This document shows, piece after piece, positions 1 to 64,000 of a stretch of 64,000 nucleotides of DNA. The translations under genes and the position numbers were made by a program. Each line of letters starts with the position of its first letter. The first letter of the stretch is position 1. The DNA comes from Candidatus Bathyarchaeota archaeon. GTDB taxonomy: Archaea; Thermoproteota; Bathyarchaeia; 40CM-2-53-6; DTGE01. Under the pieces are notes generated by a model. That model was not told where the DNA came from. It did no database searches and saw only the letters and a program-made list of their open reading frames with translations. The DNA is taken from NCBI GenBank assembly GCA_018396725.1, contig JAGTRC010000002.1, positions 62,001 to 126,000 of the forward strand. The letters run 5' to 3'.

Positions 1-1572
1 GCCGAGATCCGCGTCCTCAGTCATGTTATACGGGTCCCAGCCACCTAACTCCTTCAGTTGCTGTGTTCTGAAATGGTTGCTGGTTCCTCCGAGGGGTATG
101 ACACCATCTACCTGGTCTAGGCCTTCAAGATAGTAATCATACCAGAATGAATACTCGAGAGAGAACCATCTGGTCAATAGATTCTCTTTAGGGTTATAGT
201 AATTCAACCGCGATTGAAGGCAAATAACATCCATCGACGCTCTGGAGAACGCGACCACCGCTTTTTTCAATTGGTCTGGTTCAGGATCGTCCTCCGCGTC
301 GTAGATTACGCAGTACTCTCCTCTCGCCCTGAGTAGACCATAGTTGCACGCCCTCGGTTTCGTCCTTATATCAGCGTCAGGAACAATCACGGGGTCGAAT
401 ATCTTCAGGAACTCCTTGTAACGCCATGTCAGCCTGTCGATGGAATCCTTGAGTAAAATAACGTCTTGGGCCTTTCCTACGAAACTTAGAGGAATCTCCA
501 TTATCCCTCCGGACATGGTTCTCACCTTTATAAGCGCCTCAGAAGGGTCTTCGCCTGGAATGACCTCCTCTAGGGTTCCGATTAAGGATCCGCTCCGATC
601 TAATATTTTCATTGAAGGCGATAGGATATTCGCGTCCACCGTCGCCCTGCCAAACAGGCCAGGTGGGGCCACTACGGTTTCAGGGTTCCCGAATAGGCCT
701 ATCCTCCTAGCCTCGCCAAGTGTTTCGTCATCCTTCTCTTCAATGAGGATCTTGACATCCAACTTCTCCTTAGGATAATCTAGGCTGTAAATGTTCTTCA
801 ATACGTGGCGCAGGGCCTTCGCCTCCCTATAGACAGGGACCAGGATCGTGTAGACCGGTAAGTCCTTCTCCTGCAAGCTCTCAACATCCTTACTGGAGAC
901 GTGCACAGCCCTGCGAGAGCCCCTGAAACCCTTAAAAGCTATGTAAAATTTCACCGGGTTCACGCAGAAGTATGCTATGTTGATGAGGGAGAAGAGAACG
1001 ATGAATGATAGAGGATAGTTTAAAACGAAGAGCACTGAAAAGAGGATTATGAAACCTAAGATCACCGATCTCTGCCATGGATACAACACTCTAAAAGCGG
1101 ACTCGTCAGGGCTTCGATAACGCAGCTCCTTCAAAGCCCTGCGCTCGTGAATTCCACTATAACCTTTGTCGATGGCTTCTTCAACCGCTTCGGTTGAGGC
1201 TACGCAAACCTCCACCTCCGCTCCGAAGAGGCTTTTCAGTACGTTGAAGAAATCGCTGTTGAATGGATTAGCCGTCGCCACCCTAACCCTTCCCTCAGAG
1301 ATCGAAAGCGGCAGGAAGAGGTTTTCTTTCAAGATCAAGTATGGAATCGCCGCAGCCAGATCAGCTTTTAAATCCATTCTTGGAATGTACTGTAATCCCA
1401 AAGCATCAGCTAGCTCGATGAAGAAGCCTTCATCAACCTCATACTTGTTCTCTCTTAGTTTGAAGACGAAGTTCTGCAAAGTTACCTGCGAGGATTCGAG
1501 TTTGGTGGCATCCGTTACGCCATGCTTCTTCGCAAGCTGTATCAACCATTCCTTGGTGATGGTCAACCCCAC
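1..1572 (-). CDS. Family 2 glycosyltransferase with MshEN-like N-terminus and PRC-barrel-like insert (partial)
   Basis: Read directly from the complement strand; the C-terminus lies beyond the left edge, leaving about 524 residues. The first ~120 residues resemble the T2SSE-N/MshEN domain found at the front of some bacterial processive glycosyltransferases. Two hydrophobic segments follow (about residues 155-195), then a GT2 catalytic domain with a DAEDDPEPDQ donor-site motif and a later GGWD...TEDADLG acceptor motif. Between the first GT2 strands and DAEDD lies an extra segment of ~95 residues; part of it (SPSMKILDRSG...LIGTLEEV...MEIPLSFV) looks like a PRC-barrel. The GTG at 1570-1572 is the first start after an in-frame stop; a TTG six bases further in is possible. 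The gene follows the response regulator on the same strand, so it is probably the output of that two-component system and makes a surface polysaccharide. Family is clear; the sugar is unknown. Confidence 0.75.
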   Translation of the reverse strand, partial: MGLTITKEWLIQLAKKHGVTDATKLESSQVTLQNFVFKLRENKYEVDEGFFIELADALGLQYIPRMDLKADLAAAIPYLILKENLFLPLSISEGRVRVATANPFNSDFFNVLKSLFGAEVEVCVASTEAVEEAIDKGYSGIHERRALKELRYRSPDESAFRVLYPWQRSVILGFIILFSVLFVLNYPLSFIVLFSLINIAYFCVNPVKFYIAFKGFRGSRRAVHVSSKDVESLQEKDLPVYTILVPVYREAKALRHVLKNIYSLDYPKEKLDVKILIEEKDDETLGEARRIGLFGNPETVVAPPGLFGRATVDANILSPSMKILDRSGSLIGTLEEVIPGEDPSEALIKVRTMSGGIMEIPLSFVGKAQDVILLKDSIDRLTWRYKEFLKIFDPVIVPDADIRTKPRACNYGLLRARGEYCVIYDAEDDPEPDQLKKAVVAFSRASMDVICLQSRLNYYNPKENLLTRWFSLEYSFWYDYYLEGLDQVDGVIPLGGTSNHFRTQQLKELGGWDPYNMTEDADLG

Positions 1573-1640
1573 ATCACTTCAAGGGTTGGAATCGACATTG
1601 TTCAAGCTTGGTTTGCTCGAGGTTATTCTTGGATCACACT

Positions 1641-2096
1641 TCACCGCTCCTCCGACCTCTTGAGCTTCTTTAACCGTGTTTCCATCCATTGTTTGACCTT
1701 ATCTTCGCTCAGCATCTCCATTTCAGTTTGCTCTCGGAGTTTTTCCTCCACAACCTTTAGGAGCTCCTTCGGGTTCACAGGTTTCATGAGAAAGGCGTCT
1801 GCCCCCAGGTTTAGGGATTTCACCGCATTTTCCAGGCTTGGATAGCCTGTAAGCATGATCTTCATCATCTTCGGCATAGTTTCATGCATCTTGACGAGTA
1901 GCTCGGTTCCCTCCATGTCTGGGAGTTTTATGTCAAGGATGGCCAAGTTGTAGATCTTTTTTCTAGACTTCTCTATGGCCTCCTTGCCGGTTTCCGCTGT
2001 TTCAACCTCGTAGCCTTTCATCTCCAGAATAGCCTTTAAGCTCCGCAGTATTGCCTTATCATCGTCGACGATTAAAATGGTCTTAACTTCCTCCAA
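1641..2096 (-). CDS. Response regulator, receiver domain with short C-terminal helix
   Basis: 151 residues: a CheY-like receiver domain (about 4-120) and a charged helical tail with no DNA-binding domain. Acidic pocket D11-D13, phospho-acceptor D55 in the LAILDIKLPD stretch, T83 in LTGY and K105 in MKP are all present, so phosphorylation chemistry should be intact. It starts 6 bases after the histidine kinase stop, so the two are co-transcribed partners; the downstream gene is a glycosyltransferase. With no output domain it probably acts by protein contact. Confidence 0.88.
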   Translation of the reverse strand: MEEVKTILIVDDDKAILRSLKAILEMKGYEVETAETGKEAIEKSRKKIYNLAILDIKLPDMEGTELLVKMHETMPKMMKIMLTGYPSLENAVKSLNLGADAFLMKPVNPKELLKVVEEKLREQTEMEMLSEDKVKQWMETRLKKLKRSEER

Positions 2097-2102
2097 GCAT
2101 CC

Positions 2103-3938
2103 TCACCCTTCTTTTAACGGCAACTCTATTGTGAATTTTGTTCCTACCCCAACTTTACTCTCAACTTTTATAGCGCCTCCATGCGCCTCGACTATTCGTT
2201 TGGTAACTGGCAGCCCCAGTCCTTGCCCCTTGGCCTTGGTGGTAAAGAAGGGTTTGAAGAGCTTATCCAGATTCTCCTCCGGTATCCCTTCTCCCGTATC
2301 CTGTACGTTTATTAACGCGACAGCCCCCCTCCTTAAGGTTGTTATCGTGATCCGACCCCCCTCAGGCATGGCCTGAATTGCATTTATGATCAGGTTTGTG
2401 AGCGCCCGTTGGATCATCGCGCCGTCAATCTTTAGATCTGGAAATTCATCTTTAAAGTTCAACGAGATCTCCACCGTTTCCGGCTTCTTTATGTTTGAAA
2501 CCGTGTTTTCGATCAGTCGCGTTAAGTTCGTTGGTTGGAATTGAGGCTGTAAAGGTCTTCCAAAGTCTTGTAGATCTGAGACGATCTTATTCATATACTC
2601 GATCTGCTCCTCCATGCTGGAGCATAACTCTCTGATCTGCTCGGCTTTATCATGGTCAGGGACATTTGGCAGGATCGATTTTAAATGCTCACCGGCTAGA
2701 TAGACGATGTTCATCATGACTTGGAGTGGGTTGCGGAGGTCGTGGCCAACCATCATCGCGACCTCTCCTATAGCTGCAAGCCTCTCGTATCTCAGCAGTT
2801 TCCTTGTCCGCTCCTCCACCAACTCCTCCAGATGTTCGAGATGGCGTCGAATCTGCCTTTGATGCTCCTCCAATTGTTCCAGCATGCCGTTCACGTTTTC
2901 AGTCAGACTTGATATTTCATCCCTTCCAGTAACAGGGATGCGAGTAGCCACATTTCCCGTCCTTCCAACTTCATCCACCATTCGTTCTAACCTAATCACC
3001 CTTGAAGTGATCGACTTTTCAACGAGAATTATAATGGCCACGGCATAAGCTGAAGCGCTGAGGAGCATGGAATAAATAAAGTAAGCGACGTTCCGCTTAG
3101 CCTCGTTGTAAACGTTCCTTGGTAGGTCAACTCTCAAAACAAGGGCGGGCTCGCCGTAGATGTCTTTTATTAACGAGTAGCCAGATACCGACTCTTCACT
3201 CAAAGGTCTGACGAAGATCTCACTCCGATCCGCTAACAGGGACGTGGTCGCCGTTTGAAAATCCGAGGGAAGCTTTGAATCGTCGACTTGAAAAATATTG
3301 ATTGAGAGATGCGCTGTTTCGCTTAGACGAGACACCTCATCCGAGTCAAGGTACCTTCCCATAATCAAAGCTCCGCGAATCGGTCCTGTATATCTGCTGG
3401 TCAGGATCGGAGCCGAAGTTACTATCAACGGGCCTTCAGGAAGGATTAGAACCCCCGCTACCGCGCTTCTTTCATTGGAGTGATGTACGAGGGGGCTATT
3501 CGGGCCTATATGCTCCAACATACCTGAAGGTATCTGAATTTCACATCCTTTCCTTAAATCGAATCCTCTCTGAAACACTATTTGACCATCCGTGTTGACG
3601 AACAACATCAAATTCAACTTCAGATTGAGGAAAGTCTCGTCGACAAGGTTTGTTTCGACATACTTCTCGTTTCTATTGATCATAAACGCGTAAGTGTCAT
3701 CCCAAGACGCGTAGTCGCGAGTTATGGAGAGCATTTTTTCCAACTCATCCGAAAAAGCGTTGAGAGCCCGCCTAACATTTTGCCGCGCATCGTCCTCCTC
3801 CATCTCAGCAGCCGTTCTAAGCATGGTCACCTGCGCAAATCCATATAGTATAATAATCAACGCAAGGGTGGTTGAAGACATGATCAACAGGATCTTTGCT
3901 CTAAGCTTCATGTGCTGAAACCTCAACTCCAAATCCAT
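2103..3938 (-). CDS. Membrane sensor histidine kinase (CHASE4-like, HAMP, HisKA, HATPase)
   Basis: 611 residues. Transmembrane helix at about 14-35, an extracellular region of ~245 residues with the DYASWDDTYAF motif typical of CHASE4 sensor domains, a second helix at about 285-306, HAMP to ~357, a coiled coil, then the dimerisation/phosphotransfer domain with H399 in VGHDLRNPLQ. The ATPase domain carries an N box (NLIINAIQ), a G1 box (DTGEGIPEENL) and a G2 box (GLGLPVTKRI). All catalytic parts are intact. It is the first gene of a minus-strand operon with the response regulator and glycosyltransferase. Two-component systems in archaea are mostly acquired from bacteria, and this A+T-richer block sits beside an integrase remnant, so acquisition by transfer is likely. 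Confidence 0.9.
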   Translation of the reverse strand: MDLELRFQHMKLRAKILLIMSSTTLALIIILYGFAQVTMLRTAAEMEEDDARQNVRRALNAFSDELEKMLSITRDYASWDDTYAFMINRNEKYVETNLVDETFLNLKLNLMLFVNTDGQIVFQRGFDLRKGCEIQIPSGMLEHIGPNSPLVHHSNERSAVAGVLILPEGPLIVTSAPILTSRYTGPIRGALIMGRYLDSDEVSRLSETAHLSINIFQVDDSKLPSDFQTATTSLLADRSEIFVRPLSEESVSGYSLIKDIYGEPALVLRVDLPRNVYNEAKRNVAYFIYSMLLSASAYAVAIIILVEKSITSRVIRLERMVDEVGRTGNVATRIPVTGRDEISSLTENVNGMLEQLEEHQRQIRRHLEHLEELVEERTRKLLRYERLAAIGEVAMMVGHDLRNPLQVMMNIVYLAGEHLKSILPNVPDHDKAEQIRELCSSMEEQIEYMNKIVSDLQDFGRPLQPQFQPTNLTRLIENTVSNIKKPETVEISLNFKDEFPDLKIDGAMIQRALTNLIINAIQAMPEGGRITITTLRRGAVALINVQDTGEGIPEENLDKLFKPFFTTKAKGQGLGLPVTKRIVEAHGGAIKVESKVGVGTKFTIELPLKEG

Positions 3939-4039
3939 AAAGATCGAGTGATAACCAATAATTTAACCGTTTTTAAACTTAAATTTTTCTTATCAAGCTT
4001 TCTCAAAACATGTAAATCCTTAAAATAGAAGCCCGACTT

Positions 4040-4417
4040 TCAAGCCATAAATGTTTTATCCAGCACCTCTTGGATGGAAACTCTTTCATCAACGAAGCTT
4101 GAACCATTGATCTTAATGTTAATGGCCAAATTAACCCTGTTAAATTCAAACCGACTTAACGGCTTTAAGCGTTGAAGCTATATAGCCTCCTTTAAACCCT
4201 CGTCCTCAAGCCTGTTAACGGCTCTAAGCAAAACTTCAGAGGCCTTTTCCTCACCTAAATCGATCAACCGCCTAGGCGTTAAATTTAGGCTTTGATAAAA
4301 GCTCCAAGCCTTCTAAGGCATATATTGGCAATATCTTGGAGCTCATAACCAAGTTCCTAAACCAAAACTTGAACTGCTTATCTTCGAGCAAATAACATAC
4401 TTGGCCCTGCTGGTCAT
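4040..4417 (-). pseudogene. Remnant of an archaeal tyrosine recombinase (integrase), N-terminal part
   Basis: No open frame survives, but reading the minus strand across frames gives pieces in the right order: MTSRAKY, a shift to LLEDKQFKFWFRNLVMSSKI, a stop and shift to a piece around EEKASEVLLRAVNRLEDEG, another stop, then SRFEFNRVNLAINIKINGSS, and lastly DERVSIQEVLDKTFMA before a TGA at 4040-4042. From memory of archaeal integrases, this matches the N-terminal SAM-like/core-binding domain (a WxRNL..GS.I motif, a helix, then NIKI...DERVP..EEL). The catalytic domain with R/H/Y residues is missing. It begins 20 bases beyond the 3' end of tRNA-Trp, the usual integration target. The stretch 3939-4436 contains nothing else that I can recognise. 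Confidence 0.55.
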
Positions 4418-4436
4418 GGGAGAATTTCCAAACTTA

Positions 4437-4627
4437 TGGTGGGGCCGAAGGGATTTGAACCCTCGACTTCCGCCTCAACGCCTACGGGTTTCCTCTGCGC
4501 TCCGGAAGCTCTTCATCCCTTTAAGGTCCGCAAACCCATATCCCCGTCGCATCTGGAGCCCCTAACGGATCATTATTCTGTCGTCATACCTGGCTAGACT
4601 CCGCCAGAGACACCTGCCTACGGCCCC
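4437..4627 (-). tRNA. tRNA-Trp (anticodon CCA) with four inferred introns, CCA encoded
   Basis: Acceptor strands GGGGCCG (4621-4627) and CGGCCCC (4441-4447), A discriminator and encoded CCA (4437-4439). T arm 4448-4464. A consistent 77-nt mature tRNA appears if four segments are removed: 4600-4618 (after base 9), 4562-4579 (inside the anticodon stem, 28/29), 4490-4552 (37/38, the classical site) and 4469-4482 (variable loop). The rebuilt anticodon arm is ACGGG-CTCCAGA-CCCGT, a perfect stem with the Trp CCA loop. At 37/38 the pre-tRNA forms a bulge-helix-bulge: AGA and AAA three-base bulges and a TGCG/CGCA intron helix. The 14-base variable-loop intron is the least certain. A second GGGGCCG copy lies just upstream (4633-4639). 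Confidence 0.8.
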
Positions 4628-4665
4628 TTCACCGGCCCCAACCTATTAAACTCCGATTCCGAATA

Positions 4666-5604
4666 TTAATTTTTCTGATATGCCTCGCCCCCATCCCTAC
4701 TCCTTTCCATTCCTTTCCATCCCCTCTGGGTAAGCCTCACCCCTGAGAGGACCAGGCCCATCCCGGCTAGGAAGGGGAATGTAAGCTTCTCCCCCAAGAT
4801 CACGGCTGAGGTGACGGCTGCGAACACTGGGCTCAGATACATGAAGGAGCTGGCCCTGGCGGCCTCCATCCTCCTTAGGGAATAATAGTAGATGAAGTAG
4901 GCTAGGCCTGAGAGGAGGCCCCAGTAGAGCAGGAGCAGCCAGGTCCTCGGGCTCGCCGTAAGGAAGGCTTGGAACCCCGTGGAGGCGCCGGCCGCCACGG
5001 CTTGAAGCACTGCCCCGGAGCCCGCAGCCACCAGCGTCACCCTCAGGGGATCCTCATCCCTAAGCCTCCTCCCCAATATGGTGTACACGGCTGAGGCTAA
5101 GGCCCCTGAAAGGGATAGTACGAAACCCGAGGCATCCATCCCCTGGATCGGGGACGAGAGGATACCCGTCGTAGCCTGGACGATCAAGGCTACCCCGAGG
5201 AAGGAAGCAGCTATGCCCAGGTAGTTGGCCACAGATAAGGCCTCCCCCAGGATCGAGGCGGCTATGAGGGCCACGAATATGGTGCTCGTAGCCACTAGTA
5301 TGCCGTTCACGGATGCAGGTATCCTCTGCAGGGCTGAGAAACTCAGTATGGGATATATGAAGAAGATGACTATCCCCGCCGCGGCCATCCAGGGCATCCT
5401 ATCCCATCTAAACCCGCCCTTAGGCCTGGAGAAGGGCAGGGTCGAGGCGAGCATCAGGAAGCTCAGCGCGGCGCTGGCCAGGCTCACCTGGATGGGATGC
5501 AGCTCCTCCAAGATGAGCTTTATAACCGGATGCCCCGAACCCCATATGAAAGCGGCCACCACCAACAGCGGATACTCCCTCCTCAAACCCCGCCACCTCC
5601 TCAA
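4666..5604 (-). CDS. DMT-superfamily (EamA) membrane transporter
   Basis: 312 residues with about ten hydrophobic helices arranged as two EamA repeats; the first starts with AAFIWGSGHPVIKLIL and the second ends in the conserved ILGEKLTFPFLAGMGLVLSG stretch. Both repeats have the family's proline/glycine spacing (for example LGEALSVANYLGIAASFLGV). Length is normal for the drug/metabolite exporter family. These proteins move small metabolites such as amino acids across the cytoplasmic membrane; the substrate cannot be told. It lies just upstream of tRNA-Trp and 45 bases downstream of the MtrH-like gene on the same strand, so it could be read through from that promoter. Confidence 0.85.
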   Translation of the reverse strand: MRRWRGLRREYPLLVVAAFIWGSGHPVIKLILEELHPIQVSLASAALSFLMLASTLPFSRPKGGFRWDRMPWMAAAGIVIFFIYPILSFSALQRIPASVNGILVATSTIFVALIAASILGEALSVANYLGIAASFLGVALIVQATTGILSSPIQGMDASGFVLSLSGALASAVYTILGRRLRDEDPLRVTLVAAGSGAVLQAVAAGASTGFQAFLTASPRTWLLLLYWGLLSGLAYFIYYYSLRRMEAARASSFMYLSPVFAAVTSAVILGEKLTFPFLAGMGLVLSGVRLTQRGWKGMERSRDGGEAYQKN

Positions 5605-5649
5605 AGACCAGGAGACAGGGGATGATGGGGAGCCAGGGGTATTAATGGT

Positions 5650-6576
5650 TTACCAGATCTTGTAGAATGGGTGGTCCCCGGTCCTCGGCCTTATCCCGCA
5701 CCGCCTGTTCGCATAGGCGATTAGGGCGTCTACGAGGGCGCATGACGGGAAGACCCTCTCGGCCTCCTCTATCGGGCCGTACAGGATGAAGTCGGCTCCC
5801 TGAAGCTGGGTTACCACGTCCACGGCGGAGTCGCAGACCTGGAAGACCTGCTTCGGGAGGGCTTTCCTCCTCCTCCAGGTGTAGGTGGCGTTGGAGGGGC
5901 CGCAGCCGCAGGGGAGGCCGAACTCCTCCTTGCAGAGGTGGATCGCCTTAGCAGCCAACCCTATGCTGGCCAGGTCTAGGACCGCCGTATCGATGAGCTT
6001 GTTCTCCACGCCCGCCTCCTCGGCCAATTCTAGGAGCCCCCTGCGGCCGTTGAAGCCCTTCAAGACGTCTATCCTATCCTCAGGCCACACCTTCCTCATG
6101 TGGAAGGCTAGGAGCACCGCGGATTTAACCCCGTGATCCCTGAGGGAGCGGACCTCCTCCTCCCCGGTGTGCTCATCGATGGAGTTGTATACTGCGCGGC
6201 TGAGCAGGCCGACCTCCGATAAATGTTTAACCACGGGTATCCTCACCTGTGCCGAGGGGCCGTCCACGAGGAAGGGTGCATCGCACCTATCGGCCACGAA
6301 CTCGATCCTCTCGATGAGGGTTTCAGGGGTGGGCCCCACCACGTCTATTACCTGGGGGTTCCCCGTCGCCTCCGAGAGCTCCACAGCCCTGTTTATGAGA
6401 TCCTCAGCCCTACTCTCATCGAACTCCCCGGTGGATGGATCCCTGATGATGCTGTGTCCGCTGTAAAAGATGGTCCCGATTAAGACCGTCGGAAGCTCCC
6501 CCGGTTGGCCGCCGAGCCTCACCTTAGGGGTTATCTCCACTATCCTCTGCTCGCGCCTGAAGGTGAACAACCGCAT
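5650..6576 (-). CDS. MtrH-like methyltransferase (tetrahydropterin side of corrinoid methyl transfer)
   Basis: 308 residues with the TIM-barrel signature of the methyl-H4MPT:corrinoid methyltransferase subunit MtrH: a FTFRREQRIVEI N-terminus, GGQPGELPTVLIGTIFYSGH, later QVIDVVGPTPETL, TAVLDLASIGLAAKA and the GCGPSN loop. I place the start at ATG 6576 behind a GGTGGGTGG ribosome-binding site; the longer open frame to 6744 has an unrelated A+T-rich leader. The other Mtr subunits are absent from the window, so this is probably not a methanogenic Mtr complex. The corrinoid protein, MtaA/UroD-like methyltransferase and corrinoid activator are read divergently from the same intergenic region, so MtrH most likely passes methyl groups between that corrinoid protein and tetrahydromethanopterin or tetrahydrofolate. 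A small hairpin (6596-6612) lies in its leader. Confidence 0.85.
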   Translation of the reverse strand: MRLFTFRREQRIVEITPKVRLGGQPGELPTVLIGTIFYSGHSIIRDPSTGEFDESRAEDLINRAVELSEATGNPQVIDVVGPTPETLIERIEFVADRCDAPFLVDGPSAQVRIPVVKHLSEVGLLSRAVYNSIDEHTGEEEVRSLRDHGVKSAVLLAFHMRKVWPEDRIDVLKGFNGRRGLLELAEEAGVENKLIDTAVLDLASIGLAAKAIHLCKEEFGLPCGCGPSNATYTWRRRKALPKQVFQVCDSAVDVVTQLQGADFILYGPIEEAERVFPSCALVDALIAYANRRCGIRPRTGDHPFYKIW

Positions 6577-6723
6577 CCACCCACCTTCACGTAAATGGAT
6601 CTGGGTGATCCAGGTTAATAACATAATAATATAATATTTTCTAAAAGCTAAGGCCCATTTTTGGAATGTAACGTCCAAAATTGGATCAGTTCGATCAAAA
6701 AATATAAATTTTACGGCAAGGTT

Positions 6724-6741
6724 TACCCCTTGTAAGGGGTA
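6724..6741. promoter_or_regulatory. Palindromic operator candidate in the divergent mtrH / corrinoid-module intergenic region
   Basis: Perfect arms TACCCCTT and AAGGGGTA separated by GT. On the mtrH side a TATA-like AAATTTATATTTTTT lies directly downstream on the minus strand (about 6699-6715), so a protein bound here would cover the factor-B/TATA region. On the plus side CTATATAG lies about 65 bases away (6807-6814). The position fits a regulator controlling both directions; no regulator gene is adjacent. Confidence 0.45.
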
Positions 6742-6878
6742 CAATCTAGGGATGAAGCCAAGCTTTATAGCGGAGTCAACGGGTTATGGCTTCCTCCTAC
6801 GAGAAAACTATATAGAGAGACATCATTTATTATGTTGTATAGGTTTGGGATGATGCTTGGCGTTCTAAGGGGGTTGAT

Positions 6879-7211
6879 ATGGATCGCGTGAGGGAGCTGT
6901 TTGAAAGGGTCGGCTCCAAGTGCATCAGGGAGTTCGGCGGGTCGGGGATGGCCCCTAAGCTTAAGATATACTTCGGGGGCGTGGACGCCCTCTGGATATC
7001 CGAGGGGGAAGCCAAGGTTAGAGGGGTTGAGGAAGGAGGCTTCTACAAGTTCTGGGAGGCGAGCGAGTTCTCCGAGTATACCGGCCCCGAGGAGATGCTC
7101 GGCGACAATTCCAGGATGGCTGAAGCGAAGACCGTGGAGCTCATCTACGGGGAGGGGAGGAAGGTCTTCGATTCATGGGGGGAGTTCATCCGGTGGCTGG
7201 AGGATGAGTGA
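6879..7211 (+). CDS. Unknown 110-residue protein at the head of the methyl-transfer operon
   Basis: I do not recognise the family. The protein is acidic, alpha/beta in appearance, with one cysteine (residue 14), no membrane segment and no signal peptide. Its middle (KIYFGGVDALWI) and end (FDSWGEFIRWLEDE) look like a folded small domain. It is preceded by TATA-like CTATATAG and TTATTATG elements and followed 33 bases later by the corrinoid protein gene, with a shared direction. It may be an accessory factor of the methyltransferase system; nothing in the sequence proves this. Confidence 0.65.
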   Translation: MDRVRELFERVGSKCIREFGGSGMAPKLKIYFGGVDALWISEGEAKVRGVEEGGFYKFWEASEFSEYTGPEEMLGDNSRMAEAKTVELIYGEGRKVFDSWGEFIRWLEDE

Positions 7212-7244
7212 AGGGGGAGCATCCATGGGAGGTGCCCGGTCTAG

Positions 7245-7925
7245 TTGGCGGAGCCTTTGAGGAAGCTCACCCAGGCGGTGGTGGACTTGGATGAGGCTGC
7301 CGTGAGGATGGCTGCCGAGGAGGCGGTGAAGGCCGGAGTGGACTCAAGAGAGGCAGTCAGGGCGTTGGCTGAAGGCATGAGGATAATAGGGGAGAAGTGG
7401 CAGAGATGCGAAGTGTTCATGCCTGAAGTACTGGTGGCTGCGGATGCCTTCTACGCGGGCATGGAGGTCCTCCTCCCGAGGCTGGCCGATAAAACCGGCG
7501 AGGGGGTTTTCTCGGGAGTCATGGTTATAGGAACCATATATGGCGACGTCCACACCGTGGGCAAGGACGTCGCCAAGGCCGTGTTCGCGGCTGAGCTTAA
7601 CCTCCGCGTCGTAGACTTGGGCGTTGAGGTGCCCTCCCACAGATTCGTGGAGGCGGTTAAGGAGTACGACGCCGACATAGTTGGTTTGGGAACCTACATG
7701 AGCGAGACCTTCTTCAACACCCCGAAGGTGATCGAGGCTTTGGAGAGGGCGGGTTTAAGGGATAGGGTGATAGTGGTGTGCGGAGGACCCGCCGTGGACA
7801 TGCGTACAGCCAAGAAGTTCGGGGCGGACGGCGCCTGGAGCGATGCATGGGAGGCCGTCCCGGAGATCAGGAGGATGCTGGACGAATTGAGAAGGAGGAG
7901 GGCAGCCGCGCAGCCCAACCCCTAA
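7245..7925 (+). CDS. Corrinoid (B12-binding) protein of a methyltransferase system
   Basis: 226 residues: an N-terminal four-helix cap (about 1-85) and a C-terminal Rossmann-like cobalamin domain. The B12 motif is GDVHTVGKD (D101, H103, G106), with H103 as lower cobalt ligand, followed by VGLGTYMSETF and VVCGGPAVD loops that cradle the nucleotide tail. The family usually reads DxHDIGK; here T replaces the second D. Start is TTG at 7245 behind GGGAGGTG at 7228-7235. It should carry the methyl group between the UroD/MtaA-like enzyme and the MtrH-like enzyme and be kept active by the ATP-dependent activator at 9356. Methylated donor unknown (methanol, methylamine, methoxy-aromatic or other). Confidence 0.92.
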   Translation: MAEPLRKLTQAVVDLDEAAVRMAAEEAVKAGVDSREAVRALAEGMRIIGEKWQRCEVFMPEVLVAADAFYAGMEVLLPRLADKTGEGVFSGVMVIGTIYGDVHTVGKDVAKAVFAAELNLRVVDLGVEVPSHRFVEAVKEYDADIVGLGTYMSETFFNTPKVIEALERAGLRDRVIVVCGGPAVDMRTAKKFGADGAWSDAWEAVPEIRRMLDELRRRRAAAQPNP

Positions 7926-7990
7926 ACCGGCCGGTTTAGAAGGTGGTGGGCCGTCTTAAATAATCCGTCCCAGATGACGGGTCGAGCAGG

Positions 7991-9202
7991 GTGTCTCATA
8001 TGGATGGAGGACTGGAGATGAAGGGAGATCCCCTCAGCGTGGATGAATGGGTTGAAAAGTTGAGGAACATCGGGAATATAGGCGAGATGACCCATTGGGA
8101 GCGTATGCAGAAGGCTTTCGACTTGGAGGAGCCTGACATGGTTCCGGTGGCTCCCGAGGCCGATTACTGGCCCTGCTACCATCAGGGCTATACTTCATGG
8201 GAGATCTTTGAGGGGCCCGGCAACGTGGCTAAAAGGACCCATGCCCTCATAAAGACTTGGATGGAGTTTAGATGGGACGCCATATGGCAGTACGTCGACA
8301 TATCCGAGGAGCTGGATCCGCTGATACCTCCTGAGAAGCGTAAAGACCATTACGTTATAAGGGGTCCAAGGGACTACGTCGTATTCAAGCCCGCAGCAAC
8401 GACCCTAGACGACGCGATAAGGCTCTTCCAGGAGCGGGTATGGGAGAGATACGGCTCAGGCCACGCCGAGTACTTCGTGGAGCACTGCAGGCAACTCCTG
8501 GAGTTCCAGAGGAAAATGAATAATATGGTTCCCGTGATCACGGGGGCAGCCACGCCCAGCAACCACGCTGAAACCGTCGTGGAGGTTCAGAGGTTCATAA
8601 AATGGACCGTGAAGGAGCCGAAGCAGAAGATGCACGATTACATGGACCTGGTCCTACAGGAGAGGTTGGAGGCTCTTGACACCTACAGGGATTTCGCCGC
8701 AAAGAACGGCTGCGAGTTCTTCTGCTGCTGGGGCGGCGGCAGGACCTGGGGGCCGAGGCAGTGGAGCGAGTTCGGCGAATACGATGAGCTCTTCCTGGAG
8801 AAGGTGAGGCGGATCTTCAAGAACCCGTTCTGGCATATATGCGGGAGAAACCTCAAGGAGGCCTTAACCTGGCTCGCTAGATCCGCCCAAGGGATAAAGG
8901 CGGTTCAATACGATACCCCCCTCAGCCAGTACAACATGTCCTGGCCGGAATGGTATGAGTGGGTCGCGAAACTGTTCAAGGGAAGGCGATGCGCCATGAA
9001 CTCCCCCACCACCCAGCTGATCCTCCATGGAACCCCCGAGGAAGTCAAGGACATGGTCAAGACCTTCATAAAGTATACGGCGCCCTACACGACCCCTGTA
9101 GTTATGCCGCCCTGCGAGCTCAGCGGATATACGCCGGTTGAAAACATTAAGGCGATGATAGAAGCCGCGAGAACATATGGGAAATACCCGATAAGGATCT
9201 AG
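7991..9202 (+). CDS. Uroporphyrinogen decarboxylase/MtaA-like corrinoid methyltransferase
   Basis: 403 residues, UroD-fold. The zinc motif of the MtaA/MtbA-type and related methyltransferases is visible as FWHICG (H-x-C) and a later cysteine in MPPCELSG just before TPVENIKAM, so it is likely a zinc-dependent methyltransferase rather than a haem enzyme. Starts at GTG 7991, with ATG 8000 as alternative. It follows the corrinoid protein by 65 bases. Family members either demethylate a substrate or move the methyl from the corrinoid protein to a thiol; which applies here cannot be told. Relatives are common in archaea and bacteria that use methylated or methoxylated compounds. Confidence 0.82.
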   Translation: MSHMDGGLEMKGDPLSVDEWVEKLRNIGNIGEMTHWERMQKAFDLEEPDMVPVAPEADYWPCYHQGYTSWEIFEGPGNVAKRTHALIKTWMEFRWDAIWQYVDISEELDPLIPPEKRKDHYVIRGPRDYVVFKPAATTLDDAIRLFQERVWERYGSGHAEYFVEHCRQLLEFQRKMNNMVPVITGAATPSNHAETVVEVQRFIKWTVKEPKQKMHDYMDLVLQERLEALDTYRDFAAKNGCEFFCCWGGGRTWGPRQWSEFGEYDELFLEKVRRIFKNPFWHICGRNLKEALTWLARSAQGIKAVQYDTPLSQYNMSWPEWYEWVAKLFKGRRCAMNSPTTQLILHGTPEEVKDMVKTFIKYTAPYTTPVVMPPCELSGYTPVENIKAMIEAARTYGKYPIRI

Positions 9203-9355
9203 AACCATACCACGCCCAATCAACCGGGGATAACCCGCAAGTCCGGCGACAGCCCGTTCAACCCCTTAGAAGTAATTGTTTTCCAGGTGAACCCAGCCCA
9301 ATCCAAAGCTAATCTTATATTATGAAACGTCCCCTGGAGAGTCATCGGCTTAGAG

Positions 9356-11284
9356 ATGGCGGCCTTGAAGATAAGGTTTGAAGATTACGGTGTCGAGGGT
9401 GAATTTGAGGAGGGGGTGACCGTCCTAGAGGTCTCCAGGCTCCTCGGGGTCGACTTGGAATCCATATGCGGCGGGAGGGGGATATGCGGCAAATGCAAGG
9501 TCTCCATCATATCGAGTGAGGGGGCGGTTCCCAGGGCTGCCCCGGCGGAGGAGAGGCTCCTCTCCAGGGAGGAGCTGGATAAGGGGGTTCGATTGGCGTG
9601 CCTCCTGAAGCCTAAGGGCAGCCTGACGGTGAGGGTTCCCCTCTGGAGCAGGAGGAGGACCCAGAGGCTCCAAGTGGAGGGGCTGGACACACGGGCACCG
9701 CTTAAACCTCTGGTTGGGAAGGTTTTCCTGGAGCTGCCCCCTGCATCCCTCGAGGATCAGGAACCAGACGATGACCGGTTGCTGAGGGAGCTGGAGAAGC
9801 TGGGGTACGGGACGCTCAGAATATCCCCTCACGCCCTGGGTAGGCTGCCGGACTCCCTGAGGGTCGGCGATTGGAGGATTACAGCCGTGCTCTACGAGGA
9901 TGAGGTCATCGACGTGGAGCCTGGGGATACCAGGGGGATGCTCTACGGCGCCGCCGTGGACCTCGGGAGCACAAAGATAGCCTATTACCTCGTGGATCTA
10001 GCCACTGGGAGGCCGGTCCACGTCGAATCCATGGTGAATCCCCAGAGGATGTATGGGGAAGACGTTATGACGCGTATGACCTATGCGAATAGGGGTAGGC
10101 GGGAGATGCTCAGGCTCCACAGGATCGCCGTGGAGGCCCTGAACGAGCTGACCAGGCGGGCCTGTAAAGCTGGGAGGATAAGGTTGAGCCATATCTACGA
10201 AATGGTCGTCGTAGGCAACACCGTCATGCACCACCTCCTCCACGGGTTCACCACGAGACACCTCTCCCTGAGCCCCTACGTCCAGGCGGCTAGGAGGCCG
10301 ATCCTCGTGGAGGCTGGGAGGATGGGCTTAAAGATCAACCCCGGCGGGAAGCTCTACACGCTCCCCACTATAAGGAGCTTCGTCGGAGCCGATAATGTGG
10401 CGGTATGCCTCTCAACGGGGATCTTCGAGGCGGAGAAGCCGACCCTCATCCTGGATATCGGAACCAACACGGAGGTAGACCTCGGATCCCGGGAGCACGG
10501 CGTATACGCCACGAGCACGCCCTCAGGCCCCGCCTTCGAGGGCTGGGCCACGAAATGGGGCATGACCGCCTCTGAAGGTGCGATAGAGAGGGTCTCGATA
10601 GACCCGTACACCTACGAGGTATCCTATAGGACCATAGGCGGCGAACCCCCCATGGGGATATGCGGCTCAGGCTTCATAGACGCGCTGGCTGAGCTCATGA
10701 AATGCGGTTTGATAGGGCCTAGACCAGGCTTCCCAGCGGATCCAGCCGCGGCCGCGGACACGGAGAGGCTCAGGAAGGGGGAGAGGGGGGTGGAGTTCGT
10801 CCTAGCCTGGAGGGATGAGACAGGGGTAGGCGAGGACATAGTGATAACCCAGGAAGATGTGAATGAGCTGGTGAAGGCCAAGGCGGCGATCCACGCCGCC
10901 ATCACACTCCTCCTAGACCACGTGGGGGTAGGGGAACCCCAGATAGACAGGCTGCTACTGGCCGGGGCCTTCGGCTCATACATGGATGCTGAGAACGCCA
11001 AGATCATAGGGCTGATCCCCGAACTCAGCCTGGAGAGGATAATACCCATAGGAAACGCGGCTGGTACAGGGGCGAGGATCGCCCTCATAAACAGGGATGA
11101 GAGGACGAAGGCGGAGGAGATATCCAGGAGGGTAAGGTTCATCGAGCTAGCTACGCATCCCAGATTCGTGAGGGAGTATGTGGACAGCATGTATCTGCCC
11201 CATAAAGACTTGGAGAGGTATCCTAGGACCGTGGAGGTCCTGGAGAAGCTATCGGGGAAGTGGAGGATAAGTAAGGAAAGATGA
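9356..11284 (+). CDS. Reductive activator of corrinoid-dependent enzymes (2Fe-2S / ASKHA, RACE/RamA-type)
   Basis: 642 residues. A plant-type ferredoxin domain at the front has C38, C44, C47 and C82 (SICGGRGICGKC ... LACLL) for one 2Fe-2S cluster. A linker leads to an ASKHA ATPase half with AVDLGSTKIAYYLVD (phosphate 1), ILDIGTNTEV (phosphate 2) and LLAGAFGSY near the end. These proteins use ATP to drive one electron onto Co(II) and return an oxidised corrinoid protein to Co(I). Last gene of the 6879-11284 plus-strand run, which supports the reading of the preceding genes as a working corrinoid system. Confidence 0.9.
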   Translation: MAALKIRFEDYGVEGEFEEGVTVLEVSRLLGVDLESICGGRGICGKCKVSIISSEGAVPRAAPAEERLLSREELDKGVRLACLLKPKGSLTVRVPLWSRRRTQRLQVEGLDTRAPLKPLVGKVFLELPPASLEDQEPDDDRLLRELEKLGYGTLRISPHALGRLPDSLRVGDWRITAVLYEDEVIDVEPGDTRGMLYGAAVDLGSTKIAYYLVDLATGRPVHVESMVNPQRMYGEDVMTRMTYANRGRREMLRLHRIAVEALNELTRRACKAGRIRLSHIYEMVVVGNTVMHHLLHGFTTRHLSLSPYVQAARRPILVEAGRMGLKINPGGKLYTLPTIRSFVGADNVAVCLSTGIFEAEKPTLILDIGTNTEVDLGSREHGVYATSTPSGPAFEGWATKWGMTASEGAIERVSIDPYTYEVSYRTIGGEPPMGICGSGFIDALAELMKCGLIGPRPGFPADPAAAADTERLRKGERGVEFVLAWRDETGVGEDIVITQEDVNELVKAKAAIHAAITLLLDHVGVGEPQIDRLLLAGAFGSYMDAENAKIIGLIPELSLERIIPIGNAAGTGARIALINRDERTKAEEISRRVRFIELATHPRFVREYVDSMYLPHKDLERYPRTVEVLEKLSGKWRISKER

Positions 11285-11399
11285 AAGATAATATGGAGAG
11301 GCAAAGATGAGAGGATAATATTAGGCGCGCCTCCTTTAAAGCCGTCAGGGGCGAGTATCCCACGTCCAAACCCGCTTAGGCTCCAGGGGTGGGGGATCG

Positions 11400-12401
11400 A
11401 TGGGAGGTATCTCCGTCAGGGGGATCTACGCCACCGCGCTCACGAGGCTCCTCATGGACGGCGGCTTCAAGATAGCCCGGCCTTCCCTGAAGGTGGCTTC
11501 CAGGCTGGGTTTGAAGCCTAACCTTGAAGCCGCCGACATCCTCATCGTAGATAAGGAGGATCATCAAGGTGTGAAGATCACGGGTGAAGCCTCCGAGATG
11601 GATGGAGTAGTGGAATATTTGAGGAAGAGCTTGCCCGACGCGGTCGTGAGGGAGCATCATGGGCTCCCCCTGGGAGATCTGAGTTCGGGGGGGAGGTTCA
11701 GATTGACCACGGGCTACCTCTCCTTCGAGGTGGAGCTCCCCGGGGCCTCCAAGCTCCTCCTCGACGATATCAGGAACCTCGTCAAGCCCACCCTGATCGG
11801 GCACCACCAGCTGAAGATAGTAGATTCCAGAAGGGTCGAGGCGGCTGAGGCCCTCCTGGATGGATCCGATGAGGCGAGGCGGAGGATCAGCCGAGAGGTC
11901 AAGGGGGAGCTCGTCTACGGGAGGCTGCCCCCAGGCTCCGAGGTTAGGTTTGAGCATGTGAAACTGGATGGACGCATCCTAGATCTCCGCCCGGGCAGGA
12001 TAGTCCAATCCGGAGCTGGAGCCCTAAAAGTTGAGAGGAGAGGTTTTAAGCCTGGAGGCTTCTACGATGGGGTCAGGGTTCCCAGGATGGAGGGGGACTA
12101 CGCCCTCACGGAGGTCAGGGAAGGCGCATGGTTCATTAAACACTCCTACTACGGCCGCGAAGGAGAGTTGAAATGCGAATACTATAATGTGAGCACTCCT
12201 GTGGAGCTTTATCCCGACAGGGTGAGATACGTGGATCTAGAGGTGGACGTGGTCAGGGAGGCCGGTGGAAGGCTGAGGATAATAGACGTGGAGGAGCTGG
12301 ATCTAATGGTCTCCGAGGGATACTTATCAGGGGAGTTGGCCGCGAAGGCTAGGAGGACCGCTGAGGATATAGCCAGGAGGAAAGCCGACCTGGAAGGATA
12401 A
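11400..12401 (+). CDS. FAU-1-type RNA-binding protein / ribonuclease (DUF402)
   Basis: 333 residues, matching archaeal FAU-1: an N-terminal RNase E/G-like RNA-binding half (IRGIYATALTRLL, LKVASRLGL, KITG) and a C-terminal DUF402 barrel with WFIKHSYYGREG and YVDLEVDVV motifs. FAU-1 binds AU-rich RNA and has been described as an RNase E/G relative acting in 5S rRNA processing. ATG start at 11400. The SprT-like gene begins four bases after its stop, so the two are coupled. Known role comes from Pyrococcus/Thermococcus work; the assignment here is by sequence pattern. Confidence 0.8.
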   Translation: MGGISVRGIYATALTRLLMDGGFKIARPSLKVASRLGLKPNLEAADILIVDKEDHQGVKITGEASEMDGVVEYLRKSLPDAVVREHHGLPLGDLSSGGRFRLTTGYLSFEVELPGASKLLLDDIRNLVKPTLIGHHQLKIVDSRRVEAAEALLDGSDEARRRISREVKGELVYGRLPPGSEVRFEHVKLDGRILDLRPGRIVQSGAGALKVERRGFKPGGFYDGVRVPRMEGDYALTEVREGAWFIKHSYYGREGELKCEYYNVSTPVELYPDRVRYVDLEVDVVREAGGRLRIIDVEELDLMVSEGYLSGELAAKARRTAEDIARRKADLEG

Positions 12402-12404
12402 GAG

Positions 12405-12800
12405 ATGCGCATACCTATGGATTCAGGGGATCAACCCGAACTCGATGGGATACTCTTCAAGTTCAAGGTCGTCAAGGATGTAATCGATGGACGGGCTGAG
12501 GCGGCTTTAGAGCGGCTGAGCTCCAGATACGGGGTTCCTAAGCCCGAGGTCAGGGTGGGGAGGGTTAAAGGCAGGAGCAGGAGCCGGGGATGCTACGATC
12601 CTAGGAGGAGGATCATCTATGCAGCCTCATCCGACCAGCTTAGGGATCCCAGGGTCATCCTACATGAGTTCTACCATCACCTCAGGTGCTCCCTGGAGGG
12701 CGGCGGAGGCGCGGAGAAGTACGCTGACAGGTTCGCGGAGGATTTCGTCCGCTCCTACCTGAGAGTCATGGGAGGCTCATCCCGGGAAGAAGTAGGGTAG
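12405..12800 (+). CDS. Small SprT-like zinc metalloprotein
   Basis: 131 residues with a single HEFYHHL zinc-protease motif (about residues 84-90), followed by a helix with YADRFAEDF that could give the third ligand. A basic patch GRVKGRSRSRG precedes it. Resembles the catalytic core of SprT/wss1-like or minigluzincin proteins. It is translationally close to fau-1 (four-base gap). Its 3' end overlaps the convergent gene at 12777-13109 by 24 bases. Substrate unknown. Confidence 0.65.
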   Translation: MRIPMDSGDQPELDGILFKFKVVKDVIDGRAEAALERLSSRYGVPKPEVRVGRVKGRSRSRGCYDPRRRIIYAASSDQLRDPRVILHEFYHHLRCSLEGGGGAEKYADRFAEDFVRSYLRVMGGSSREEVG

Positions 12801-13109
12801 GGAGGCCCTCGGGGGAGGAGCGTGGGATCCCTCCCTCCTGCTCTCACGCCTCTCCTTAGGCCTCCCTTTAACCTTCCTGATCCTCAACGTGCAGCTCTCT
12901 TTATCCAGGATCACTCTATGATCTCTAAGTCCCGACTTGTGAAGGAACCTTTTAAGCAGCTCCCTGATCCTGCCGGGGCTCAACTCCACGTCCACGGCTA
13001 CGAAGCCCCTGCCCGTAGAGGGCCTGCATGGGAGCCGCATCTCAAGGAAGCAGGCTAATCCCCGGGCGTCCACATCCCCCTCGAGCTCTATCCTCAGCCT
13101 CAAACCCAT
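12777..13109 (-). CDS. Candidate eukaryote-type ribosomal protein eL22
   Basis: 110 residues. The central stretch aligns by eye with eukaryotic eL22: beta strand, then LSPGRIRELLKRFLHKSGLRD and a KESCTLRI strand, versus the eukaryotic pattern PFSKRYLKYLTKKYLKK.NLRDW...KESYEL. The tail is basic and disordered (KGRPKERRESRREG), as expected for an rRNA-binding protein but unlike the acidic tail in eukaryotes. TATA-like ATTTTTAAAG (13131-13140, complement) lies about 25 bases before the ATG, implying leaderless transcription. eL22 has been reported in a few archaea, notably Asgard; assignment here needs profile support. Confidence 0.5.
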   Translation of the reverse strand: MGLRLRIELEGDVDARGLACFLEMRLPCRPSTGRGFVAVDVELSPGRIRELLKRFLHKSGLRDHRVILDKESCTLRIRKVKGRPKERRESRREGSHAPPPRASLPYFFPG

Positions 13110-13131
13110 CCATGAGGCTTTGAGGCCCGCC

Positions 13132-13140
13132 CTTTAAAAA
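13132..13140 (-). promoter_or_regulatory. TATA box of the eL22-like gene
   Basis: TTTTTAAAG on the minus strand, about 25 bases upstream of the ATG at 13109, the distance expected between a TATA element and a leaderless start. Confidence 0.45.
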
Positions 13141-13285
13141 TCCTCCCATTCCAACCCCTCCACGCGCTTCGGGGATCGCGGGGGCGGAGTGGCCCATGGC
13201 CCCTCAGTCCTCCAGGCGGCTCATTCAATCACCCCATAGGCTGAGCATAGCTTTTATTGCTTCGTCATCGCTTATTTTACAGAGG

Positions 13286-14284
13286 GTGCCCGATTTGGCG
13301 GATGCACTTGATGGGAGCCGCTGCCCTCCAGCCCTGAGGGGTAGGACGGTAGCCGTGCTGGGATACGGGAACCAGGGTAGGGCTCAGTCCCTCAACATGC
13401 GTGACAGCGGCGTGGACAGGGTGATCGTTGGGAGTCTGAGGGATGCCGGCTGGGACAGGGCTGCGGAGGATGGCTTCCCGGTCTATCCCATAGGTGAGGC
13501 GGCTGAGAGGGGCGACGTGATCCTCATGCTCATCCCCGATGAGGCTCAGCCCAGCGTCTTCAACTCCCAGGTCAGGGATAAACTGGATGAGGGGGATGTC
13601 CTGGTCTTCGCCCATGGATACAACATCCACTTCGGGTTCGTATCTCCCCCCGAGTTCGTGGACGTAGTCCTGGTCGCCCCTAGGATGATCGGCTGGGGTT
13701 TAAGGGAGCTCTACCTCAAGGGGGTGGGGGCTCCAGCCTATGTGGCCGTGCACCAGGATTACTCCGGGAAGGCCCTAGACACCGCCCTGGCCTTGGCTAG
13801 GGCCATAGGCGCATCAAAGACCGTTATGAGCAGCTTCGCCGAGGAGACCGAGATAGACCTCTACATGGAGCAGGCCCTTTGGGCCGTTATAACCCGGCTG
13901 ATGCTCCTATCCTTCGAGGTCCTCGTAGAGGAGGGGTATCCCCCGGAGGTCGTGGCCTTGGAGCTCTACGGCTCAGGGGAGGCCTCGGAGGTCATGAAGG
14001 CCATGGCTGAGATAGGCTTCTACAAGCAGATGAGCCTCCACTCCCAGACGAGCCAGTATGGAACCCTCTCCAGGGGGCCGCTCCTCATAGGCGACGAATT
14101 CAAGGAGAAGCTGAAAGGGGTACTTGAGGAGATCAGGACGGGAAGGTTCGCGAGGGAATGGGCCTTGGAGCAGATGCTGGGCTACCCGGTTTTCAAGAAG
14201 CTGAAGGATAGGGCCCTGAAGCATCCGATAAACAAGGCTGAGGAGGAGATGAGGAAGAGCCTTACCCCGGGCGGTGAACCATAG
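13286..14284 (+). CDS. Divergent ketol-acid reductoisomerase-like oxidoreductase
   Basis: The open frame reaches back to ATG 13196, but the first 30 codons look non-coding and contain a TATA-like CTTTTATTG (about 13251-13259), so I start at GTG 13286 (332 residues). NAD(P)-binding Rossmann domain with VLGYGNQGRAQSLNMRDSG; then the KARI knotted helical domain with FAEETEIDLYMEQ, where D and E metal ligands are kept. The next glutamate pair, E-x3-E in true KARI, is spaced differently (ALELYGSGEASEV), and the segment HSQTSQYG replaces SNTAEYG. So it belongs to a side branch of IlvC whose substrate may differ. No other branched-chain genes are near; a ThrC-like enzyme follows 21 bases later. Confidence 0.7.
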   Translation: MPDLADALDGSRCPPALRGRTVAVLGYGNQGRAQSLNMRDSGVDRVIVGSLRDAGWDRAAEDGFPVYPIGEAAERGDVILMLIPDEAQPSVFNSQVRDKLDEGDVLVFAHGYNIHFGFVSPPEFVDVVLVAPRMIGWGLRELYLKGVGAPAYVAVHQDYSGKALDTALALARAIGASKTVMSSFAEETEIDLYMEQALWAVITRLMLLSFEVLVEEGYPPEVVALELYGSGEASEVMKAMAEIGFYKQMSLHSQTSQYGTLSRGPLLIGDEFKEKLKGVLEEIRTGRFAREWALEQMLGYPVFKKLKDRALKHPINKAEEEMRKSLTPGGEP

Positions 14285-14305
14285 GATTCGACCCATCCAT
14301 GGCTA

Positions 14306-15490
14306 TTGTCATCGAAGGGAATTTCCACTGGTGGATGTTCCATGGGCTGCATGGTTTGCAGGAGCTGCGGAGGCGAGTATCCCCTGTGGGATAGGGTTTG
14401 GAGGTGCAGCTGCGGGGGCCTCCTAGACTTGGAGTTCGAGGCAGAGTTCCCGTTGGATAAGATCAGGGTGAGGGGGCCCTCCATGTGGAGGTACCGGGAG
14501 GCGATCCCCATTATCCACGACTCGGACATCGTATCCTTCCATGAGGGGTTCACGCCCCTGCTCAGGGTGGGCCTCGAGGATGGAACCGTGCTGGTCAAAG
14601 GGGACCATCTCTTCCCTACGGGCTCCTTCAAGGACAGAGGTGCCTCCGTCCTGATAAGCAAGGCGAAGGAGCTAAGGGTTAAAAGGGTCGTAGAGGATTC
14701 GTCCGGAAACGCCGGATGCTCCATCGCAGCATATTCCGCTAGGGCGGGCATCCCCTGCGAGGTCTTCGTACCATGGGATGCATCGCCGATCAAGCTCGCC
14801 CAGATAAGCTCCTACGGGGCCAAACTCGTGAGGGTTCCAGGCTCCAGGGAGGATGCCGCATCCGCCGCCATGGAAGCAGCCGGGAACGACTATTACGCAG
14901 GCCACTCCTGGAACCCCTTCTTCCTCCACGGAGTTAAAACCTTCGCCTTCGAGGTGTGCGAGCAGCTCGGTTGGAGCAGCCCCGACTCGGTCATCCTACC
15001 CGTTGGGAACGGAACCCTGCTCCTGGGAGCCTACATAGGGTTCAGGGACCTCCTGGAGGCGGGCGTAATCCATGAGATGCCTAGGATCATAGGGGTTCAA
15101 TCCGTGAACTGCGCCCCGCTATATGAGGCATTCAAGAAAGGGTCAGCTCGAATTCCAGAGGTGAGGGCTGGGGCCACCATCGCAGAGGGCATCGCCGTGG
15201 CCAAGCCCCCGAGGGGAAGCCAGGTCATGGAGGCCGTCAAGGCCTCCAAGGGCGAGTTCATCGCCGTGGAGGATTCCAAGATAAAGGAGTCGCTGAGGGA
15301 GATAGCCGAGAAAGGATTCTACATAGAACCCACATCGGCCGCTGCTATCGCAGGGGTGAAGAAGTACTTGGAGGAGGAAGCTCCCGACGAGGTTATAGTT
15401 TCAACGTTCACAGGCCACGGCTTAAAGGCTACGGATAAAATACTGGAGATACTGGGCGAGAAAACGAAGCCCGAGAGAAACGATTTCTGA
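14306..15490 (+). CDS. Threonine synthase-like PLP enzyme
   Basis: 394 residues, fold-type II PLP protein. The front carries a rubredoxin-like pair of cysteine knuckles (CRSCGG ... CSCGG) seen in archaeal ThrC. The PLP lysine is in GSFKDRGA, the phosphate-binding loop is SSGNAG, and PVGNGT and SAAAIAG complete the family pattern. Start TTG 14306 or ATG 14342. It follows the KARI-like gene closely and is probably co-transcribed. It could be true threonine synthase or a paralogue acting on another amino acid; the context (KARI-like partner, no hom or thrB) leaves this open. Confidence 0.75.
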   Translation: MSSKGISTGGCSMGCMVCRSCGGEYPLWDRVWRCSCGGLLDLEFEAEFPLDKIRVRGPSMWRYREAIPIIHDSDIVSFHEGFTPLLRVGLEDGTVLVKGDHLFPTGSFKDRGASVLISKAKELRVKRVVEDSSGNAGCSIAAYSARAGIPCEVFVPWDASPIKLAQISSYGAKLVRVPGSREDAASAAMEAAGNDYYAGHSWNPFFLHGVKTFAFEVCEQLGWSSPDSVILPVGNGTLLLGAYIGFRDLLEAGVIHEMPRIIGVQSVNCAPLYEAFKKGSARIPEVRAGATIAEGIAVAKPPRGSQVMEAVKASKGEFIAVEDSKIKESLREIAEKGFYIEPTSAAAIAGVKKYLEEEAPDEVIVSTFTGHGLKATDKILEILGEKTKPERNDF

Positions 15491-15637
15491 CCAGATAGAC
15501 CGGTAAAAAGGTGGTTTAACCCAGGGCCCTTACCCGCCGGGATCGGCCGAGCGGGAAAGCGAAGAAGGGGCATTTAACGGAATAAAACTAATTAATAACC
15601 TCCATTAACGTCGTTTACAGCCGGAGGACTCTCCCAT

Positions 15638-16014
15638 TTGAGCTTGGAAGTTGAACATTCAGGAGGGTTCAAGTTCCTGATCCGCTGCAGGGAGCATGAG
15701 ATCGTATCGGATCAGCCCTCCAGCCATGGGGCGGGGATGAGGGCATGACCCTCTCCGAACTCTTCGCAGGCGCCCTAGGCGCCTGCATAGGAGTGTATAT
15801 AGCTGGTTTCTGCAGGAGACACGGCGTTTCAACGGACGGCCCGAGGATCAGGGTTTCATGGCGGATCCGCGAGGGCCCTAAGAGGATCAGCGAGATGGAG
15901 ACCGGGATCCTGATCCCCGGCCTGGACGAGGATTATAGGAGAACCGTATCGAAGGTTTCAGAGTCATGCCTGGTCCACAGGACGGTCCGAAACCCGCAGC
16001 AGATAAAGCCTTGA
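15638..16014 (+). CDS. OsmC-family protein split by an ATGA stop-start overlap (-1 frame change)
   Basis: A TTG start at 15638 behind CCGGAGGA gives a 36-residue piece (SLEVEHSGGFKFLIRC...) ending in TGA 15746-15748; a second frame opens at ATG 15745 and runs to 16014 (89 residues) with ELFAGALGACIGVY and ESCLVHRTV. Together they read as one OsmC/Ohr-like protein (about 125 residues) with both redox cysteines in the second piece. OsmC proteins detoxify peroxides or act in thiol metabolism. The change of frame is -1 and occurs where the family has a loop between the swapped beta half and the helical half. It could be translational coupling, programmed frameshifting, gene damage or a sequencing error. 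Confidence 0.6.
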
Positions 16015-16070
16015 GACTTGACAAGGCTTCATTGGGGCGGTCCTCCACCCTAAAACGCTGCCTCTAACAG

Positions 16071-16649
16071 GTGGGCTTGTTGAGCCTCTCAACACTGGTT
16101 GCAGGCGTGGGAGAAGCTGATAGGCTTGACCTGGAGCTCGTATCCGGGGCCCTCTACAGGGGCTTCCAAGGCCGGATCATTCCGGTCATAAGGCTTAAGC
16201 CTATACCCGTCCCATCCAACTCCTATAATCCTGCGAGGATGCAGTATCTGGCTTCCAGCCTATTAATGCCCGTCGAGGCCCTCAGATGCAGGAAGGGCTA
16301 CGACCTCGGATTCGGAGTAACCCTCCTAGACCTCTACGCGGACAATTTGAACTTCATATTCGGGGAGGCCTCGAGCAGGACCGCCATACTATCAACCAAC
16401 AGGCTCAGGATGGGGTTAGAGGCCAGCTCAGGGATCTACGCTAAGAGGGTGGCCGTAGTCGCGAAGCATGAGGTAGGCCACATGCTCGGATTAAACCATT
16501 GCCATGACCTTAGATGCTGCATGCGATTCCATAACTCGGTTTCGGAGGTGGATGCGAGCTCCGGAGACTTCTGCCCTAGATGCAGTGGGGAGATCGCTGA
16601 AACCCTGGGAGGACGCTGGACTAGACGGGACGAAACAGGGTTGGAATAG
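16071..16649 (+). CDS. amzA: Archaemetzincin zinc protease
   Basis: 192 residues. Extended zinc motif HEVGHMLGLNHC followed by the met-turn CCMRFHNSV and a structural CPRC pair, which together are diagnostic of archaemetzincins (HExxHxxGx3Cx4CxMx17CxxC). Starts at GTG 16071 with TTG alternatives shortly after. No signal peptide, so intracellular. Length is typical. Physiological substrate unknown for the family. Confidence 0.9.
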   Translation: MGLLSLSTLVAGVGEADRLDLELVSGALYRGFQGRIIPVIRLKPIPVPSNSYNPARMQYLASSLLMPVEALRCRKGYDLGFGVTLLDLYADNLNFIFGEASSRTAILSTNRLRMGLEASSGIYAKRVAVVAKHEVGHMLGLNHCHDLRCCMRFHNSVSEVDASSGDFCPRCSGEIAETLGGRWTRRDETGLE

Positions 16650-16700
16650 GGGCGGGGTGGAGTAAGCCTCGGGAATCATGCCTTAAAGGGGGAGGGTGCG

Positions 16701-17390
16701 TTGAGGCGATACCTTGAGGGGAGGTTCCTCCATCGGAGGGATCGATTCACGGTCTGGGTCGAGGTTAACGGGAGGCCCTCCCTAGCCCATCTGCCAAATC
16801 CAGGCAGGCTCATGGAGCTCCTGAAGCCCGGGGCCGGGGTCCTCCTCTCAGAGATGAAGGATCCTAGGCGGAGAACCCCCTACGAGCTCCTCTTCATAGC
16901 CTCGAACGGGGAGCTTGTATCCGTGGATAGCAGGCTGCCGAACAGGATCTTTAAAGAGGCTGTGAAGGCTCAAAGCCTCAGAGAGTTCCAGGGGTGGAGG
17001 ATAGCCTTAGAGGAGCCTGGAACCCGTAGGGGCCGGCTGGACTTCCTATTGAGGAATGAGGCGAACGATGGGGAATGCTACGTGGAGGTTAAGTCCTGCA
17101 CTCTGGTCAGGGACGGCGTGGCCCTGTTCCCAGACGCCCCCACCGTGAGAGGGAGGCGGCATATAGAGGAGCTCATGGATGTCCGGAGGATGGGCTTCGA
17201 GGCCTCCCTGGTGTTCATAGTCCAGAGGCGGGGCGCTGAGTTGTTCAAGGCGAACGACTCCCTAGACCCCAAGTTCGCCGAAGCCCTAAGCAGGGCAGAG
17301 AGGAACGGAGTTAAAATATACGCTTACAGGGCAGCTGTAACCCCTCAGGGACACGAGGTAACCGGGAGGCTCCCCACCCTAATAGACTGA
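16701..17390 (+). CDS. sfsA: SfsA-family nucleic acid-binding protein/nuclease-like
   Basis: 229 residues beginning with TTG behind GGGGGAGGG. An N-terminal OB-like part with HLPNPGRLMELL and a C-terminal nuclease-like part with RGRLDFLL, CYVEVKSCTL and FPDAPTVRGRRH, the standard SfsA signature. Named from sugar fermentation stimulation in E. coli; DNA binding is reported and the PD-(D/E)xK-like residues (D...EVK) suggest a nuclease ancestry. Stands alone between archaemetzincin and macro-domain genes. Confidence 0.9.
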   Translation: MRRYLEGRFLHRRDRFTVWVEVNGRPSLAHLPNPGRLMELLKPGAGVLLSEMKDPRRRTPYELLFIASNGELVSVDSRLPNRIFKEAVKAQSLREFQGWRIALEEPGTRRGRLDFLLRNEANDGECYVEVKSCTLVRDGVALFPDAPTVRGRRHIEELMDVRRMGFEASLVFIVQRRGAELFKANDSLDPKFAEALSRAERNGVKIYAYRAAVTPQGHEVTGRLPTLID

Positions 17391-17558
17391 ACAGGGGGAT
17401 CAGCCCCAGAAGGACATGATAAAAATACTTATTAGTATTAAGGGGTGGGATCATCTAGAGGATTTGGAATCGACCCTTGGACAGGCCTGGGCAGGGGTCG
17501 ATCGGCCACCTCATAGCTGCAGTGAAGCAGCTTATGACCGGGTCGGGGATGAATCAAC

Positions 17559-18146
17559 TTGGAGGCCAGGATAGGCGGGGCCTTAATCAGGATAGTACAA
17601 GGAGACATAACCGAACAGGATGTGGACGCCATAGTCAACGCGGCCAACCCCAGCTTAATGGGTGGGGGAGGCGTCGACGGGGCGATCCATAGGAGGGGCG
17701 GCCCCGCGATCCTTGAGGAGTGTAAGAGGATACGCAGGTCGCGGTATCCCCGGGGCCTCCCGACGGGGGAGGCGGTTATAACCACCGGCGGCCAGCTTAA
17801 GGCTAGACACGTCATCCACACGGTGGGCCCCATATGGCGTGGGGGTGGAGCTGGGGAGGCTGAGCTGCTGGCGAAGGCCTACAGAAGCTCCCTGCGCCTG
17901 GCCGTGGAGAACGGCCTACATAGCGTAGCGTTTCCATCCATAAGCACCGGGGCCTACGGCTACCCTGTCGAGGAGGCCAGCAGGATAGCCCTCGAAGCCA
18001 TCAAGGAGTTCCTGGAGAGAGAAGACAAGCTTAAGGAGGTTAGGCTGGTCCTATATACAAGGGAGGTATACGAGGCCTTCAAAGAGGAGTTCAGGAGGGT
18101 CTTCAAAACCGGGTCGGCAGCAGAGTATTCTGAGGGAGAACTCTAA
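17559..18146 (+). CDS. Macro-domain protein (ADP-ribose / O-acetyl-ADP-ribose hydrolase type)
   Basis: 195 residues, a single macro domain. [29 protein letters not shown] at the front binds the adenine and distal ribose, and [12 protein letters not shown] wraps the diphosphate. The catalytic-loop N and D of the MacroD type ([12 protein letters not shown]) are kept, so ADP-ribosyl or acetyl-ADP-ribose removal is likely. TTG start at 17559. A protein of the ADP-ribosylglycohydrolase fold occurs at 37381, but that one has lost metal ligands. Confidence 0.9.
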
Positions 18147-18255
18147 ACGGAGGCCCCGACGAGGCGGATGGGATCCATACACTCAAGGATAAAATTTAAA
18201 CGTCCATTTGGCATAGAATTGGTTGAACACAGTGTTTTATCTGCTGGGATAAGCA

Positions 18256-19668
18256 TTGGCTGAGATGGTGCCGACCGGGATAAAGGGCTTAGACGAGGTT
18301 CTGGAAGGAGGGTTTCCCAGAGGTTCCCTGATCCTCCTGGCTGGTAACCCAGGTACCGGTAAAACCGTCTTCTCCATGGAGTTCCTGGTTGGAGGTGTCA
18401 AGCTGGGAGAGCCCGGCGTATACGTGAGCTTCGCTGAAGGCCATGGAACCCTCGTAGAGAACCTCTCCAGCCATTTGGGCGTGGACTTGGCAGACCTCGA
18501 ATCCAAGGATAAGCTTAGGATCCTAGACTTCACAGCCATGAGGGAGGATTCTATGTCCGCCGTACTAGGCAGCATACTAGGAGAAGTTGAAGCCTTGGAG
18601 GCTAAACGCCTTGTGATAGACAGCTTCTCAGCCATGGCCCAGGCCTATAAGGAGCCCATAGACATCAGGGTGATCGTCCACACAGTCCTGGGGAAGATAG
18701 TGAGGCAGATGGGCTGCACGACCATAATGGTCGAGGAGGTGCCATTAGGCAAATCCAGGATAGGGAGGGGCATAGAGGAGTTCGTAGCCGATGGCCTGAT
18801 AATCCTCAGGATGGATAAGCTGGACGGCCGCTTATTCAGGGACCTGGAGATCGTCAAGCTCAGGGGGATGGAGCCCAGGGAGAGAAGCCTAGCTTTCACG
18901 CTTAAGGGCGGCCTCAAGGTCCTTACACCGTTGAAACCCATCGTTAAGCCTAACCGCCTACAGCCGATCCCTGATCCACTGGATAAGTACTCCACGGGCT
19001 CGAGGGATCTAGACTCCATTCTCGGAGGCGGGATACCCAAGGATTCCTCAACGCTCCTAGAAATCGCTGGAAAGATCTCCACCTGGGAGTATCACATGCT
19101 CATCGACCCTATGATGGCCAACTCCATAGCCCAGGGGAGGGCTGTCCTCAACATACCATCGATCGGCGCGGAGGCCGAGCAGATCCTGCACAGGATCTCC
19201 TCATATGGGATCGACGAGGGCATCCTCCACCGCCTCATGAGGATATGCGAGTTCTCCAGACCCTCCCCTGGAAGATCCTTCACCTTCGCCGTTGAAGGCA
19301 TAGACATAAGAGAGGACTTCAAGGTATACGCCGGGATCGCTGAGGAGCTGGAGGAGTCCACGGGGAAACCAATCCTGGCCGTGGTGGGGTTAGATACGTT
19401 AACAGCCATGTACGGTGAAGAGGCCTGCATGAGGATCCTAAGCCTAGGCGGCGCGAGGATGCTCCGGGGAACCGTGGTATATCTGATCAAGCCGGGCGTT
19501 GAAGGCCTAACCGAGAAATTCAGCCCCATAATGGACGTACACTTGAAACTAACCAGAGAGCATGGAGCGCTCATACTCTACGGTGTGAAGCCTAGAACAG
19601 GCCTATACGCCCTGGAGACCGATGCCTCAAAGGGTTACCCGCCGCTAAGCCTCATCCCAATGGTATAG
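18256..19668 (+). CDS. KaiC-like RecA-superfamily ATPase with degenerate second domain
   Basis: 470 residues. The first domain (about 1-235) has GIKGLDEVLEGGFPRGS, Walker A GNPGTGKT (about 30-37), a tandem-like EVEALEAKRLVIDSF Walker B and KLRGM. The second (about 250-470) repeats the opening (STGSRDLDSILGGGIPKDS), but its P-loop reads IAGKISTW and should not bind ATP in the usual way. This arrangement recalls archaeal KaiC-like and GvpD-type proteins, which work in signalling. TTG start 18256. Upstream an A+T-rich AAAATTTAAA (about 18191-18200) is a plausible TATA, and an AACACAGTGTT inverted repeat lies at 18226-18236. Confidence 0.82.
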   Translation: MAEMVPTGIKGLDEVLEGGFPRGSLILLAGNPGTGKTVFSMEFLVGGVKLGEPGVYVSFAEGHGTLVENLSSHLGVDLADLESKDKLRILDFTAMREDSMSAVLGSILGEVEALEAKRLVIDSFSAMAQAYKEPIDIRVIVHTVLGKIVRQMGCTTIMVEEVPLGKSRIGRGIEEFVADGLIILRMDKLDGRLFRDLEIVKLRGMEPRERSLAFTLKGGLKVLTPLKPIVKPNRLQPIPDPLDKYSTGSRDLDSILGGGIPKDSSTLLEIAGKISTWEYHMLIDPMMANSIAQGRAVLNIPSIGAEAEQILHRISSYGIDEGILHRLMRICEFSRPSPGRSFTFAVEGIDIREDFKVYAGIAEELEESTGKPILAVVGLDTLTAMYGEEACMRILSLGGARMLRGTVVYLIKPGVEGLTEKFSPIMDVHLKLTREHGALILYGVKPRTGLYALETDASKGYPPLSLIPMV

Positions 19669-19806
19669 GCTGAAACGTTAAACGACAACCGCAAAGCTGA
19701 ACCAGCACTTCCCCAGCCTAACTCCAAGATGAGGAGAGACCCGAGTGGGATGGGGCATACCCCTATCGTGAGGACCCTGTTCTCCGCGATCCCATCCTTC
19801 TACACC

Positions 19807-20463
19807 CTATGCTTCCTTCTTCAGGATCTCAACTCTGCATGAGGCTAACTTCCTAAACCTTTCGGCGTCCCCCTCATCCCCTACGATGGAGCCGTAGTGC
19901 ATGGGTATAGCTGCCTCGGCTTTTATGGTTCTAGTCGCCTGAGCGGCCTCATCCGCCGTCATAACGTAGGTTCCACTCACTGGGAGCAGGGCCAGATCCA
20001 CCTGGATCCCAGCCATCTCGGGGATATGGTCGGTGTCCCCAGCGTGGTATATCCGGACGCCGTCCAACGCCACTATATATCCTACCTTCATCTCATCCCT
20101 TGGATGGAAGACCCTTCCGGGAGCCCTATACTTATCCAGGTTATAAGCCGGTATGGCCTTCACGTGAACCCCGTCCACTTGGAGCTCATCCCCAGGCCTG
20201 ACCGTCTTGACCTCCCTAACCTTCAATCCCCCAAGCTGGCCTAGACATTCAGGCGTGGCTACGATCACCGTCTTCCCTGAGACTATCTTCCTCAAGTCCT
20301 CGGGGCTGCAATGGTCGAAGTGGTCGTGGGTTATCAGGATTAGATCGGCCTCGCCGACCCCAGCTATCCTAAATGGGTCTATATATATGGTCCTTGAACC
20401 CTCTATCCTGAAGCCCGCATGGCCGAGCCATGAAACCCTAAGACCCTTAAAATCCAGGGCCAA
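19807..20463 (-). CDS. UPF0173-type metal-dependent hydrolase (metallo-beta-lactamase fold)
   Basis: 218 residues. SWLGHAGFRIEG and IYIDPF open the family pattern; the metal motif is THDHFDHC, with further ligands in YHAGDTDHIPEM and PMHYGSIVG. All expected His/Asp residues are present, so it should be an active hydrolase of the UPF0173 type; natural substrate unknown. Monocistronic, with the convergent KaiC-like gene downstream. Confidence 0.88.
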   Translation of the reverse strand: MALDFKGLRVSWLGHAGFRIEGSRTIYIDPFRIAGVGEADLILITHDHFDHCSPEDLRKIVSGKTVIVATPECLGQLGGLKVREVKTVRPGDELQVDGVHVKAIPAYNLDKYRAPGRVFHPRDEMKVGYIVALDGVRIYHAGDTDHIPEMAGIQVDLALLPVSGTYVMTADEAAQATRTIKAEAAIPMHYGSIVGDEGDAERFRKLASCRVEILKKEA

Positions 20464-20635
20464 AGACGCCTCCCACCTCCAATCAATCGAGCATCAACTA
20501 ACCCTAACTATAACCAATTATAAATAGGTAACCATTGATGGATGATTGTTGGTTGGGGCAGCTCCCTCCTCAGGCGTCTCTACTCATCCTGCCCGCCCAT
20601 CTATGTGGTCCCTCCTCCCTTATGCCACCTTCTCG

Positions 20636-21673
20636 TTAAGCCAGGCATTTAGCTATCTCCAGGAGTTCGAACACGAACTCCGCTGTGAGCTCCTCAGCTG
20701 AGACCTCCACTTTCTCGCTGTAGTCGTCGGTTAAAGGTGCGTGGAACCCCTTCCAACCTCCATCCCTCCCCTGGGTCTCCAGGAAGGTTTTATCAGCGAC
20801 CTTCTCGGCTAGGAGCCTATGCTCCGATCTCCCAGTAGCCTGGTATAGCAGGGCGGCCCCCCACCCATCCTTACATTTAGAGGGCCACCTGAAGGACTCT
20901 GCTTTGGAGCTTGAGGAGATCTTGAAGTACACTTCCTCCGCGGCCTCTAAGTATCCCGTCTTACCGGTGGCCTTGTAGAGGTCTGAGAGGAGAACCATGG
21001 CTATGCCTGAGTGATAGAAGTGCTGCTCGGGCTTCGAGGTATCCACCACATGGGTCATCCATCGGTTTTCAGGTATGGCCCTTAAGAGGTCGTCGCTCCA
21101 GCAATCATATACGTAGTAGAGTTTACCGGGCTCAGGTTGAAGCTCCGCCATCCTCCTTAAAAGCTGGCCAGCCCTCTCGGCCTGGGCGATCCTGCCGTAG
21201 TAGAGGGATATCCATCCGCCCATGGCCGTGTTCAGGATGTCGACTCTCCCGCCTTCGAGGGTGCTCATGAAGCCCCCGCAGCCCACCTGATACCTTGAAA
21301 GTCCATCCATGGCCTCCACGGATGCCACGTCGAACCTCATAAGCTTCAGGGACCCCAGCATTATCCAGGCGTTGGGGTAGAAGGCCGTCCCAGCCCCATC
21401 CGAGCTTTCAGGGTTAAAGGTCAGCTTGAACTCTCCAGGCCTTATGAGGGCCTTGTCTCTAAGCCAGTTGAGGAGCCTGTTAGCCTCCACCACCTTCCCC
21501 GCGTAGGCTAGGGCTGCAACAGCCTTGTACATGGGTCCAAGCCCGAGCTCAGGCCTTATGGAGCCATCCTTCAACTGCCTATTGGCCAGCCACTCAGCTC
21601 CTCTAATGGCAGCCTCCACGTAGCGTCTAACCCTAGAGTCAGCGGTCACGACGGCGAAACCCCCAGTCCACAC
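20636..21673 (-). CDS. Unknown protein, predicted alpha/alpha toroid
   Basis: 345 residues made of paired helices with repeated small-aromatic turns (EWLANRQLKDGSI, GWGAALLYQATG, GRDGGWKGFHAP). This looks like the alpha-alpha barrel shared by glycosidases of the six-hairpin type and terpene cyclase/prenyltransferase folds. There is no clear catalytic motif and no secretion signal. The true start may lie a few codons after ATG 21673. No neighbour suggests a role; I cannot name a function. Confidence 0.6.
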   Translation of the reverse strand: MWTGGFAVVTADSRVRRYVEAAIRGAEWLANRQLKDGSIRPELGLGPMYKAVAALAYAGKVVEANRLLNWLRDKALIRPGEFKLTFNPESSDGAGTAFYPNAWIMLGSLKLMRFDVASVEAMDGLSRYQVGCGGFMSTLEGGRVDILNTAMGGWISLYYGRIAQAERAGQLLRRMAELQPEPGKLYYVYDCWSDDLLRAIPENRWMTHVVDTSKPEQHFYHSGIAMVLLSDLYKATGKTGYLEAAEEVYFKISSSSKAESFRWPSKCKDGWGAALLYQATGRSEHRLLAEKVADKTFLETQGRDGGWKGFHAPLTDDYSEKVEVSAEELTAEFVFELLEIAKCLA

Positions 21674-21858
21674 CTTTAACCCATAGGAGGCCTCACATTT
21701 AGTATATTAAGCTAAGCAGTAGACGGCGTGGGTTCCTCCTCTCAGAGAGAAGCCTCAACCATGAATCTTGGAGGTTAAATCTTAAGTTGAGGCGGAGGGA
21801 CTACTAGGGCTTAGGGTTTTAACGTATCCAGTCGATGAGTTGAGGGGTGGTCGTGGAG

Positions 21859-22821
21859 ATGAACCTGATAGCCATAGCCACTACGGGCGGCGATGCCCCC
21901 GGGATGAACGCCGCCATAAGGGCTGCCGTCAGAGTGGCTGCAGCCGAGAACATCGACGTGATAGGCTTCGAGAGGGGTTACGCGGGCATCCTAGCCGATG
22001 AGTATAGGTTCCTGGATGCTAGGAGCGTGGGCGGTATAATCCATCTTGGGGGGACCTTCCTTAAGACGTCGAGGGCTGAGGCCATGAGGACTAAGGAAGG
22101 CATATCCAGGGCGGCTGAGGTCCTTAAGGGGCACCGCGTCGACGGCCTGATCGTGATAGGGGGTAACGGCTCATTCAGGGCTGCCTGCAAACTCCATGGG
22201 GAGAGCGGCGTCCCCGTTATAGGGATCCCCGCCACCATAGACAACGACCTGGCAGGGACGGATACTACAATAGGCTTCGACACGGCCGTGAATACAGCCC
22301 TGGAGGCTTTGGATAAGATAAGGGATACCGCCACCTCCCATGAAAGGGTCTTCGTGGTGGAGGTGATGGGCAGGGACAGGGGCTTCATAGCGTTGGAGGT
22401 GGGCGTAGCCGCCGGCGCCGAGATCATACTCATACCCGAGATCGGATACGATATAGAGGGAGTTTGCCGCAGGCTCCTGGAGAGCCACCGTAAGGGTAAG
22501 AGATCCGGCATAATAGTCATGGCTGAGGGGGCTGGGGACTGCACGAGGGTCGCGGAAGCCGTGGAGGACTACACGGGGTTCGAGGTCCGCCTCACAAGGC
22601 TTGGACACATCCAGAGGGGCGGATCGCCGACAGCCTACAGCCGGCTTCTAGCCTGCAGGATGGGGGCTGCGAGCGTCGGGTTCCTGTTGGAGGGGAGGAG
22701 GAGGGATATGACGGGGATCCAGAGGGGGGAGATAGTGCCCGTGGATCTGGAATACGCCTGCACAGCTGAGAAGCCTATAGATGAACGGCTCTACAAGCTC
22801 GCGTTAACACTTTCAACCTAG
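21859..22821 (+). CDS. pfkA: 6-phosphofructokinase, bacterial PfkA type
   Basis: 320 residues from ATG 21859 (the frame opens at GTG 21847). TTGGDAPGMNAAIR, GGNGSF, PATIDNDLAGTDTTIGFDTA, VEVMGRDRGFIAL and LGHIQRGGSPTAYSRLLA form the PfkA active site. In the two positions that separate donors, the GGxGS glycine is ATP-like, and A replaces G/K before TIDND, so ATP rather than pyrophosphate is favoured. Catalyses fructose 6-phosphate to fructose 1,6-bisphosphate. Most archaea use unrelated ADP-dependent or PfkB-type enzymes, so this is probably of bacterial origin. Confidence 0.9.
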   Translation: MNLIAIATTGGDAPGMNAAIRAAVRVAAAENIDVIGFERGYAGILADEYRFLDARSVGGIIHLGGTFLKTSRAEAMRTKEGISRAAEVLKGHRVDGLIVIGGNGSFRAACKLHGESGVPVIGIPATIDNDLAGTDTTIGFDTAVNTALEALDKIRDTATSHERVFVVEVMGRDRGFIALEVGVAAGAEIILIPEIGYDIEGVCRRLLESHRKGKRSGIIVMAEGAGDCTRVAEAVEDYTGFEVRLTRLGHIQRGGSPTAYSRLLACRMGAASVGFLLEGRRRDMTGIQRGEIVPVDLEYACTAEKPIDERLYKLALTLST

Positions 22822-22935
22822 ACGATGAATGGTATGAACACTTAACAGATATGGTATTAAACGGGGGATGGAAGAAAGATAGGGGCGGAGGCGGTATAAA
22901 AGAGGGGCGTTATGGGGGATCGGGTTTCCACGGCC

Positions 22936-23139
22936 TTATTCTGTGACCGTTATGGCTTCCGTGGGACATTGAGTGGTGCAGGCCATGCACATTATGCATT
23001 CATCAGCCCTTACAGGCACCGATTTAGGCGTATCAGGGTATTCGGGGAGGTTCTTCATCTCAAAGACGTTTACTGGACATACCTGAGTGCAGACCGCATC
23101 CCCATTACACTTGCTCCAATCAACCTTGACGGTCGGCAT
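22936..23139 (-). CDS. Ferredoxin with two 4Fe-4S motifs
   Basis: 67 residues from ATG 23139, which follows a GGTGGT ribosome-binding site; the longer frame to 23229 has an unlikely leader. First cluster CNGDAVCTQVCPVN, second CIMCMACTTQCPTEA, so all eight cysteines are arranged as CxxxxCxxxCP and CxxCxxxCP. The wider first spacing resembles archaeal ferredoxins with an inserted residue. An electron carrier for oxidoreductases; partners unknown. Confidence 0.88.
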   Translation of the reverse strand: MPTVKVDWSKCNGDAVCTQVCPVNVFEMKNLPEYPDTPKSVPVRADECIMCMACTTQCPTEAITVTE

Positions 23140-23234
23140 ACGACCACCAAGATAGGATACCCGGGCTTGGGATATATAAATTTCCTCCGGATCCTCCGGC
23201 AGAGGCTGCTTAGAGGGACGGCCATCCATGAGCT

Positions 23235-24035
23235 CTATCCCCTTATATTTAAGGATTCCAGGGCCTCCACGATCCTCCTAGCCATGTAATAGGGGAACGC
23301 CGTGGACACGAGGTTTCTGAATCCTTCATCTCCCCGGATGGCGCACCCCCCAGCCGGGGTCAAGCTCATGGATCCCGTCGTTAAAGGCCCCGCGACGCTC
23401 TCGGCGCACAAGGGGAAGTACGCCCCTAGACTCACCTGCAGCCTCCTGCCGTAAACGTAGTGGTAAGCCTCTAAAAGCAGGGTTGCCTTCATGGAATCCC
23501 CTAGGACGATTACGACGTCCGGGTCGGATGGAGCCCTCCCCAACGGGGCATATAAAACCCCCTTCACGCCCATCGGAACCGTTGGAACCTCCCGGAGATA
23601 TCTCTCAAGGAGCTCCCCACTCCTAAACTTGTTCCGGGAACCATACCCTACTGAGTCCATGAACGCCCCCTTTAACCCGTTTCTATGACTAGCTAACCCC
23701 AGGCACAAGGCGCCGATCATACAGCTATGCTTGGATGACGGGGAGTGGAGGCTCTCCCCCTTGTGCGCCCTCCAAATCATGTGGCAGTGGGGTGACGGCC
23801 CCTCGGGCTCATGGAAGTACGCTGGAGGAGGCTCATCTCTCAACAGCTTAACGGCTACCGGGTCACCCTCCAGTTTCAACGTGGATCGAAGGATTACGTG
23901 AAGCCTCCGCCTCAGCTCCTCCCCGGCCGAGGCCCCGGTCCTTCTAAGCCGGGCTCCCGATGCTATTCTTACCCCGCATCTATCGCAGAACCTCGAATGT
24001 CGAGGTATCTCCTCAAGGCAGACCGGGCATCTCAA
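23235..24035 (-). CDS. DUF169 protein with N-terminal zinc ribbon
   Basis: 266 residues. Zinc ribbon CPVCLEE...CDRCG at residues 3-20, then a DUF169 domain (from about 38) with LEGDPVAVKLL, KHSCMIGALCLGL and LTPAGGCAIRGDEGF and several conserved cysteines and histidines (C130-C135 region). DUF169 proteins are frequent in anaerobic archaea and often stand near redox or corrinoid genes; function unknown. The ferredoxin gene follows 95 bases downstream on the same strand. Confidence 0.8.
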   Translation of the reverse strand: MRCPVCLEEIPRHSRFCDRCGVRIASGARLRRTGASAGEELRRRLHVILRSTLKLEGDPVAVKLLRDEPPPAYFHEPEGPSPHCHMIWRAHKGESLHSPSSKHSCMIGALCLGLASHRNGLKGAFMDSVGYGSRNKFRSGELLERYLREVPTVPMGVKGVLYAPLGRAPSDPDVVIVLGDSMKATLLLEAYHYVYGRRLQVSLGAYFPLCAESVAGPLTTGSMSLTPAGGCAIRGDEGFRNLVSTAFPYYMARRIVEALESLNIRG

Positions 24036-24130
24036 GGAATATCATCCGAACCATTCTTCGATGCCGGTTGATTACCCTTCCCTTCCCCGCCGGGTCCGTC
24101 TCCCCCTCCAGGAGTAAATAATTGTTTATG

Positions 24131-24196
24131 GTCAGTAGAGGTGCATCACGGCATCAGGCTTCAGAGCCTTGCCGAGCAGATCAGTCTACATCATCC
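24131..24196 (-). ncRNA. Possible C/D box sRNA
   Basis: In the 238-base gap between two minus-strand genes the complement reads GATGATGT (C-like box), a CTGA about 24 bases later (D'), a TGATGCC (C'-like), 14 bases, and CTGA (D). Order and box sequences fit an archaeal methylation-guide sRNA, but C' is imperfect and the C-D' spacer is long. Nothing else is recognisable in 24036-24273. Confidence 0.25.
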
Positions 24197-24273
24197 TCTA
24201 AATTCAGGGTTGAAGCCTTGCCCTATTAAAATATTTCTTCAGTTCCCCTTTCTCCACGGAATCCCCTCGGGAT

Positions 24274-25158
24274 TCATGGTTGCCTGGTCCCGCAGCGAGG
24301 GCAATACACGGCTATGGGGCTCAGAGGCTCCCCGCATTCTATACAGTACTTCGCCGGGACGGGCTTAGGCCTCATCTCAGGCTCTTCCCTGGCGGCCTCC
24401 TTGGCCTTCATGGAATAGTATAGACACGTCACCGCCACAGGGTATATGGGCTCTACGATGGCGGTGATCACGACGGATATTATGTAGCCCATGGGTTCGA
24501 AGGCCACCGCGATCATGCCTCCGAGGATCTCCGAGGCAGATATCGCCGCCACGAGTATTATGAGGAGTGTTAAGGTTTTACCCCAGCGTTTTGAGACCAG
24601 ACGCCTGCTATCACTTAGGCTTTCAAAGGCTCCCCTATCCTCCAACATTATTACGGGTATTATGAGTGAGAACATCACGGCGAATATTACCCCTGGTACG
24701 ATGAGGAGTATTAGTCCTATCCCTATCAACAGGTTCGCGGTGAAGCTTGCAGCTAATAGCCGAGGGGCCCTCCGTATAGCCCGCCCTGCGAGCTCCCTCG
24801 CCTTCAATGTTTCGCCCGCTAACAAAGTTGAGGAATACCCCACCGAGTATCCTTGAATCACCACTGTGAGGATCCAGCCCACCACCCCGATTACGATGAT
24901 AACCTTCGAGAGGCTGAGGAGCCAGTCCAACAGGGCCCCCGACCCTGTGAAATCCATCATCGGGAAAGGGGGCAGCGTGGACAGGGCCCAATGGTTGAGG
25001 GCTGCAAATGCGGCTCCGAGGATCAGATATGGCGTGAAGAGGTTTACGAATCCGCGCCTATAGACCCTAAATGAATACTCTAAAACCTCCCAGAGGCTTA
25101 ACTCTCCCCTGAACCTGATATTCCCGGGGATCATATTCGAAACCATCCAGGCGAACAT
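24274..25158 (-). CDS. Multi-helix membrane protein with C-terminal zinc ribbon
   Basis: 294 residues. About six hydrophobic helices in pairs, with the internal motif GETLKARELAGRAIRRAPRL and LIVPGVIFAVMFSLIIPVIM found in the 'glycerophosphoryl diester phosphodiesterase membrane domain' family. The tail carries CIECGEPLS...CPRCG, a zinc ribbon facing the cytoplasm. Function unknown. It follows valS by three bases and is likely in its operon. Confidence 0.75.
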   Translation of the reverse strand: MFAWMVSNMIPGNIRFRGELSLWEVLEYSFRVYRRGFVNLFTPYLILGAAFAALNHWALSTLPPFPMMDFTGSGALLDWLLSLSKVIIVIGVVGWILTVVIQGYSVGYSSTLLAGETLKARELAGRAIRRAPRLLAASFTANLLIGIGLILLIVPGVIFAVMFSLIIPVIMLEDRGAFESLSDSRRLVSKRWGKTLTLLIILVAAISASEILGGMIAVAFEPMGYIISVVITAIVEPIYPVAVTCLYYSMKAKEAAREEPEMRPKPVPAKYCIECGEPLSPIAVYCPRCGTRQP

Positions 25159-25161
25159 CCC

Positions 25162-27654
25162 TTAAGGGGAGATCCCAAACCGGTTGGCTTTGCCGTCCGG
25201 GCGTCTATCCCTGATCGACCCATCCCCCCTTTGGATTGCCACCTCCAACTCCTTCTCTCCGTCCTCGACCCTTAGATCCTCTACCTTGCACACTTTAGCC
25301 ACATAGCCTTTATGCCTCATCAACACCCCCCTCTTGAAGGGTTCCGAGGACTTCACCACAGCCGATGGAACCTGTTCCCTTAGGGAGATCCTCTCCTCAG
25401 CCTTAGCCCTCCTCAGGGTTGAAATGGCCTCTATCAGGATGTCCCCCTCCGCCTCAGCCTCCTCATCTATAAGCTCTTCCCTCGGGGTCGGCCAGCCCGT
25501 GAGATGTATGCTTACAGGGTCATCCTCAGCCTTCAACATCTGGTAGAGCGTCTCAGTTATGTACGGGCATATGGGCGCGAGCATCTTCAGTACCGCTGTG
25601 AGGACTCTCTTTAAGGTGTACTGGGCTGCCTTTCTACTCTCCACGGGGGATTCGCCGTATAATCTATGCTTCACAGCCTCCAAGTATTGATCGCATAGGA
25701 TATGCCACGTGAAACCCCTCAGGGATTCCAGGGCCACGTTGAATTGATAAGACTCATAGGCCTCTGTTACCCTGCGTATAAGCCTCTCGAGCTTTGAAAG
25801 CATCCATAAGTCCAGGATTTCAGGCTTGCCCGGCTCATCATCGTAGCCTCTTAGATTGGAGAGGATGAAGCGGGATGCGTTCCAGAGCTTCGTCAGGAAC
25901 TTCCTCCCGTACTCCAGGTCGCTCCATTTGAAGGGTATGTCGTTGCCGGTAGCCCCTCCCGCTGCGGCCCACTGCCTCAAAGCATCGGCGCCGTATCGAT
26001 CCAGCACCTCTCCAGCCTCCACGTAGTTGCCGTAGGATTTATGCATCATCCTTCCATCGGCCCCCCTAACCATGCCGTTCACCAGCACCCTCTTATAGGG
26101 GGCCCTACCGAACAATGCTAGATGCCTCACCATCAAATAATAGTCCCACGTCCTGATTATGTCTAAGCCGTTGGGCTGGAGGTCCGCGGGGAAGAGCCTC
26201 ATGAAGCCTTCGGGGTCGTCAGGCCACCCCGCGTGGACGGCGCAGGTTATGGATGAATCCATCCAAGTATCCATGACGTCCTTCTCCCCCTCAAACTCTT
26301 GGGAGCCGCATCTGGGGCATCGCTCAACCTTAGGCCTCTCGAACCTGGGATCAACTGGGAGCCAGTCCTCCTCGGCCACTATGATCTCCCCACAGCCTTT
26401 ACAGTACCATACCGGTATCGGAGTTGCGAAGATCCTCTGCCTTGAGATCACCCAGTCCCAGTCCAGCGATGTAGCCCAGTCTATGAGCCTCCTCTTGGCG
26501 TGCTCAGGTATCCACTCCACCTTTTCAGCCCACTCTAAAACCTCGCCAGTCATCTCCAGGGTCTTCATGAACCATTGCATCCTCGTCAGTATCTCTATAG
26601 GGGTATGACATCTCCAGCAGGTTCCGATGTTTTGGAGGAGCCTCTCCCTCCTCTCGATAAGCCCCTCCTCATCCAGGGCCTTTAGGATCGATTCCCTAGC
26701 TTCCTCGATGGTTAACCCCTCGTATTTTCCTGCATTACCCGTCATGCGGCCGTCCTCGCCGATCACGTTTATGACCGGCAGGTTATGCCTCTTCTGCCAT
26801 TTCACGTCAGTTTTATCCCCGAAGGTGCAGACCATCACCACGCCCGTGCCGAAGCTAGGATCCACCTCTGAATCCGCTATGACGGGCACCCTCCTCCCAT
26901 ACAAGGGGACCTCAACCGCCTCGCCGCGCAGATCTTTGTAACGATCATCGTCGGGGTGTACCGCCACCGCCACACAGGCTGGCAGGAGCTCGGGCCTAGT
27001 GGTGGCTATTGGAAGCTTCCCCCCTCCCGCCGTCTTGAATGTAATGTAGTTTAGGGAGCCCTCCCGGGTTATATACTCCACCTCGGCTTCGGCGATGGCG
27101 GTTTCACATCTAGGACACCAGTTGACCGGATGCTCCCCCCTATATAATTTCCCCATCCTGTATAGTAGGATGAAGGATAGCTGGGTCAGCCTATAATACC
27201 CGGGATCCATAGTTCTATACTCCAGGCTCCAATCTATCGAATATCCTATACGCTTCATCGAAGCCTTCATGTTCTCAATGTACTCCTCGGTTAACCTGAT
27301 GCAGAGCTCCTTAAACTTTTCAATGGGGAGGTCCTTCTTCCTCACATTGTGGAGGATCTCGGCGCGAACCTCTGTTGGGAGGCCATGGCAGTCCCAGCCC
27401 TGGGGGAAGTGGACGTTGAAGCCCCTCATCCTCTTATATCTAGCTACAAAGTCTATGTAGCACCAGTTTAACGCGTTCCCCATGTGGAACTCTCCACTGG
27501 GATAAGGTGGGGGCGTGTCTATGGAGTAGGTTGGCTTAGCCCTATCTGTCCTGTCGAAGGCGTTAACCTTCCAGCGATCCCATAGCTTCCCCCATTCATC
27601 CTCATATCTCTTGAAGTCGTATCTAGTTGGGAGGGTTAACTCAGCCAATGGCAT
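25162..27654 (-). CDS. valS: Valyl-tRNA synthetase
   Basis: 830 residues. Class I signature HIGH appears as FHMGNAL with the WCYIDFVARYKRMRG segment typical of ValRS; editing domain with TTRPELLPACVAVAVHPDD; zinc pairs CKGC and CPRC; KMSKS appears as MMHKSYGN; C-terminal anticodon-binding helices. Charges tRNA-Val. Slightly shorter than bacterial ValRS because the C-terminal coiled coil is missing, as usual in archaea. The membrane protein gene follows it closely. Confidence 0.95.
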   Translation of the reverse strand: MPLAELTLPTRYDFKRYEDEWGKLWDRWKVNAFDRTDRAKPTYSIDTPPPYPSGEFHMGNALNWCYIDFVARYKRMRGFNVHFPQGWDCHGLPTEVRAEILHNVRKKDLPIEKFKELCIRLTEEYIENMKASMKRIGYSIDWSLEYRTMDPGYYRLTQLSFILLYRMGKLYRGEHPVNWCPRCETAIAEAEVEYITREGSLNYITFKTAGGGKLPIATTRPELLPACVAVAVHPDDDRYKDLRGEAVEVPLYGRRVPVIADSEVDPSFGTGVVMVCTFGDKTDVKWQKRHNLPVINVIGEDGRMTGNAGKYEGLTIEEARESILKALDEEGLIERRERLLQNIGTCWRCHTPIEILTRMQWFMKTLEMTGEVLEWAEKVEWIPEHAKRRLIDWATSLDWDWVISRQRIFATPIPVWYCKGCGEIIVAEEDWLPVDPRFERPKVERCPRCGSQEFEGEKDVMDTWMDSSITCAVHAGWPDDPEGFMRLFPADLQPNGLDIIRTWDYYLMVRHLALFGRAPYKRVLVNGMVRGADGRMMHKSYGNYVEAGEVLDRYGADALRQWAAAGGATGNDIPFKWSDLEYGRKFLTKLWNASRFILSNLRGYDDEPGKPEILDLWMLSKLERLIRRVTEAYESYQFNVALESLRGFTWHILCDQYLEAVKHRLYGESPVESRKAAQYTLKRVLTAVLKMLAPICPYITETLYQMLKAEDDPVSIHLTGWPTPREELIDEEAEAEGDILIEAISTLRRAKAEERISLREQVPSAVVKSSEPFKRGVLMRHKGYVAKVCKVEDLRVEDGEKELEVAIQRGDGSIRDRRPDGKANRFGISP

Positions 27655-27684
27655 TCACCAGTGGACCATCAACCTCAGCCTTAG

Positions 27685-28797
27685 TTAAAATCCGGTCCAA
27701 TACTTAAAAACCTCCCCATCAAGCTTGAGCGCCCCCGTGCACACGTCCCGATGCTCCATGCACGAATCATACTTTCTTTCTTTTCCTCCTCTCCTCAGCT
27801 TTCCATAGGCCTTCCAGAGGAGCCTTATCCATCCCAGGAATCCTAGAAAAATCGTGGCTACGTAGATCGCCGCTTCTAATCCCGTGAATAATTGGGTGTT
27901 GAGCGTCTTCGCCACATCCCATACGTAACTGTAGTAGTTGAAGAACCAGTGGAGTAGTATCGAGGCATGGATCCCCCTCCACAAGTATATGAGCGCTAAG
28001 GCCATCCCCGCCAGGGCGGCGCTGGATATTTTCCCTACATCCCATCCGCCGCCCGCGATGTAGTGGACGGCCCCAAAGAAGGCCGAGGACGCGGCCGCGG
28101 CCACCCATTCAGGCTTGGCCACCCCTTTAAGCCCGTCTCCCTGGATGTTGGGGAGGCCTAGGACCTCCTTACCCTTATCCGGCCACAAAATTGAGAGCAG
28201 AGCCTCTCGAGGCTTACCGTACTTAATCAAGTATAAGGCCGTCACGGTGCCTATGGGTGTAAGCCTGAAGCCTATCTCCTCGGCCACAGGAGAGTAAGCC
28301 AAGGATAGTAGCCCACTGTATGGGTTTGGAAAGCTTATGGACCCCGTGGGTATGCCTATGGATTCCTGGATGCCCTGGAGCGCTGATACTAGGATTAGGA
28401 GCATCCCTGATGCCGTGGGCATGAATAACAGCCAGTTTTCGGAGAAACTCGAGAACCCCATCCAAGGCTTGCGGATGGCCCCCATAAAGCCCCTCCCAAT
28501 CCTCGCCGAAGCCCATAGAGATGCGAAGTAAACTATGGTTAGCGATGCGAAGAGGAAGGCTCTACCGACCCTGAAAGGGGTGGAGAACATGATCATATAG
28601 GATATGAAATATACCTGCGTTGGATGCTTCAGGTATTCGAGTCCGAGCCGCGGCTCATACATTACATAGATGCCTAGGAGAAGGGAGAAGGGATACGTGA
28701 ACGCTATGAAGAGAGATGCCGCTAAAACAGCGGCCTTAAGCAGGGATATAGCTGTGCCATATCCAGCCCCTTCGGAAGGATCAGCGATCAAATCCAT
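27685..28797 (-). CDS. CPBP-type intramembrane metalloprotease
   Basis: 370 residues, about eight transmembrane helices. The CAAX/CPBP motifs are EEIGFR (EExxxR), FGAVHYIAG (FxxxH) and LHWFFNYY (HxxxN), so the active site is complete. These membrane proteases process prenylated or other membrane proteins; substrate unknown here. It precedes valS on the same strand with a 30-base gap. Confidence 0.82.
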   Translation of the reverse strand: MDLIADPSEGAGYGTAISLLKAAVLAASLFIAFTYPFSLLLGIYVMYEPRLGLEYLKHPTQVYFISYMIMFSTPFRVGRAFLFASLTIVYFASLWASARIGRGFMGAIRKPWMGFSSFSENWLLFMPTASGMLLILVSALQGIQESIGIPTGSISFPNPYSGLLSLAYSPVAEEIGFRLTPIGTVTALYLIKYGKPREALLSILWPDKGKEVLGLPNIQGDGLKGVAKPEWVAAAASSAFFGAVHYIAGGGWDVGKISSAALAGMALALIYLWRGIHASILLHWFFNYYSYVWDVAKTLNTQLFTGLEAAIYVATIFLGFLGWIRLLWKAYGKLRRGGKERKYDSCMEHRDVCTGALKLDGEVFKYWTGF

Positions 28798-28847
28798 CTA
28801 AAAAAAGAGTTAACCCAAGTTTAATTTAACGGTTGATCCTTTTATCC

Positions 28848-30056
28848 TCAGCAGACGGGTATCTTACCTTCTATCAGTTCCATGCAGAACTCGTCTATGC
28901 TCTCCAGCTTCGCATCTATTATGTCGTGGACCTCCCTTGAAACCTCTTTGAGCGAAGTGTTCTTCTCAAGGATCAGCTCCGCCGAGGCTATCATGGGCTG
29001 GTCTATGGGCCTCCCTATCTGGCTTACGAGCCATACATATGCTTCGGAGATCCCCGGAACCCTCTCGTATATCTCTCTGGCCAGCCTATACGAGAGGAGG
29101 TTATATATCTTCCCTACGTGGCTTACGGGGTTCTTGCCGGCTGCAGCCTCTGAGCTCGCAGGCCTGTTCAAGGGGATTATCCCGTTGGCGCGGTTGCCCC
29201 TCCCCACCTGGCCGCAATCCCCGTCGTCGGCGGATGTACCCAGCACGGTCAGGTATATCCCCCTCATATCCCTCCCCTTCTCGTCCAGGGTATTCAGGTC
29301 CACCGTGACGGATTCCATATCCGTCCTCGGGGAGATGAAGGATAAGATCTCCTCTAGGACCTCGCCCTTCTTCCTGAAGTAGTCCTCCTCGCTCTTAACA
29401 TACTTATCTACGAAGGCCATCGCCACGGTTAGATGTAGATCGTTTCTACGCCTTACACCCATCACCTTCACGTCTTCGCCGGTTTCAGGGTGATCTCTCT
29501 TAAACTCGTCGGAGTTCAAGTATCTCTCGAGCTCTAGGACGGTTATCTCCGTCTCCGTGAGGGGGTAGAACCCGACCGCTGCCGAGGTGTCGTTGGATGG
29601 AAGCCTACCCGGGCCGCGTTCAAATATGTCCCTTAGGGCTTCGGATCCCCTCTTGATCTCCACCTGGTACCTCACATGCTCCTCGGGATCTACGAAGCGC
29701 ATGTTCTCCCTGAACCATCTCTTAGCCGTCTCCCTGGCTATCTCCTCTATGGGGACCTCCGCGTCGTCCACTTGGAAGGTGGCCCTGTCCCCTATGACCA
29801 GGAGCATGGGCTTTAAAACCCTGCCCCCTCCAAACTTCCTCTCAACCTCGCCTGCCACGAGGAGCCCCTTATCGATGTTATAGTGCATTATCCTGCCGAA
29901 CCTTTTCAGATACTCCTTTGAGAGGGCCACTGATATATCGTTCAGGATTAGATCGCATATAGTGTCTGGGTGACCTATCCCTTTACGCTCGCATATCTCT
30001 ATGGGTTGATCCCTTACAGGCGTCTGCTTCAGGGTGTTTACGAATATGTTCCTCAT
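28848..30056 (-). CDS. mat: S-adenosylmethionine synthetase, archaeal type
   Basis: 402 residues. ERKGIGHPDTICDLI, GDCGQVGRGNRANGIIP and GKNPVSHVGKIYN are hallmarks of the archaeal MAT family, which differs strongly from MetK. Makes SAM from methionine and ATP. It is transcribed divergently from an HTH-CBS regulator, with an 18-bp palindrome between them (30133-30150) and a TATA-like TAAATTATTATTTT on the way (about 30107-30120). SAM demand in the window is high (radical-SAM lipid synthase, methyltransferases), and SAH hydrolase is encoded at 49.4 kb. Confidence 0.95.
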   Translation of the reverse strand: MRNIFVNTLKQTPVRDQPIEICERKGIGHPDTICDLILNDISVALSKEYLKRFGRIMHYNIDKGLLVAGEVERKFGGGRVLKPMLLVIGDRATFQVDDAEVPIEEIARETAKRWFRENMRFVDPEEHVRYQVEIKRGSEALRDIFERGPGRLPSNDTSAAVGFYPLTETEITVLELERYLNSDEFKRDHPETGEDVKVMGVRRRNDLHLTVAMAFVDKYVKSEEDYFRKKGEVLEEILSFISPRTDMESVTVDLNTLDEKGRDMRGIYLTVLGTSADDGDCGQVGRGNRANGIIPLNRPASSEAAAGKNPVSHVGKIYNLLSYRLAREIYERVPGISEAYVWLVSQIGRPIDQPMIASAELILEKNTSLKEVSREVHDIIDAKLESIDEFCMELIEGKIPVC

Positions 30057-30132
30057 ACTGCTCCCTTCATCAGGTTTATTGGAGACGAGGCTATTGAGGC
30101 AAAGCTTAAATTATTATTTTATGCTGTCAAAA

Positions 30133-30150
30133 ATATTCCTATAGGAATAT
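30133..30150. promoter_or_regulatory. 18-bp perfect palindrome, probable operator of the HTH-CBS regulator
   Basis: ATATTCCTATAGGAATAT reads identically on both strands. It lies 31 bases before the TTG start of the HTH-CBS gene, where RNA polymerase would assemble, and 76 bases before the mat start on the other side. A dimeric helix-turn-helix protein is encoded next door, so this is the natural site for autoregulation and control of mat. Confidence 0.6.
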
Positions 30151-30181
30151 GGATGACGGCGGCTTGGAGATGATCGCGTAG

Positions 30182-30751
30182 TTGCCCCTCCCGTCCCTCG
30201 AGGAGATCGCTAAGCGTAGGAGAAGCCTCGGATTGAACCAGAGGGAGCTGGCGAGGCTCTCAGGGGTGAGCCAATCCTTCATCGCGAAGATAGAGACGGG
30301 TAGGATAAACCCCTCCTACGGGTTAGCCAAGGCCCTATTCGACGTTCTGGAGAGGCTGGAGTCAAAGGAGGAGTTGAAGGCCGCAGACGTTATGCATCCA
30401 AACGTGACCGGCATAGACAGCGGCGCGAAGATCTCCGAGGCCTCAGGGCTTATGAGCGAGACGGGGTATTCGCAGCTCCCGGTCTACAAGGAGGGGAGGG
30501 TCGTGGGTAGTATAACTGAGGGCACCATCATAAGCGCTATGCTGAAGGTCAGGGATCCCCTGAGCCTGTCGGAGATGACTGTGGAGGAGATCATGGAGGA
30601 ATCTTTCCCCATGGTGGACGGCTCAACCCCTGTGAACCTGGTCTCCACCCTGCTGAGATATACACCGGCCGTCCTCGTAACCATTAAAGGGGAGGTTAAA
30701 GGCATAATAACCAAGGCGGACCTGTTAAAGATCGTTAGGGGGCCATCCTAG
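30182..30751 (+). CDS. HTH (XRE-type) plus CBS-pair transcriptional regulator
   Basis: 189 residues. XRE helix-turn-helix at about 10-60 (LNQRELARLSGVSQSFIAKIE), then two CBS motifs (DVMHPNVTGID... and EIMEESFPMVDGS...). Starts with TTG 30182; GGAGATGA upstream is a weak ribosome-binding site. CBS pairs bind adenosyl ligands such as AMP, ATP, SAM or methylthioadenosine, and this gene is divergent from SAM synthetase; a SAM-sensing repressor is an attractive inference. The convergent GTPase gene ends only 3 bases beyond its stop. Confidence 0.88.
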   Translation: MPLPSLEEIAKRRRSLGLNQRELARLSGVSQSFIAKIETGRINPSYGLAKALFDVLERLESKEELKAADVMHPNVTGIDSGAKISEASGLMSETGYSQLPVYKEGRVVGSITEGTIISAMLKVRDPLSLSEMTVEEIMEESFPMVDGSTPVNLVSTLLRYTPAVLVTIKGEVKGIITKADLLKIVRGPS

Positions 30752-30754
30752 ACT

Positions 30755-31969
30755 TTAGCTCCTCCTCATGGCGGATACTATGTGGATTATGTCCCGGTCC
30801 CTAAGCCTATACTCCACTGGGAGCCGCAGCCCCGTCCTCGCGTCCACGGCGTAGAGGAGGCCCTTGGCCAGGTCGGTATGTATCTGGGCTGCGAGGTCCT
30901 TAACGGTGGCTTCGGGAGGAGTTAGGAAGGCGTCGGGTAGGACCTTTCCTTCCTTATCAGATAGGCTGCTTAAATCCTCCACTGGGTATACTACGTTCAT
31001 GCCCAAGAGTTTAAATGCGCACATGTTTAAGGCGAATTGAACGCCTGTCCTTATCCATTTTGAGAGCACCCTGCTTTGGACGTAGCTTAGGGCCCACCTC
31101 TGCTCCTTGGTTAGCAGGCCCTCCTCGACGACCTTGAAGGCCTCCTCCCCAGGCACATACTTTATCAGGCCCTGGCTTTCAGCCCTCCTAAGGGCTAGCT
31201 CTGCTTCGCTGCTAGCCGGGATAACTATACGGTCGCCGAAGGCTTCCGTCAAGCGTTGATAGTTCTCCTCAGCCTTGGCTAGATCCATCTTATTAGCCAC
31301 TATTATCGTGGGCTTGGAGATCTCCCTTACCCTCCTGGCGAACTCTATGGTATCCTCCTCACCCCAAGAGTCGAAAGGTTTACCAGCTAACCCAGCTAAC
31401 TCCAAGGCGTGTTCAACGTGGATCCTCTTCACCTTTAACCCTGCCAAGGTCCGGGTTAAAGCCGAGGCTGGAGAGGCCCCGCCGTCCCGTATATCCTTTA
31501 TAATCTGTTTCTGGCTTCTCTTTATGATGTCGGCGAACCATAGGATTATCTCGGTCTCAACATCGTATACGTCAGCGACGGGGTTCCCCATCCCGGGCTT
31601 TGTTATCCTACCCTCCGCGTCCACGCTGCCCGATGCATCTACTATGTGAAGCAGCGCATCGGCCTGTCCTATAACCCCGAGGAACTGGGTTCCCAAGCCT
31701 CGACCCTTATGAGCCCCCTTTATGAGCCCTGGGAGATCCATCACCTCCACAGGTATGAAACGCCACCCGTCGATGCAGAGGCTGTTCCTCGGATCATCTT
31801 TAACCCCTAACTCCCTGCAGACGCATATGGATTGGACATATGCACGGCCTATATTGGGCTTCTTCGTCGTGAAGGGGTAGGTTGAGACCTCGGCTGACAT
31901 AAGGGTTGAGGCGTTGAAGAAGGTAGTCTTACCTGTGTTGGTCTTCCCCACCAATCCTATACGGATCAA
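30755..31969 (-). CDS. OBG/YchF-related GTPase with C-terminal TGS domain
   Basis: 404 residues. G1 GKTNTGKTTFF (GxxxxGKT), G3 DLPGLIKGAHKGRGLG, G4 NKMD; an inserted helical segment after G3 and a C-terminal TGS domain (about 320-400). This is the archaeal YchF-like branch (COG0012-type). Such proteins bind ribosomes and ATP/GTP. The family is clear, the cellular role less so. Likely leaderless; upstream region is short. Confidence 0.9.
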   Translation of the reverse strand: MIRIGLVGKTNTGKTTFFNASTLMSAEVSTYPFTTKKPNIGRAYVQSICVCRELGVKDDPRNSLCIDGWRFIPVEVMDLPGLIKGAHKGRGLGTQFLGVIGQADALLHIVDASGSVDAEGRITKPGMGNPVADVYDVETEIILWFADIIKRSQKQIIKDIRDGGASPASALTRTLAGLKVKRIHVEHALELAGLAGKPFDSWGEEDTIEFARRVREISKPTIIVANKMDLAKAEENYQRLTEAFGDRIVIPASSEAELALRRAESQGLIKYVPGEEAFKVVEEGLLTKEQRWALSYVQSRVLSKWIRTGVQFALNMCAFKLLGMNVVYPVEDLSSLSDKEGKVLPDAFLTPPEATVKDLAAQIHTDLAKGLLYAVDARTGLRLPVEYRLRDRDIIHIVSAMRRS

Positions 31970-32086
31970 CAGCGTTTCCTCGATGAGGGAAAAGGGTGAA
32001 ACTAGGTTATGAACTTATCTAGTAACCGGGTAAGTTGACGTGAGCTGGGCTATTAGAGTAGGCGCCTCTCCCAAATGGATGTCAGC

Positions 32087-33607
32087 CTACCTGGCTTGGG
32101 CCCCCTCACCGGAGGAGCTTTTAAGCCATTCCTCGTAGGATTTGGAGAACTTGGCTTCCAATTCCCTTCTATGCAGCGTGTTGTATGAGCAGAAGGGGCG
32201 GATGGTTCCGTCGGGTAGGCCGTAATGGATAGGGCATCTCTGAACCCTCTGCAGGTCGAAGTTGTAGGGATCCATGAAGTGCATACAGCCTATCATTAAT
32301 ATTCTTCTCATGAAGCTTCCTAGGGCGTCGTAGCTTCCATCCCTTAGCACGGGCCAGAGCACATTCCTTATGAAATCCGCCTTGACGTGCCTCAGGGAGG
32401 TTAGGATCCGCATCCTAGCGGAGAACCTCTTCCCCTTCTCAGCATCCTCAGCCGCTTTCAGCATGGCCTCGAAGAACTTATCCACGTCAGCCAGCCTCGT
32501 TATGGGGATCCAGCTTCCATCGTTCCTTTGAACCATGAAGGTGGCTACGCCGCACCATGGGGCTGTTGAGAACTCCACGTATCGCCTGCCCTTCAACGCG
32601 CCTACCGCCCTTGAGATCGGGATCACCGAGGGGACGGGCCTGAAATCCGAGGCTTTGATGAGACCGCCGGTCTGGGATTCAACTAGCTTCATGAAGTCCG
32701 TGGTGTTTATCCTCATGGCCTCCCTCGACTCTCTATCTATCCTCCCTGTTATGGAGACCGGTTGTACATTGACACATCTCACCACATCGGAGTTCTCCAT
32801 TGCGAAACGTATTATGTCGCCTATCTGATGGTCGTTGAATCCCTTTACGAGGGTCACCACGAGGACTATGCTCTCTAATCCTATCTTTCTAGCGTTCTCC
32901 AAGACTTTAAGCTTCACCCTGGTTAACGGTACGCCCCTGGATCTCCCGTAGATCCCGTCGTCTAGGCCGTCGAATTGAAGGTATATGGTGTCCATCCCCT
33001 CTTTTAGGCAACGCCCCATGAATTCCAAGTCGTTGGCGAACCTTATCCCATTCGTATTGACCTCTACGTGCTCGAAACCCAGCCTCTTCGCCATGGCTAT
33101 TAGTTCGGGTAGGTCGTCCCTTACGGTCGGTTCCCCGCCGCTGAATTGCAGGGCGGGGGGTGGAACAGGTCTTGTAGCCCTCAAGTTCTTCATTATGTCT
33201 TCTATCTGCTTCATCGTGGGTTCATAGATGTATCCTGCGGCGGCTGCATTCGCAAAGCATATGGGGCACCTGAGGTTGCATCTATTCGTTACGTCTATGA
33301 TAGCTAAGACCGTCTGGGATCTATGCTGGGGGCATACGCCGCAGTCGTAGGGGCAGCCCATAATGGTCTCCGTGCGGGGGTTTTCAGGTTTAACCCCTTC
33401 ATAGGCGTAGCCCTCAGCCCATCTGTAAAGCGTGGGGTCTGAGAAGGTGTAAGTATCCTCGTAGTATCCATGTTCAGTACAGGTCTTACCTATCTTTACT
33501 AGGCCGGACTCATCGGTGAAGACCTGAGCGGGGACGACCTTGAGGCACTCAGGGCAGAGGCTTTCAGTGCTCCTCAGGATCTGTATCTGGGCGCTCTTCT
33601 CGAGCAA
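32087..33607 (-). CDS. tes: Tetraether lipid synthase, radical SAM (Tes)
   Basis: 506 residues. Radical-SAM core motif CNLRCPICF (C110, C114, C117) and three further cysteine sets typical of Tes/MJ0619: C18/C21/C43 in the N-terminal region, CPYDCGVCPQH (C85, C89, C92), and C-terminal cysteines (CMHF, CPIH, CSYN). Tes joins the phytanyl tails of two archaeol units to make membrane-spanning glycerol dialkyl glycerol tetraether lipids, as shown for the methanogen enzyme. Membership rests on motif order and length. Presence implies a tetraether membrane, in line with a thermophilic or TACK archaeon. Inositol-phosphate synthase lies 1.6 kb away. Confidence 0.85.
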   Translation of the reverse strand: MLEKSAQIQILRSTESLCPECLKVVPAQVFTDESGLVKIGKTCTEHGYYEDTYTFSDPTLYRWAEGYAYEGVKPENPRTETIMGCPYDCGVCPQHRSQTVLAIIDVTNRCNLRCPICFANAAAAGYIYEPTMKQIEDIMKNLRATRPVPPPALQFSGGEPTVRDDLPELIAMAKRLGFEHVEVNTNGIRFANDLEFMGRCLKEGMDTIYLQFDGLDDGIYGRSRGVPLTRVKLKVLENARKIGLESIVLVVTLVKGFNDHQIGDIIRFAMENSDVVRCVNVQPVSITGRIDRESREAMRINTTDFMKLVESQTGGLIKASDFRPVPSVIPISRAVGALKGRRYVEFSTAPWCGVATFMVQRNDGSWIPITRLADVDKFFEAMLKAAEDAEKGKRFSARMRILTSLRHVKADFIRNVLWPVLRDGSYDALGSFMRRILMIGCMHFMDPYNFDLQRVQRCPIHYGLPDGTIRPFCSYNTLHRRELEAKFSKSYEEWLKSSSGEGAQAR

Positions 33608-33670
33608 TTCACTCGCCTCAAGAACCTATTAAACGGTGTAAAATAATTCTTTCGGTTCCCCCAAAGATCT

Positions 33671-35059
33671 TCAGGAAGGACCATAGGAGGCGTGGTAGGG
33701 GTTTACATCACCCCCGCTCACCGGCTGGAGGTTGCCCACTAGATGCTGCACGAGCAGGGGCAACTCATTATATACGCCTATTCTAGGCCCATCCTTCCAG
33801 AAGGCATCCTCTATAACCGCGTAGAGGATTGGAAAGACCGGTTCTCCACGCCTCTGAAACCCCGTCAAGGCTACATCTATCGCTAAGCTAACCCTGCCTC
33901 CTAGAGGTTTGGAGGTGTGAGGCGTTACTGCGCCGTATCCCTCCTGGCATTCCGAGCAGCCCATGTTATGTATGAAGGTGTAGGGCTCCCACGGCGTATC
34001 CAAATCCCCCTTTAAGGTCCTAAGTTTAAGCTTACCGAGGTATTTCTTGCCCTCCCTGTCGATATAGTTAGATGGAAGGTTTTCCGATGCCGCCTTTAAA
34101 GCGGCGTCCATGACCGTCCTGTATAGGCCTTCCACAGCCTCCATGAACTCCCTCTCCTCCGGCGTGAAATCCCCTCCTGCCTTTACGGTCCGCCTTATGA
34201 CCCCATGGTAGCCGTTGAAGGTGGGGCTGACGCCTAAGGAGACCACATCCCCTCTACGGATGACTCTGTTGGTGGCGGGGCCTATCACGGTGTATCCCCT
34301 CTCACCCGAGGTGACTATCGTCGGGAACCCGGTCCTGCCACCTCCCAGGGCTTTCACTATATGGTCCCCGACGGCGGCTACTTGGAGCTCCGTCGCCCCT
34401 GGGAGGAGCACGGCTAGCATGCCTCTCAGAGCGGCATCTGCTACCCTGTTGGCCTGCTGCATTATCATGAGCTCCTTTTCGGACTTCTCATATTTGATGA
34501 GGCGGAGGAGGAGGGGATCGAATACGACGTTATCGGAGCCCAGCCTGCCTTGGAGCATCACCACATGATCGTATGGGATGAACTCTCCGCTGGAGCATAT
34601 GGCTATCCTCTTGCCCTTGCCCAGGCCCAGCCTATCCAGGAGCCCGTCTAAGCTCAGGAACCTAGCCCATCTATACTCCTCATCGGATATCTGGAAATCC
34701 TTTAGAAACACGACCTCAGCCCCGGACATCTCAGCGGCCTCCTCTATTACGTGCCCCCCTTCAGGTCCCGCCAATATGATGGGCGGCCCATCCCTGGGGA
34801 GCAGGGCTCCGTACCTCTCTATGATCGGGTCGAATACCCCGGCCAGCCACGCTACGTCGGATCTATCGAGCTCGCTACCGCAGACATATATAGAGTCGTA
34901 GCCCTTGGCATCCATCGCTTCCTGCACTTTCCTCCAGCGCTCCCTGTACTCGCTCTTATCTATCCGGATCGACAAGTCCACCTTGGGTTTGAACTCTTCC
35001 AATATTCCAGCCACGACTTCCCCAGCGTATTCAGGAGAGTACTCCATCTTCAGGTCCAT
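33671..35059 (-). CDS. M24 (pita-bread) aminopeptidase-fold protein without metal ligands
   Basis: 462 residues from ATG 35059; the frame extends to 35125 but crosses the promoter of the divergent gene. N-terminal creatinase-like domain (1-170) and C-terminal pita-bread domain. In metal-dependent members, the strand reads LxDxGxxxxGYxxDxTRT; here it is VVSLGVSPTFNGYHGVIRRT, so both aspartates are gone. HNMGCSECQEGY holds the catalytic histidine region, but later glutamates are not in place. Creatinase has the same fold and no metal, so a metal-free hydrolase is possible; a non-catalytic protein is the alternative. Confidence 0.75.
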   Translation of the reverse strand: MDLKMEYSPEYAGEVVAGILEEFKPKVDLSIRIDKSEYRERWRKVQEAMDAKGYDSIYVCGSELDRSDVAWLAGVFDPIIERYGALLPRDGPPIILAGPEGGHVIEEAAEMSGAEVVFLKDFQISDEEYRWARFLSLDGLLDRLGLGKGKRIAICSSGEFIPYDHVVMLQGRLGSDNVVFDPLLLRLIKYEKSEKELMIMQQANRVADAALRGMLAVLLPGATELQVAAVGDHIVKALGGGRTGFPTIVTSGERGYTVIGPATNRVIRRGDVVSLGVSPTFNGYHGVIRRTVKAGGDFTPEEREFMEAVEGLYRTVMDAALKAASENLPSNYIDREGKKYLGKLKLRTLKGDLDTPWEPYTFIHNMGCSECQEGYGAVTPHTSKPLGGRVSLAIDVALTGFQRRGEPVFPILYAVIEDAFWKDGPRIGVYNELPLLVQHLVGNLQPVSGGDVNPYHASYGPS

Positions 35060-35127
35060 GGCGCACCACATAAATAGGGTTCGACTAGGCGTATTTAACG
35101 TTATGTCGCTTTTAGCAGTCCCCATAC

Positions 35128-35137
35128 GCTTATATAC
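35128..35137 (+). promoter_or_regulatory. TATA box of inositol-phosphate synthase
   Basis: GCTTATATAC lies 37-46 bases ahead of the TTG start at 35174 in a 114-base divergent intergenic region; a second A+T stretch TTTTATAA lies just downstream. Confidence 0.5.
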
Positions 35138-35173
35138 AACTATTTTATAACAGTAAAATACTTGTGATCAGGC

Positions 35174-36268
35174 TTGGCTAAGATTAAGGCTGGCGTCATA
35201 GGCGTCGGAAACTGCTTCGCAGGCCTAGTACAAGGAATAGAATATTACCGGAGAAACCCTGACAAGATGGTCATAGGGATAATGCACGAGAAGATCGGGA
35301 GATACAGCATATTCGATATAGAGTTCGCATCGGCGTTCGACGTCTCTGAGAATAAGATAGGTAAGCCGCTCAGCGAGGCCATATACCAGCCTCCAAACTG
35401 CGTGGACTGGCTCCCCGAAGTCCCCAAGATAGACGCCGTGGTCCATGAAGCCCCAGTACTAGACGGTGTGGGTGTATACGTCGAGAAGATGATAAAACCC
35501 AAGAAACAGAGCAAGAGCGACGAAGAACTCAGAAAGGACATAATAGAGGAGATCAAATCCACGGGAACAGAGCTATTAATAAACTACCTCCCGGTTGGAA
35601 GCGAATTAGCCACGAAATACTGGGCTGAAATAGCTTTGGAGGCGGGGGTAGGAGTGGTGAACTGCATGCCGGTGTTCATCGCCTCCGACGAGGGATGGGC
35701 GTCTAAGTTCGAGGAGAAAAACCTCCCTATAATAGGGGACGACGTGAAGGGCCAAGTAGGCGCCACCATACTTAACAGGATACTAGCGAAGATGTGTGAC
35801 GACCGGGGCACGGTAATCGATCAAATGTACCAGTTGAACGTCGGCGGAAACACGGACTTCGCCAACATGCTCGAACGTTCCCGGCTAATCTCCAAGAAGA
35901 TATCCAAGACGGAAGCGGTCACAAGCCAGCTAACCCAGAAGATGGGCGACGAGAGGATTTACATAGGGCCATCGGATTTCCTGCCCTTCCTAGGAAACGT
36001 GAAGATATGCTATATAAACATAAAGGGGCGCATGTTCGCCGATAGGCCCTTCGAGATAGAATGCAAGCTCTCAGTGGACGACAAGGCGAACTCGGCTGGG
36101 ATAGTTATAGACGCCGTAAGATGCCTTAAACTCGCATTGGACAGGGGAATCGGTGGAGCGTTAACTTCACCATCAGCATACCTGATGAAGCATCCTCCAA
36201 TACAGTACAGCGACTCCGAAGCCAAGGTGCTCATGGAGAAGTACATCGCTGGAGAAATAGAGCGGTGA
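35174..36268 (+). CDS. ino1: myo-inositol-1-phosphate synthase
   Basis: 364 residues, TTG start. NAD-binding GVIGVGNCFAGLVQG, the NCMPVFIASD and GDDVKGQVGATI segments, LNVGGNTDFANM and KAPSDFLPF-like GPSDFLPFLGN are the family signature; lysines K and D for catalysis are retained in GDDVKGQ. Converts glucose 6-phosphate to inositol 1-phosphate, the headgroup precursor of archaetidylinositol (and of di-myo-inositol phosphate in hyperthermophiles). With tes and a CDP-alcohol enzyme in the window it supports inositol-headed tetraether lipids. Confidence 0.95.
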   Translation: MAKIKAGVIGVGNCFAGLVQGIEYYRRNPDKMVIGIMHEKIGRYSIFDIEFASAFDVSENKIGKPLSEAIYQPPNCVDWLPEVPKIDAVVHEAPVLDGVGVYVEKMIKPKKQSKSDEELRKDIIEEIKSTGTELLINYLPVGSELATKYWAEIALEAGVGVVNCMPVFIASDEGWASKFEEKNLPIIGDDVKGQVGATILNRILAKMCDDRGTVIDQMYQLNVGGNTDFANMLERSRLISKKISKTEAVTSQLTQKMGDERIYIGPSDFLPFLGNVKICYINIKGRMFADRPFEIECKLSVDDKANSAGIVIDAVRCLKLALDRGIGGALTSPSAYLMKHPPIQYSDSEAKVLMEKYIAGEIER

Positions 36269-36377
36269 ATGCTAGGCATATCCTCCTAGAGGAAAGATGA
36301 TCAATACGGGAACCCCTAATCCATCATTTTCTTTACCCTGGCGTCGGCTACACTTATGGATTTAAAGATGGTCGAGG

Positions 36378-37064
36378 TTGGCGGAGATTCCTAGGAGGAT
36401 GGAGCCCCCCCGTCCATACATGGAATTCATGGATCTAAGCCTAAAGCTCTGGCATAACCTACACAGGTTTAAGAGGCGTATAAAGGTCGAGGGTAGAAGC
36501 TTCGTAGTTCCTCCAGGGGTCTTCGTACCGGAAGGCGTATGGACCAGCAAGCTTCTAACAAGATACTTGAAGGTCAGGGAGGGCGATAAGGTCCTGGACT
36601 TGGGATCCGGATGCGGCGTACAAGCCGTACACGCCGCTTTGAGGGGCGGACACGTTTTAGCTGTGGACCATAATCCAAGGGCTTTAGAGGCAGTTAGACT
36701 AAATGCACTATTAAACGATGTATCAGATAGGGTTGAGACCAGGTTGGGGGACTTGTTCGAACCCGTGAAAGGGGAACTATTTGATCTAATAGTATTCTCT
36801 CCCCCATATATCCCGAAGGAGCCACGCAACGTCTTGGAGAGCGCCTGGCGTGGAGGCGCCGGATTAAAAGTGGTGCGGAGATTCATAAATCAAGCACCAG
36901 ATTTTCTGAAGGATGATGGCAGGATCCAGATGGTTTACTCCTCCCTCGGGAACATCCAATGGCTCCTCGGAGCCATGAGGAAGAGGCTTAAGGCAGAGGT
37001 CACTTATAGGCTGAGGCTCCCATGCGAGCAGATAATACTCCTGGAGGCCTGGAAAATAGAATAG
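36378..37064 (+). CDS. HemK/small-domain SAM-dependent methyltransferase
   Basis: 228 residues with TTG start. Class I methyltransferase: motif I VLDLGSGCGVQAVHAA, motif II AVDHNPRAL, and the catalytic loop FSPPYIPKEP in place of the NPPY of HemK/PrmC. An N-terminal stretch rich in aromatic residues (about 1-60) probably recognises the target. NPPY-type enzymes methylate N atoms (Gln, Ade, Gua); SPPY is a mild variant. Target not predictable: release factor, ribosomal protein or RNA. Confidence 0.82.
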   Translation: MAEIPRRMEPPRPYMEFMDLSLKLWHNLHRFKRRIKVEGRSFVVPPGVFVPEGVWTSKLLTRYLKVREGDKVLDLGSGCGVQAVHAALRGGHVLAVDHNPRALEAVRLNALLNDVSDRVETRLGDLFEPVKGELFDLIVFSPPYIPKEPRNVLESAWRGGAGLKVVRRFINQAPDFLKDDGRIQMVYSSLGNIQWLLGAMRKRLKAEVTYRLRLPCEQIILLEAWKIE

Positions 37065-37166
37065 GAACCCGTTAAAAATCCTCCGAAGCCTCAGGAAATC
37101 CATGATGGATTAAGGGGAAAGATTATTACCAGGAATAGCCGATGCACATTCAGGGGAGGGCCGGAT

Positions 37167-37373
37167 GTGAGCCGCGTAGGATGTCCCAGCTGGGATAGGA
37201 ACCTGGCTGGATGTACATGCACCTACCTCTCCTGCGATAAAAGGGGTAGATGCTGCGAATGCATATCCTTCCATAGGGCGAGGGGCGAGGTGCCCGGATG
37301 CCTGTTTCCCCCCGAGTTTGAGCGGACCTATGACCGTTCAATAGAGCGCCTAATGGAAGCCTACTCCAGGTAA
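37167..37373 (+). CDS. DUF6485-type cysteine-rich small protein
   Basis: 68 residues with nine cysteines: CPSWDRNLAGCTCTYLSC, CCEC and CLFPPE, followed by YDRSIERLMEAY. The order CxC..C..G.CC.C..YHR..GE.P.C.FP matches a small family (DUF6485) that I recall from archaea and clostridia. Probably a metal- or cluster-binding protein. GTG or ATG start near 37167; upstream GGGGAGGG is a good ribosome-binding site. Followed by the ADP-ribosylglycohydrolase-like gene. Confidence 0.72.
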   Translation: MSRVGCPSWDRNLAGCTCTYLSCDKRGRCCECISFHRARGEVPGCLFPPEFERTYDRSIERLMEAYSR

Positions 37374-37380
37374 TTAATAG

Positions 37381-38391
37381 ATGCGGGGCGGGAGAGGTGA
37401 AGGGATGCTTCAGACGAGACTTCTCCGATCCAAATTCCAAGGAGGCATCGTTGGATCCGCCGTGGGCAGCGCCCTGGGTGCGCCCTTCAAAGGGTTAAGC
37501 CCCGACGATCTGGATTTAGAGCCTTGGTCTCTGGAGATGATAGATGGCCGGTACACCTGCGACGTTAAAGCCATGATGGGGATCACTGAATCCCTCATAG
37601 AACATGGAGGGTTCGACGGCGGCGACGCCGCCCATCGATTCAAAACCAATATAAACTCGTCTAAGAAATTTAGTGTAGGCTCTGTGGGGGCATACCCCTG
37701 GATGAGGGACGGGGCTCCTTGGGGGGCAGCCGACAGGGGGCTGCTCGACAGGGGAGATCCTAACGGCAATAACGCGACGGCGAGCATGACGGCGTTCGGC
37801 CTCTTCTACTACGACGACCTCGCGGCGCTCAGGGAAGTATGCCTCGCCTTCGGCTCCATAATCCGACTCCATGAGTTAGCGTTGGAGGGGGCGATGATCC
37901 AGGCTTACGCCGTAGCCCTATCGGTTGAGAGGATGCCATGGGGCGGGATGGATCCGATGGATCTCGTAGAGGAAGTGGAGGGTTTGACCGGGCATCCCCT
38001 TTACAGGGATAGGCTTAGGGCGGTGAAACGATTCCTTAACTCACCCCAGGATAAAAGAGAGATAATAAAGGTTCTGGGTAACTCCATGGAACCCTTAGAT
38101 TCCGCGCCTACAGCCTTATACTGTGCATTGTCTAAGATCGAGAGCTTCGAGGCGGCCGTCTCATACGCGGTAGGCCTAGGCGGCTATACGGACATCATAG
38201 CCGCCATGACGGGTGCCATCTCAGGGGTCCTTCACTGCCTGGAGGACATCCCCTATAGGTGGAGGACCAGGCTGGAGGGCATCGACCATTTATCGGATCT
38301 AGCGGATAAATTATTAAAAGCCAGAGAGTCAAGCGGGGCCGCGGGACATTCCCCTACAAGCCGCGATAACCCGTGGGGTGCGGGGTCGTAG
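37381..38391 (+). CDS. ADP-ribosylglycohydrolase-fold protein with altered metal site
   Basis: 336 residues, all-helical. GGIVGSAVGSALGAPFKG is the family start. The first metal motif, TDDTxM in active enzymes, reads YTCDVKAMM, and the second, GGDTDTxA, reads GGYTDIIAAM, so the first aspartate of each pair is lost. Residues of the fold are otherwise well kept. It may hydrolyse another substrate with one metal, or bind ADP-ribose without cleavage. Starts at ATG 37381 or ATG 37405; seven bases after the DUF6485 gene. Confidence 0.75.
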   Translation: MRGGRGEGMLQTRLLRSKFQGGIVGSAVGSALGAPFKGLSPDDLDLEPWSLEMIDGRYTCDVKAMMGITESLIEHGGFDGGDAAHRFKTNINSSKKFSVGSVGAYPWMRDGAPWGAADRGLLDRGDPNGNNATASMTAFGLFYYDDLAALREVCLAFGSIIRLHELALEGAMIQAYAVALSVERMPWGGMDPMDLVEEVEGLTGHPLYRDRLRAVKRFLNSPQDKREIIKVLGNSMEPLDSAPTALYCALSKIESFEAAVSYAVGLGGYTDIIAAMTGAISGVLHCLEDIPYRWRTRLEGIDHLSDLADKLLKARESSGAAGHSPTSRDNPWGAGS

Positions 38392-38451
38392 CCTCGCCGG
38401 ATCCCCAGATAACGAGCCCCTAGATCCCGGCGCTTCCTATCCATGATCAAC

Positions 38452-38886
38452 CTACATGACCATGACGTGGTCTATCTGGAAGTATCTTTTGACCAGCATC
38501 CTCGTCTTCTCTATGGTTTTACCGTTGCGCCCTATGGCTAGAGCCTTGTCCTTCGGGTCGACTTCGATTATTAGTATACGCCTCCCAGGCTTCTCAGCCA
38601 TCCTAACCGATCTTATCCTTGCGGGGGCCAGACTGTTCTTGACGAGCTGATCCGGGGAATCCGAGTACTCCACGATCTCCACCGGTTTCCCAAGTAGCTT
38701 CCGCAGCAATCCGACGTTTTTCCCTCTCTTCCCTATCGCCAAGCCCATGTCCCCCTGCTTAGCCACGAATATTATGCGGTCGTTCCTGCCATCTATTATG
38801 CAGTCCAGGGCTGTTGCCCTGGTTACGCTCTCAAAGAGGGCTATGTACCGCATCTCATCCCCCGTCAGCTTTATGCCTGAGGCCAA
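38452..38886 (-). CDS. nusA: NusA-like transcription factor (two KH domains)
   Basis: 144 residues: two KH domains with GLAIGKRGKNVGLLRKLLG and ALAIGRNGKTIEKTR GxxG loops, no S1 domain, as in archaeal NusA homologues. Last gene of the rpoH-rpoB-rpoA-rpl30e-nusA operon; it starts seven bases after the rpl30e stop. Binds nascent RNA; thought to act in transcription termination or antitermination. In many archaea rps12 and rps7 follow, but here the operon ends against a convergent gene. Confidence 0.9.
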   Translation of the reverse strand: MASGIKLTGDEMRYIALFESVTRATALDCIIDGRNDRIIFVAKQGDMGLAIGKRGKNVGLLRKLLGKPVEIVEYSDSPDQLVKNSLAPARIRSVRMAEKPGRRILIIEVDPKDKALAIGRNGKTIEKTRMLVKRYFQIDHVMVM

Positions 38887-38893
38887 TTCCAGG

Positions 38894-39193
38894 CTATTCC
38901 CCCCCGGCTAAACTGAGGATCGCGGATGCCCCAGGCTTCTTCACGGCCAATATGGATACGGTGTGTCTCCTACCGCATAGAGCCCCAAGATCCATGTTGC
39001 TGCCCTTAAACCTGTACACCGGGATGCCTGAGGCCTCCCCTAAAAGCCTTTCGACCCCGTCGGGATGATTAGAGGCCACTATCAATAATTTAGCCTTCCC
39101 CGCCCTGACGGCTTTCATCGCCTCCCTGAAGCCCACCGCTACCTCGCCGCTCTCCAAAGCCAGCCTTAACTCTCTCTGTAGATCCACCCCCAT
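38894..39193 (-). CDS. rpl30e: Ribosomal protein L30e
   Basis: 99 residues of the L7Ae/L30e/S12e superfamily: GFREAMKAVRAGKAKLLIVASNHP and GIPVYRFKGSNMDLGALCGRRHTVSILAV. The NMDLG variant and operon place identify L30e rather than L7Ae. Its ATG follows directly on the rpoA stop. Binds a kink-turn in 23S rRNA. Confidence 0.93.
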   Translation of the reverse strand: MGVDLQRELRLALESGEVAVGFREAMKAVRAGKAKLLIVASNHPDGVERLLGEASGIPVYRFKGSNMDLGALCGRRHTVSILAVKKPGASAILSLAGGE

Positions 39194-42100
39194 CTACTCT
39201 CCTTCCCCTTCATCGATCCTCTCAGGCATGGTCATGTAGACCTCTATGAGCCCCGTGCCCATGGGTATCTGCTGCCCAACTATGACGTTTTCGGCAACCC
39301 CCTTCAGCTCATCCCTGGCTCCCTTCAACGCGGCGTCCACCAATGTTGGGACCGTTATCTCGAATGCAGCCCTAGCCAGGGTACTCGCCTTTCCTCCGCT
39401 TATTCCATGCCGGCCCACCTGCTTCACCTCCCCGGAGGCGGTCATGGCATCCGCCACGAGCATGATATGCCTTATATCCACGTCTAAACCCTGCTCCTCC
39501 AAGACTTCAAGGGCCTCCTTTATTATAACGTTCCTAGCGGCCTCTATCCCTAATACCTCAGCCACCTCATGAATGTTATTGGATATGGTCCTCGTGGGAT
39601 CCACCCCCGGCACCGTCATTATGGCCTTCAGGCTTGACCCCTCCGTGACTATTATCCATTCACCGTCCTCCTCCACCACTAAAGCCCTCTTAACAGCCGT
39701 TAACCCCTTCACCTTCAAGTCAGGTATATGGGCGGCTAGACGCCTGAACTGGGGGATGTCCCTGCCCTTGACCTCCAAGGTAACCTCGTGGCCGCTCACC
39801 GAGACCTCGCAGTGGGGGAGGGCTAAGGCCCTCTTAACCTCCTCCAGGGAAACCTTCCTCTTAGCCATGGCCTCGGGGTCCAGGAGGATCCTGATGGTCA
39901 TCTCTACGATGTCCGACTCCATTAGGTCTGCAATGTCCCTGATCGCCGTGTGGGTTATCATGTTCGCTATGTCCTCCGCTAGGGACCTATCCCTCCTATG
40001 CTCCTCGTCCAGGTATATGGTCATGCTAGGCGTCGAGGGCGTCCTCCGCGCATCGACTATCTCTATCAGCCTTGGAAGGCCCAAGGTTACGTTACGTTCC
40101 CTAACCCCCGCGTAATGGAACGTCCTCAGGGTCATCTGGGTTCCGGGCTCGCCTATGGATTGGGCTGAGACTATCCCAGCGGCTTCGCCCGCCTCGATTA
40201 GAGATCTCCTATAGCTTCTAAGGGTCGACCTTATCACCTCATCCACCCCCTTCCTGGTGAGCCCCGATCTCCTCAGGGATTCCATCAGGGTTCCATGGAG
40301 TATCGGGGTGAGCTGGGAAGCCACCTTATTCACCTGCTCCTCTATGTAGCCGGAGGGGGCCGCCTCTCCTCTCTCATGCTTCAACTTTACCCTCGCGATT
40401 ATGTTCTCTATGTTTACCGCTTTTCCATGGTCGCTCTTAGCCGCGTCGACGCCATCCTCACCATAATTGAATTGTATTATGTCTCCATCGGAGTCTCTGA
40501 CGGTTCCATCGTATTCGACGCGTATATGCTCCAAAGCGTTTATCAGCCTCCTTTGCATATAGCCGCTCTGCTGGGTTCTCACCGCCGTATCCACCAGGCC
40601 TTCCCTACCCCCCATCGCGTGGAAGAAAAACTCCATGGGGCTTAGGCCGTCCCTGTAACATGAATAGACGAAACCCCTCGCGGCCGCCCCTGCATCTCCA
40701 GGCTTGAAGAACGGCAGGGTCCTCCCCTTGTACCCCCTGGAGATGCGTTTGCCCCTTATGGATTGCTGGCCTAGACAGGCGGACATCTGGCCTATGTTCA
40801 GCATCGATCCACGGGCCCCCGTCGCAGCCATTACTATACCGGAGTTTCCCAAAGTGAAGTATTCCTCTACGCGTTCTCCTGCCTTATCCCTGGCCCTTGA
40901 GAGCTCGTTCATGATATATATCTCTAGGGATTCCTCTAGGGTTTGCCCTGGAAGCCTCTCGAGCTCCCCCGTCCTAAACTTCTCTATGAGCCTTTCCACG
41001 TTATTCTCCGATTCCTCTATGATCTTATCGATGTCCTTCCTGACCTCCTCCGGTATGTCGAGTTCATCTAGGGAATATGTGAATCCCCTAAGGGTTATGA
41101 ACCTGTCCAGCAGCTTAGATATAGAGTCCAGGAATCTCTTACCGTAATCCGATCCATAATCCTTCACTATCCTGTGCAGGAGGCTCTCGGATTTCTCAGC
41201 TCCGATGGCGGCCTTATCTATCGCCCCACTTATAAGCTGGCCGTCCTTTACGACTATATAGGCGTCGTATGGGCAGCCCTCCCTCAGGCATTCCTCACAC
41301 TTATATATGCTGCATATGTTGGACTTTGAGACGAAGTTAAGGTCCTTAGGGATGAACAGGCTGAACAGCTGTTTTCCACTCCATAAGGGCCTCGGTCCCT
41401 TGACCTCCGGCTCAGGTAGGGGACCCTCGTATCCAGCCGCCACCAGGAGCCTAGCCACCGCATCCTTGGTTAGGTACGTGGATTTATGGGTTAAAAGATA
41501 TGAGGCGCTTAGATGATCCCTTATAGCCCCTATTATAGGGCCGCCGTACCTCGGAGATAATATCTGGTCCTGAACCTGCATCAGCATCCTGGCCTCCGTG
41601 CGGGCCTCCTCGCTCTGCGGGACGTGGAGGTTCATCTCATCCCCGTCGAAGTCCGCGTTGTAGGGTGGACATACGCATGGATTAAGCCTGAAAGTCTTAT
41701 AGGGCAGGACCTTAACCCTATGGGCCATAATCGACATGCGATGCAGCGAAGGCTGCCTATTGAAGAGTACGATGTCCCCATCCTTTAGGTGCCTCTCAAC
41801 TATGAAGCCGGGTTGCAGGGCTTCAGCTAGCTCCTCCCTCCCGGAGACGAATTCAAGCCTTACCCTACGGTTGTCCGGGCGTATAACGTACAACGCGCCG
41901 GGATATTTATTTGGACCGTTCCGCACCAGCTCCCTCATCTCATCTAGGTTCCAGGGGGTGACCTTAACCGGAACCGTCAGCCTGGAGGCTACATCTATCG
42001 GTACGCCCACCTCGTTGAGCTCCAGGTTGGGATCAGGAGATATAACGGTCCTAGCTGAGAAGTCAACCCTCTTCCCGGATAAGTTGCCTCTAAACCTTCC

Positions 42101-43033
42101 CTCCTTCCCCTTGAGCCTCTGGGAGAGCGTCTTCAACGCCCTCCCAGATCTATGCCTCGCCGGGGGGATGCCCGACACCTCATTGTCGAAGTACGTGGTT
42201 ACATGGTATTGGAGGAGGTCGTGGAGCTCCTGTATTATGTTCACCGGTACCCCCGAGTCCAATGCCTCCTTGAGTTTCTGATTTATCCTTATTATATCTA
42301 CGAGTTTATGGGTTAGGTCGTCCTCAGACCTCACGCCGGACTCCAAGGTGATGGAGGGCCTCACCGTTACGGGCGGAACGGGGAGCACTTGAAGCACAGC
42401 CCACTCCGGCCTCGCCGCCTTGGGGTTTATGCCGTAAAGCGCCAGGTCGTCGTCCGATATCCTCTCTAGGCGTTCCCTCACAGCCCCGGGGGTTAGCCTA
42501 ACTGCGCCGCCCTCCCTGATCTCATGGAAGGTGGTCGGCTTCATGTACTCTATCTCGTATTGCTCAGCTCCACAGTGGGGGCATTCCCGGGACTTCCTGG
42601 CCTCCCTGTAAACGGCATCGTATACGCTTTCAGGAGCTACATTGAATACCTCTCTCCTACGCTCTATCTCATTTAAGTAGTGGGATATCCGATCCTCCGG
42701 GAGGAGTATCCTCCCGCAATTCCTGCAGGTGGATGTGAGGAGCCTATGTATGATCTTGACGAATGAGACGTGGATTATCGGCTCAGCTAATTCTATGTGC
42801 CCGAAGTGGCCGGGGCAGTTGACCGCCGTGTTTCCACAGGTTTTACATTTCTGCCTAGGCTCCAATGTCCCGAGCCTTCCATCCATTAGACCCGAGGGTA
42901 TGGGGACTCCATCTTCATCGTAGGTGTCCGCCGTCTGCACCTCGACCACGGACATCTTCCTGATCTCACTTGGAGATAGGAGATTGAACCTTATTGAGTC
43001 CACGGCCTTGAAGAGTTCCTCACCGGCCATCAT
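39194..43033 (-). CDS. rpoA: DNA-directed RNA polymerase subunit A, A' and A'' in one chain
   Basis: 1279 residues. The A' part has the N-terminal zinc sites (CKTCGNTAVNCPGHFGH, CRNCG), PPARHRSGRALKTLSQRLKGKEGRFRGNLSGKR, and the catalytic NADFDGDEM loop with three aspartates. It runs without a break into the A'' part, containing IVSAQSIGEPGTQMTLRTFH (trigger loop region). In most archaea these are two genes; single-chain forms are known in Thaumarchaeota, Korarchaeota and several other TACK lineages. Lies one base after rpoB and immediately before rpl30e. Forms the catalytic cleft of RNA polymerase. Confidence 0.97.
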   Translation of the reverse strand: MMAGEELFKAVDSIRFNLLSPSEIRKMSVVEVQTADTYDEDGVPIPSGLMDGRLGTLEPRQKCKTCGNTAVNCPGHFGHIELAEPIIHVSFVKIIHRLLTSTCRNCGRILLPEDRISHYLNEIERRREVFNVAPESVYDAVYREARKSRECPHCGAEQYEIEYMKPTTFHEIREGGAVRLTPGAVRERLERISDDDLALYGINPKAARPEWAVLQVLPVPPVTVRPSITLESGVRSEDDLTHKLVDIIRINQKLKEALDSGVPVNIIQELHDLLQYHVTTYFDNEVSGIPPARHRSGRALKTLSQRLKGKEGRFRGNLSGKRVDFSARTVISPDPNLELNEVGVPIDVASRLTVPVKVTPWNLDEMRELVRNGPNKYPGALYVIRPDNRRVRLEFVSGREELAEALQPGFIVERHLKDGDIVLFNRQPSLHRMSIMAHRVKVLPYKTFRLNPCVCPPYNADFDGDEMNLHVPQSEEARTEARMLMQVQDQILSPRYGGPIIGAIRDHLSASYLLTHKSTYLTKDAVARLLVAAGYEGPLPEPEVKGPRPLWSGKQLFSLFIPKDLNFVSKSNICSIYKCEECLREGCPYDAYIVVKDGQLISGAIDKAAIGAEKSESLLHRIVKDYGSDYGKRFLDSISKLLDRFITLRGFTYSLDELDIPEEVRKDIDKIIEESENNVERLIEKFRTGELERLPGQTLEESLEIYIMNELSRARDKAGERVEEYFTLGNSGIVMAATGARGSMLNIGQMSACLGQQSIRGKRISRGYKGRTLPFFKPGDAGAAARGFVYSCYRDGLSPMEFFFHAMGGREGLVDTAVRTQQSGYMQRRLINALEHIRVEYDGTVRDSDGDIIQFNYGEDGVDAAKSDHGKAVNIENIIARVKLKHERGEAAPSGYIEEQVNKVASQLTPILHGTLMESLRRSGLTRKGVDEVIRSTLRSYRRSLIEAGEAAGIVSAQSIGEPGTQMTLRTFHYAGVRERNVTLGLPRLIEIVDARRTPSTPSMTIYLDEEHRRDRSLAEDIANMITHTAIRDIADLMESDIVEMTIRILLDPEAMAKRKVSLEEVKRALALPHCEVSVSGHEVTLEVKGRDIPQFRRLAAHIPDLKVKGLTAVKRALVVEEDGEWIIVTEGSSLKAIMTVPGVDPTRTISNNIHEVAEVLGIEAARNVIIKEALEVLEEQGLDVDIRHIMLVADAMTASGEVKQVGRHGISGGKASTLARAAFEITVPTLVDAALKGARDELKGVAENVIVGQQIPMGTGLIEVYMTMPERIDEGEGE

Positions 43034-43034
43034 T

Positions 43035-46000
43035 CTAGGTCTTCTCCTTCAACTCCAGTCTAGGAGCTATACCCAAGGCCATCAGCTCCTGGAGTAGGAG
43101 CTTGAACGCGTATGACAGGGCTACAGGGGATATCTTAGCTTTTTCGCCGCATATACGGCATACGTACCGGTTCTGTTTCGCATCGTAGTATGCTATTAAT
43201 CCGCATCCCTCGCATACCAGGATGGTGACCTTATCCGACTCCTCGAGTAGGCGGTCCATCAACAGGGCGGACGCCCCATGGCCTATCAGGCAGTCCCGCT
43301 CCATCTCTCCAAACCTTAAGCCTCCTCCGCGGGCCCTCCCCTCCGTAGGCTGGCGCGTGAGCATCTGGACCTGCCCCCTCGCCCTGGCGTGCATCTTATC
43401 CGCAACCATGTGGTGGAGCTTCTGATAATATACGATCCCCATGAACACATCCACTTCAAGCTTCTCGCCGCTTATACCATTGTATAATACTTCCCGACCG
43501 TTGTACTGGAAACCCGCCCTTAAGAGCTGCCTCCTCAGGGATTCCCGGTCCTCCCCTCCGAACGGGGTACCGTCTATAAATCTCCCCTCAGCCGCGCCCA
43601 GTTTACCCGCTATTGATTCTATGAACTGTCCTATAGTCATCCTCGACGGAAATGCGTGGGGGTTTATTATTATATCCGGTGTTAAGCCGTACTCCGTGAA
43701 GGGCATATCCTCCGCTGGGACCAGTAGGCCTATAACCCCTTTCTGACCGTGCCTTGAGGCGAATTTATCGCCTAGTTCAGGGATCCTTGTATCTCTAACA
43801 CGGACTTTCACCAGCTTGTTTCCTTCGATGGACTCCGTTATGAAGACTGCATCGGTGACGCCTAGCTCTGAGGGGCGCATGCATATCGAGGAGTCCCTTC
43901 GGGCAGGACCTGAAACCTCGAATTCCCTGTACTCCTCTAGGAACCTCGGGGGGCTCGTCCTCCCTATGAGGACGGTGTTCCCCTCCACCTCCACCTCCAC
44001 CGGTATTATCCCGTCCTCCTCGAGAAGCCTGTAGTATTGGTCCCCCCTATACCCCCTTATGTTGGGTTCAGGTATCTCGAACTTATCCCTGAGCCCTCCC
44101 AGGTACTGCCTGGATTCGCCTTCATAGGTCCTGAAGAACGTGGACCTGGCGAGTCCCCTGTCCACGGAGGACTTATTCATTATTATCGCGTCTTCCATGT
44201 TGTAGCTCTGGTATGTCAGCACCGCCACCACACAGTTTTGTCCTGAGGGGCGGCGGTTGTACCGGGTGGTCTTCATGCTCCTAGTTGTAACTATGGGAGC
44301 TTGGGGATAATGCAGGATGTGGGCCCTGGAGTCGACCCTGTTGAAGTAATTGCTGGCGTATACTCCGAGGGCTTGTTTAGCCATGGCTGATTCATAGGCG
44401 TTTCTAGGAGACTGATTATGCTCCGCGTATGGTATTAGGGAGGCGCATATCCCGAGGATGGCGTAGGGGGATATCTCCAAATGCGTAGTCTCGGGGGTGA
44501 TCTGGTGGACGTCCAGGGCGACCAGGGCGTTCTCCTCCTCATCCGAGTCCAGGTATTCTATCACACCCCTCTCTATTAGGGAAAGCCAGCTCACCTCCCC
44601 CTTCTCGACCCCGGCTATATCTCCCCCGCCTAGTAGTGGGGTTCCGCCCTCCACGACGATTAAGGGTCTGCGGACCCTTCCCGCATCGCAGTTCACGATT
44701 ATCTCATCCTCTCCCTCGGGGCTTTTGGCTGGATGATAGGCCACGTTTATTTGGTGGCTCAGCTTCCCATCCCTGCGTTTCCTCCTTACGGCTGCCACCA
44801 GGGTTTCCGGATCCCCCGTGTATCCTAGCAGTATCCCATCCACGAAGACCTTTGCGCCTTTAAGGCGGAGGTCCTTGGAGGCTTCGCCCATAGGGGTTAC
44901 TCCCAGCTCTTTGAGAGCCTCGATCACAGGCTCTACGGGACAGCCCACTGAGATCTCGGAGGATAGGGCTAAGTTCTTCACTAAGCCGCAGTTCGAGCCC
45001 TCAGGGGTCTCGTTTGGACATAGCCTCCCCCAATGGGTTGAGTGTAGATCCCTCGCCTCCAGGTTTGGTTGGCTCCTGCTCAGGGGGGATTGAAGCCTCC
45101 GGAGGTGGCTCAACGTCGAGTAATAGCTGGTCCTGTCCAGTAGCTGGGTTACCCCAACCCTTCCCCTCACCCAGTTGCCGGTGGCTATCGCGTGTTGCAG
45201 CCTCTCAGTGATTATCCCCGGCCGGACGGCGTTGGATACCAGTATTTCGCCGTGCCGCCTTATTATCACCTTTTCAAGCTGGTATTTCATGTCCCTTGTA
45301 AGGGTCCTGAAAGCTATCCTGAAGAGGTCGGATAGCAGGGGGCCTGCGAGCTTCAGTCTCTTATTCGCGTAATGGTCTTTATCGTCTTCGTCTCTTATCC
45401 CGAGCTTTAACTCCACGATTCTACGCGCTATCTCCGCTAGGAGATAGGCCTTCTCGATCCTTTTCTCAGGGCTGGTCCCTATGTGCGGGAGGAGGTTCCT
45501 ATCTATAAGGTTTTCAGCTTTTCTCATCCGGTACTCTTCAACCTGGCCTGGGGCCAGCCGGTTCCCGAGGTATTGCAACGCATCCCTCTGGGATATTACA
45601 CCTGAAGCCTTCTCGAAGGATGGGGCGAGCTCGGCCTGGATCTCATCCCGCGGGGATACCATCCCAGCTATCTTCACATCCTCCTCCACTCCGAGGGCCT
45701 TTATCATTATTATGATGGGTACCTCGACGGGTATCCCCGGGGTCGAGAGGTATATGGCGCCGTCGTTCTTCATCTTAGCCTCTATCCGAGCCCTGAACCC
45801 GACCGTCGTGGAGAACATCTTCGCCTTATAGGTGGGGGTGACCCCTGTATGCTCGGATTCCACCAGGATCCTGTTCGGGGCGAGATCCTCCAACCCCACT
45901 ATTACGCGTTCCGAACCGTTTATTATGAAGTATCCTCCGGGATCTAGGGGGTCCTCGCCTATCCTACGGAGCTCCTCTGGAGTTAGTTTGCTGAGGGGGC

Positions 46001-46370
46001 AGATCTTAGATTTCAGCATAACGGGCATATCGCCTATGTATACGAGCTCCGTCCTAGCCTCCCTGCCATCTATTACCGTGGTCATCTCGAGGTGTATTGG
46101 AGCCGAATATGTCAGGTTTCTAATCCTGGCCTCCATGGGATATATCTGGCGTTCGGCGCCGTCTACCTCTATAACCCTAGGTGTGCCTACGGTTATCTTT
46201 CCGAACCTTACCTTTAAAGAGTATTTCTCAGCCTCTATAGGTATCTCCTTGGTCTCATCTATTATGGATTGGATGTCGTGATCTATGAAGTCGTTATAGG
46301 AGTCTATGTGCTGCCTGACCAGGCCCTCCTCCTGGAGGAATCTCTCTATCAGGCCCCAGTGGTCTCCCAT
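43035..46370 (-). CDS. rpoB: DNA-directed RNA polymerase subunit B (single chain)
   Basis: 1111 residues, unsplit. LCPNETPEGSNCGLVKNLAL (rifampicin-region equivalent), SYNMEDAIIMN, KFASRHGQKGVIG (catalytic lysine), PDIIINPHAFPSRMTIGQ, and the C-terminal zinc ribbon CEGCG...CRICG. With subunit A it makes the active centre. Lies three bases after rpoH and one before rpoA on the minus strand; length is typical for the single-chain crenarchaeal-type B subunit. Confidence 0.97.
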   Translation of the reverse strand: MGDHWGLIERFLQEEGLVRQHIDSYNDFIDHDIQSIIDETKEIPIEAEKYSLKVRFGKITVGTPRVIEVDGAERQIYPMEARIRNLTYSAPIHLEMTTVIDGREARTELVYIGDMPVMLKSKICPLSKLTPEELRRIGEDPLDPGGYFIINGSERVIVGLEDLAPNRILVESEHTGVTPTYKAKMFSTTVGFRARIEAKMKNDGAIYLSTPGIPVEVPIIIMIKALGVEEDVKIAGMVSPRDEIQAELAPSFEKASGVISQRDALQYLGNRLAPGQVEEYRMRKAENLIDRNLLPHIGTSPEKRIEKAYLLAEIARRIVELKLGIRDEDDKDHYANKRLKLAGPLLSDLFRIAFRTLTRDMKYQLEKVIIRRHGEILVSNAVRPGIITERLQHAIATGNWVRGRVGVTQLLDRTSYYSTLSHLRRLQSPLSRSQPNLEARDLHSTHWGRLCPNETPEGSNCGLVKNLALSSEISVGCPVEPVIEALKELGVTPMGEASKDLRLKGAKVFVDGILLGYTGDPETLVAAVRRKRRDGKLSHQINVAYHPAKSPEGEDEIIVNCDAGRVRRPLIVVEGGTPLLGGGDIAGVEKGEVSWLSLIERGVIEYLDSDEEENALVALDVHQITPETTHLEISPYAILGICASLIPYAEHNQSPRNAYESAMAKQALGVYASNYFNRVDSRAHILHYPQAPIVTTRSMKTTRYNRRPSGQNCVVAVLTYQSYNMEDAIIMNKSSVDRGLARSTFFRTYEGESRQYLGGLRDKFEIPEPNIRGYRGDQYYRLLEEDGIIPVEVEVEGNTVLIGRTSPPRFLEEYREFEVSGPARRDSSICMRPSELGVTDAVFITESIEGNKLVKVRVRDTRIPELGDKFASRHGQKGVIGLLVPAEDMPFTEYGLTPDIIINPHAFPSRMTIGQFIESIAGKLGAAEGRFIDGTPFGGEDRESLRRQLLRAGFQYNGREVLYNGISGEKLEVDVFMGIVYYQKLHHMVADKMHARARGQVQMLTRQPTEGRARGGGLRFGEMERDCLIGHGASALLMDRLLEESDKVTILVCEGCGLIAYYDAKQNRYVCRICGEKAKISPVALSYAFKLLLQELMALGIAPRLELKEKT

Positions 46371-46373
46371 CCC

Positions 46374-46652
46374 CTAGTCCTCCACAACGTATCTATAGGC
46401 TGTAGCTTCGCCGGCGGTGGGGCTCCGCCTTATTATCTTTATTATATCTCCAGGCCTTGCCCCTATGGCCTTCGCAGCTGGATCGGATACCTTAATATAC
46501 GGTAGCTGATAAGGTTTTACATGATATTTCTTTAGCAGTTCCTCGGCCTCCTCCTCCGTGAGGAGCACATGCCTGGGGACCAATACATGGTTTAATACGT
46601 TGTAGGTCCGCTTATCCTCTCTTTTCACGTGAAGAACCCACCTTGTGGGCAA
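46374..46652 (-). CDS. rpoH: DNA-directed RNA polymerase subunit H
   Basis: 92 residues with the RPB5 C-terminal domain: [56 protein letters not shown] and YRYVV. TTG 46652 is the frame start; GTG 46628 is an alternative giving the more usual ~84 residues. An A+T-rich CTTTATTAAAAG (46671-46682, complement) is the likely TATA for the whole operon. Helps open the promoter and contacts downstream DNA. Confidence 0.95.
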
Positions 46653-46695
46653 GTTATAGGCTTTCCAGGGCTTTTAATAAAGTTTATTGTCTAGT

Positions 46696-46858
<163 letters not shown>

Positions 46859-46890
46859 GCGGGCCCTGGATTGGGGAGGTGCAGCCTTTA

Positions 46891-46900
46891 CTTATAAGCT
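46891..46900 (-). promoter_or_regulatory. TATA box of tRNA-Lys
   Basis: AGCTTATAAG on the minus strand, about 33-42 bases ahead of the tRNA 5' end; position and sequence fit an archaeal tRNA promoter. Confidence 0.5.
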
Positions 46901-46927
46901 TTTATCGATGCCGGCGGGGCAGGGGTT

Positions 46928-46946
46928 TGGGTTAAGCCCTAACCCA
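46928..46946. repeat. Inverted repeat upstream of tRNA-Lys and the second MtrH gene
   Basis: Arms TGGGTTA and TAACCCA with a five-base centre. It lies in the 255-base region between divergent tRNA-Lys and mtrH-like genes, so it could be an operator or an RNA hairpin. The rest of 46859-47113 contains only the two TATA elements I can recognise. Confidence 0.35.
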
Positions 46947-47113
46947 TTACGGCAGCCGCACCCATGGAGCTCGGGGATGACGGCCCATCTCGCCAGGGCC
47001 GCCTCCATCCATCGACAACTTTCATATGGGATGGCCCCGTAAAGGCCCTTCCATCAATCACGTTCTACATTCGATGGAAAGGGATATATCCCATGCCTCC
47101 CATCTATACAGGT

Positions 47114-48010
47114 ATGTTCAGGTTTAAAGTTGAACAGAAGAGGTTTAGGATAGGCGATGTGGAGGTAGGCGGGGAGCCGGGCAGGCGTCCGATCTGCCTT
47201 ATCGGAACCATCTTTTACTCTAAGGAGAGGCTTCACCTTGACGAGGATAAGGGGGAGTTCGATAAGGAAGAAGCTGAGAGGCTTATAGGTTTACAGGAGG
47301 AATTCTCCGATAAAACGGGTAACCCATGCATGTTGGATGTGGTTGGATCCACGGCTGAGTCCCTGGTACGCCATTTAGAGTTCGCCGCCGCCGTTACGGA
47401 TATGCCCTTACTGGTGGATGGGGTTACGGCCGAGGTTAGGATAGAGGCTGTTAAGAGACTTAAGGAGTTGGGATTGAAGGAGCCTTTAGTGTATAATTCC
47501 CTTACACCAGATTTTAAGCCTGAGGAGCTCACCGCTTTGAAGATCTCCGGGATCGACGCCGCCGTAATATTGACTTTTTCATCCAAGGCCTTCACCAGCA
47601 AGGGGAGGGTAGACGCCGCCAAGAAGACCCTAGAGATGGTCGGCGACGTGGTTAAACGCCCCTTAGTGGACACGGCCGTCTTGGACATACCTACCCTGGG
47701 TTCAGCCTCTAAGGCTATGATGGAGGTTAAAAACGAGCTGGGCCTTCCAGCCGGCTGCGGCGCCCACAATGCAGTCGAGACCTGGAGGGGCCTGAAGAGC
47801 AAGATGGGGATTCAAGCCAGGGATCCCTCATTGGCCTCGGCCTCCGTTATAGCCGCGTGTTTCGGCGCCGACTTCATACTGTATGGTCCCATAGAGCATG
47901 CGCCCAAGGTTTTCCCAGCCGTGGCGATGGTGGATGCCGCCCTAGGTTACTTATCTTTCGAGGATGGATGCCGCCCTAAGCCCCCCCATCCCCTCTTCAA
48001 GATAGCCTGA
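47114..48010 (+). CDS. Second MtrH-like methyltransferase
   Basis: 298 residues from ATG 47114. MFRFKVEQKRFRIGDVEVGG is the typical MtrH beginning, followed by RPICLIGTIFYSKE, CMLDVVGSTAESL, PLLVDGVTAEVR, DTAVLDIPTLGSASKA, GLPAGCGAHNAV and FILYGPIEHAPKVFP. TATA-like GGATATATC (47082-47090) lies about 25-32 bases before this ATG, so the message is probably leaderless; the frame upstream to 46964 is not used. Closer to genuine MtrH than the copy at 5650, which differs in several loops. No corrinoid gene is adjacent, so it may serve the module at 7-11 kb or another donor. Confidence 0.88.
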   Translation: MFRFKVEQKRFRIGDVEVGGEPGRRPICLIGTIFYSKERLHLDEDKGEFDKEEAERLIGLQEEFSDKTGNPCMLDVVGSTAESLVRHLEFAAAVTDMPLLVDGVTAEVRIEAVKRLKELGLKEPLVYNSLTPDFKPEELTALKISGIDAAVILTFSSKAFTSKGRVDAAKKTLEMVGDVVKRPLVDTAVLDIPTLGSASKAMMEVKNELGLPAGCGAHNAVETWRGLKSKMGIQARDPSLASASVIAACFGADFILYGPIEHAPKVFPAVAMVDAALGYLSFEDGCRPKPPHPLFKIA

Positions 48011-48020
48011 CACCTCCCCG

Positions 48021-49142
48021 CTACCTTAACACCTTAATGGATTCCCCTAGAGCCTTCAGGAAGACCCTGTTCTCCTCCTCCGTACCCACCGTGACCCGTA
48101 TATGCTCCGGTAAACCCCATGGACCCATGTAACGGGTTATGATACCCTTCATCATCAATTCCTGGGCGATCGCGGCGGCGCCTCCTCCAAGCCTTATCAG
48201 CACGAAATTTGCCGCGCTTGGAATATATTCTAAGCCTAGGTCCTTTAAGCCCTCGTAGAGCTGCCTCTTACCCTTCTCGGTCTTCTCCACCACCCTTTTC
48301 ACGTACTCCTCCTCGTCCAGCGCAGCCTCAGCCGCTATCTGCGCTAGGGAATTAACGTTGAATGGGCTTCTAACCTTGTTCATCAACTCTATGATCGAAG
48401 GCTCAGCTATCGCGTAACCTACCCTTAGACCCGCGATCCCATAAGCCTTGGAGAAGGTTCGGGCGGTGATGATGTTACCTTTCCCGTCATGATATCTCAG
48501 GGAGTCGGGATAGTCTCCGAGATCCCGGGCGTATTCAAAATAGGCCTCGTCGAAGAAGATTATCACGTCTTCAGGCACCTCGTCCAGGAACCTCTCCACC
48601 TCTCCTCTTGTGACATAGGTTCCCGTGGGATTGTCTGGGTTCGCGATGAATATCAGCTTTGTAGTGGGGGTGACGGCCCCCGCCATGGCATCGAGGTCGT
48701 ACCTGTAGTTCTTCAACGGAACCCTTCTTATTCTGAGGCCTGCAGCCTTCGATGCTATATGGTAGATCAGGAATGTGGGATAAGCCATCAAAACTTCGTC
48801 TCCCTTATCCAGTAAAGCCCTCAAGGCGAGTGTAACCAGCTCATCCGATCCGTTACCGAAAATTATCCGGTTACCCTCCACCCCGTATCTCCTGGAGAGC
48901 TTCTCCCTGAGGTGATAGCAGCTGCTATCCGGATACCGGTTAACCTCTAAGATCGCCCTCCTTAAGGCTTCTAAAACCCTCCTCGGAGGCCTATAGGGAT
49001 TCTCATTCGAAGCCAATTTAATCACCTTCTTCAGGCCCAGCTCTCTCTTCAACTCCGATGCAGGCTTACCCGGCTTATAGGACTCCAGATCCTTGAGCTC
49101 AGGCTTAACCCTCAACTTCAAATAATCTACACCTTCACCCAT
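48021..49142 (-). CDS. hisC: Histidinol-phosphate aminotransferase
   Basis: 373 residues, fold-type I PLP enzyme. KLASNENPYRPP, GNGSDELV, IANPDNPTGTYV, FFDEAYFEY (aspartate to PLP nitrogen) and TFSKAYGIAGLRVGY (Schiff-base lysine) are the HisC motifs. Converts imidazole-acetol phosphate to histidinol phosphate; related enzymes act on aromatic amino acids. No other his genes lie near. Convergent with mtrH2, ten bases apart. Confidence 0.87.
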   Translation of the reverse strand: MGEGVDYLKLRVKPELKDLESYKPGKPASELKRELGLKKVIKLASNENPYRPPRRVLEALRRAILEVNRYPDSSCYHLREKLSRRYGVEGNRIIFGNGSDELVTLALRALLDKGDEVLMAYPTFLIYHIASKAAGLRIRRVPLKNYRYDLDAMAGAVTPTTKLIFIANPDNPTGTYVTRGEVERFLDEVPEDVIIFFDEAYFEYARDLGDYPDSLRYHDGKGNIITARTFSKAYGIAGLRVGYAIAEPSIIELMNKVRSPFNVNSLAQIAAEAALDEEEYVKRVVEKTEKGKRQLYEGLKDLGLEYIPSAANFVLIRLGGGAAAIAQELMMKGIITRYMGPWGLPEHIRVTVGTEEENRVFLKALGESIKVLR

Positions 49143-49441
49143 GGGATCGATCCAGAGGCGGAGCTCCCTAATCCGGTTTCAATATTTAAAAATTAATCTT
49201 CCACGCTTGAATTCTCGATCAGCGCATCTCCATTAATGAAGAGATAGAAGAGATCCCAGCTGCAGGGATCCCTACTTCAGAGCACCTCCATCGGGATCGG
49301 TATATTCCAGGTATACGTTAAGGGTTTACATTCTCCTCAGAACTCACGGGGCAGGGAGTGTTCTCGGTCCATGCTTGAGACTTCAGCTGAGGCAAGGCCT
49401 AAACCGGGATGTTCACTCCAGGCGGCCTTAAACCCTCGAGG
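49143..49441. other. Intergenic region of 299 bases
   Basis: Between two minus-strand genes. AATATTTAAAAATTAAT (about 49180-49197) next to hisC is its likely TATA region. I see no open frame or RNA fold that I can name in the rest. Confidence 0.4.
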
Positions 49442-50722
49442 CTAGGTTCCCAGATCCCAGCTGGAGAGGTATCGCCTCTGCTCCTCCGTAAGCTCTTCCA
49501 GGCTTATGCCCATGCATCTCAGCTTCAGCCCAGCCACCTCCATATCGATATCCTCCGGGACGTCCAGGACCTTCACCGGCAACCTACCCTTATTTCCATA
49601 CAGGTATTCGACGCATAACGCTTGTAGGGAGAAGGAGAGGTCCATGACGTCGCTGGGATGCCCCTCCCCGCATACGAGGTTCACGAGCCTCCCATCCGCG
49701 AGGAGGTAAAGCCGCCTCCCATCCCTAAGCCTATACTCCTCCACGCATTCGGATATCCGTCTATGCTCCGCTGAGAGCTCAGCCAACCCATCCTTTGAGA
49801 CCTCCACGTCGAAGTGGCCCGCATTGGCTAGGATAGCTCCATCCTTCATGTTTCTGAAGTGCTCCTTCCTGATGACGTTGACGTCCCCGGTGGCCGTTAT
49901 GAAGAGGTCCCCGTAGGCTGAGGCCTCAGCCATTGAAGCGACTTGGAACCCTGACATGGCGGCCTTCAGAGCCCTTATGGGATGGCATTCCACGACGGTA
50001 ACCCTCGCCCCCATCCCCCTCGCCCTCTCCGCTATGCCTGAGCCGACCCTCCCGTATCCCGCGACCACCACGTTCATCCCAGCCAGGAGGATGTTTGTAG
50101 CCCTTATAACCCCGTCCAGAGCTGATTGACCCGTCCCGAGGGGGTTATCGAATAGGCTCTTACTCTGAGCCTCGTTGACGGCTATCACCGGGTACCTCAG
50201 GGCGCCATCCCTGTCCAGGGCCCTCAACCTTAAAACCCCGGTGGTGGTCTCCTCCGTCCCCCCGATCACCGTCTTTAAAGCCTCGCCGCCCATCCTGTGG
50301 AGCTGAATCGTTAAGTCCCCACCGTCATCTAGGGTGATCCCAGGCCTCCAATCCAGGACGTGCCTGATACACTCGTAGTACTCCGCTTCGCTCTGCCCCC
50401 TCCAAGCATAGACGTGGAACCCCTCCTGGGCCAGGGCCGCTGCAACCCCATCCTGCGTGGAGAGGGGGTTCGAACCGCAAAGTGCAACAGTTGCCCCGCC
50501 GGAGGCCAGAACCCTAGCCAGTACAGCCGTCTCTTTAGTCACGTGGAGGCACCCGCCTACAACCAAACCCTCCAAAGGCTTAACCCGCTCAAACCTCCGC
50601 TTAACCTCCATCAAGACGGGCATCCTGGATTCAGCCCATGAAATGCTTTTTAAACCCTCCTCAGCCAATCCTAGATCCTTAACCCTGAACTCCGCCAAAT
50701 CAAACCCTCCATCACCAATCAA
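49442..50722 (-). CDS. ahcY: S-adenosylhomocysteine hydrolase
   Basis: 426 residues. MPVLMEVKRRFERVKPLEG, GCLHVTKETAVL, SNPLSTQD and GGTEETTTGVLRL are substrate-domain signatures; the NAD domain has VVAGYGRVGSGIAERARGMGARVTV, and LANAGHFDVEV follows. The C-terminal LRCMGISLEELTEEQRRYL completes it. NPLSTQDGVAA and a TLDDGGDL loop deviate slightly from the standard. Breaks down the SAH produced by methyltransferases, so it pairs with the SAM synthetase at 28.8 kb. Confidence 0.92.
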   Translation of the reverse strand: MIGDGGFDLAEFRVKDLGLAEEGLKSISWAESRMPVLMEVKRRFERVKPLEGLVVGGCLHVTKETAVLARVLASGGATVALCGSNPLSTQDGVAAALAQEGFHVYAWRGQSEAEYYECIRHVLDWRPGITLDDGGDLTIQLHRMGGEALKTVIGGTEETTTGVLRLRALDRDGALRYPVIAVNEAQSKSLFDNPLGTGQSALDGVIRATNILLAGMNVVVAGYGRVGSGIAERARGMGARVTVVECHPIRALKAAMSGFQVASMAEASAYGDLFITATGDVNVIRKEHFRNMKDGAILANAGHFDVEVSKDGLAELSAEHRRISECVEEYRLRDGRRLYLLADGRLVNLVCGEGHPSDVMDLSFSLQALCVEYLYGNKGRLPVKVLDVPEDIDMEVAGLKLRCMGISLEELTEEQRRYLSSWDLGT

Positions 50723-50867
50723 TCCAAACGGGGAGGCTTACGGTAGTAGATGACGGTGAACTCTTAAATGGGCTTTAGTTTAATTAAAAAAACGTTGGGG
50801 GTTTCATCCTTGAAGCCGGACCTCGTGGGCCCTCCGGTCTCCTTGTCTTCTCCCAGGCTCCTCCGGT

Positions 50868-51194
50868 TTAATCCACCTTCTCAACCTTGATCTCGATGGT
50901 GGAGACGTTCCGAGCATCGCCGCCCTCGCCCACCGTCTCCGTCCCGATCTTAATATCCTTAACCTGAAGCTTACCGCCCAGGAACCTCCTACGGACGACC
51001 TCTATCACATCCACGGCCCTGCTGATGGCCCTGCCCCTAGCCTTAACCGTCAACTCGGTGGCGCCTCCCGTGAAGTGCATGAGGACAGCTGTGGCGTAGC
51101 TGAGCACAGGCTTCCTGCCGATCAGGATCGTGTCGGGTGGGATAGGCGAGGCAGCCTTAGAAGCGACGCTCTCAACGGGGTCTTCCTCAGACAT
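50868..51194 (-). CDS. albA: Alba chromatin protein
   Basis: 108 residues from ATG 51194 (GGAGGTG eight bases before). ILIGRKPVLSYATAVLMHFTGG includes the K that is acetylated in Sulfolobus Alba (GRKP), followed by VKARGRAISRAVDVIEVVRRRFL. An N-terminal acidic tail of ~20 residues is longer than usual. Binds DNA and RNA as a dimer. Its promoter shares a 312-base region with the division operon that starts on the other strand. Confidence 0.94.
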   Translation of the reverse strand: MSEEDPVESVASKAASPIPPDTILIGRKPVLSYATAVLMHFTGGATELTVKARGRAISRAVDVIEVVRRRFLGGKLQVKDIKIGTETVGEGGDARNVSTIEIKVEKVD

Positions 51195-51506
51195 GCAGCG
51201 TTCACCTCCTCGAACGTTCATTGGACACGTAAACATATACCCGATACGATTACCTTCTTAAGTCTTTCCATGCCATGGGCTGCCATGGATCCATTGATAC
51301 GCCTACCAGGTGCCGGATAGCCTAAAACATGAAACGTGAGAAAACCCTCCACTATTCACCGGAGATTTTAACACCTTCTTAGAACTAACTTTAATCAAAA
51401 CCCCATGATAGGAGAAGGGATCAGCATAACGTGAGCCTCCCAGCTCGGCCGGCCTGAAACCCGGCCATACAGTTAGAAGGTTAGACTGGGAAGGGGGAGG
51501 ATCAGC
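51195..51506. promoter_or_regulatory. Divergent regulatory region between alba and the cdv operon
   Basis: Contains A+T-rich TATA candidates for both directions (ATACGATT..., and ACTTTAATCAAA near 51390-51402 on the plus side) and an inverted repeat GGCCGG-8 bases-CCGGCC at 51447-51466, about 40 bases before the first ESCRT-III gene. The repeat would form a G+C-rich hairpin in the leader of the division transcript. Confidence 0.4.
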
Positions 51507-52145
51507 CTGCCCTCCAAGATAGTTAAGACTTGGAATGGAAACCCCTCAGTAATATCGAGGTTCGGGGAGAAACTCTCCAGCTACAAGCTCCCGCCCAGGG
51601 AAAGGCTAGTTCAGGCTATCTACCGTTTAAAGACCCAGAGGAGGAAGCTGGAAGATCACTGGGAGAAGCTTCAGGGATACGATAAAACCCTCCTGGATAG
51701 ATGTGTGAAAGCCCGGATGGCCCATGACGACCCGAGGGCCATAATATATGCTAATGAATGCGCCGAGGTCAGGAAGATAGCTAAGCTCACCCTCGCCAGC
51801 CAGCTAGCCCTGGAAAAGGCTATTCTCCGCTTGGAGACCGTTAAGGAGTTCGGGGATCTGGCCTCCGCCATGAGCCACATACCCCAGGTAATCCATATGA
51901 TAAGGGCTCAGATAGCCGGGATAATGCCCGAGACCTCGTATGAGCTGAACGATATATGCGCTACCCTAGAGGATATAGCCCTCCAGACGGGTGAGGCCCT
52001 TACTGATACAAGCCTCCAGCCATCCACGGAAGAGGCCCAAACAATCCTGAGGGAAGCGAACGTAATAGCTGAACAGCAGGTTCGGGAGAGGTTCCCTGAA
52101 CTCCCGGTCAAGAACCTTGAGGCCGAGCAGGAGAATATCGGATAA
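51507..52145 (+). CDS. ESCRT-III/CdvB paralogue 1 (non-standard CTG start)
   Basis: 212 residues if read from CTG 51507. No ATG, GTG or TTG exists in frame before GTG 51705, but the upstream codons encode the conserved first helix (SFxxRFGEKL..., RLVQAIYRLKTQRRKLE) seen in the paralogues, and GGGGGAGG ends six bases before CTG. The core includes YANECAEVRKIAKLTLASQLALE, almost identical to cdvB3. The tail ends in a short helix (AEQQVRERFPELP) that may bind the MIT domain of CdvC. A membrane-remodelling filament subunit; first gene of the operon, six bases before cdvA. Confidence 0.8.
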   Translation: MPSKIVKTWNGNPSVISRFGEKLSSYKLPPRERLVQAIYRLKTQRRKLEDHWEKLQGYDKTLLDRCVKARMAHDDPRAIIYANECAEVRKIAKLTLASQLALEKAILRLETVKEFGDLASAMSHIPQVIHMIRAQIAGIMPETSYELNDICATLEDIALQTGEALTDTSLQPSTEEAQTILREANVIAEQQVRERFPELPVKNLEAEQENIG

Positions 52146-52151
52146 GGAAAG

Positions 52152-52859
52152 GTGGGATTCTTGAAGGCTGAGGAGATAAGACCCTTCATCGGGAAACCCG
52201 TAACCGACATCCATAAGAGGCAGGTGGGCAGGATAATCGGCTACTACGCCAACACCAGGAATGAAGCCACCTCCGTCGAACTTGAACTGGTCAATGGGGA
52301 CTTCGTAAATACCCCGGTAAACCAGATAGAGATAACCGGGGACGCCGTCTATTACATTCAGCCCTGGGAGCTGGAGGCTGAATCCCTGAAAAAACAGTTC
52401 GACCTCATAATTAGGAGGATAAAAGCCCTGGATGAGCTCCGCAGAAACGGCGACATAGATGAGGCGATCTATGAGGAGCTTCGGAGGCAGCACAGCAGCT
52501 CTGTGGAGGAGCTTAAGGAGCAGAGGGAGGTCCTTCTGGAAAGCTTAAACGAGAGGATGAGGAAACTGGACAACCAGATAAAAGAACTGGAGATATTCCT
52601 CGCGAATAGTAAGATGCAGCATACTTCAGGGGAGATAAATGATCAAGCCTATAAGACCGCCTATGAGGCGGTAAATAACGGGCTCAACAGGGCGATCTCG
52701 GAGAAAAACCATCTGAGGGAGCTCACAGAGTTCCTGAAGAACGCTGAGTTCACAATCCAGAGGCCCGGCTTGATCAGGGAGGAGGAGAGGCAGGCGTCCA
52801 CACCCATCGGGAAGATCCCCGACATAGTATACGTGAAGATGAGGGAGGAGGCCATCTAG
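52152..52859 (+). CDS. cdvA: CdvA, membrane-binding coiled-coil division protein
   Basis: 235 residues with GTG start. N-terminal beta domain of PRC-barrel type (GKPVTDIHKRQVGRIIGYYAN, about 1-75), then a long coiled coil (about 80-200: EEL..EQREVLLESLNERMRKLD), and a C-terminal peptide IPDIVYVKMREE like the E3B region that binds the winged helix of CdvB. CdvA polymerises on DNA or membrane and recruits ESCRT-III. Flanked on both sides by ESCRT-III genes. Confidence 0.92.
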   Translation: MGFLKAEEIRPFIGKPVTDIHKRQVGRIIGYYANTRNEATSVELELVNGDFVNTPVNQIEITGDAVYYIQPWELEAESLKKQFDLIIRRIKALDELRRNGDIDEAIYEELRRQHSSSVEELKEQREVLLESLNERMRKLDNQIKELEIFLANSKMQHTSGEINDQAYKTAYEAVNNGLNRAISEKNHLRELTEFLKNAEFTIQRPGLIREEERQASTPIGKIPDIVYVKMREEAI

Positions 52860-52888
52860 ATAGGGCCTTCTAAGAGGAGGGGGCTGGG

Positions 52889-53641
52889 ATCTCCATCATA
52901 AGGAAGATAGGAGAGAGGATAAAGGGGTCAGGCCTGAAGGAGAGGATAAGCCAGGCAATATTCAAACTTGAGGAGCAGAAAGAGAAGCTTGAAAGTATGG
53001 CGAGCAAGCTGCAGCAGAGGGACAGGGAGATGTTCCATAAATGCGTTGCAGCCCAGCTCTCCAAGGACTTGGCTAGGGCCAAGGTCTACGCCAATGAATG
53101 CGCGGAGATAAGGAAGATAGCCAAGATAGTCCTGACGAGCCAGCTAGCCTTGGAACGCGTGATAATAAGGCTTCAAACTATAGAGGAGTTCGGCGAGATC
53201 CTCGTCCAGGTGGCTCCAGTGATTGACGTGGTGAAGGAGACTAAGGGGAGGATAGCGGGCATAATCCCCGAAGTGGCCTTGGAGCTCGAGGACGTGAACG
53301 CGATGCTCCACGATATGAGCTTAGAGACCGGGGAGGTGGAAGCCCGTGAAGACGCTATGGGCTCCATAAGCGACGAGGCTGTTAAGGTCCTACGTGAATC
53401 CAGCATGATAGCCGAGGAGATGATGAAGGAGAAGTTCCCTGAACCCAAGATGTCCAGCTCAGTAATAGTGTCTGAGGGTGGAGAGCCGACGGGGATAGAG
53501 GAGCTAGTAATTCAATACATAAAGAGCAGGAGGGGGAAGCTGAGCATCTCGAAATGCGCCGCCGAGCTGGGCGTACCCGTCCAGAGGGTTAAGAGCATCC
53601 TCACGAAGCTCATGAACGAAGGAAAGATCGAGATGATGTGA
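52889..53641 (+). CDS. cdvB: ESCRT-III/CdvB with C-terminal winged helix (CdvA-binding type), non-standard start
   Basis: 250 residues if started at ATC 52889; the first ATG in frame is 52997, but the conserved helix 1 (RKIGERIKGSGLKERISQAIFKLEEQKEKLE) lies before it, and a GAGGAGGGGG site precedes ATC. The core YANECAEIRKIAKIVLTSQLALE is followed by an acidic linker and a winged helix at the end (EELVIQYIKSRRGKLSISK...LGVPVQRVKSILTKLMNEGKIEMM), as in CdvB of Sulfolobus, where it contacts CdvA. It overlaps cdvC by four bases (GTGA). Confidence 0.85.
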   Translation: MSIIRKIGERIKGSGLKERISQAIFKLEEQKEKLESMASKLQQRDREMFHKCVAAQLSKDLARAKVYANECAEIRKIAKIVLTSQLALERVIIRLQTIEEFGEILVQVAPVIDVVKETKGRIAGIIPEVALELEDVNAMLHDMSLETGEVEAREDAMGSISDEAVKVLRESSMIAEEMMKEKFPEPKMSSSVIVSEGGEPTGIEELVIQYIKSRRGKLSISKCAAELGVPVQRVKSILTKLMNEGKIEMM

Positions 53642-54804
53642 AACGGATCCTGGATGGGAAAAGGGAGAGGGAAGTGTCCTCCTCAGATGAGCTGGAGAGG
53701 CTGGCGGCCAAATACGCCGTTGAAGCCGTCCAACTGGATCGTCAAGGATCCGTGGAGATGGCTATTTCCAGGTATCAGAGGGCTATAGAGCTCCTGTTGA
53801 AGCTCAGCATATTATATCCCGAGGCCCCCCAGAAGGAGATATACCTCAATAGAGTTAACGCCTACAGGAGCAGGATAGAGGAGCTGAAGAGCCGCGGCCT
53901 TGAGAAGAGATGGGACGTATCCGGGGAGGAAAAAAGCCTAGAGGAGCTTGTAATAACCGAGAAGCCGAACGTGAAGTGGAGCGACATAGCCGACCTTGAA
54001 GACGCTAAGAAGGCTATAGAGGAGGCCTTAATATTCCCGGTGAAGCGGCCTGACCTCTTCCCCCTTGGATGGCCCAGGGGCATACTCTTCTACGGGCCCC
54101 CGGGATGCGGTAAAACCCTCCTCGCCTCCGCGGTGGCCACGGAGATAGAGGCCGTGTTCTACTGCGTAGACGCGGCTTCGCTGATGTCTAAATGGCTTGG
54201 AGAATCCGAGAAGAACGTGGCGCAACTCTTCAAGGAGGCGCGGAGCTTCGCATCTAAGGGTCAACCCGCCATCATATTCATAGATGAGATAGACTCCATA
54301 ATAGGGAAGAGGGCGAGCGAGGTGGGAGGCGAAGCGAGGACGAGGAACCAGCTCTTGAAGGAGATGGACGGCCTACTGGATAAGAACAGGAACCTCCACC
54401 TGTACGTAATAGGGGCTACCAATAAGCCTTGGATCCTAGATGAAGCCTTCATAAGGAGGTTCCAGAGGAGGATCTATGTCCCCCTCCCCGGATTCCAAGC
54501 GAGGGTGGAGCTATTCAAGATTCATACGAGGAACCTGAGCCTCTCAAGGAACGTAAACCTAGCGGAGTTGGCGCGTATGACCGAGGGATACTCCGGAAGC
54601 GACATAAAGGATATCGTCCAGACGGCCCATATAAAGGTCGTCAGGGAGTTCTTCGAGAAGGGGAACCCTAACGATAGGAGGGGGGCTCCTAGACCTATAA
54701 CCCAGGAGGACTTCCTCAACATAATGGAGCGCAGGAGGCCAAGCGTATCAAAAGATCTTGTGAAATCATATGAGCTGTGGTCCCAACAGTTTACAGCTTT
54801 TTGA
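53638..54804 (+). CDS. cdvC: CdvC, Vps4-like AAA ATPase
   Basis: 388 residues. MIT domain at about 16-85 (AAKYAVEAVQLDRQGSVEMAI...), linker, AAA core with Walker A GPPGCGKT (153-160), Walker B IIFIDEID (212-217 region), sensor GATNKPW, and arginine fingers RRFQRR. Disassembles ESCRT-III filaments with ATP. GTG start overlapping the cdvB stop gives translational coupling. The C-terminal beta domain and helix are shorter than in yeast Vps4, as usual in archaea. Confidence 0.95.
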   Translation: MKRILDGKREREVSSSDELERLAAKYAVEAVQLDRQGSVEMAISRYQRAIELLLKLSILYPEAPQKEIYLNRVNAYRSRIEELKSRGLEKRWDVSGEEKSLEELVITEKPNVKWSDIADLEDAKKAIEEALIFPVKRPDLFPLGWPRGILFYGPPGCGKTLLASAVATEIEAVFYCVDAASLMSKWLGESEKNVAQLFKEARSFASKGQPAIIFIDEIDSIIGKRASEVGGEARTRNQLLKEMDGLLDKNRNLHLYVIGATNKPWILDEAFIRRFQRRIYVPLPGFQARVELFKIHTRNLSLSRNVNLAELARMTEGYSGSDIKDIVQTAHIKVVREFFEKGNPNDRRGAPRPITQEDFLNIMERRRPSVSKDLVKSYELWSQQFTAF

Positions 54805-54851
54805 TCACATAATAGAAGGGCATCCTCCACCGCAGGGTAAGGGATAAAAAG

Positions 54852-55472
54852 GTGAAGGCAGTGTTTGAGGAGAGGAACCCCATCACGAAAAGGCTTAAGG
54901 AAGCGGTGAAGCCCACGCCTCTACGCAGACGGGTCACGTTAGCCCTCTCAGCCATGAAGATCCAGATAAGAAGGCTTGAAAACACGCTCCATCAATTGGA
55001 GCGTAGGGATAAGGACCTCTACCAGAAATGCGTGGGGGCACTACAGAATAAGAACAGCCCCTTGGCCGCCATGTACGCCAACGAATGCGCCGAGGTCAGG
55101 AAGATAGCTAAGCTCACCCTCGCCAGCCAGCTGGCATTGGAGAGGGTGGCCTTAAGGCTTGAGACGATAAGGGAGTTCGGCGACATAGCCTATAATATGA
55201 GCGCAGCCACCCAAGTCGTGACCGCCATAAAGAACAACTTACAAAACATAGTCCCCGAAGTATCGATGAAGCTTGAGGAGATAAACGATAACCTTGAGTC
55301 CATGATATTCGAGGTGGGAGAGGCGACGGAGTCGACCCTGAACTTGACCCCGACGGCGGAGGCGGATAAGATCCTGAAGGAGGCCAACATACTGGCGGAA
55401 CAGAAGCTTAGGGAGGAGTTCCCGGAGCTTCCAGAGTATAAAGTGGAGGAGGGCACCAAGGAGCAAAGGTGA
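54852..55472 (+). CDS. ESCRT-III/CdvB paralogue 3
   Basis: 206 residues with GTG start. RRVTLALSAMKIQIRRLENTLHQLERRDKDLYQKC is helix 1-2, then YANECAEVRKIAKLTLASQLALERVALRLETIREFG shared with paralogue 1 and VPEVSMKLEEINDNL. Ends with a helix EADKILKEANILAEQKLREEFPELP that matches paralogue 1 (MIT-interacting). No winged helix, so it should be recruited by other ESCRT-III subunits. Last gene of the operon, 47 bases after cdvC. Confidence 0.9.
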   Translation: MKAVFEERNPITKRLKEAVKPTPLRRRVTLALSAMKIQIRRLENTLHQLERRDKDLYQKCVGALQNKNSPLAAMYANECAEVRKIAKLTLASQLALERVALRLETIREFGDIAYNMSAATQVVTAIKNNLQNIVPEVSMKLEEINDNLESMIFEVGEATESTLNLTPTAEADKILKEANILAEQKLREEFPELPEYKVEEGTKEQR

Positions 55473-55560
55473 ACAAGCCCCCCACCCTCGCATAACGTAT
55501 CGGGACGGCCCTAAGCATACATGGCGGGCTCCGGGATGGCCGGCCTCACCCTACTTTGCC

Positions 55561-56643
55561 CTACTTGGCGGAGCCCCACACGTCGAGCTTCTCCCACACT
55601 TCTTTGAGGAGGTTCTCCCAGTTGCTCAGTGCAAGCCTGTATAGTTTAGCGTTGTCGATGGATATCTCGCTTAGATTGGCGAGTATGGATAGGAGTTCAT
55701 CTTCACCGTCGTCGAAGCGCCTCTTCTCCGAGAAGTAGACTTTTAAGGCTCCAACAACCCTCCCTTTCGAGGTTATGGGCGAGCACAAGAGGGCTTTAAC
55801 GCCTTCGCCTATCAGCTCAGCCTTGTATTTAAGGGATGAATCCTCCACGTCCGAGATCGCTATGGTCGATCCCTTCAGGAGTTCCTCAAGCTCCTCCGGG
55901 GATGGAGCAGCCAATTTAAAAGCTGAGGACTTGCTTATGCCGTGGTGAGATACCGGTTTAAACATGCCCTTATCCAGCATGGATAGGGAAGACCCCTTAG
56001 CATTAAACATCTCCGAGGCCGCCCTAACGATCCTCCTGAACACCTCCTCGACTTTGAGGCTTGAGGAGATGCTTTTACCGACCTCTACGAGTTTGGAGAG
56101 CCCATCTATCCTCTTCCTCAGACTCTCCGTAAGCTTCGCGTTCTCTATGGCTATGGCTCCGAGGTTTGCCAGGGCTGAGAGGAAGGTCTTCTCAGCCTCG
56201 TTGAACCTGTGGGGGGCTGACGTATAAGCCCTGAGGGATCCTATGATCCTATCCCTGACCACCAAGGGCACGCAGATGATGGATCTTATGCCCTCGCTTA
56301 CTGCCTCATCGTGGTATTGTAGGATCCTCTCCCTCGTAACGTCCTCGACCTCCACCGTCTTACCCGTCATAGCCTCCTTATCGATCGGGCTCTTATCCAA
56401 CTCCACCGGACCCTTCCTCAGGTATTCCTCGCTTAAACCGTAGGCGGCCATCAGCTCCAGCCTCTTACCCTCAGGGTCTAGGAGCCTAATTGAGCTCGCC
56501 TTAATGTTCAGGGAATCCACGGCGCTTTTGACGATTAGGTTCAGTATCGCCGGGAGGTTCTTCGCAACCCCCAAATCCTTGGCTATCTCATGGAGCATCC
56601 AGCAATATTTCAGTTCTGACTCTTCCAATCCATAGATCCCCAT
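55561..56643 (-). CDS. Tandem GAF-domain sensor protein
   Basis: 360 residues from ATG 56643; the frame continues to 56754, but a TATA-like TTTTATAAATG (about 56670-56680, complement) falls inside it, so a leaderless start at 56643 fits better. Two GAF domains (about 20-165 and 185-340; ICVPLVVRDRIIGSLRAY and LLCSPITSKGRVVGALKVYF) joined by a helix, with no output domain visible. A cytoplasmic small-molecule or redox sensor that acts through a partner. Divergent from proS. Confidence 0.85.
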   Translation of the reverse strand: MGIYGLEESELKYCWMLHEIAKDLGVAKNLPAILNLIVKSAVDSLNIKASSIRLLDPEGKRLELMAAYGLSEEYLRKGPVELDKSPIDKEAMTGKTVEVEDVTRERILQYHDEAVSEGIRSIICVPLVVRDRIIGSLRAYTSAPHRFNEAEKTFLSALANLGAIAIENAKLTESLRKRIDGLSKLVEVGKSISSSLKVEEVFRRIVRAASEMFNAKGSSLSMLDKGMFKPVSHHGISKSSAFKLAAPSPEELEELLKGSTIAISDVEDSSLKYKAELIGEGVKALLCSPITSKGRVVGALKVYFSEKRRFDDGEDELLSILANLSEISIDNAKLYRLALSNWENLLKEVWEKLDVWGSAK

Positions 56644-56760
56644 CCATCTATAGATAGTAAGGTCAATTACATTTATAAAACACTTTTCCAGCCTTCCTTT
56701 AGGGTCAGATATGTCGAGGGGTTCGCAGGGAGAAAATCCTGGCGAGGTGCGCATCCAGGT

Positions 56761-58215
56761 ATGAATGGGAAAACCGTGGATATAGGCATAACCGTGAGGA
56801 AGGATGAGGATTTCCCGGAATGGTATACGCAGCTGGTGGTGAAGGCTAAGATAGCCGACTACTCCTCAGTTAAGGGCTTCATGGTCCTCATGCCCTATGG
56901 ATACGCCATATGGGAGATGATAAAGTCAAGCATCGACGCCAGGCTGAGGGAGAAGGGCCATAGAAACGCCTACTTTCCCCTGCTTATACCGGAGAGCCTC
57001 CTGAGGAAGGAGGCTGAGCATTTCAAAGGGTTCGTGCCCGAGGTGTTCTGGGTGACCCATTCTGGTGAATCCCCTTTATCCGAGAGGTTGGCGGTCCGAC
57101 CCACCTCTGAAACCATAATCTACGAGTCCTTCTCGAAGTGGATAAAGAGTTGGAGGGATCTCCCACTGCTCCTGAACGTGTGGAACTCGGTCCTCAGGGC
57201 TGAGATAAAGTCTACGAAGCCTTTCATAAGGACCAGCGAGTTCCTCTGGCAGGAGGGGCATACAGCCCACGCCTCTAAGGAGGAGGCCGACAGGGAGGTC
57301 CTGGAGATACTTCAGCTCTATAAGAGGTTTGTGGAGGAGGAGCTGGCGATCCCGGTCATATCCGGATATAAAAGCGATAAGGAGAAGTTTGTAGGCGCCC
57401 TATATACTACCACGCTTGAAGCCGTCATGCCCGACGGGAAGGCGTTGCAGATGGGGACCTCCCATAACCTTGGGCAGAACTTCTCGAAGCCCTTCGAGAT
57501 AAAGTATCTGGGCAGGGATGAGAGGGAGCATTACGTATGGACGACTTCTTGGGGCGTCTCTTGGAGGCTTATAGGGGCGCTCCTGATGGTCCACGGGGAC
57601 AATAAGGGGGCGATACTACCTCCTCGAATAGCCCCGATACAGGTTGTCATAGTCCCGATAGCTTACTCCGAGGATCAGAGGGAGAAGATCCTCGATGAGA
57701 GCCGGAAGGTGGAGGCTCTCCTGCTGAATGAGGGGTTCCGAGTGGAGCTGGATGCCAGGCCTCAATATACGCCGGGATGGAAATTCAATGATTGGGAGAT
57801 GAAGGGGGTTCCGGTCCGGGTGGAGATAGGGCCGAAGGACCTGGAGAAGGGAGAAGTAACGGTCGCCAGGAGGGATACCGGAGAACGCTTACACGTCAAG
57901 AGGGAGGGGTTAAAGGATGAGCTGCGCAGGGTCATGTCTGAGGTGCAGAGGAACCTCTTCGAGAGGGCGAAGGGCCTCCTAGAAGCCTATACCTCCACGG
58001 CTGAGGACTACGAGGGATTTATAGAGGTCCTTAGGGGCAAGGGGGGGTTCGTAAAGGCCTACTGGTGCGGGGGGGAGGAATGCGAGGAAGCCATAAAGGC
58101 GGAGACCGGGGCCACCATCAGGGCGATCCCCTTCGAATCCGAGGAGTCCAAGGGCCCATGCATATACTGCGGAAAGGAAGATGGGAAGATGGTGTACTTC
58201 GCCAAGGCCTATTAG
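56761..58215 (+). CDS. proS: Prolyl-tRNA synthetase, archaeal/eukaryotic type
   Basis: 484 residues. Class II motifs: motif 1 region with PYGYAIWEMIKSSID, motif 2 LRAEIKSTKPFIRTSEFLWQEGHTAH, motif 3 GVSWRLIGALLMVHGD. The C-terminal zinc domain with CGGEECEEA and CIYCGKEDG and a final FAKAY, characteristic of archaeal ProRS. Lacks the bacterial editing insertion. Its stop region overlaps the convergent sugar kinase by four bases. Ribosome-binding site GCGAGGTG lies upstream. Confidence 0.96.
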   Translation: MNGKTVDIGITVRKDEDFPEWYTQLVVKAKIADYSSVKGFMVLMPYGYAIWEMIKSSIDARLREKGHRNAYFPLLIPESLLRKEAEHFKGFVPEVFWVTHSGESPLSERLAVRPTSETIIYESFSKWIKSWRDLPLLLNVWNSVLRAEIKSTKPFIRTSEFLWQEGHTAHASKEEADREVLEILQLYKRFVEEELAIPVISGYKSDKEKFVGALYTTTLEAVMPDGKALQMGTSHNLGQNFSKPFEIKYLGRDEREHYVWTTSWGVSWRLIGALLMVHGDNKGAILPPRIAPIQVVIVPIAYSEDQREKILDESRKVEALLLNEGFRVELDARPQYTPGWKFNDWEMKGVPVRVEIGPKDLEKGEVTVARRDTGERLHVKREGLKDELRRVMSEVQRNLFERAKGLLEAYTSTAEDYEGFIEVLRGKGGFVKAYWCGGEECEEAIKAETGATIRAIPFESEESKGPCIYCGKEDGKMVYFAKAY

Positions 58216-59144
58216 GAGACGGGGTGGCGGGGCTCCCTCCTGATCCGGGAGTAGAGCCATTGGACGCGTTCTCCGAGGCTGGAGTCAATGGAGAAGCCGT
58301 GGACGGAGGCTTTCTCGACGCAGAAGGATGCCGAGGCTGCTCCAACAGCTAAAGCGTAGTCCAAGTCTTCCCCCCTCAGGATCGAGGATACGACCCCTCC
58401 GACCAGGGCGTCTCCGGCACCGGTTGGATCCCCAACCTTTCCAACGGGATACGCCGGAGCCCTATAAATCTCTCGACGAGTTAGGAGCAGACACCCCAGC
58501 TTGCCGAGGGTCACTGTGAGGAGCGACTCCCCCCCAGCGATTTTAAAGAAGGATTTCGCCGCCTCCACGAGGCTTCCCGCGTCGAAGAGGTGCATGAGCT
58601 CATCATCCGTGGCCTTAAGCAGCCCCACGCCTTCCAGGAAGGAGGCGTCGTTGGGGGTCTTGAGGCGGACGATCCCATAGCGATCGATGAAGCGGACGAT
58701 CCCCTGCGCATCCATGGATACAAATCTTGCCCTCCGAGATAGTAACCCATATGCTTCATGGGCGACCTCATCCACCACGGATCCTATGTGGACGGCCCAA
58801 TCCTCATCTATATCTCGGCAGTCCTCTAAACGGATCTCCTCGCATATGCTTAACACCCTTAGGGATCTACCTCCCCGGTCGTCATAGGTTAGTTCGAAGG
58901 TGGTGGTGGGGAGGCAGGTCTTCCTTATAAGCGACGTATCGATAAGCCTGTCTCTCAGCATCTCAAGATAATGCGAAGGATAGTCTTCACCCACCTTCGA
59001 CAATACCTTGGTGTCAACGCCGAGGCTAGAAGTTACTAGGGAGGTGTAGAAGGAGGAGCCGCCGGGGGCTTCCATATAGGATAGGCTGCGGCTCAGCCTT
59101 ACCCTATCCCTAGTTAGATGACCGATCACCAACAGGCTCTCCAA
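58212..59144 (-). CDS. PfkB/ribokinase-family sugar kinase
   Basis: 310 residues. N-terminal signature APGGSSFYTSLVTSSLGVDTKVLSKVGED, and C-terminal GDPTGAGDALVGGVVSSIL with the catalytic aspartate. Family includes kinases for ribose, fructose, nucleosides and related molecules; the pattern does not reveal which. Convergent with proS. With PfkA elsewhere in the window, it is not needed as phosphofructokinase. Confidence 0.85.
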   Translation of the reverse strand: MESLLVIGHLTRDRVRLSRSLSYMEAPGGSSFYTSLVTSSLGVDTKVLSKVGEDYPSHYLEMLRDRLIDTSLIRKTCLPTTTFELTYDDRGGRSLRVLSICEEIRLEDCRDIDEDWAVHIGSVVDEVAHEAYGLLSRRARFVSMDAQGIVRFIDRYGIVRLKTPNDASFLEGVGLLKATDDELMHLFDAGSLVEAAKSFFKIAGGESLLTVTLGKLGCLLLTRREIYRAPAYPVGKVGDPTGAGDALVGGVVSSILRGEDLDYALAVGAASASFCVEKASVHGFSIDSSLGERVQWLYSRIRREPRHPVS

Positions 59145-59472
59145 GTAGAGGCCAGCCCATCCCTTTCCTCTAAATTGGCATCCATATTCAGGTTCGTCCT
59201 TAAAATATATGTTTCACATGCCTTGCTTATTAAGGATTGGTTTGGCCTTTTTCACTAAACACGAAGAACGATTTAATTGAGGCCCCCTTCATTCAGAGGC
59301 CCATGAGGCCTGGGAAGCCTACCCTGGGGACGATCCTGATCGTCCAATTATTACTTCAGATGCCGCCCTAATGGGCGCCGCCCCTATAGGGCCTCATCTC
59401 ATGGTCAGGGGGAGGGAGAAAAGCTTTATATCCCTGAAGCCTGTCCGATAAGCCTTGAAGGATGTGGTCTAG
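59145..59472. promoter_or_regulatory. Intergenic region before tatA with TATA box and 18-bp palindromic repeat
   Basis: The TATA box of tatA is CTTTATATCC at 59424-59433. An inverted repeat GGACGATC-CT-GATCGTCC occupies 59328-59345. The kinase side has AAAATATATG at about 59200. Remaining sequence includes a short hydrophobic reading frame (about 59303-59371) that stops early; no gene is supported. Confidence 0.45.
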
Positions 59473-59871
59473 ATGGCGTTTCTGGGGCCATGGGAGATCG
59501 CCTTAATAATAGTGGTGTTACTCATACTCTTCGGGCCCAAGAAGCTTCCGGAGCTCGCCCAATCGTTGGGTAAAGCGGTTAGGGAATATAGGAGGGCTAC
59601 GAGCGCCATAGAGGAGCTCGCCGAAGAGCCTGTAAAGACCATTTCCAAGTCCCTCACAGCTGAAGGGGCTTCGAAGCTTGGAGCTGATGCGGGAGCCGTT
59701 AAGGGTTCGGCTTCAGCCTTAGAGGCCATCGGGGAGAGGAGCCCCGAGGAGGCCTTGGTGGAGACCGCTAAGAAGCTCGGTATAGACACCGAGGGGAAGA
59801 CACCGGAGGAGATAGCCGAGGAAATATTGAAGCTCTATAAGGCAGCCCCTAAAGCTGAGCAGAAACCTTAG
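59473..59871 (+). CDS. tatA: Twin-arginine translocase subunit TatA
   Basis: 132 residues. FLGPWEIALIIVVLLILFGPKKLPELAQSLGKAVREYR has the single transmembrane helix, FGPKKLPE hinge and amphipathic helix of TatA. The C-terminal tail is long and acidic-helical. Starts at ATG 59473, 40 bases after a TATA box. Forms the translocation pore with TatC; the next gene is tatC. Confidence 0.93.
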   Translation: MAFLGPWEIALIIVVLLILFGPKKLPELAQSLGKAVREYRRATSAIEELAEEPVKTISKSLTAEGASKLGADAGAVKGSASALEAIGERSPEEALVETAKKLGIDTEGKTPEEIAEEILKLYKAAPKAEQKP

Positions 59872-59975
59872 TCGCCATTAAGCACGTGAGCAATCCTCCA
59901 GCTGGCTGACGGGGCTTCCCTAACCCTTATTTAGCCCTCATCTTATCAGGTTAAGTAAGCGATTGTGTTAGGTTA

Positions 59976-60863
59976 ATGGTCGACGGGAGAATCGGAAGCT
60001 TGGTCTTAAAGAGGGCTGGAAGGCGCGTATCTAAGGACCGTACGGATAAGGAGAAGATGATGACTTTCCTAGAGCATACCGCCGAGCTATTGTCGAGGCT
60101 GCGCGTAATATTGATATCGGTTATTGCCTCAGGCTTCTTCGTAGCCTTCTGGCCCCTAGATATAAGGAAGCTCTTCGCATCAGCCCTGAACCCTTTCGAA
60201 TCCCCGCTGGAGTACACCCCCATAGCTTCGGTGATCATGAAGCATATGGCGAGGGATCTCCTGCCTAAAGGGGCATCCCTGATCGCTGGGGGCCTGCTCG
60301 ACACCGCCTACGCGTACCTCATGATCTCCATGCTCGTAGGGGTGGTGCTGAGCTCCCCGATAATCGCCTATGAGCTTTACAAGTTCTTCAACCCAGCTCT
60401 TTACCCCCACGAACGCAGATACGCCACCTATATAATAGTGTCGTTCGTCTTCCTGTTCAGCTTCGGGATCTTCCTAGCTTACAGGGTGATCTTGCCCATC
60501 ACGTTCAGGATCCTAATGTGGTTCGTTGAGAGCGCGGCAGCCCTCCCCCTGATAAACCTGAGGGACTTCATAAACATGATCATCTACCTCATGGTGGGGG
60601 TGGGCCTCCTATATACGGCGCCCGTATTCCTGGTGCTCCTAGTAGATAGAGGAATCCTCTCATCGGAGCATCTATCCAAGAACAGAAAGATGGTCTACGC
60701 CGCGTTCATAATATTAACGGCGGTCGTGACCCCAGACCCTACGATATTAAGCGACGTAATACTCCTCATACCATTCCTCGTCATATATGAGGGGACGGTC
60801 ATAGTTAGCAAAAGAGTCGAGAAGAACAGGATGAAGAGGGAGGAACTGTTAGAACAGGGGTAG
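59976..60863 (+). CDS. tatC: Twin-arginine translocase subunit TatC
   Basis: 295 residues. TFLEHTAELLSRLRVILISVIASGFF at the front (the conserved E and the R-rich loop), then PHERRYATYIIVSFVFLFSFGIFLAYRVILP and AVVTPDPTILSDVILLIPFLVIYE, six helices in all. There is a longer first periplasmic loop than in E. coli (about 60-125). Start ATG 59976, or ATG 60057 if the front ~27 basic residues are not translated. Recognises twin-arginine signals with TatA. Confidence 0.92.
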   Translation: MVDGRIGSLVLKRAGRRVSKDRTDKEKMMTFLEHTAELLSRLRVILISVIASGFFVAFWPLDIRKLFASALNPFESPLEYTPIASVIMKHMARDLLPKGASLIAGGLLDTAYAYLMISMLVGVVLSSPIIAYELYKFFNPALYPHERRYATYIIVSFVFLFSFGIFLAYRVILPITFRILMWFVESAAALPLINLRDFINMIIYLMVGVGLLYTAPVFLVLLVDRGILSSEHLSKNRKMVYAAFIILTAVVTPDPTILSDVILLIPFLVIYEGTVIVSKRVEKNRMKREELLEQG

Positions 60864-60925
60864 ACCCTTCAGAAGAAGGAGGGCTCGAATTAGATTAAAT
60901 TGGATGTTTTTATGTAGGGTCTCTT

Positions 60926-61843
60926 ATGGGTTCAAGGATGCTGGATGTGGCGGATGAGGCGGAGAGGGCTCGTCCGAAGGAGTTTATGGAGCTGGTCTCT
61001 AAGGCTAAATCTATTTTGGAGGCTGAAAGGATGGGCCTCTCAAATTCCTATAAGGTTTCAGGGGGGCTGGTGCTACTCCCGCCTGAGGGGAGGGCCCTCG
61101 TGATAGGCGATCTGCACGGGGACCTGGAGAGCCTGAAGCATATATTAGGGGAATCCCCCGATGGGGATTGGATAATCTTTCTCGGGGACTACGGGGACAG
61201 GGGGGAGCGCTCTCCGGAAGTATGGTATACGGTGCTGAAGCTTAAGGTGGCTTATCCCAGCTCAGTCATCCTATTAAGGGGCAACCATGAGGGCCCGGCC
61301 GATTTAACTCCTTTCCCTCACGATCTCCCCCAGTATTTCATGGAAAGGTTCGGGTCATCCATGGGATCCGAGCTGTACGAGGAGATTAAAGGCTTGTTCC
61401 CGCTCCTATACCACGCCGTCCTGGTGGAAGGCCGGTACCTGATGGTTCATGGAGGCCTCCCCAGCAAGGCTCGAACCCTTAATGAGATAGCTGAAGCCGA
61501 CGCTCTACACCCATCAGAGCCCCATTTAGAGGAGATCCTTTGGAGCGATCCTAGAGACCATATACGGGGGACGGCGCCGTCCCCCAGGGGGGCGGGATAC
61601 CTCTTCGGAGAAGACGTAACTCTCCGCATACTCGGAATCGCGAACGCCAAGACTGTTGTAAGGGGACATGAACCCTGCCCCTTCGGCTTCGAAACCCTAC
61701 ACAACGGCAGGATATTCACCTTATTCTCGAGGATGGGCCCCCCATACTACAACGAGGAGGCGGCGTACCTCTCCATAAGCCTGGAGGACCGCCCCTTGGA
61801 CGGCTACGGCCTCGCCGAAGAGGCCGTGACCTTCACGAGGTAG
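60926..61843 (+). CDS. PPP-family serine/threonine protein phosphatase
   Basis: 305 residues. The three PPP signatures are VIGDLHGDLES (GDxHG), FLGDYGDRGE (GDxxDRG) and LLRGNHEGP (GNHE), with further metal ligands in MVHGGLP and VRGHEPC. N-terminal 55 residues are a helical extension. PP1-arch-type phosphatases dephosphorylate proteins at Ser/Thr. Promoter candidate TTTTTATG just upstream. Confidence 0.92.
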   Translation: MGSRMLDVADEAERARPKEFMELVSKAKSILEAERMGLSNSYKVSGGLVLLPPEGRALVIGDLHGDLESLKHILGESPDGDWIIFLGDYGDRGERSPEVWYTVLKLKVAYPSSVILLRGNHEGPADLTPFPHDLPQYFMERFGSSMGSELYEEIKGLFPLLYHAVLVEGRYLMVHGGLPSKARTLNEIAEADALHPSEPHLEEILWSDPRDHIRGTAPSPRGAGYLFGEDVTLRILGIANAKTVVRGHEPCPFGFETLHNGRIFTLFSRMGPPYYNEEAAYLSISLEDRPLDGYGLAEEAVTFTR

Positions 61844-61954
61844 CCTAGAGGAGGAAGAGAATAGATAATTGGGGAGTAGCCGAGCCGGGGATGGTTAATT
61901 TACGGATTGGAGAGTAAAACTTACAAGGAGGCTTCGTATAGAACCTAGATAGGC

Positions 61955-62722
61955 TTGACGCTGACGATCATCTGCACCCCCGGTTTAAGATCCTCCACCG
62001 GGAAAGCTGCGGAGCACCTGGAAAAGGCTAGCCCCGACAAGCTCCTCCTACCCTTCCCTGAGGCGTTCAACCATCTCCTCCTGAAGCTCTTCGACGAGAA
62101 GGTTTCCATCGACGAGATACTTGAGGAGGCGTCTCGGAAGGGATACCTCCCGGAGCCGATAGGGTACTTCAAATACTTATACGAGCCCTTGGTGAAGGCG
62201 ATCTCCACCTTGAAGATGCACTTTCCGGGGCTTAAGGTTGCATGCTACAAGGATCCTGAAGGCGTCTCCAGGATGAACGATTTGGCGGCTTATAAGGCCT
62301 CTCTAACGCTTTACACGGCCATCTCGGGGAAAGTTAGGGTCCAGGAGTGGAGGAGCCTCTTAGAGGAGGAGCTTAAATCGGACAAGGAGTCCATCGACAA
62401 TGCGGCTGACAATATAGTCAGGGAGTACGAGCCGTTCCTACGCGTGATATGCATGGCGCACCTCGAAGGGCGACACCTGTACGAGCGGCTTAAAAGAGGG
62501 ATCCGGCGGATAGCCCTTAGATACATCGGCACACCATACTTTTTCACGCCTTTAGAGGCTCTGAAACGCTTGATCTCCATCAGAGGCCTGTCAGGAGTCT
62601 CCGACGAGACTATAGAGGAGCACGTTAAACTCCACGTAGATTACGTCAGGAATTACGTGATCCCCTCAAAGGAATACGACGCTGGATACCTTAAATGGCT
62701 GATTAAAAACTTTAAAAAATGA
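61955..62722 (+). CDS. Unknown 255-residue helical protein
   Basis: TTG start. I do not recognise it. The first ~20 residues (LTIICTPGLRSSTGKAAEHL) resemble a Rossmann-like beta-loop-helix, and a strand GLKVACYKDP follows; the rest is charged and helical with many conserved-looking aromatic residues (EYEPFLRVICMAHLEGRHLYERL; GTPYFFTPLEALKRLI). No membrane segment. It could be a phosphate- or nucleotide-handling enzyme, but this is only an impression. Neighbours: a phosphatase before and a lipid enzyme after. Confidence 0.6.
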   Translation: MTLTIICTPGLRSSTGKAAEHLEKASPDKLLLPFPEAFNHLLLKLFDEKVSIDEILEEASRKGYLPEPIGYFKYLYEPLVKAISTLKMHFPGLKVACYKDPEGVSRMNDLAAYKASLTLYTAISGKVRVQEWRSLLEEELKSDKESIDNAADNIVREYEPFLRVICMAHLEGRHLYERLKRGIRRIALRYIGTPYFFTPLEALKRLISIRGLSGVSDETIEEHVKLHVDYVRNYVIPSKEYDAGYLKWLIKNFKK

Positions 62723-62800
62723 AAGGCCGCTCACCGTACAAGCCTTACCCAACGACCTAGGCGACCCATTGAAAAACCTTTGATACGCTATGCGCCGAAG

Positions 62801-62944
62801 ATGTACCGGATTAGAGGCCTCAAGAGCGTCGCCATACCGCTCAGGGCTAAGGGTTGGATAACGCCCGATTTATGGCTCATAAGGGATAATAATCCCTCCT
62901 CCGCTGTTATATGGGAGATGCGGAGGCTGAGCGCGCGGATGTGA
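62801..62944 (+). CDS. Possible 47-residue small protein
   Basis: ATG 62801 to TGA 62942-62944: basic, with PLRAKGWITPDLWLIRDNN and AVIWEMRRLSARM. It stops seven bases before the CDP-alcohol enzyme and may be coupled to it. An ATACGCTATG element lies just ahead. Weak evidence; could be chance. Confidence 0.35.
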   Translation: MYRIRGLKSVAIPLRAKGWITPDLWLIRDNNPSSAVIWEMRRLSARM

Positions 62945-62951
62945 GCCGGCG

Positions 62952-63566
62952 TTGTCAAGGCTTTCAGAAGACCTGGTTGAACCTTTTGACGGGGTGGTGG
63001 CGAAGTACATCTATGCCCCGGTATGCTCCCATATCGACGCGATGCTCTCCAGCCGCGGATTGCATCCTATCCACCTCCCGGCCACGGCCCTGCTCTCAGC
63101 CCTCATATCCGGGTTAGCATCCTATTTAGGGGAGCCCCTCCCGGGCGGCATCCTCGCCTTAACAGCCCTCTTGGCGAGCTGGCTTGGTTGGAGGCGGGTT
63201 GAAAGGCTGGGGGCTCCCAGGTCCTGGATTATAATTGGGTCGACCCTAGATCGCATAGGCGAAATATTCATAGTTTCTGGGATGATCGCATCACCCTTGA
63301 CGGCTAGGGATCCGTGTAGGATTATCGGAATCCTCGCCCTAGCCGGCTCCCTGGCCGTAAGCTACACCGCCGTAAGGGCCGGTAGGGAATTCAAGGCCTT
63401 CACCTGGAAGGGTTTTTCAGCCTACGGGGCCACTAGGGATGTGAGATTCACGGTCATCGCCGTCTCAAGCATCCTCAACGCCCCATCCCTGGGTTTAATC
63501 CTCCTAGCTGCGCTCACGTTAACCGTGGTTGCAAAGAGGATCCTCGACCTGTTCTCCCTTAGATGA
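62952..63566 (+). CDS. Degenerate CDP-alcohol phosphotransferase-like membrane protein (archaetidylinositol-phosphate synthase type)
   Basis: 204 residues, TTG start, about six transmembrane helices. The fold and flanking features follow archaetidylinositol-phosphate synthase (for example SYTAVRAGREF, TLTVVAKRIL), but the catalytic pattern D-x2-DG-x2-AR-x8-G-x3-D-x3-D is largely erased: the DGxxAR place reads SWLGWRRV, and the last part reads IIIGSTLDRIGE where GAFLDSTLDR is expected. Only the last aspartate clearly remains. It therefore may not transfer headgroups itself, or uses a different metal site. Confidence 0.7.
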   Translation: MSRLSEDLVEPFDGVVAKYIYAPVCSHIDAMLSSRGLHPIHLPATALLSALISGLASYLGEPLPGGILALTALLASWLGWRRVERLGAPRSWIIIGSTLDRIGEIFIVSGMIASPLTARDPCRIIGILALAGSLAVSYTAVRAGREFKAFTWKGFSAYGATRDVRFTVIAVSSILNAPSLGLILLAALTLTVVAKRILDLFSLR

Positions 63567-63682
63567 TGCTCCGTAGGCTCCAGCCTACCCCTCTGGGAAC
63601 AGCCGCCTAGAGATTGGCCCTCCAAGTTTATAAGCATGCGGAGGATATTTAAACGATGTGAAAGGGATTGAAGCCCCCATGC

Positions 63683-64000
63683 ATGGTTATAGCAGCCAAT
63701 ATACTGCCCGCGCTTAGGGTTGAGATAGCTGAAAGGCTGATAAGGGATTATAAGCTGAAGCCCATAGAGGTAGCCCGGAGAATGGATGTCACCCCCGCAG
63801 CGATAACCCAATATGTGAAGGGGAGCAGGGGGAAAGAGGATGTAGCGGGGCTTTTAAGGGATGGAGAAGTCGAAGTCTTGGCCTCGGCCCTAGCCTCTAA
63901 GCTGGCGGAAGGCAGCCCGATTGAAGAGGTCATGGAGGCTCTATGCCAGCTATGCGAGACCATGAGGAGGAGGGGGCTCCTATGCCCTCAATGCAAGGTT
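63683..64000 (+). CDS. Helix-turn-helix transcriptional regulator (partial, cut by right edge)
   Basis: First 106 residues only. LPALRVEIAERLIRDYKLKPIEVARRMDVTPAAITQYVKGSRG is an XRE-type helix-turn-helix as in the archaeal COG2522-like regulators. It continues with an acidic helix and CQLCETMRRRGLLCPQCKV, a likely zinc-binding cysteine group. ATG 63683 is the start shown; TTG 63668, in frame, is possible. Function beyond DNA binding unknown. Confidence 0.75.
   Translation, partial: MVIAANILPALRVEIAERLIRDYKLKPIEVARRMDVTPAAITQYVKGSRGKEDVAGLLRDGEVEVLASALASKLAEGSPIEEVMEALCQLCETMRRRGLLCPQCKV

Follow-up and report, generated by a model that had tools for sequence, protein, structure and literature searches.

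What controls the synthesis of S-adenosylmethionine (SAM) in archaea, and might the small protein encoded back to back with a SAM synthetase in a bathyarchaeal genome be part of the answer? The locus that raises this question lies in a 64,000-nucleotide stretch of a Candidatus Bathyarchaeota genome (the window, to which all coordinates refer), in which the gene of a 189-aa protein with an HTH_3 domain and two CBS motifs (30182..30751, plus strand; the regulator hereafter) diverges from its predicted target mat, the archaeal S-adenosylmethionine synthetase gene (28848..30056, minus strand; AdoMet_Synthase PF01941, E 3e-167). A preliminary description had proposed that this HTH-CBS protein is a SAM-sensing repressor acting through an 18-bp perfect palindrome between the two genes; the open reading frames and Pfam domains are as it claimed, and the palindrome is confirmed at 30133-30150. 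The DNA-binding domain (30206..30349, plus strand; aa 9-56; Pfam HTH_3, E 3e-12), in which VSQS-IAK-E is nearly invariant in the orthologue alignment, is followed by a Pfam CBS match in two stretches (E 2e-18). CBS motif 1 (30383..30544, plus strand) contains GYSQLPV (Y96, S97, Q98) where human CBS has GFDQAPV, with T115 replacing the ribose Asp, and CBS motif 2 (30581..30739, plus strand) contains GIITKAD, whose T177 and D180 correspond to T535 and D538 of human CBS. Pfam and NCBIfam matches were to HTH_3/XRE and CBS families, with none to the MetJ family, and the AlphaFold2 model is confident (mean pLDDT 93.5) and consists of a helical head and a CBS pair.

The regulator starts with the TTG at 30182, immediately after an in-frame TAG, and we place the start there because orthologues beginning M-L-P align at this codon. 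An upstream ATG (30149), the start if the TAG were read through, was rejected since the orthologues align from the TTG. In the 5' leader (30151..30181, plus strand), this in-frame ATG, which overlaps the palindrome, and the TAG (30179-30181) directly preceding the TTG delimit an open reading frame of 10 codons. A YchF-type GTPase gene (30755..31969, minus strand) is convergent with the regulator and is a conserved neighbour of the regulator and/or mat; we do not count it as a component of the switch. Near mat, several families also retain a gene for a CAAX-protease-like membrane protein (27685-28797 in the window; loci L185, L186, L188, L189, L192, L195 and L197), and the window encodes, about 2 kb from the regulator, the tetraether lipid synthase Tes (32087-33607; NF045702, E 1e-177), a radical-SAM enzyme and one source of SAM demand.

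The palindrome, ATATTCCTATAGGAATAT (30133..30150), is unique in the 64-kb window, where 0.02 occurrences are expected at ≤3 mismatches, and its 16-bp core has its sole exact copy in the 1.75-Mb genome here. However, simple calculation predicts about 0.24 perfect 18-bp palindromes, whatever their sequence, per 64 kb, and more in A+T-rich DNA; taken alone, such a palindrome is unremarkable, and conservation is the evidence. Orthologues of the regulator occur in about 50 of 61 related genomes, and a scan of named genomes gave 80 regulator loci in Bathyarchaeota, Culexarchaeia, Nitrososphaeria, Methanocellales, Thermoplasmata and several DPANN phyla. The consensus TATTCC-N4-GGAATA, of which the window palindrome is an instance, precedes the regulator gene with ≤1 mismatch in 65 of 108 usable archaeal loci; 84 of these loci have some match upstream of the regulator, and dinucleotide shuffles of those upstream regions gave 0.06. 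The consensus also occurs at regulators that do not adjoin mat, and its usual position is about 43 nt upstream of the start codon (most sites begin 41-50 nt before that codon); A2, T3, C5, A13 and A14 are invariant in 68/68 aligned sites. The operator was absent from its usual place in most Nitrososphaeria loci and in the regulator promoters of family f3. The link between regulator and palindrome is thus strongly supported, far beyond the source genome. Every palindrome can be folded on paper into a hairpin, but an RNA hairpin or terminator, or a chance origin, is exceedingly improbable here, since the arms are kept as sequence (the five invariant positions) without compensatory change, no Rfam family, SAM riboswitches included, matches the locus (27600-32100), and chance is excluded by the shuffles and by the conservation of the site across regulator promoters.

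The genes beside the regulator point to the pathway involved. Among the 80 named loci, the adjoining operon is hcyBio (PF01837) in 13, metY-metX-metW in 13, a bacterial-type metK in 11, mat in five (one codirectional), metE in five (three with a metF-like gene, one codirectional) and thrC (threonine synthase) in three, with the gene families verified for representatives. SAM synthetases of two Pfam families, archaeal MAT and bacterial-type MetK, are found in this one divergent slot. In a FastTree phylogeny of 91 regulators, at least 28 changes of neighbour label are counted (a rough figure, as many forks are weak), and the regulator therefore appears linked to the pathway and not to one inherited neighbour. 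The proposed link to SAM synthesis is strongly supported by these loci, and conservation of the regulator-mat pair, which the preliminary description had proposed to check, is seen in part: the pathway link is kept, but the mat pair itself occurs only in some families, and where it is absent another gene of the methionine/SAM pathway replaces mat, while mat keeps its site. Genes outside the pathway also occur and count against this link, namely tiaS in ten further loci and a putative cyclase in a few, the latter being the neighbour in family f3. The tiaS gene (tRNA agmatidine synthetase) adjoins the regulator in one large bathyarchaeal clade (L019-L022, L122-L181), and in the four f10/f14 genomes checked among the tiaS-type loci the site is still upstream of mat. 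Two further observations concern the neighbours: the metY-X-W bathyarchaeal loci repeatedly encode, beside the regulator, a HTH-like protein of 107-119 aa that ends in cysteines and matches no Pfam or NCBIfam family (L133:5499-5855, L128, L117, L137, L138, L141, L143 and L147), and in Diapherotrites CG08 (L173) the metK upstream of the regulator is an 837-aa frame with a long insertion resembling an intein.

Genomes in which mat lies elsewhere are informative as to whether the site serves more than the regulator gene. In 22 regulator-bearing genomes with non-adjacent mat (many from one genus and hence not all independent, and partly gathered by a second search using the MAT protein), a site lies within 150 nt of mat with ≤2 mismatches in 16 and with ≤1 mismatch in 14, compared with 0.31 and 0.007, respectively, for shuffles; no site was found at mat in the other six. 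Three genomes without the regulator have no site at mat, and one fragmented assembly (G012; 380 contigs), in which no regulator was detected, has one. In family f2, where metE adjoins the regulator and mat is elsewhere, the site is 61-69 nt upstream of mat in five motif-searched genomes, and one member (G011) has the order mat-site-ychF as in the window, with the regulator missing from between. Family f2 also carries sites before metE, ahcY, a rhodanese/mercaptopyruvate sulfurtransferase gene, an aminotransferase gene and the gene of a 585-aa membrane protein; the last (L072, L078, L082 and L085) has two operators back to back near its start in three genomes and one in the fourth, has no Pfam match, and is a candidate methionine/SAM-pathway transporter or membrane enzyme. 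Both f1 genomes, the source genome included, have a site before thrC.

Genome-wide, the motif exceeds its reversed control clearly in f2/f5 genomes (10 v 0, 15 v 3 and 18 v 1) and by a small margin in the source genome (13 v 6). In the source genome, for which the preliminary description had suggested a scan for the palindrome, there are sites at mat, at thrC (1 mismatch) and, weakly, at hcyBio (3 mismatches), and no site was found before metE or ahcY. A regulon of this genome drawn from the motif alone would be weak, most of the one-mismatch sites examined falling inside genes. Across the relatives, several pathway genes (mat, metE, ahcY, rhodanese and thrC) are preceded by the conserved operator, and hcyBio, metY-X-W and metK are tied to it through the intergenic region they have in common with the regulator. 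It might still be argued that the site controls just the regulator, being fixed in its own promoter also where mat lies elsewhere, with mat a passive neighbour. However, sites are also present at mat, rhodanese, ahcY and thrC genes that are remote from the regulator gene, and the sites at non-adjacent mat largely refute the passive-neighbour view, which we consider very improbable.

As to what the regulator senses, the fold is of limited help. Other proteins use CBS pairs of the same fold to bind AMP, ADP, ATP, Ap4A or c-di-AMP, and a Foldseek search with the regulator model gave, among the matches listed, CBS pairs only, with ligands including AMP, ADP, c-di-AMP and SAM (human CBS); the ligand therefore cannot be told from the fold alone. 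When the PDB was searched by sequence and by fold, most matches covered the CBS part or one HTH (highest TM-score among the matches listed, 0.61 by query length), and neither these searches nor the open literature yielded a solved or characterised member with the whole HTH plus CBS-pair architecture. The pocket residues give a closer comparison. In the human CBS pocket, the adenine of AdoMet is stacked against Phe443, the methionyl nitrogen is held by Asp444 and the carboxyl by Gln445, and Thr535 and Asp538 hold the carboxyl and ribose, the FDQ motif not being common in other CBS proteins (PMC4276868). Across 78 sequences of the regulator family, position 96 is aromatic in 56, S97 and Q98 are present in all 78, T177 in 76 and D180 in 77. 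The pair S97-Q98 aligns with Asp444-Gln445 (Ser97 thus replacing the holder of the methionyl nitrogen), T177 and D180 align with T535 and D538, and the ribose Asp is lost from CBS1 in both proteins; the human sequence was checked against PDB chains, and the alignment spans 109 columns with a probability of 95.8. The CBS motifs of IMPDH, MJ0100 and HcyBio differ at the Gln98 position (the CBS1-motif comparison covered these three, and a regular expression run on the other CBS proteins of the source genome gave no matches). For the HcyBio enzyme too, control by SAM through a CBS domain has been proposed (PMC12068725).

We therefore regard SAM as the likeliest ligand, given the pathway of the neighbours and the pocket residues in common with human CBS, with MTA, SAH and adenine nucleotides as possible alternatives. 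One such alternative is an energy or nucleotide sensor, that is, a CBS pair that binds AMP/ADP/ATP (or MTA/SAH) and tunes the ATP-costly synthesis of methionine and SAM. The closest PDB folds listed do include the AMP/ADP-bound CBS proteins DarB, AcuB and SSO3205, and D180 would bind the ribose of any adenosyl ligand. However, the invariant Gln98 aligns with Gln445, the methionyl-carboxyl holder within an uncommon motif (PMC4276868), is missing from the IMPDH, MJ0100 and HcyBio motifs, and the neighbours are methionine/SAM genes and not energy genes, all of which makes a nucleotide sensor quite unlikely.

The position of the site relative to the promoters bears on the sign of regulation; all start sites and TATA positions discussed here are predicted. 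In regulator promoters, the A+T peak expected of a TATA box lies 15-22 bp before the site, which therefore places the predicted start site of the regulator inside the operator. At targets (26 promoters) the order is reversed, the A+T peak following the site by 13-20 bp, and the site is therefore upstream of TATA and BRE at the targets. In the window, the two peaks coincide at about 30105-30125, between the site and mat, and the A+T-rich stretch there (TTAAATTATTATTTTATG; 30105..30125) is the predicted location of the TATA elements for the two divergent promoters, its position fitting the A+T peaks of the relatives' promoters. Upstream of TATA is the usual position of archaeal activators, and archaeal repressors usually do not bind there. 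Autorepression at the regulator's own promoter is thus likely, while the site has an activator-like position at mat, where activation, as read from the geometry alone, is most likely. The earlier view of the protein as a repressor fits the regulator promoter, with the site over the predicted start site, but sits poorly with mat: repression is not the best-supported sign there because the site is 13 bp upstream of TATA, as it is at other targets.

The strongest competing explanation is a co-repressor switch of the bacterial MetJ type, in which the SAM-loaded protein would bind the palindrome and repress its own gene as well as mat. The SAM synthetase partner together with an AdoMet-like pocket, and the site over the predicted regulator start site, are consistent with it, and genes of this kind are most commonly governed by end-product repression. 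On the other hand, 13 bp separate the site from a downstream TATA box at mat, rhodanese, thrC, ahcY and metE, leaving it outside both TATA box and start site, and the spacing between site and TATA is constrained; hence, we consider this switch unlikely, although less so than a nucleotide sensor. A precedent for divergent regulator and biosynthetic genes with a shared site and autoregulation exists in TrpY of Methanothermobacter and in TrmB-type regulators, and for TrmB the sign depends on whether the site is upstream or downstream of TATA. These systems resemble the present one in logic; the proteins and ligands are unrelated.

The architecture of the protein, the conservation and position of the operator, the pathway context and the pocket residues are established by sequence, and they make it probable, in our judgement, that the regulator is a transcription regulator of the archaeal methionine/SAM cycle that acts from one site as autorepressor and mat activator and is a probable SAM sensor. 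Under this hypothesis, for which we infer dimeric binding, SAM as the ligand and the sign of regulation, a dimer of the XRE-type HTH would bind TATTCC-N4-GGAATA, and the single intergenic site would serve both genes. By covering the predicted start site of the regulator promoter, it would cause autorepression, and from 13 bp upstream of the mat TATA box it would most likely help recruit TBP/TFB and activate transcription, so that mat would be made when SAM is short. The CBS pair of each protomer would most likely bind SAM in a single pocket resembling the AdoMet site of human CBS, and SAM binding would alter DNA binding or activation by the regulator. In relatives, the same protein and site would control hcyBio, metY-X-W, metK, metE, thrC and ahcY.

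Among known systems, the bacterial methionine/SAM transcription factors MetJ, MetR and SahR, whose regulons have been reconstructed (PMC4239095), are likewise local regulators of the methionine/SAM cycle with palindromic operators, probable metabolite sensing in the present case, and the same kinds of targets (metK, metE, metY, metX and ahcY). They differ in being of ribbon-helix-helix, LysR or ArsR type, whereas the regulator is an XRE HTH plus CBS pair with another operator and archaeal TBP/TFB promoters. The regulatory domain of human CBS (PDB 4uuu; PMC4276868) is similar in having GF/YxQxPV in CBS1, GxxTxxD in CBS2 and no CBS1 ribose Asp, but its CBS pair is joined to an enzyme and not to an HTH, it has Asp444 in place of Ser, and SAM binding by the regulator is predicted. 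MJ0100/HcyBio-CBS, an aspartate semialdehyde sulfurtransferase subunit whose CBS pair binds SAM and MTA (cited in PMC12068725), is an archaeal CBS pair of the homocysteine pathway, and the HcyBio gene is a frequent partner of the regulator; however, it is a non-DNA-binding enzyme with Asp in both ribose motifs and His at the Q98 position.

In conclusion, as judged from sequence comparison, the finding stands and is larger than first reported, namely a conserved, predicted archaeal methionine/SAM regulator with a defined operator, and the protein is a strong, apparently undescribed candidate for a feedback switch of the archaeal methionine/SAM pathway. In searches of open-access papers we found neither a methionine regulon of archaea nor a HTH-CBS regulator like the present one, and there is no riboswitch at the locus. 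What is gained is a protein family, a precise operator (TATTCC-N4-GGAATA) and targets in many phyla, including the uncultured Bathyarchaeota and DPANN, as well as two specific residues to mutate, Q98 and D180, which together make the control of this pathway directly testable, and a natural case of one site between two divergent promoters with apparently opposite geometry. More tentatively, and with somewhat more doubt than confidence, the family may represent a widespread, possibly ancient master regulator of archaeal methionine/SAM metabolism, with a human-CBS-like AdoMet pocket on a DNA-binding head and one operator whose sign would be set by the side of TATA on which it lies (autorepressor downstream, activator upstream). 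If true, archaea would have in this master regulator their own counterpart of MetJ and the SAM riboswitches.
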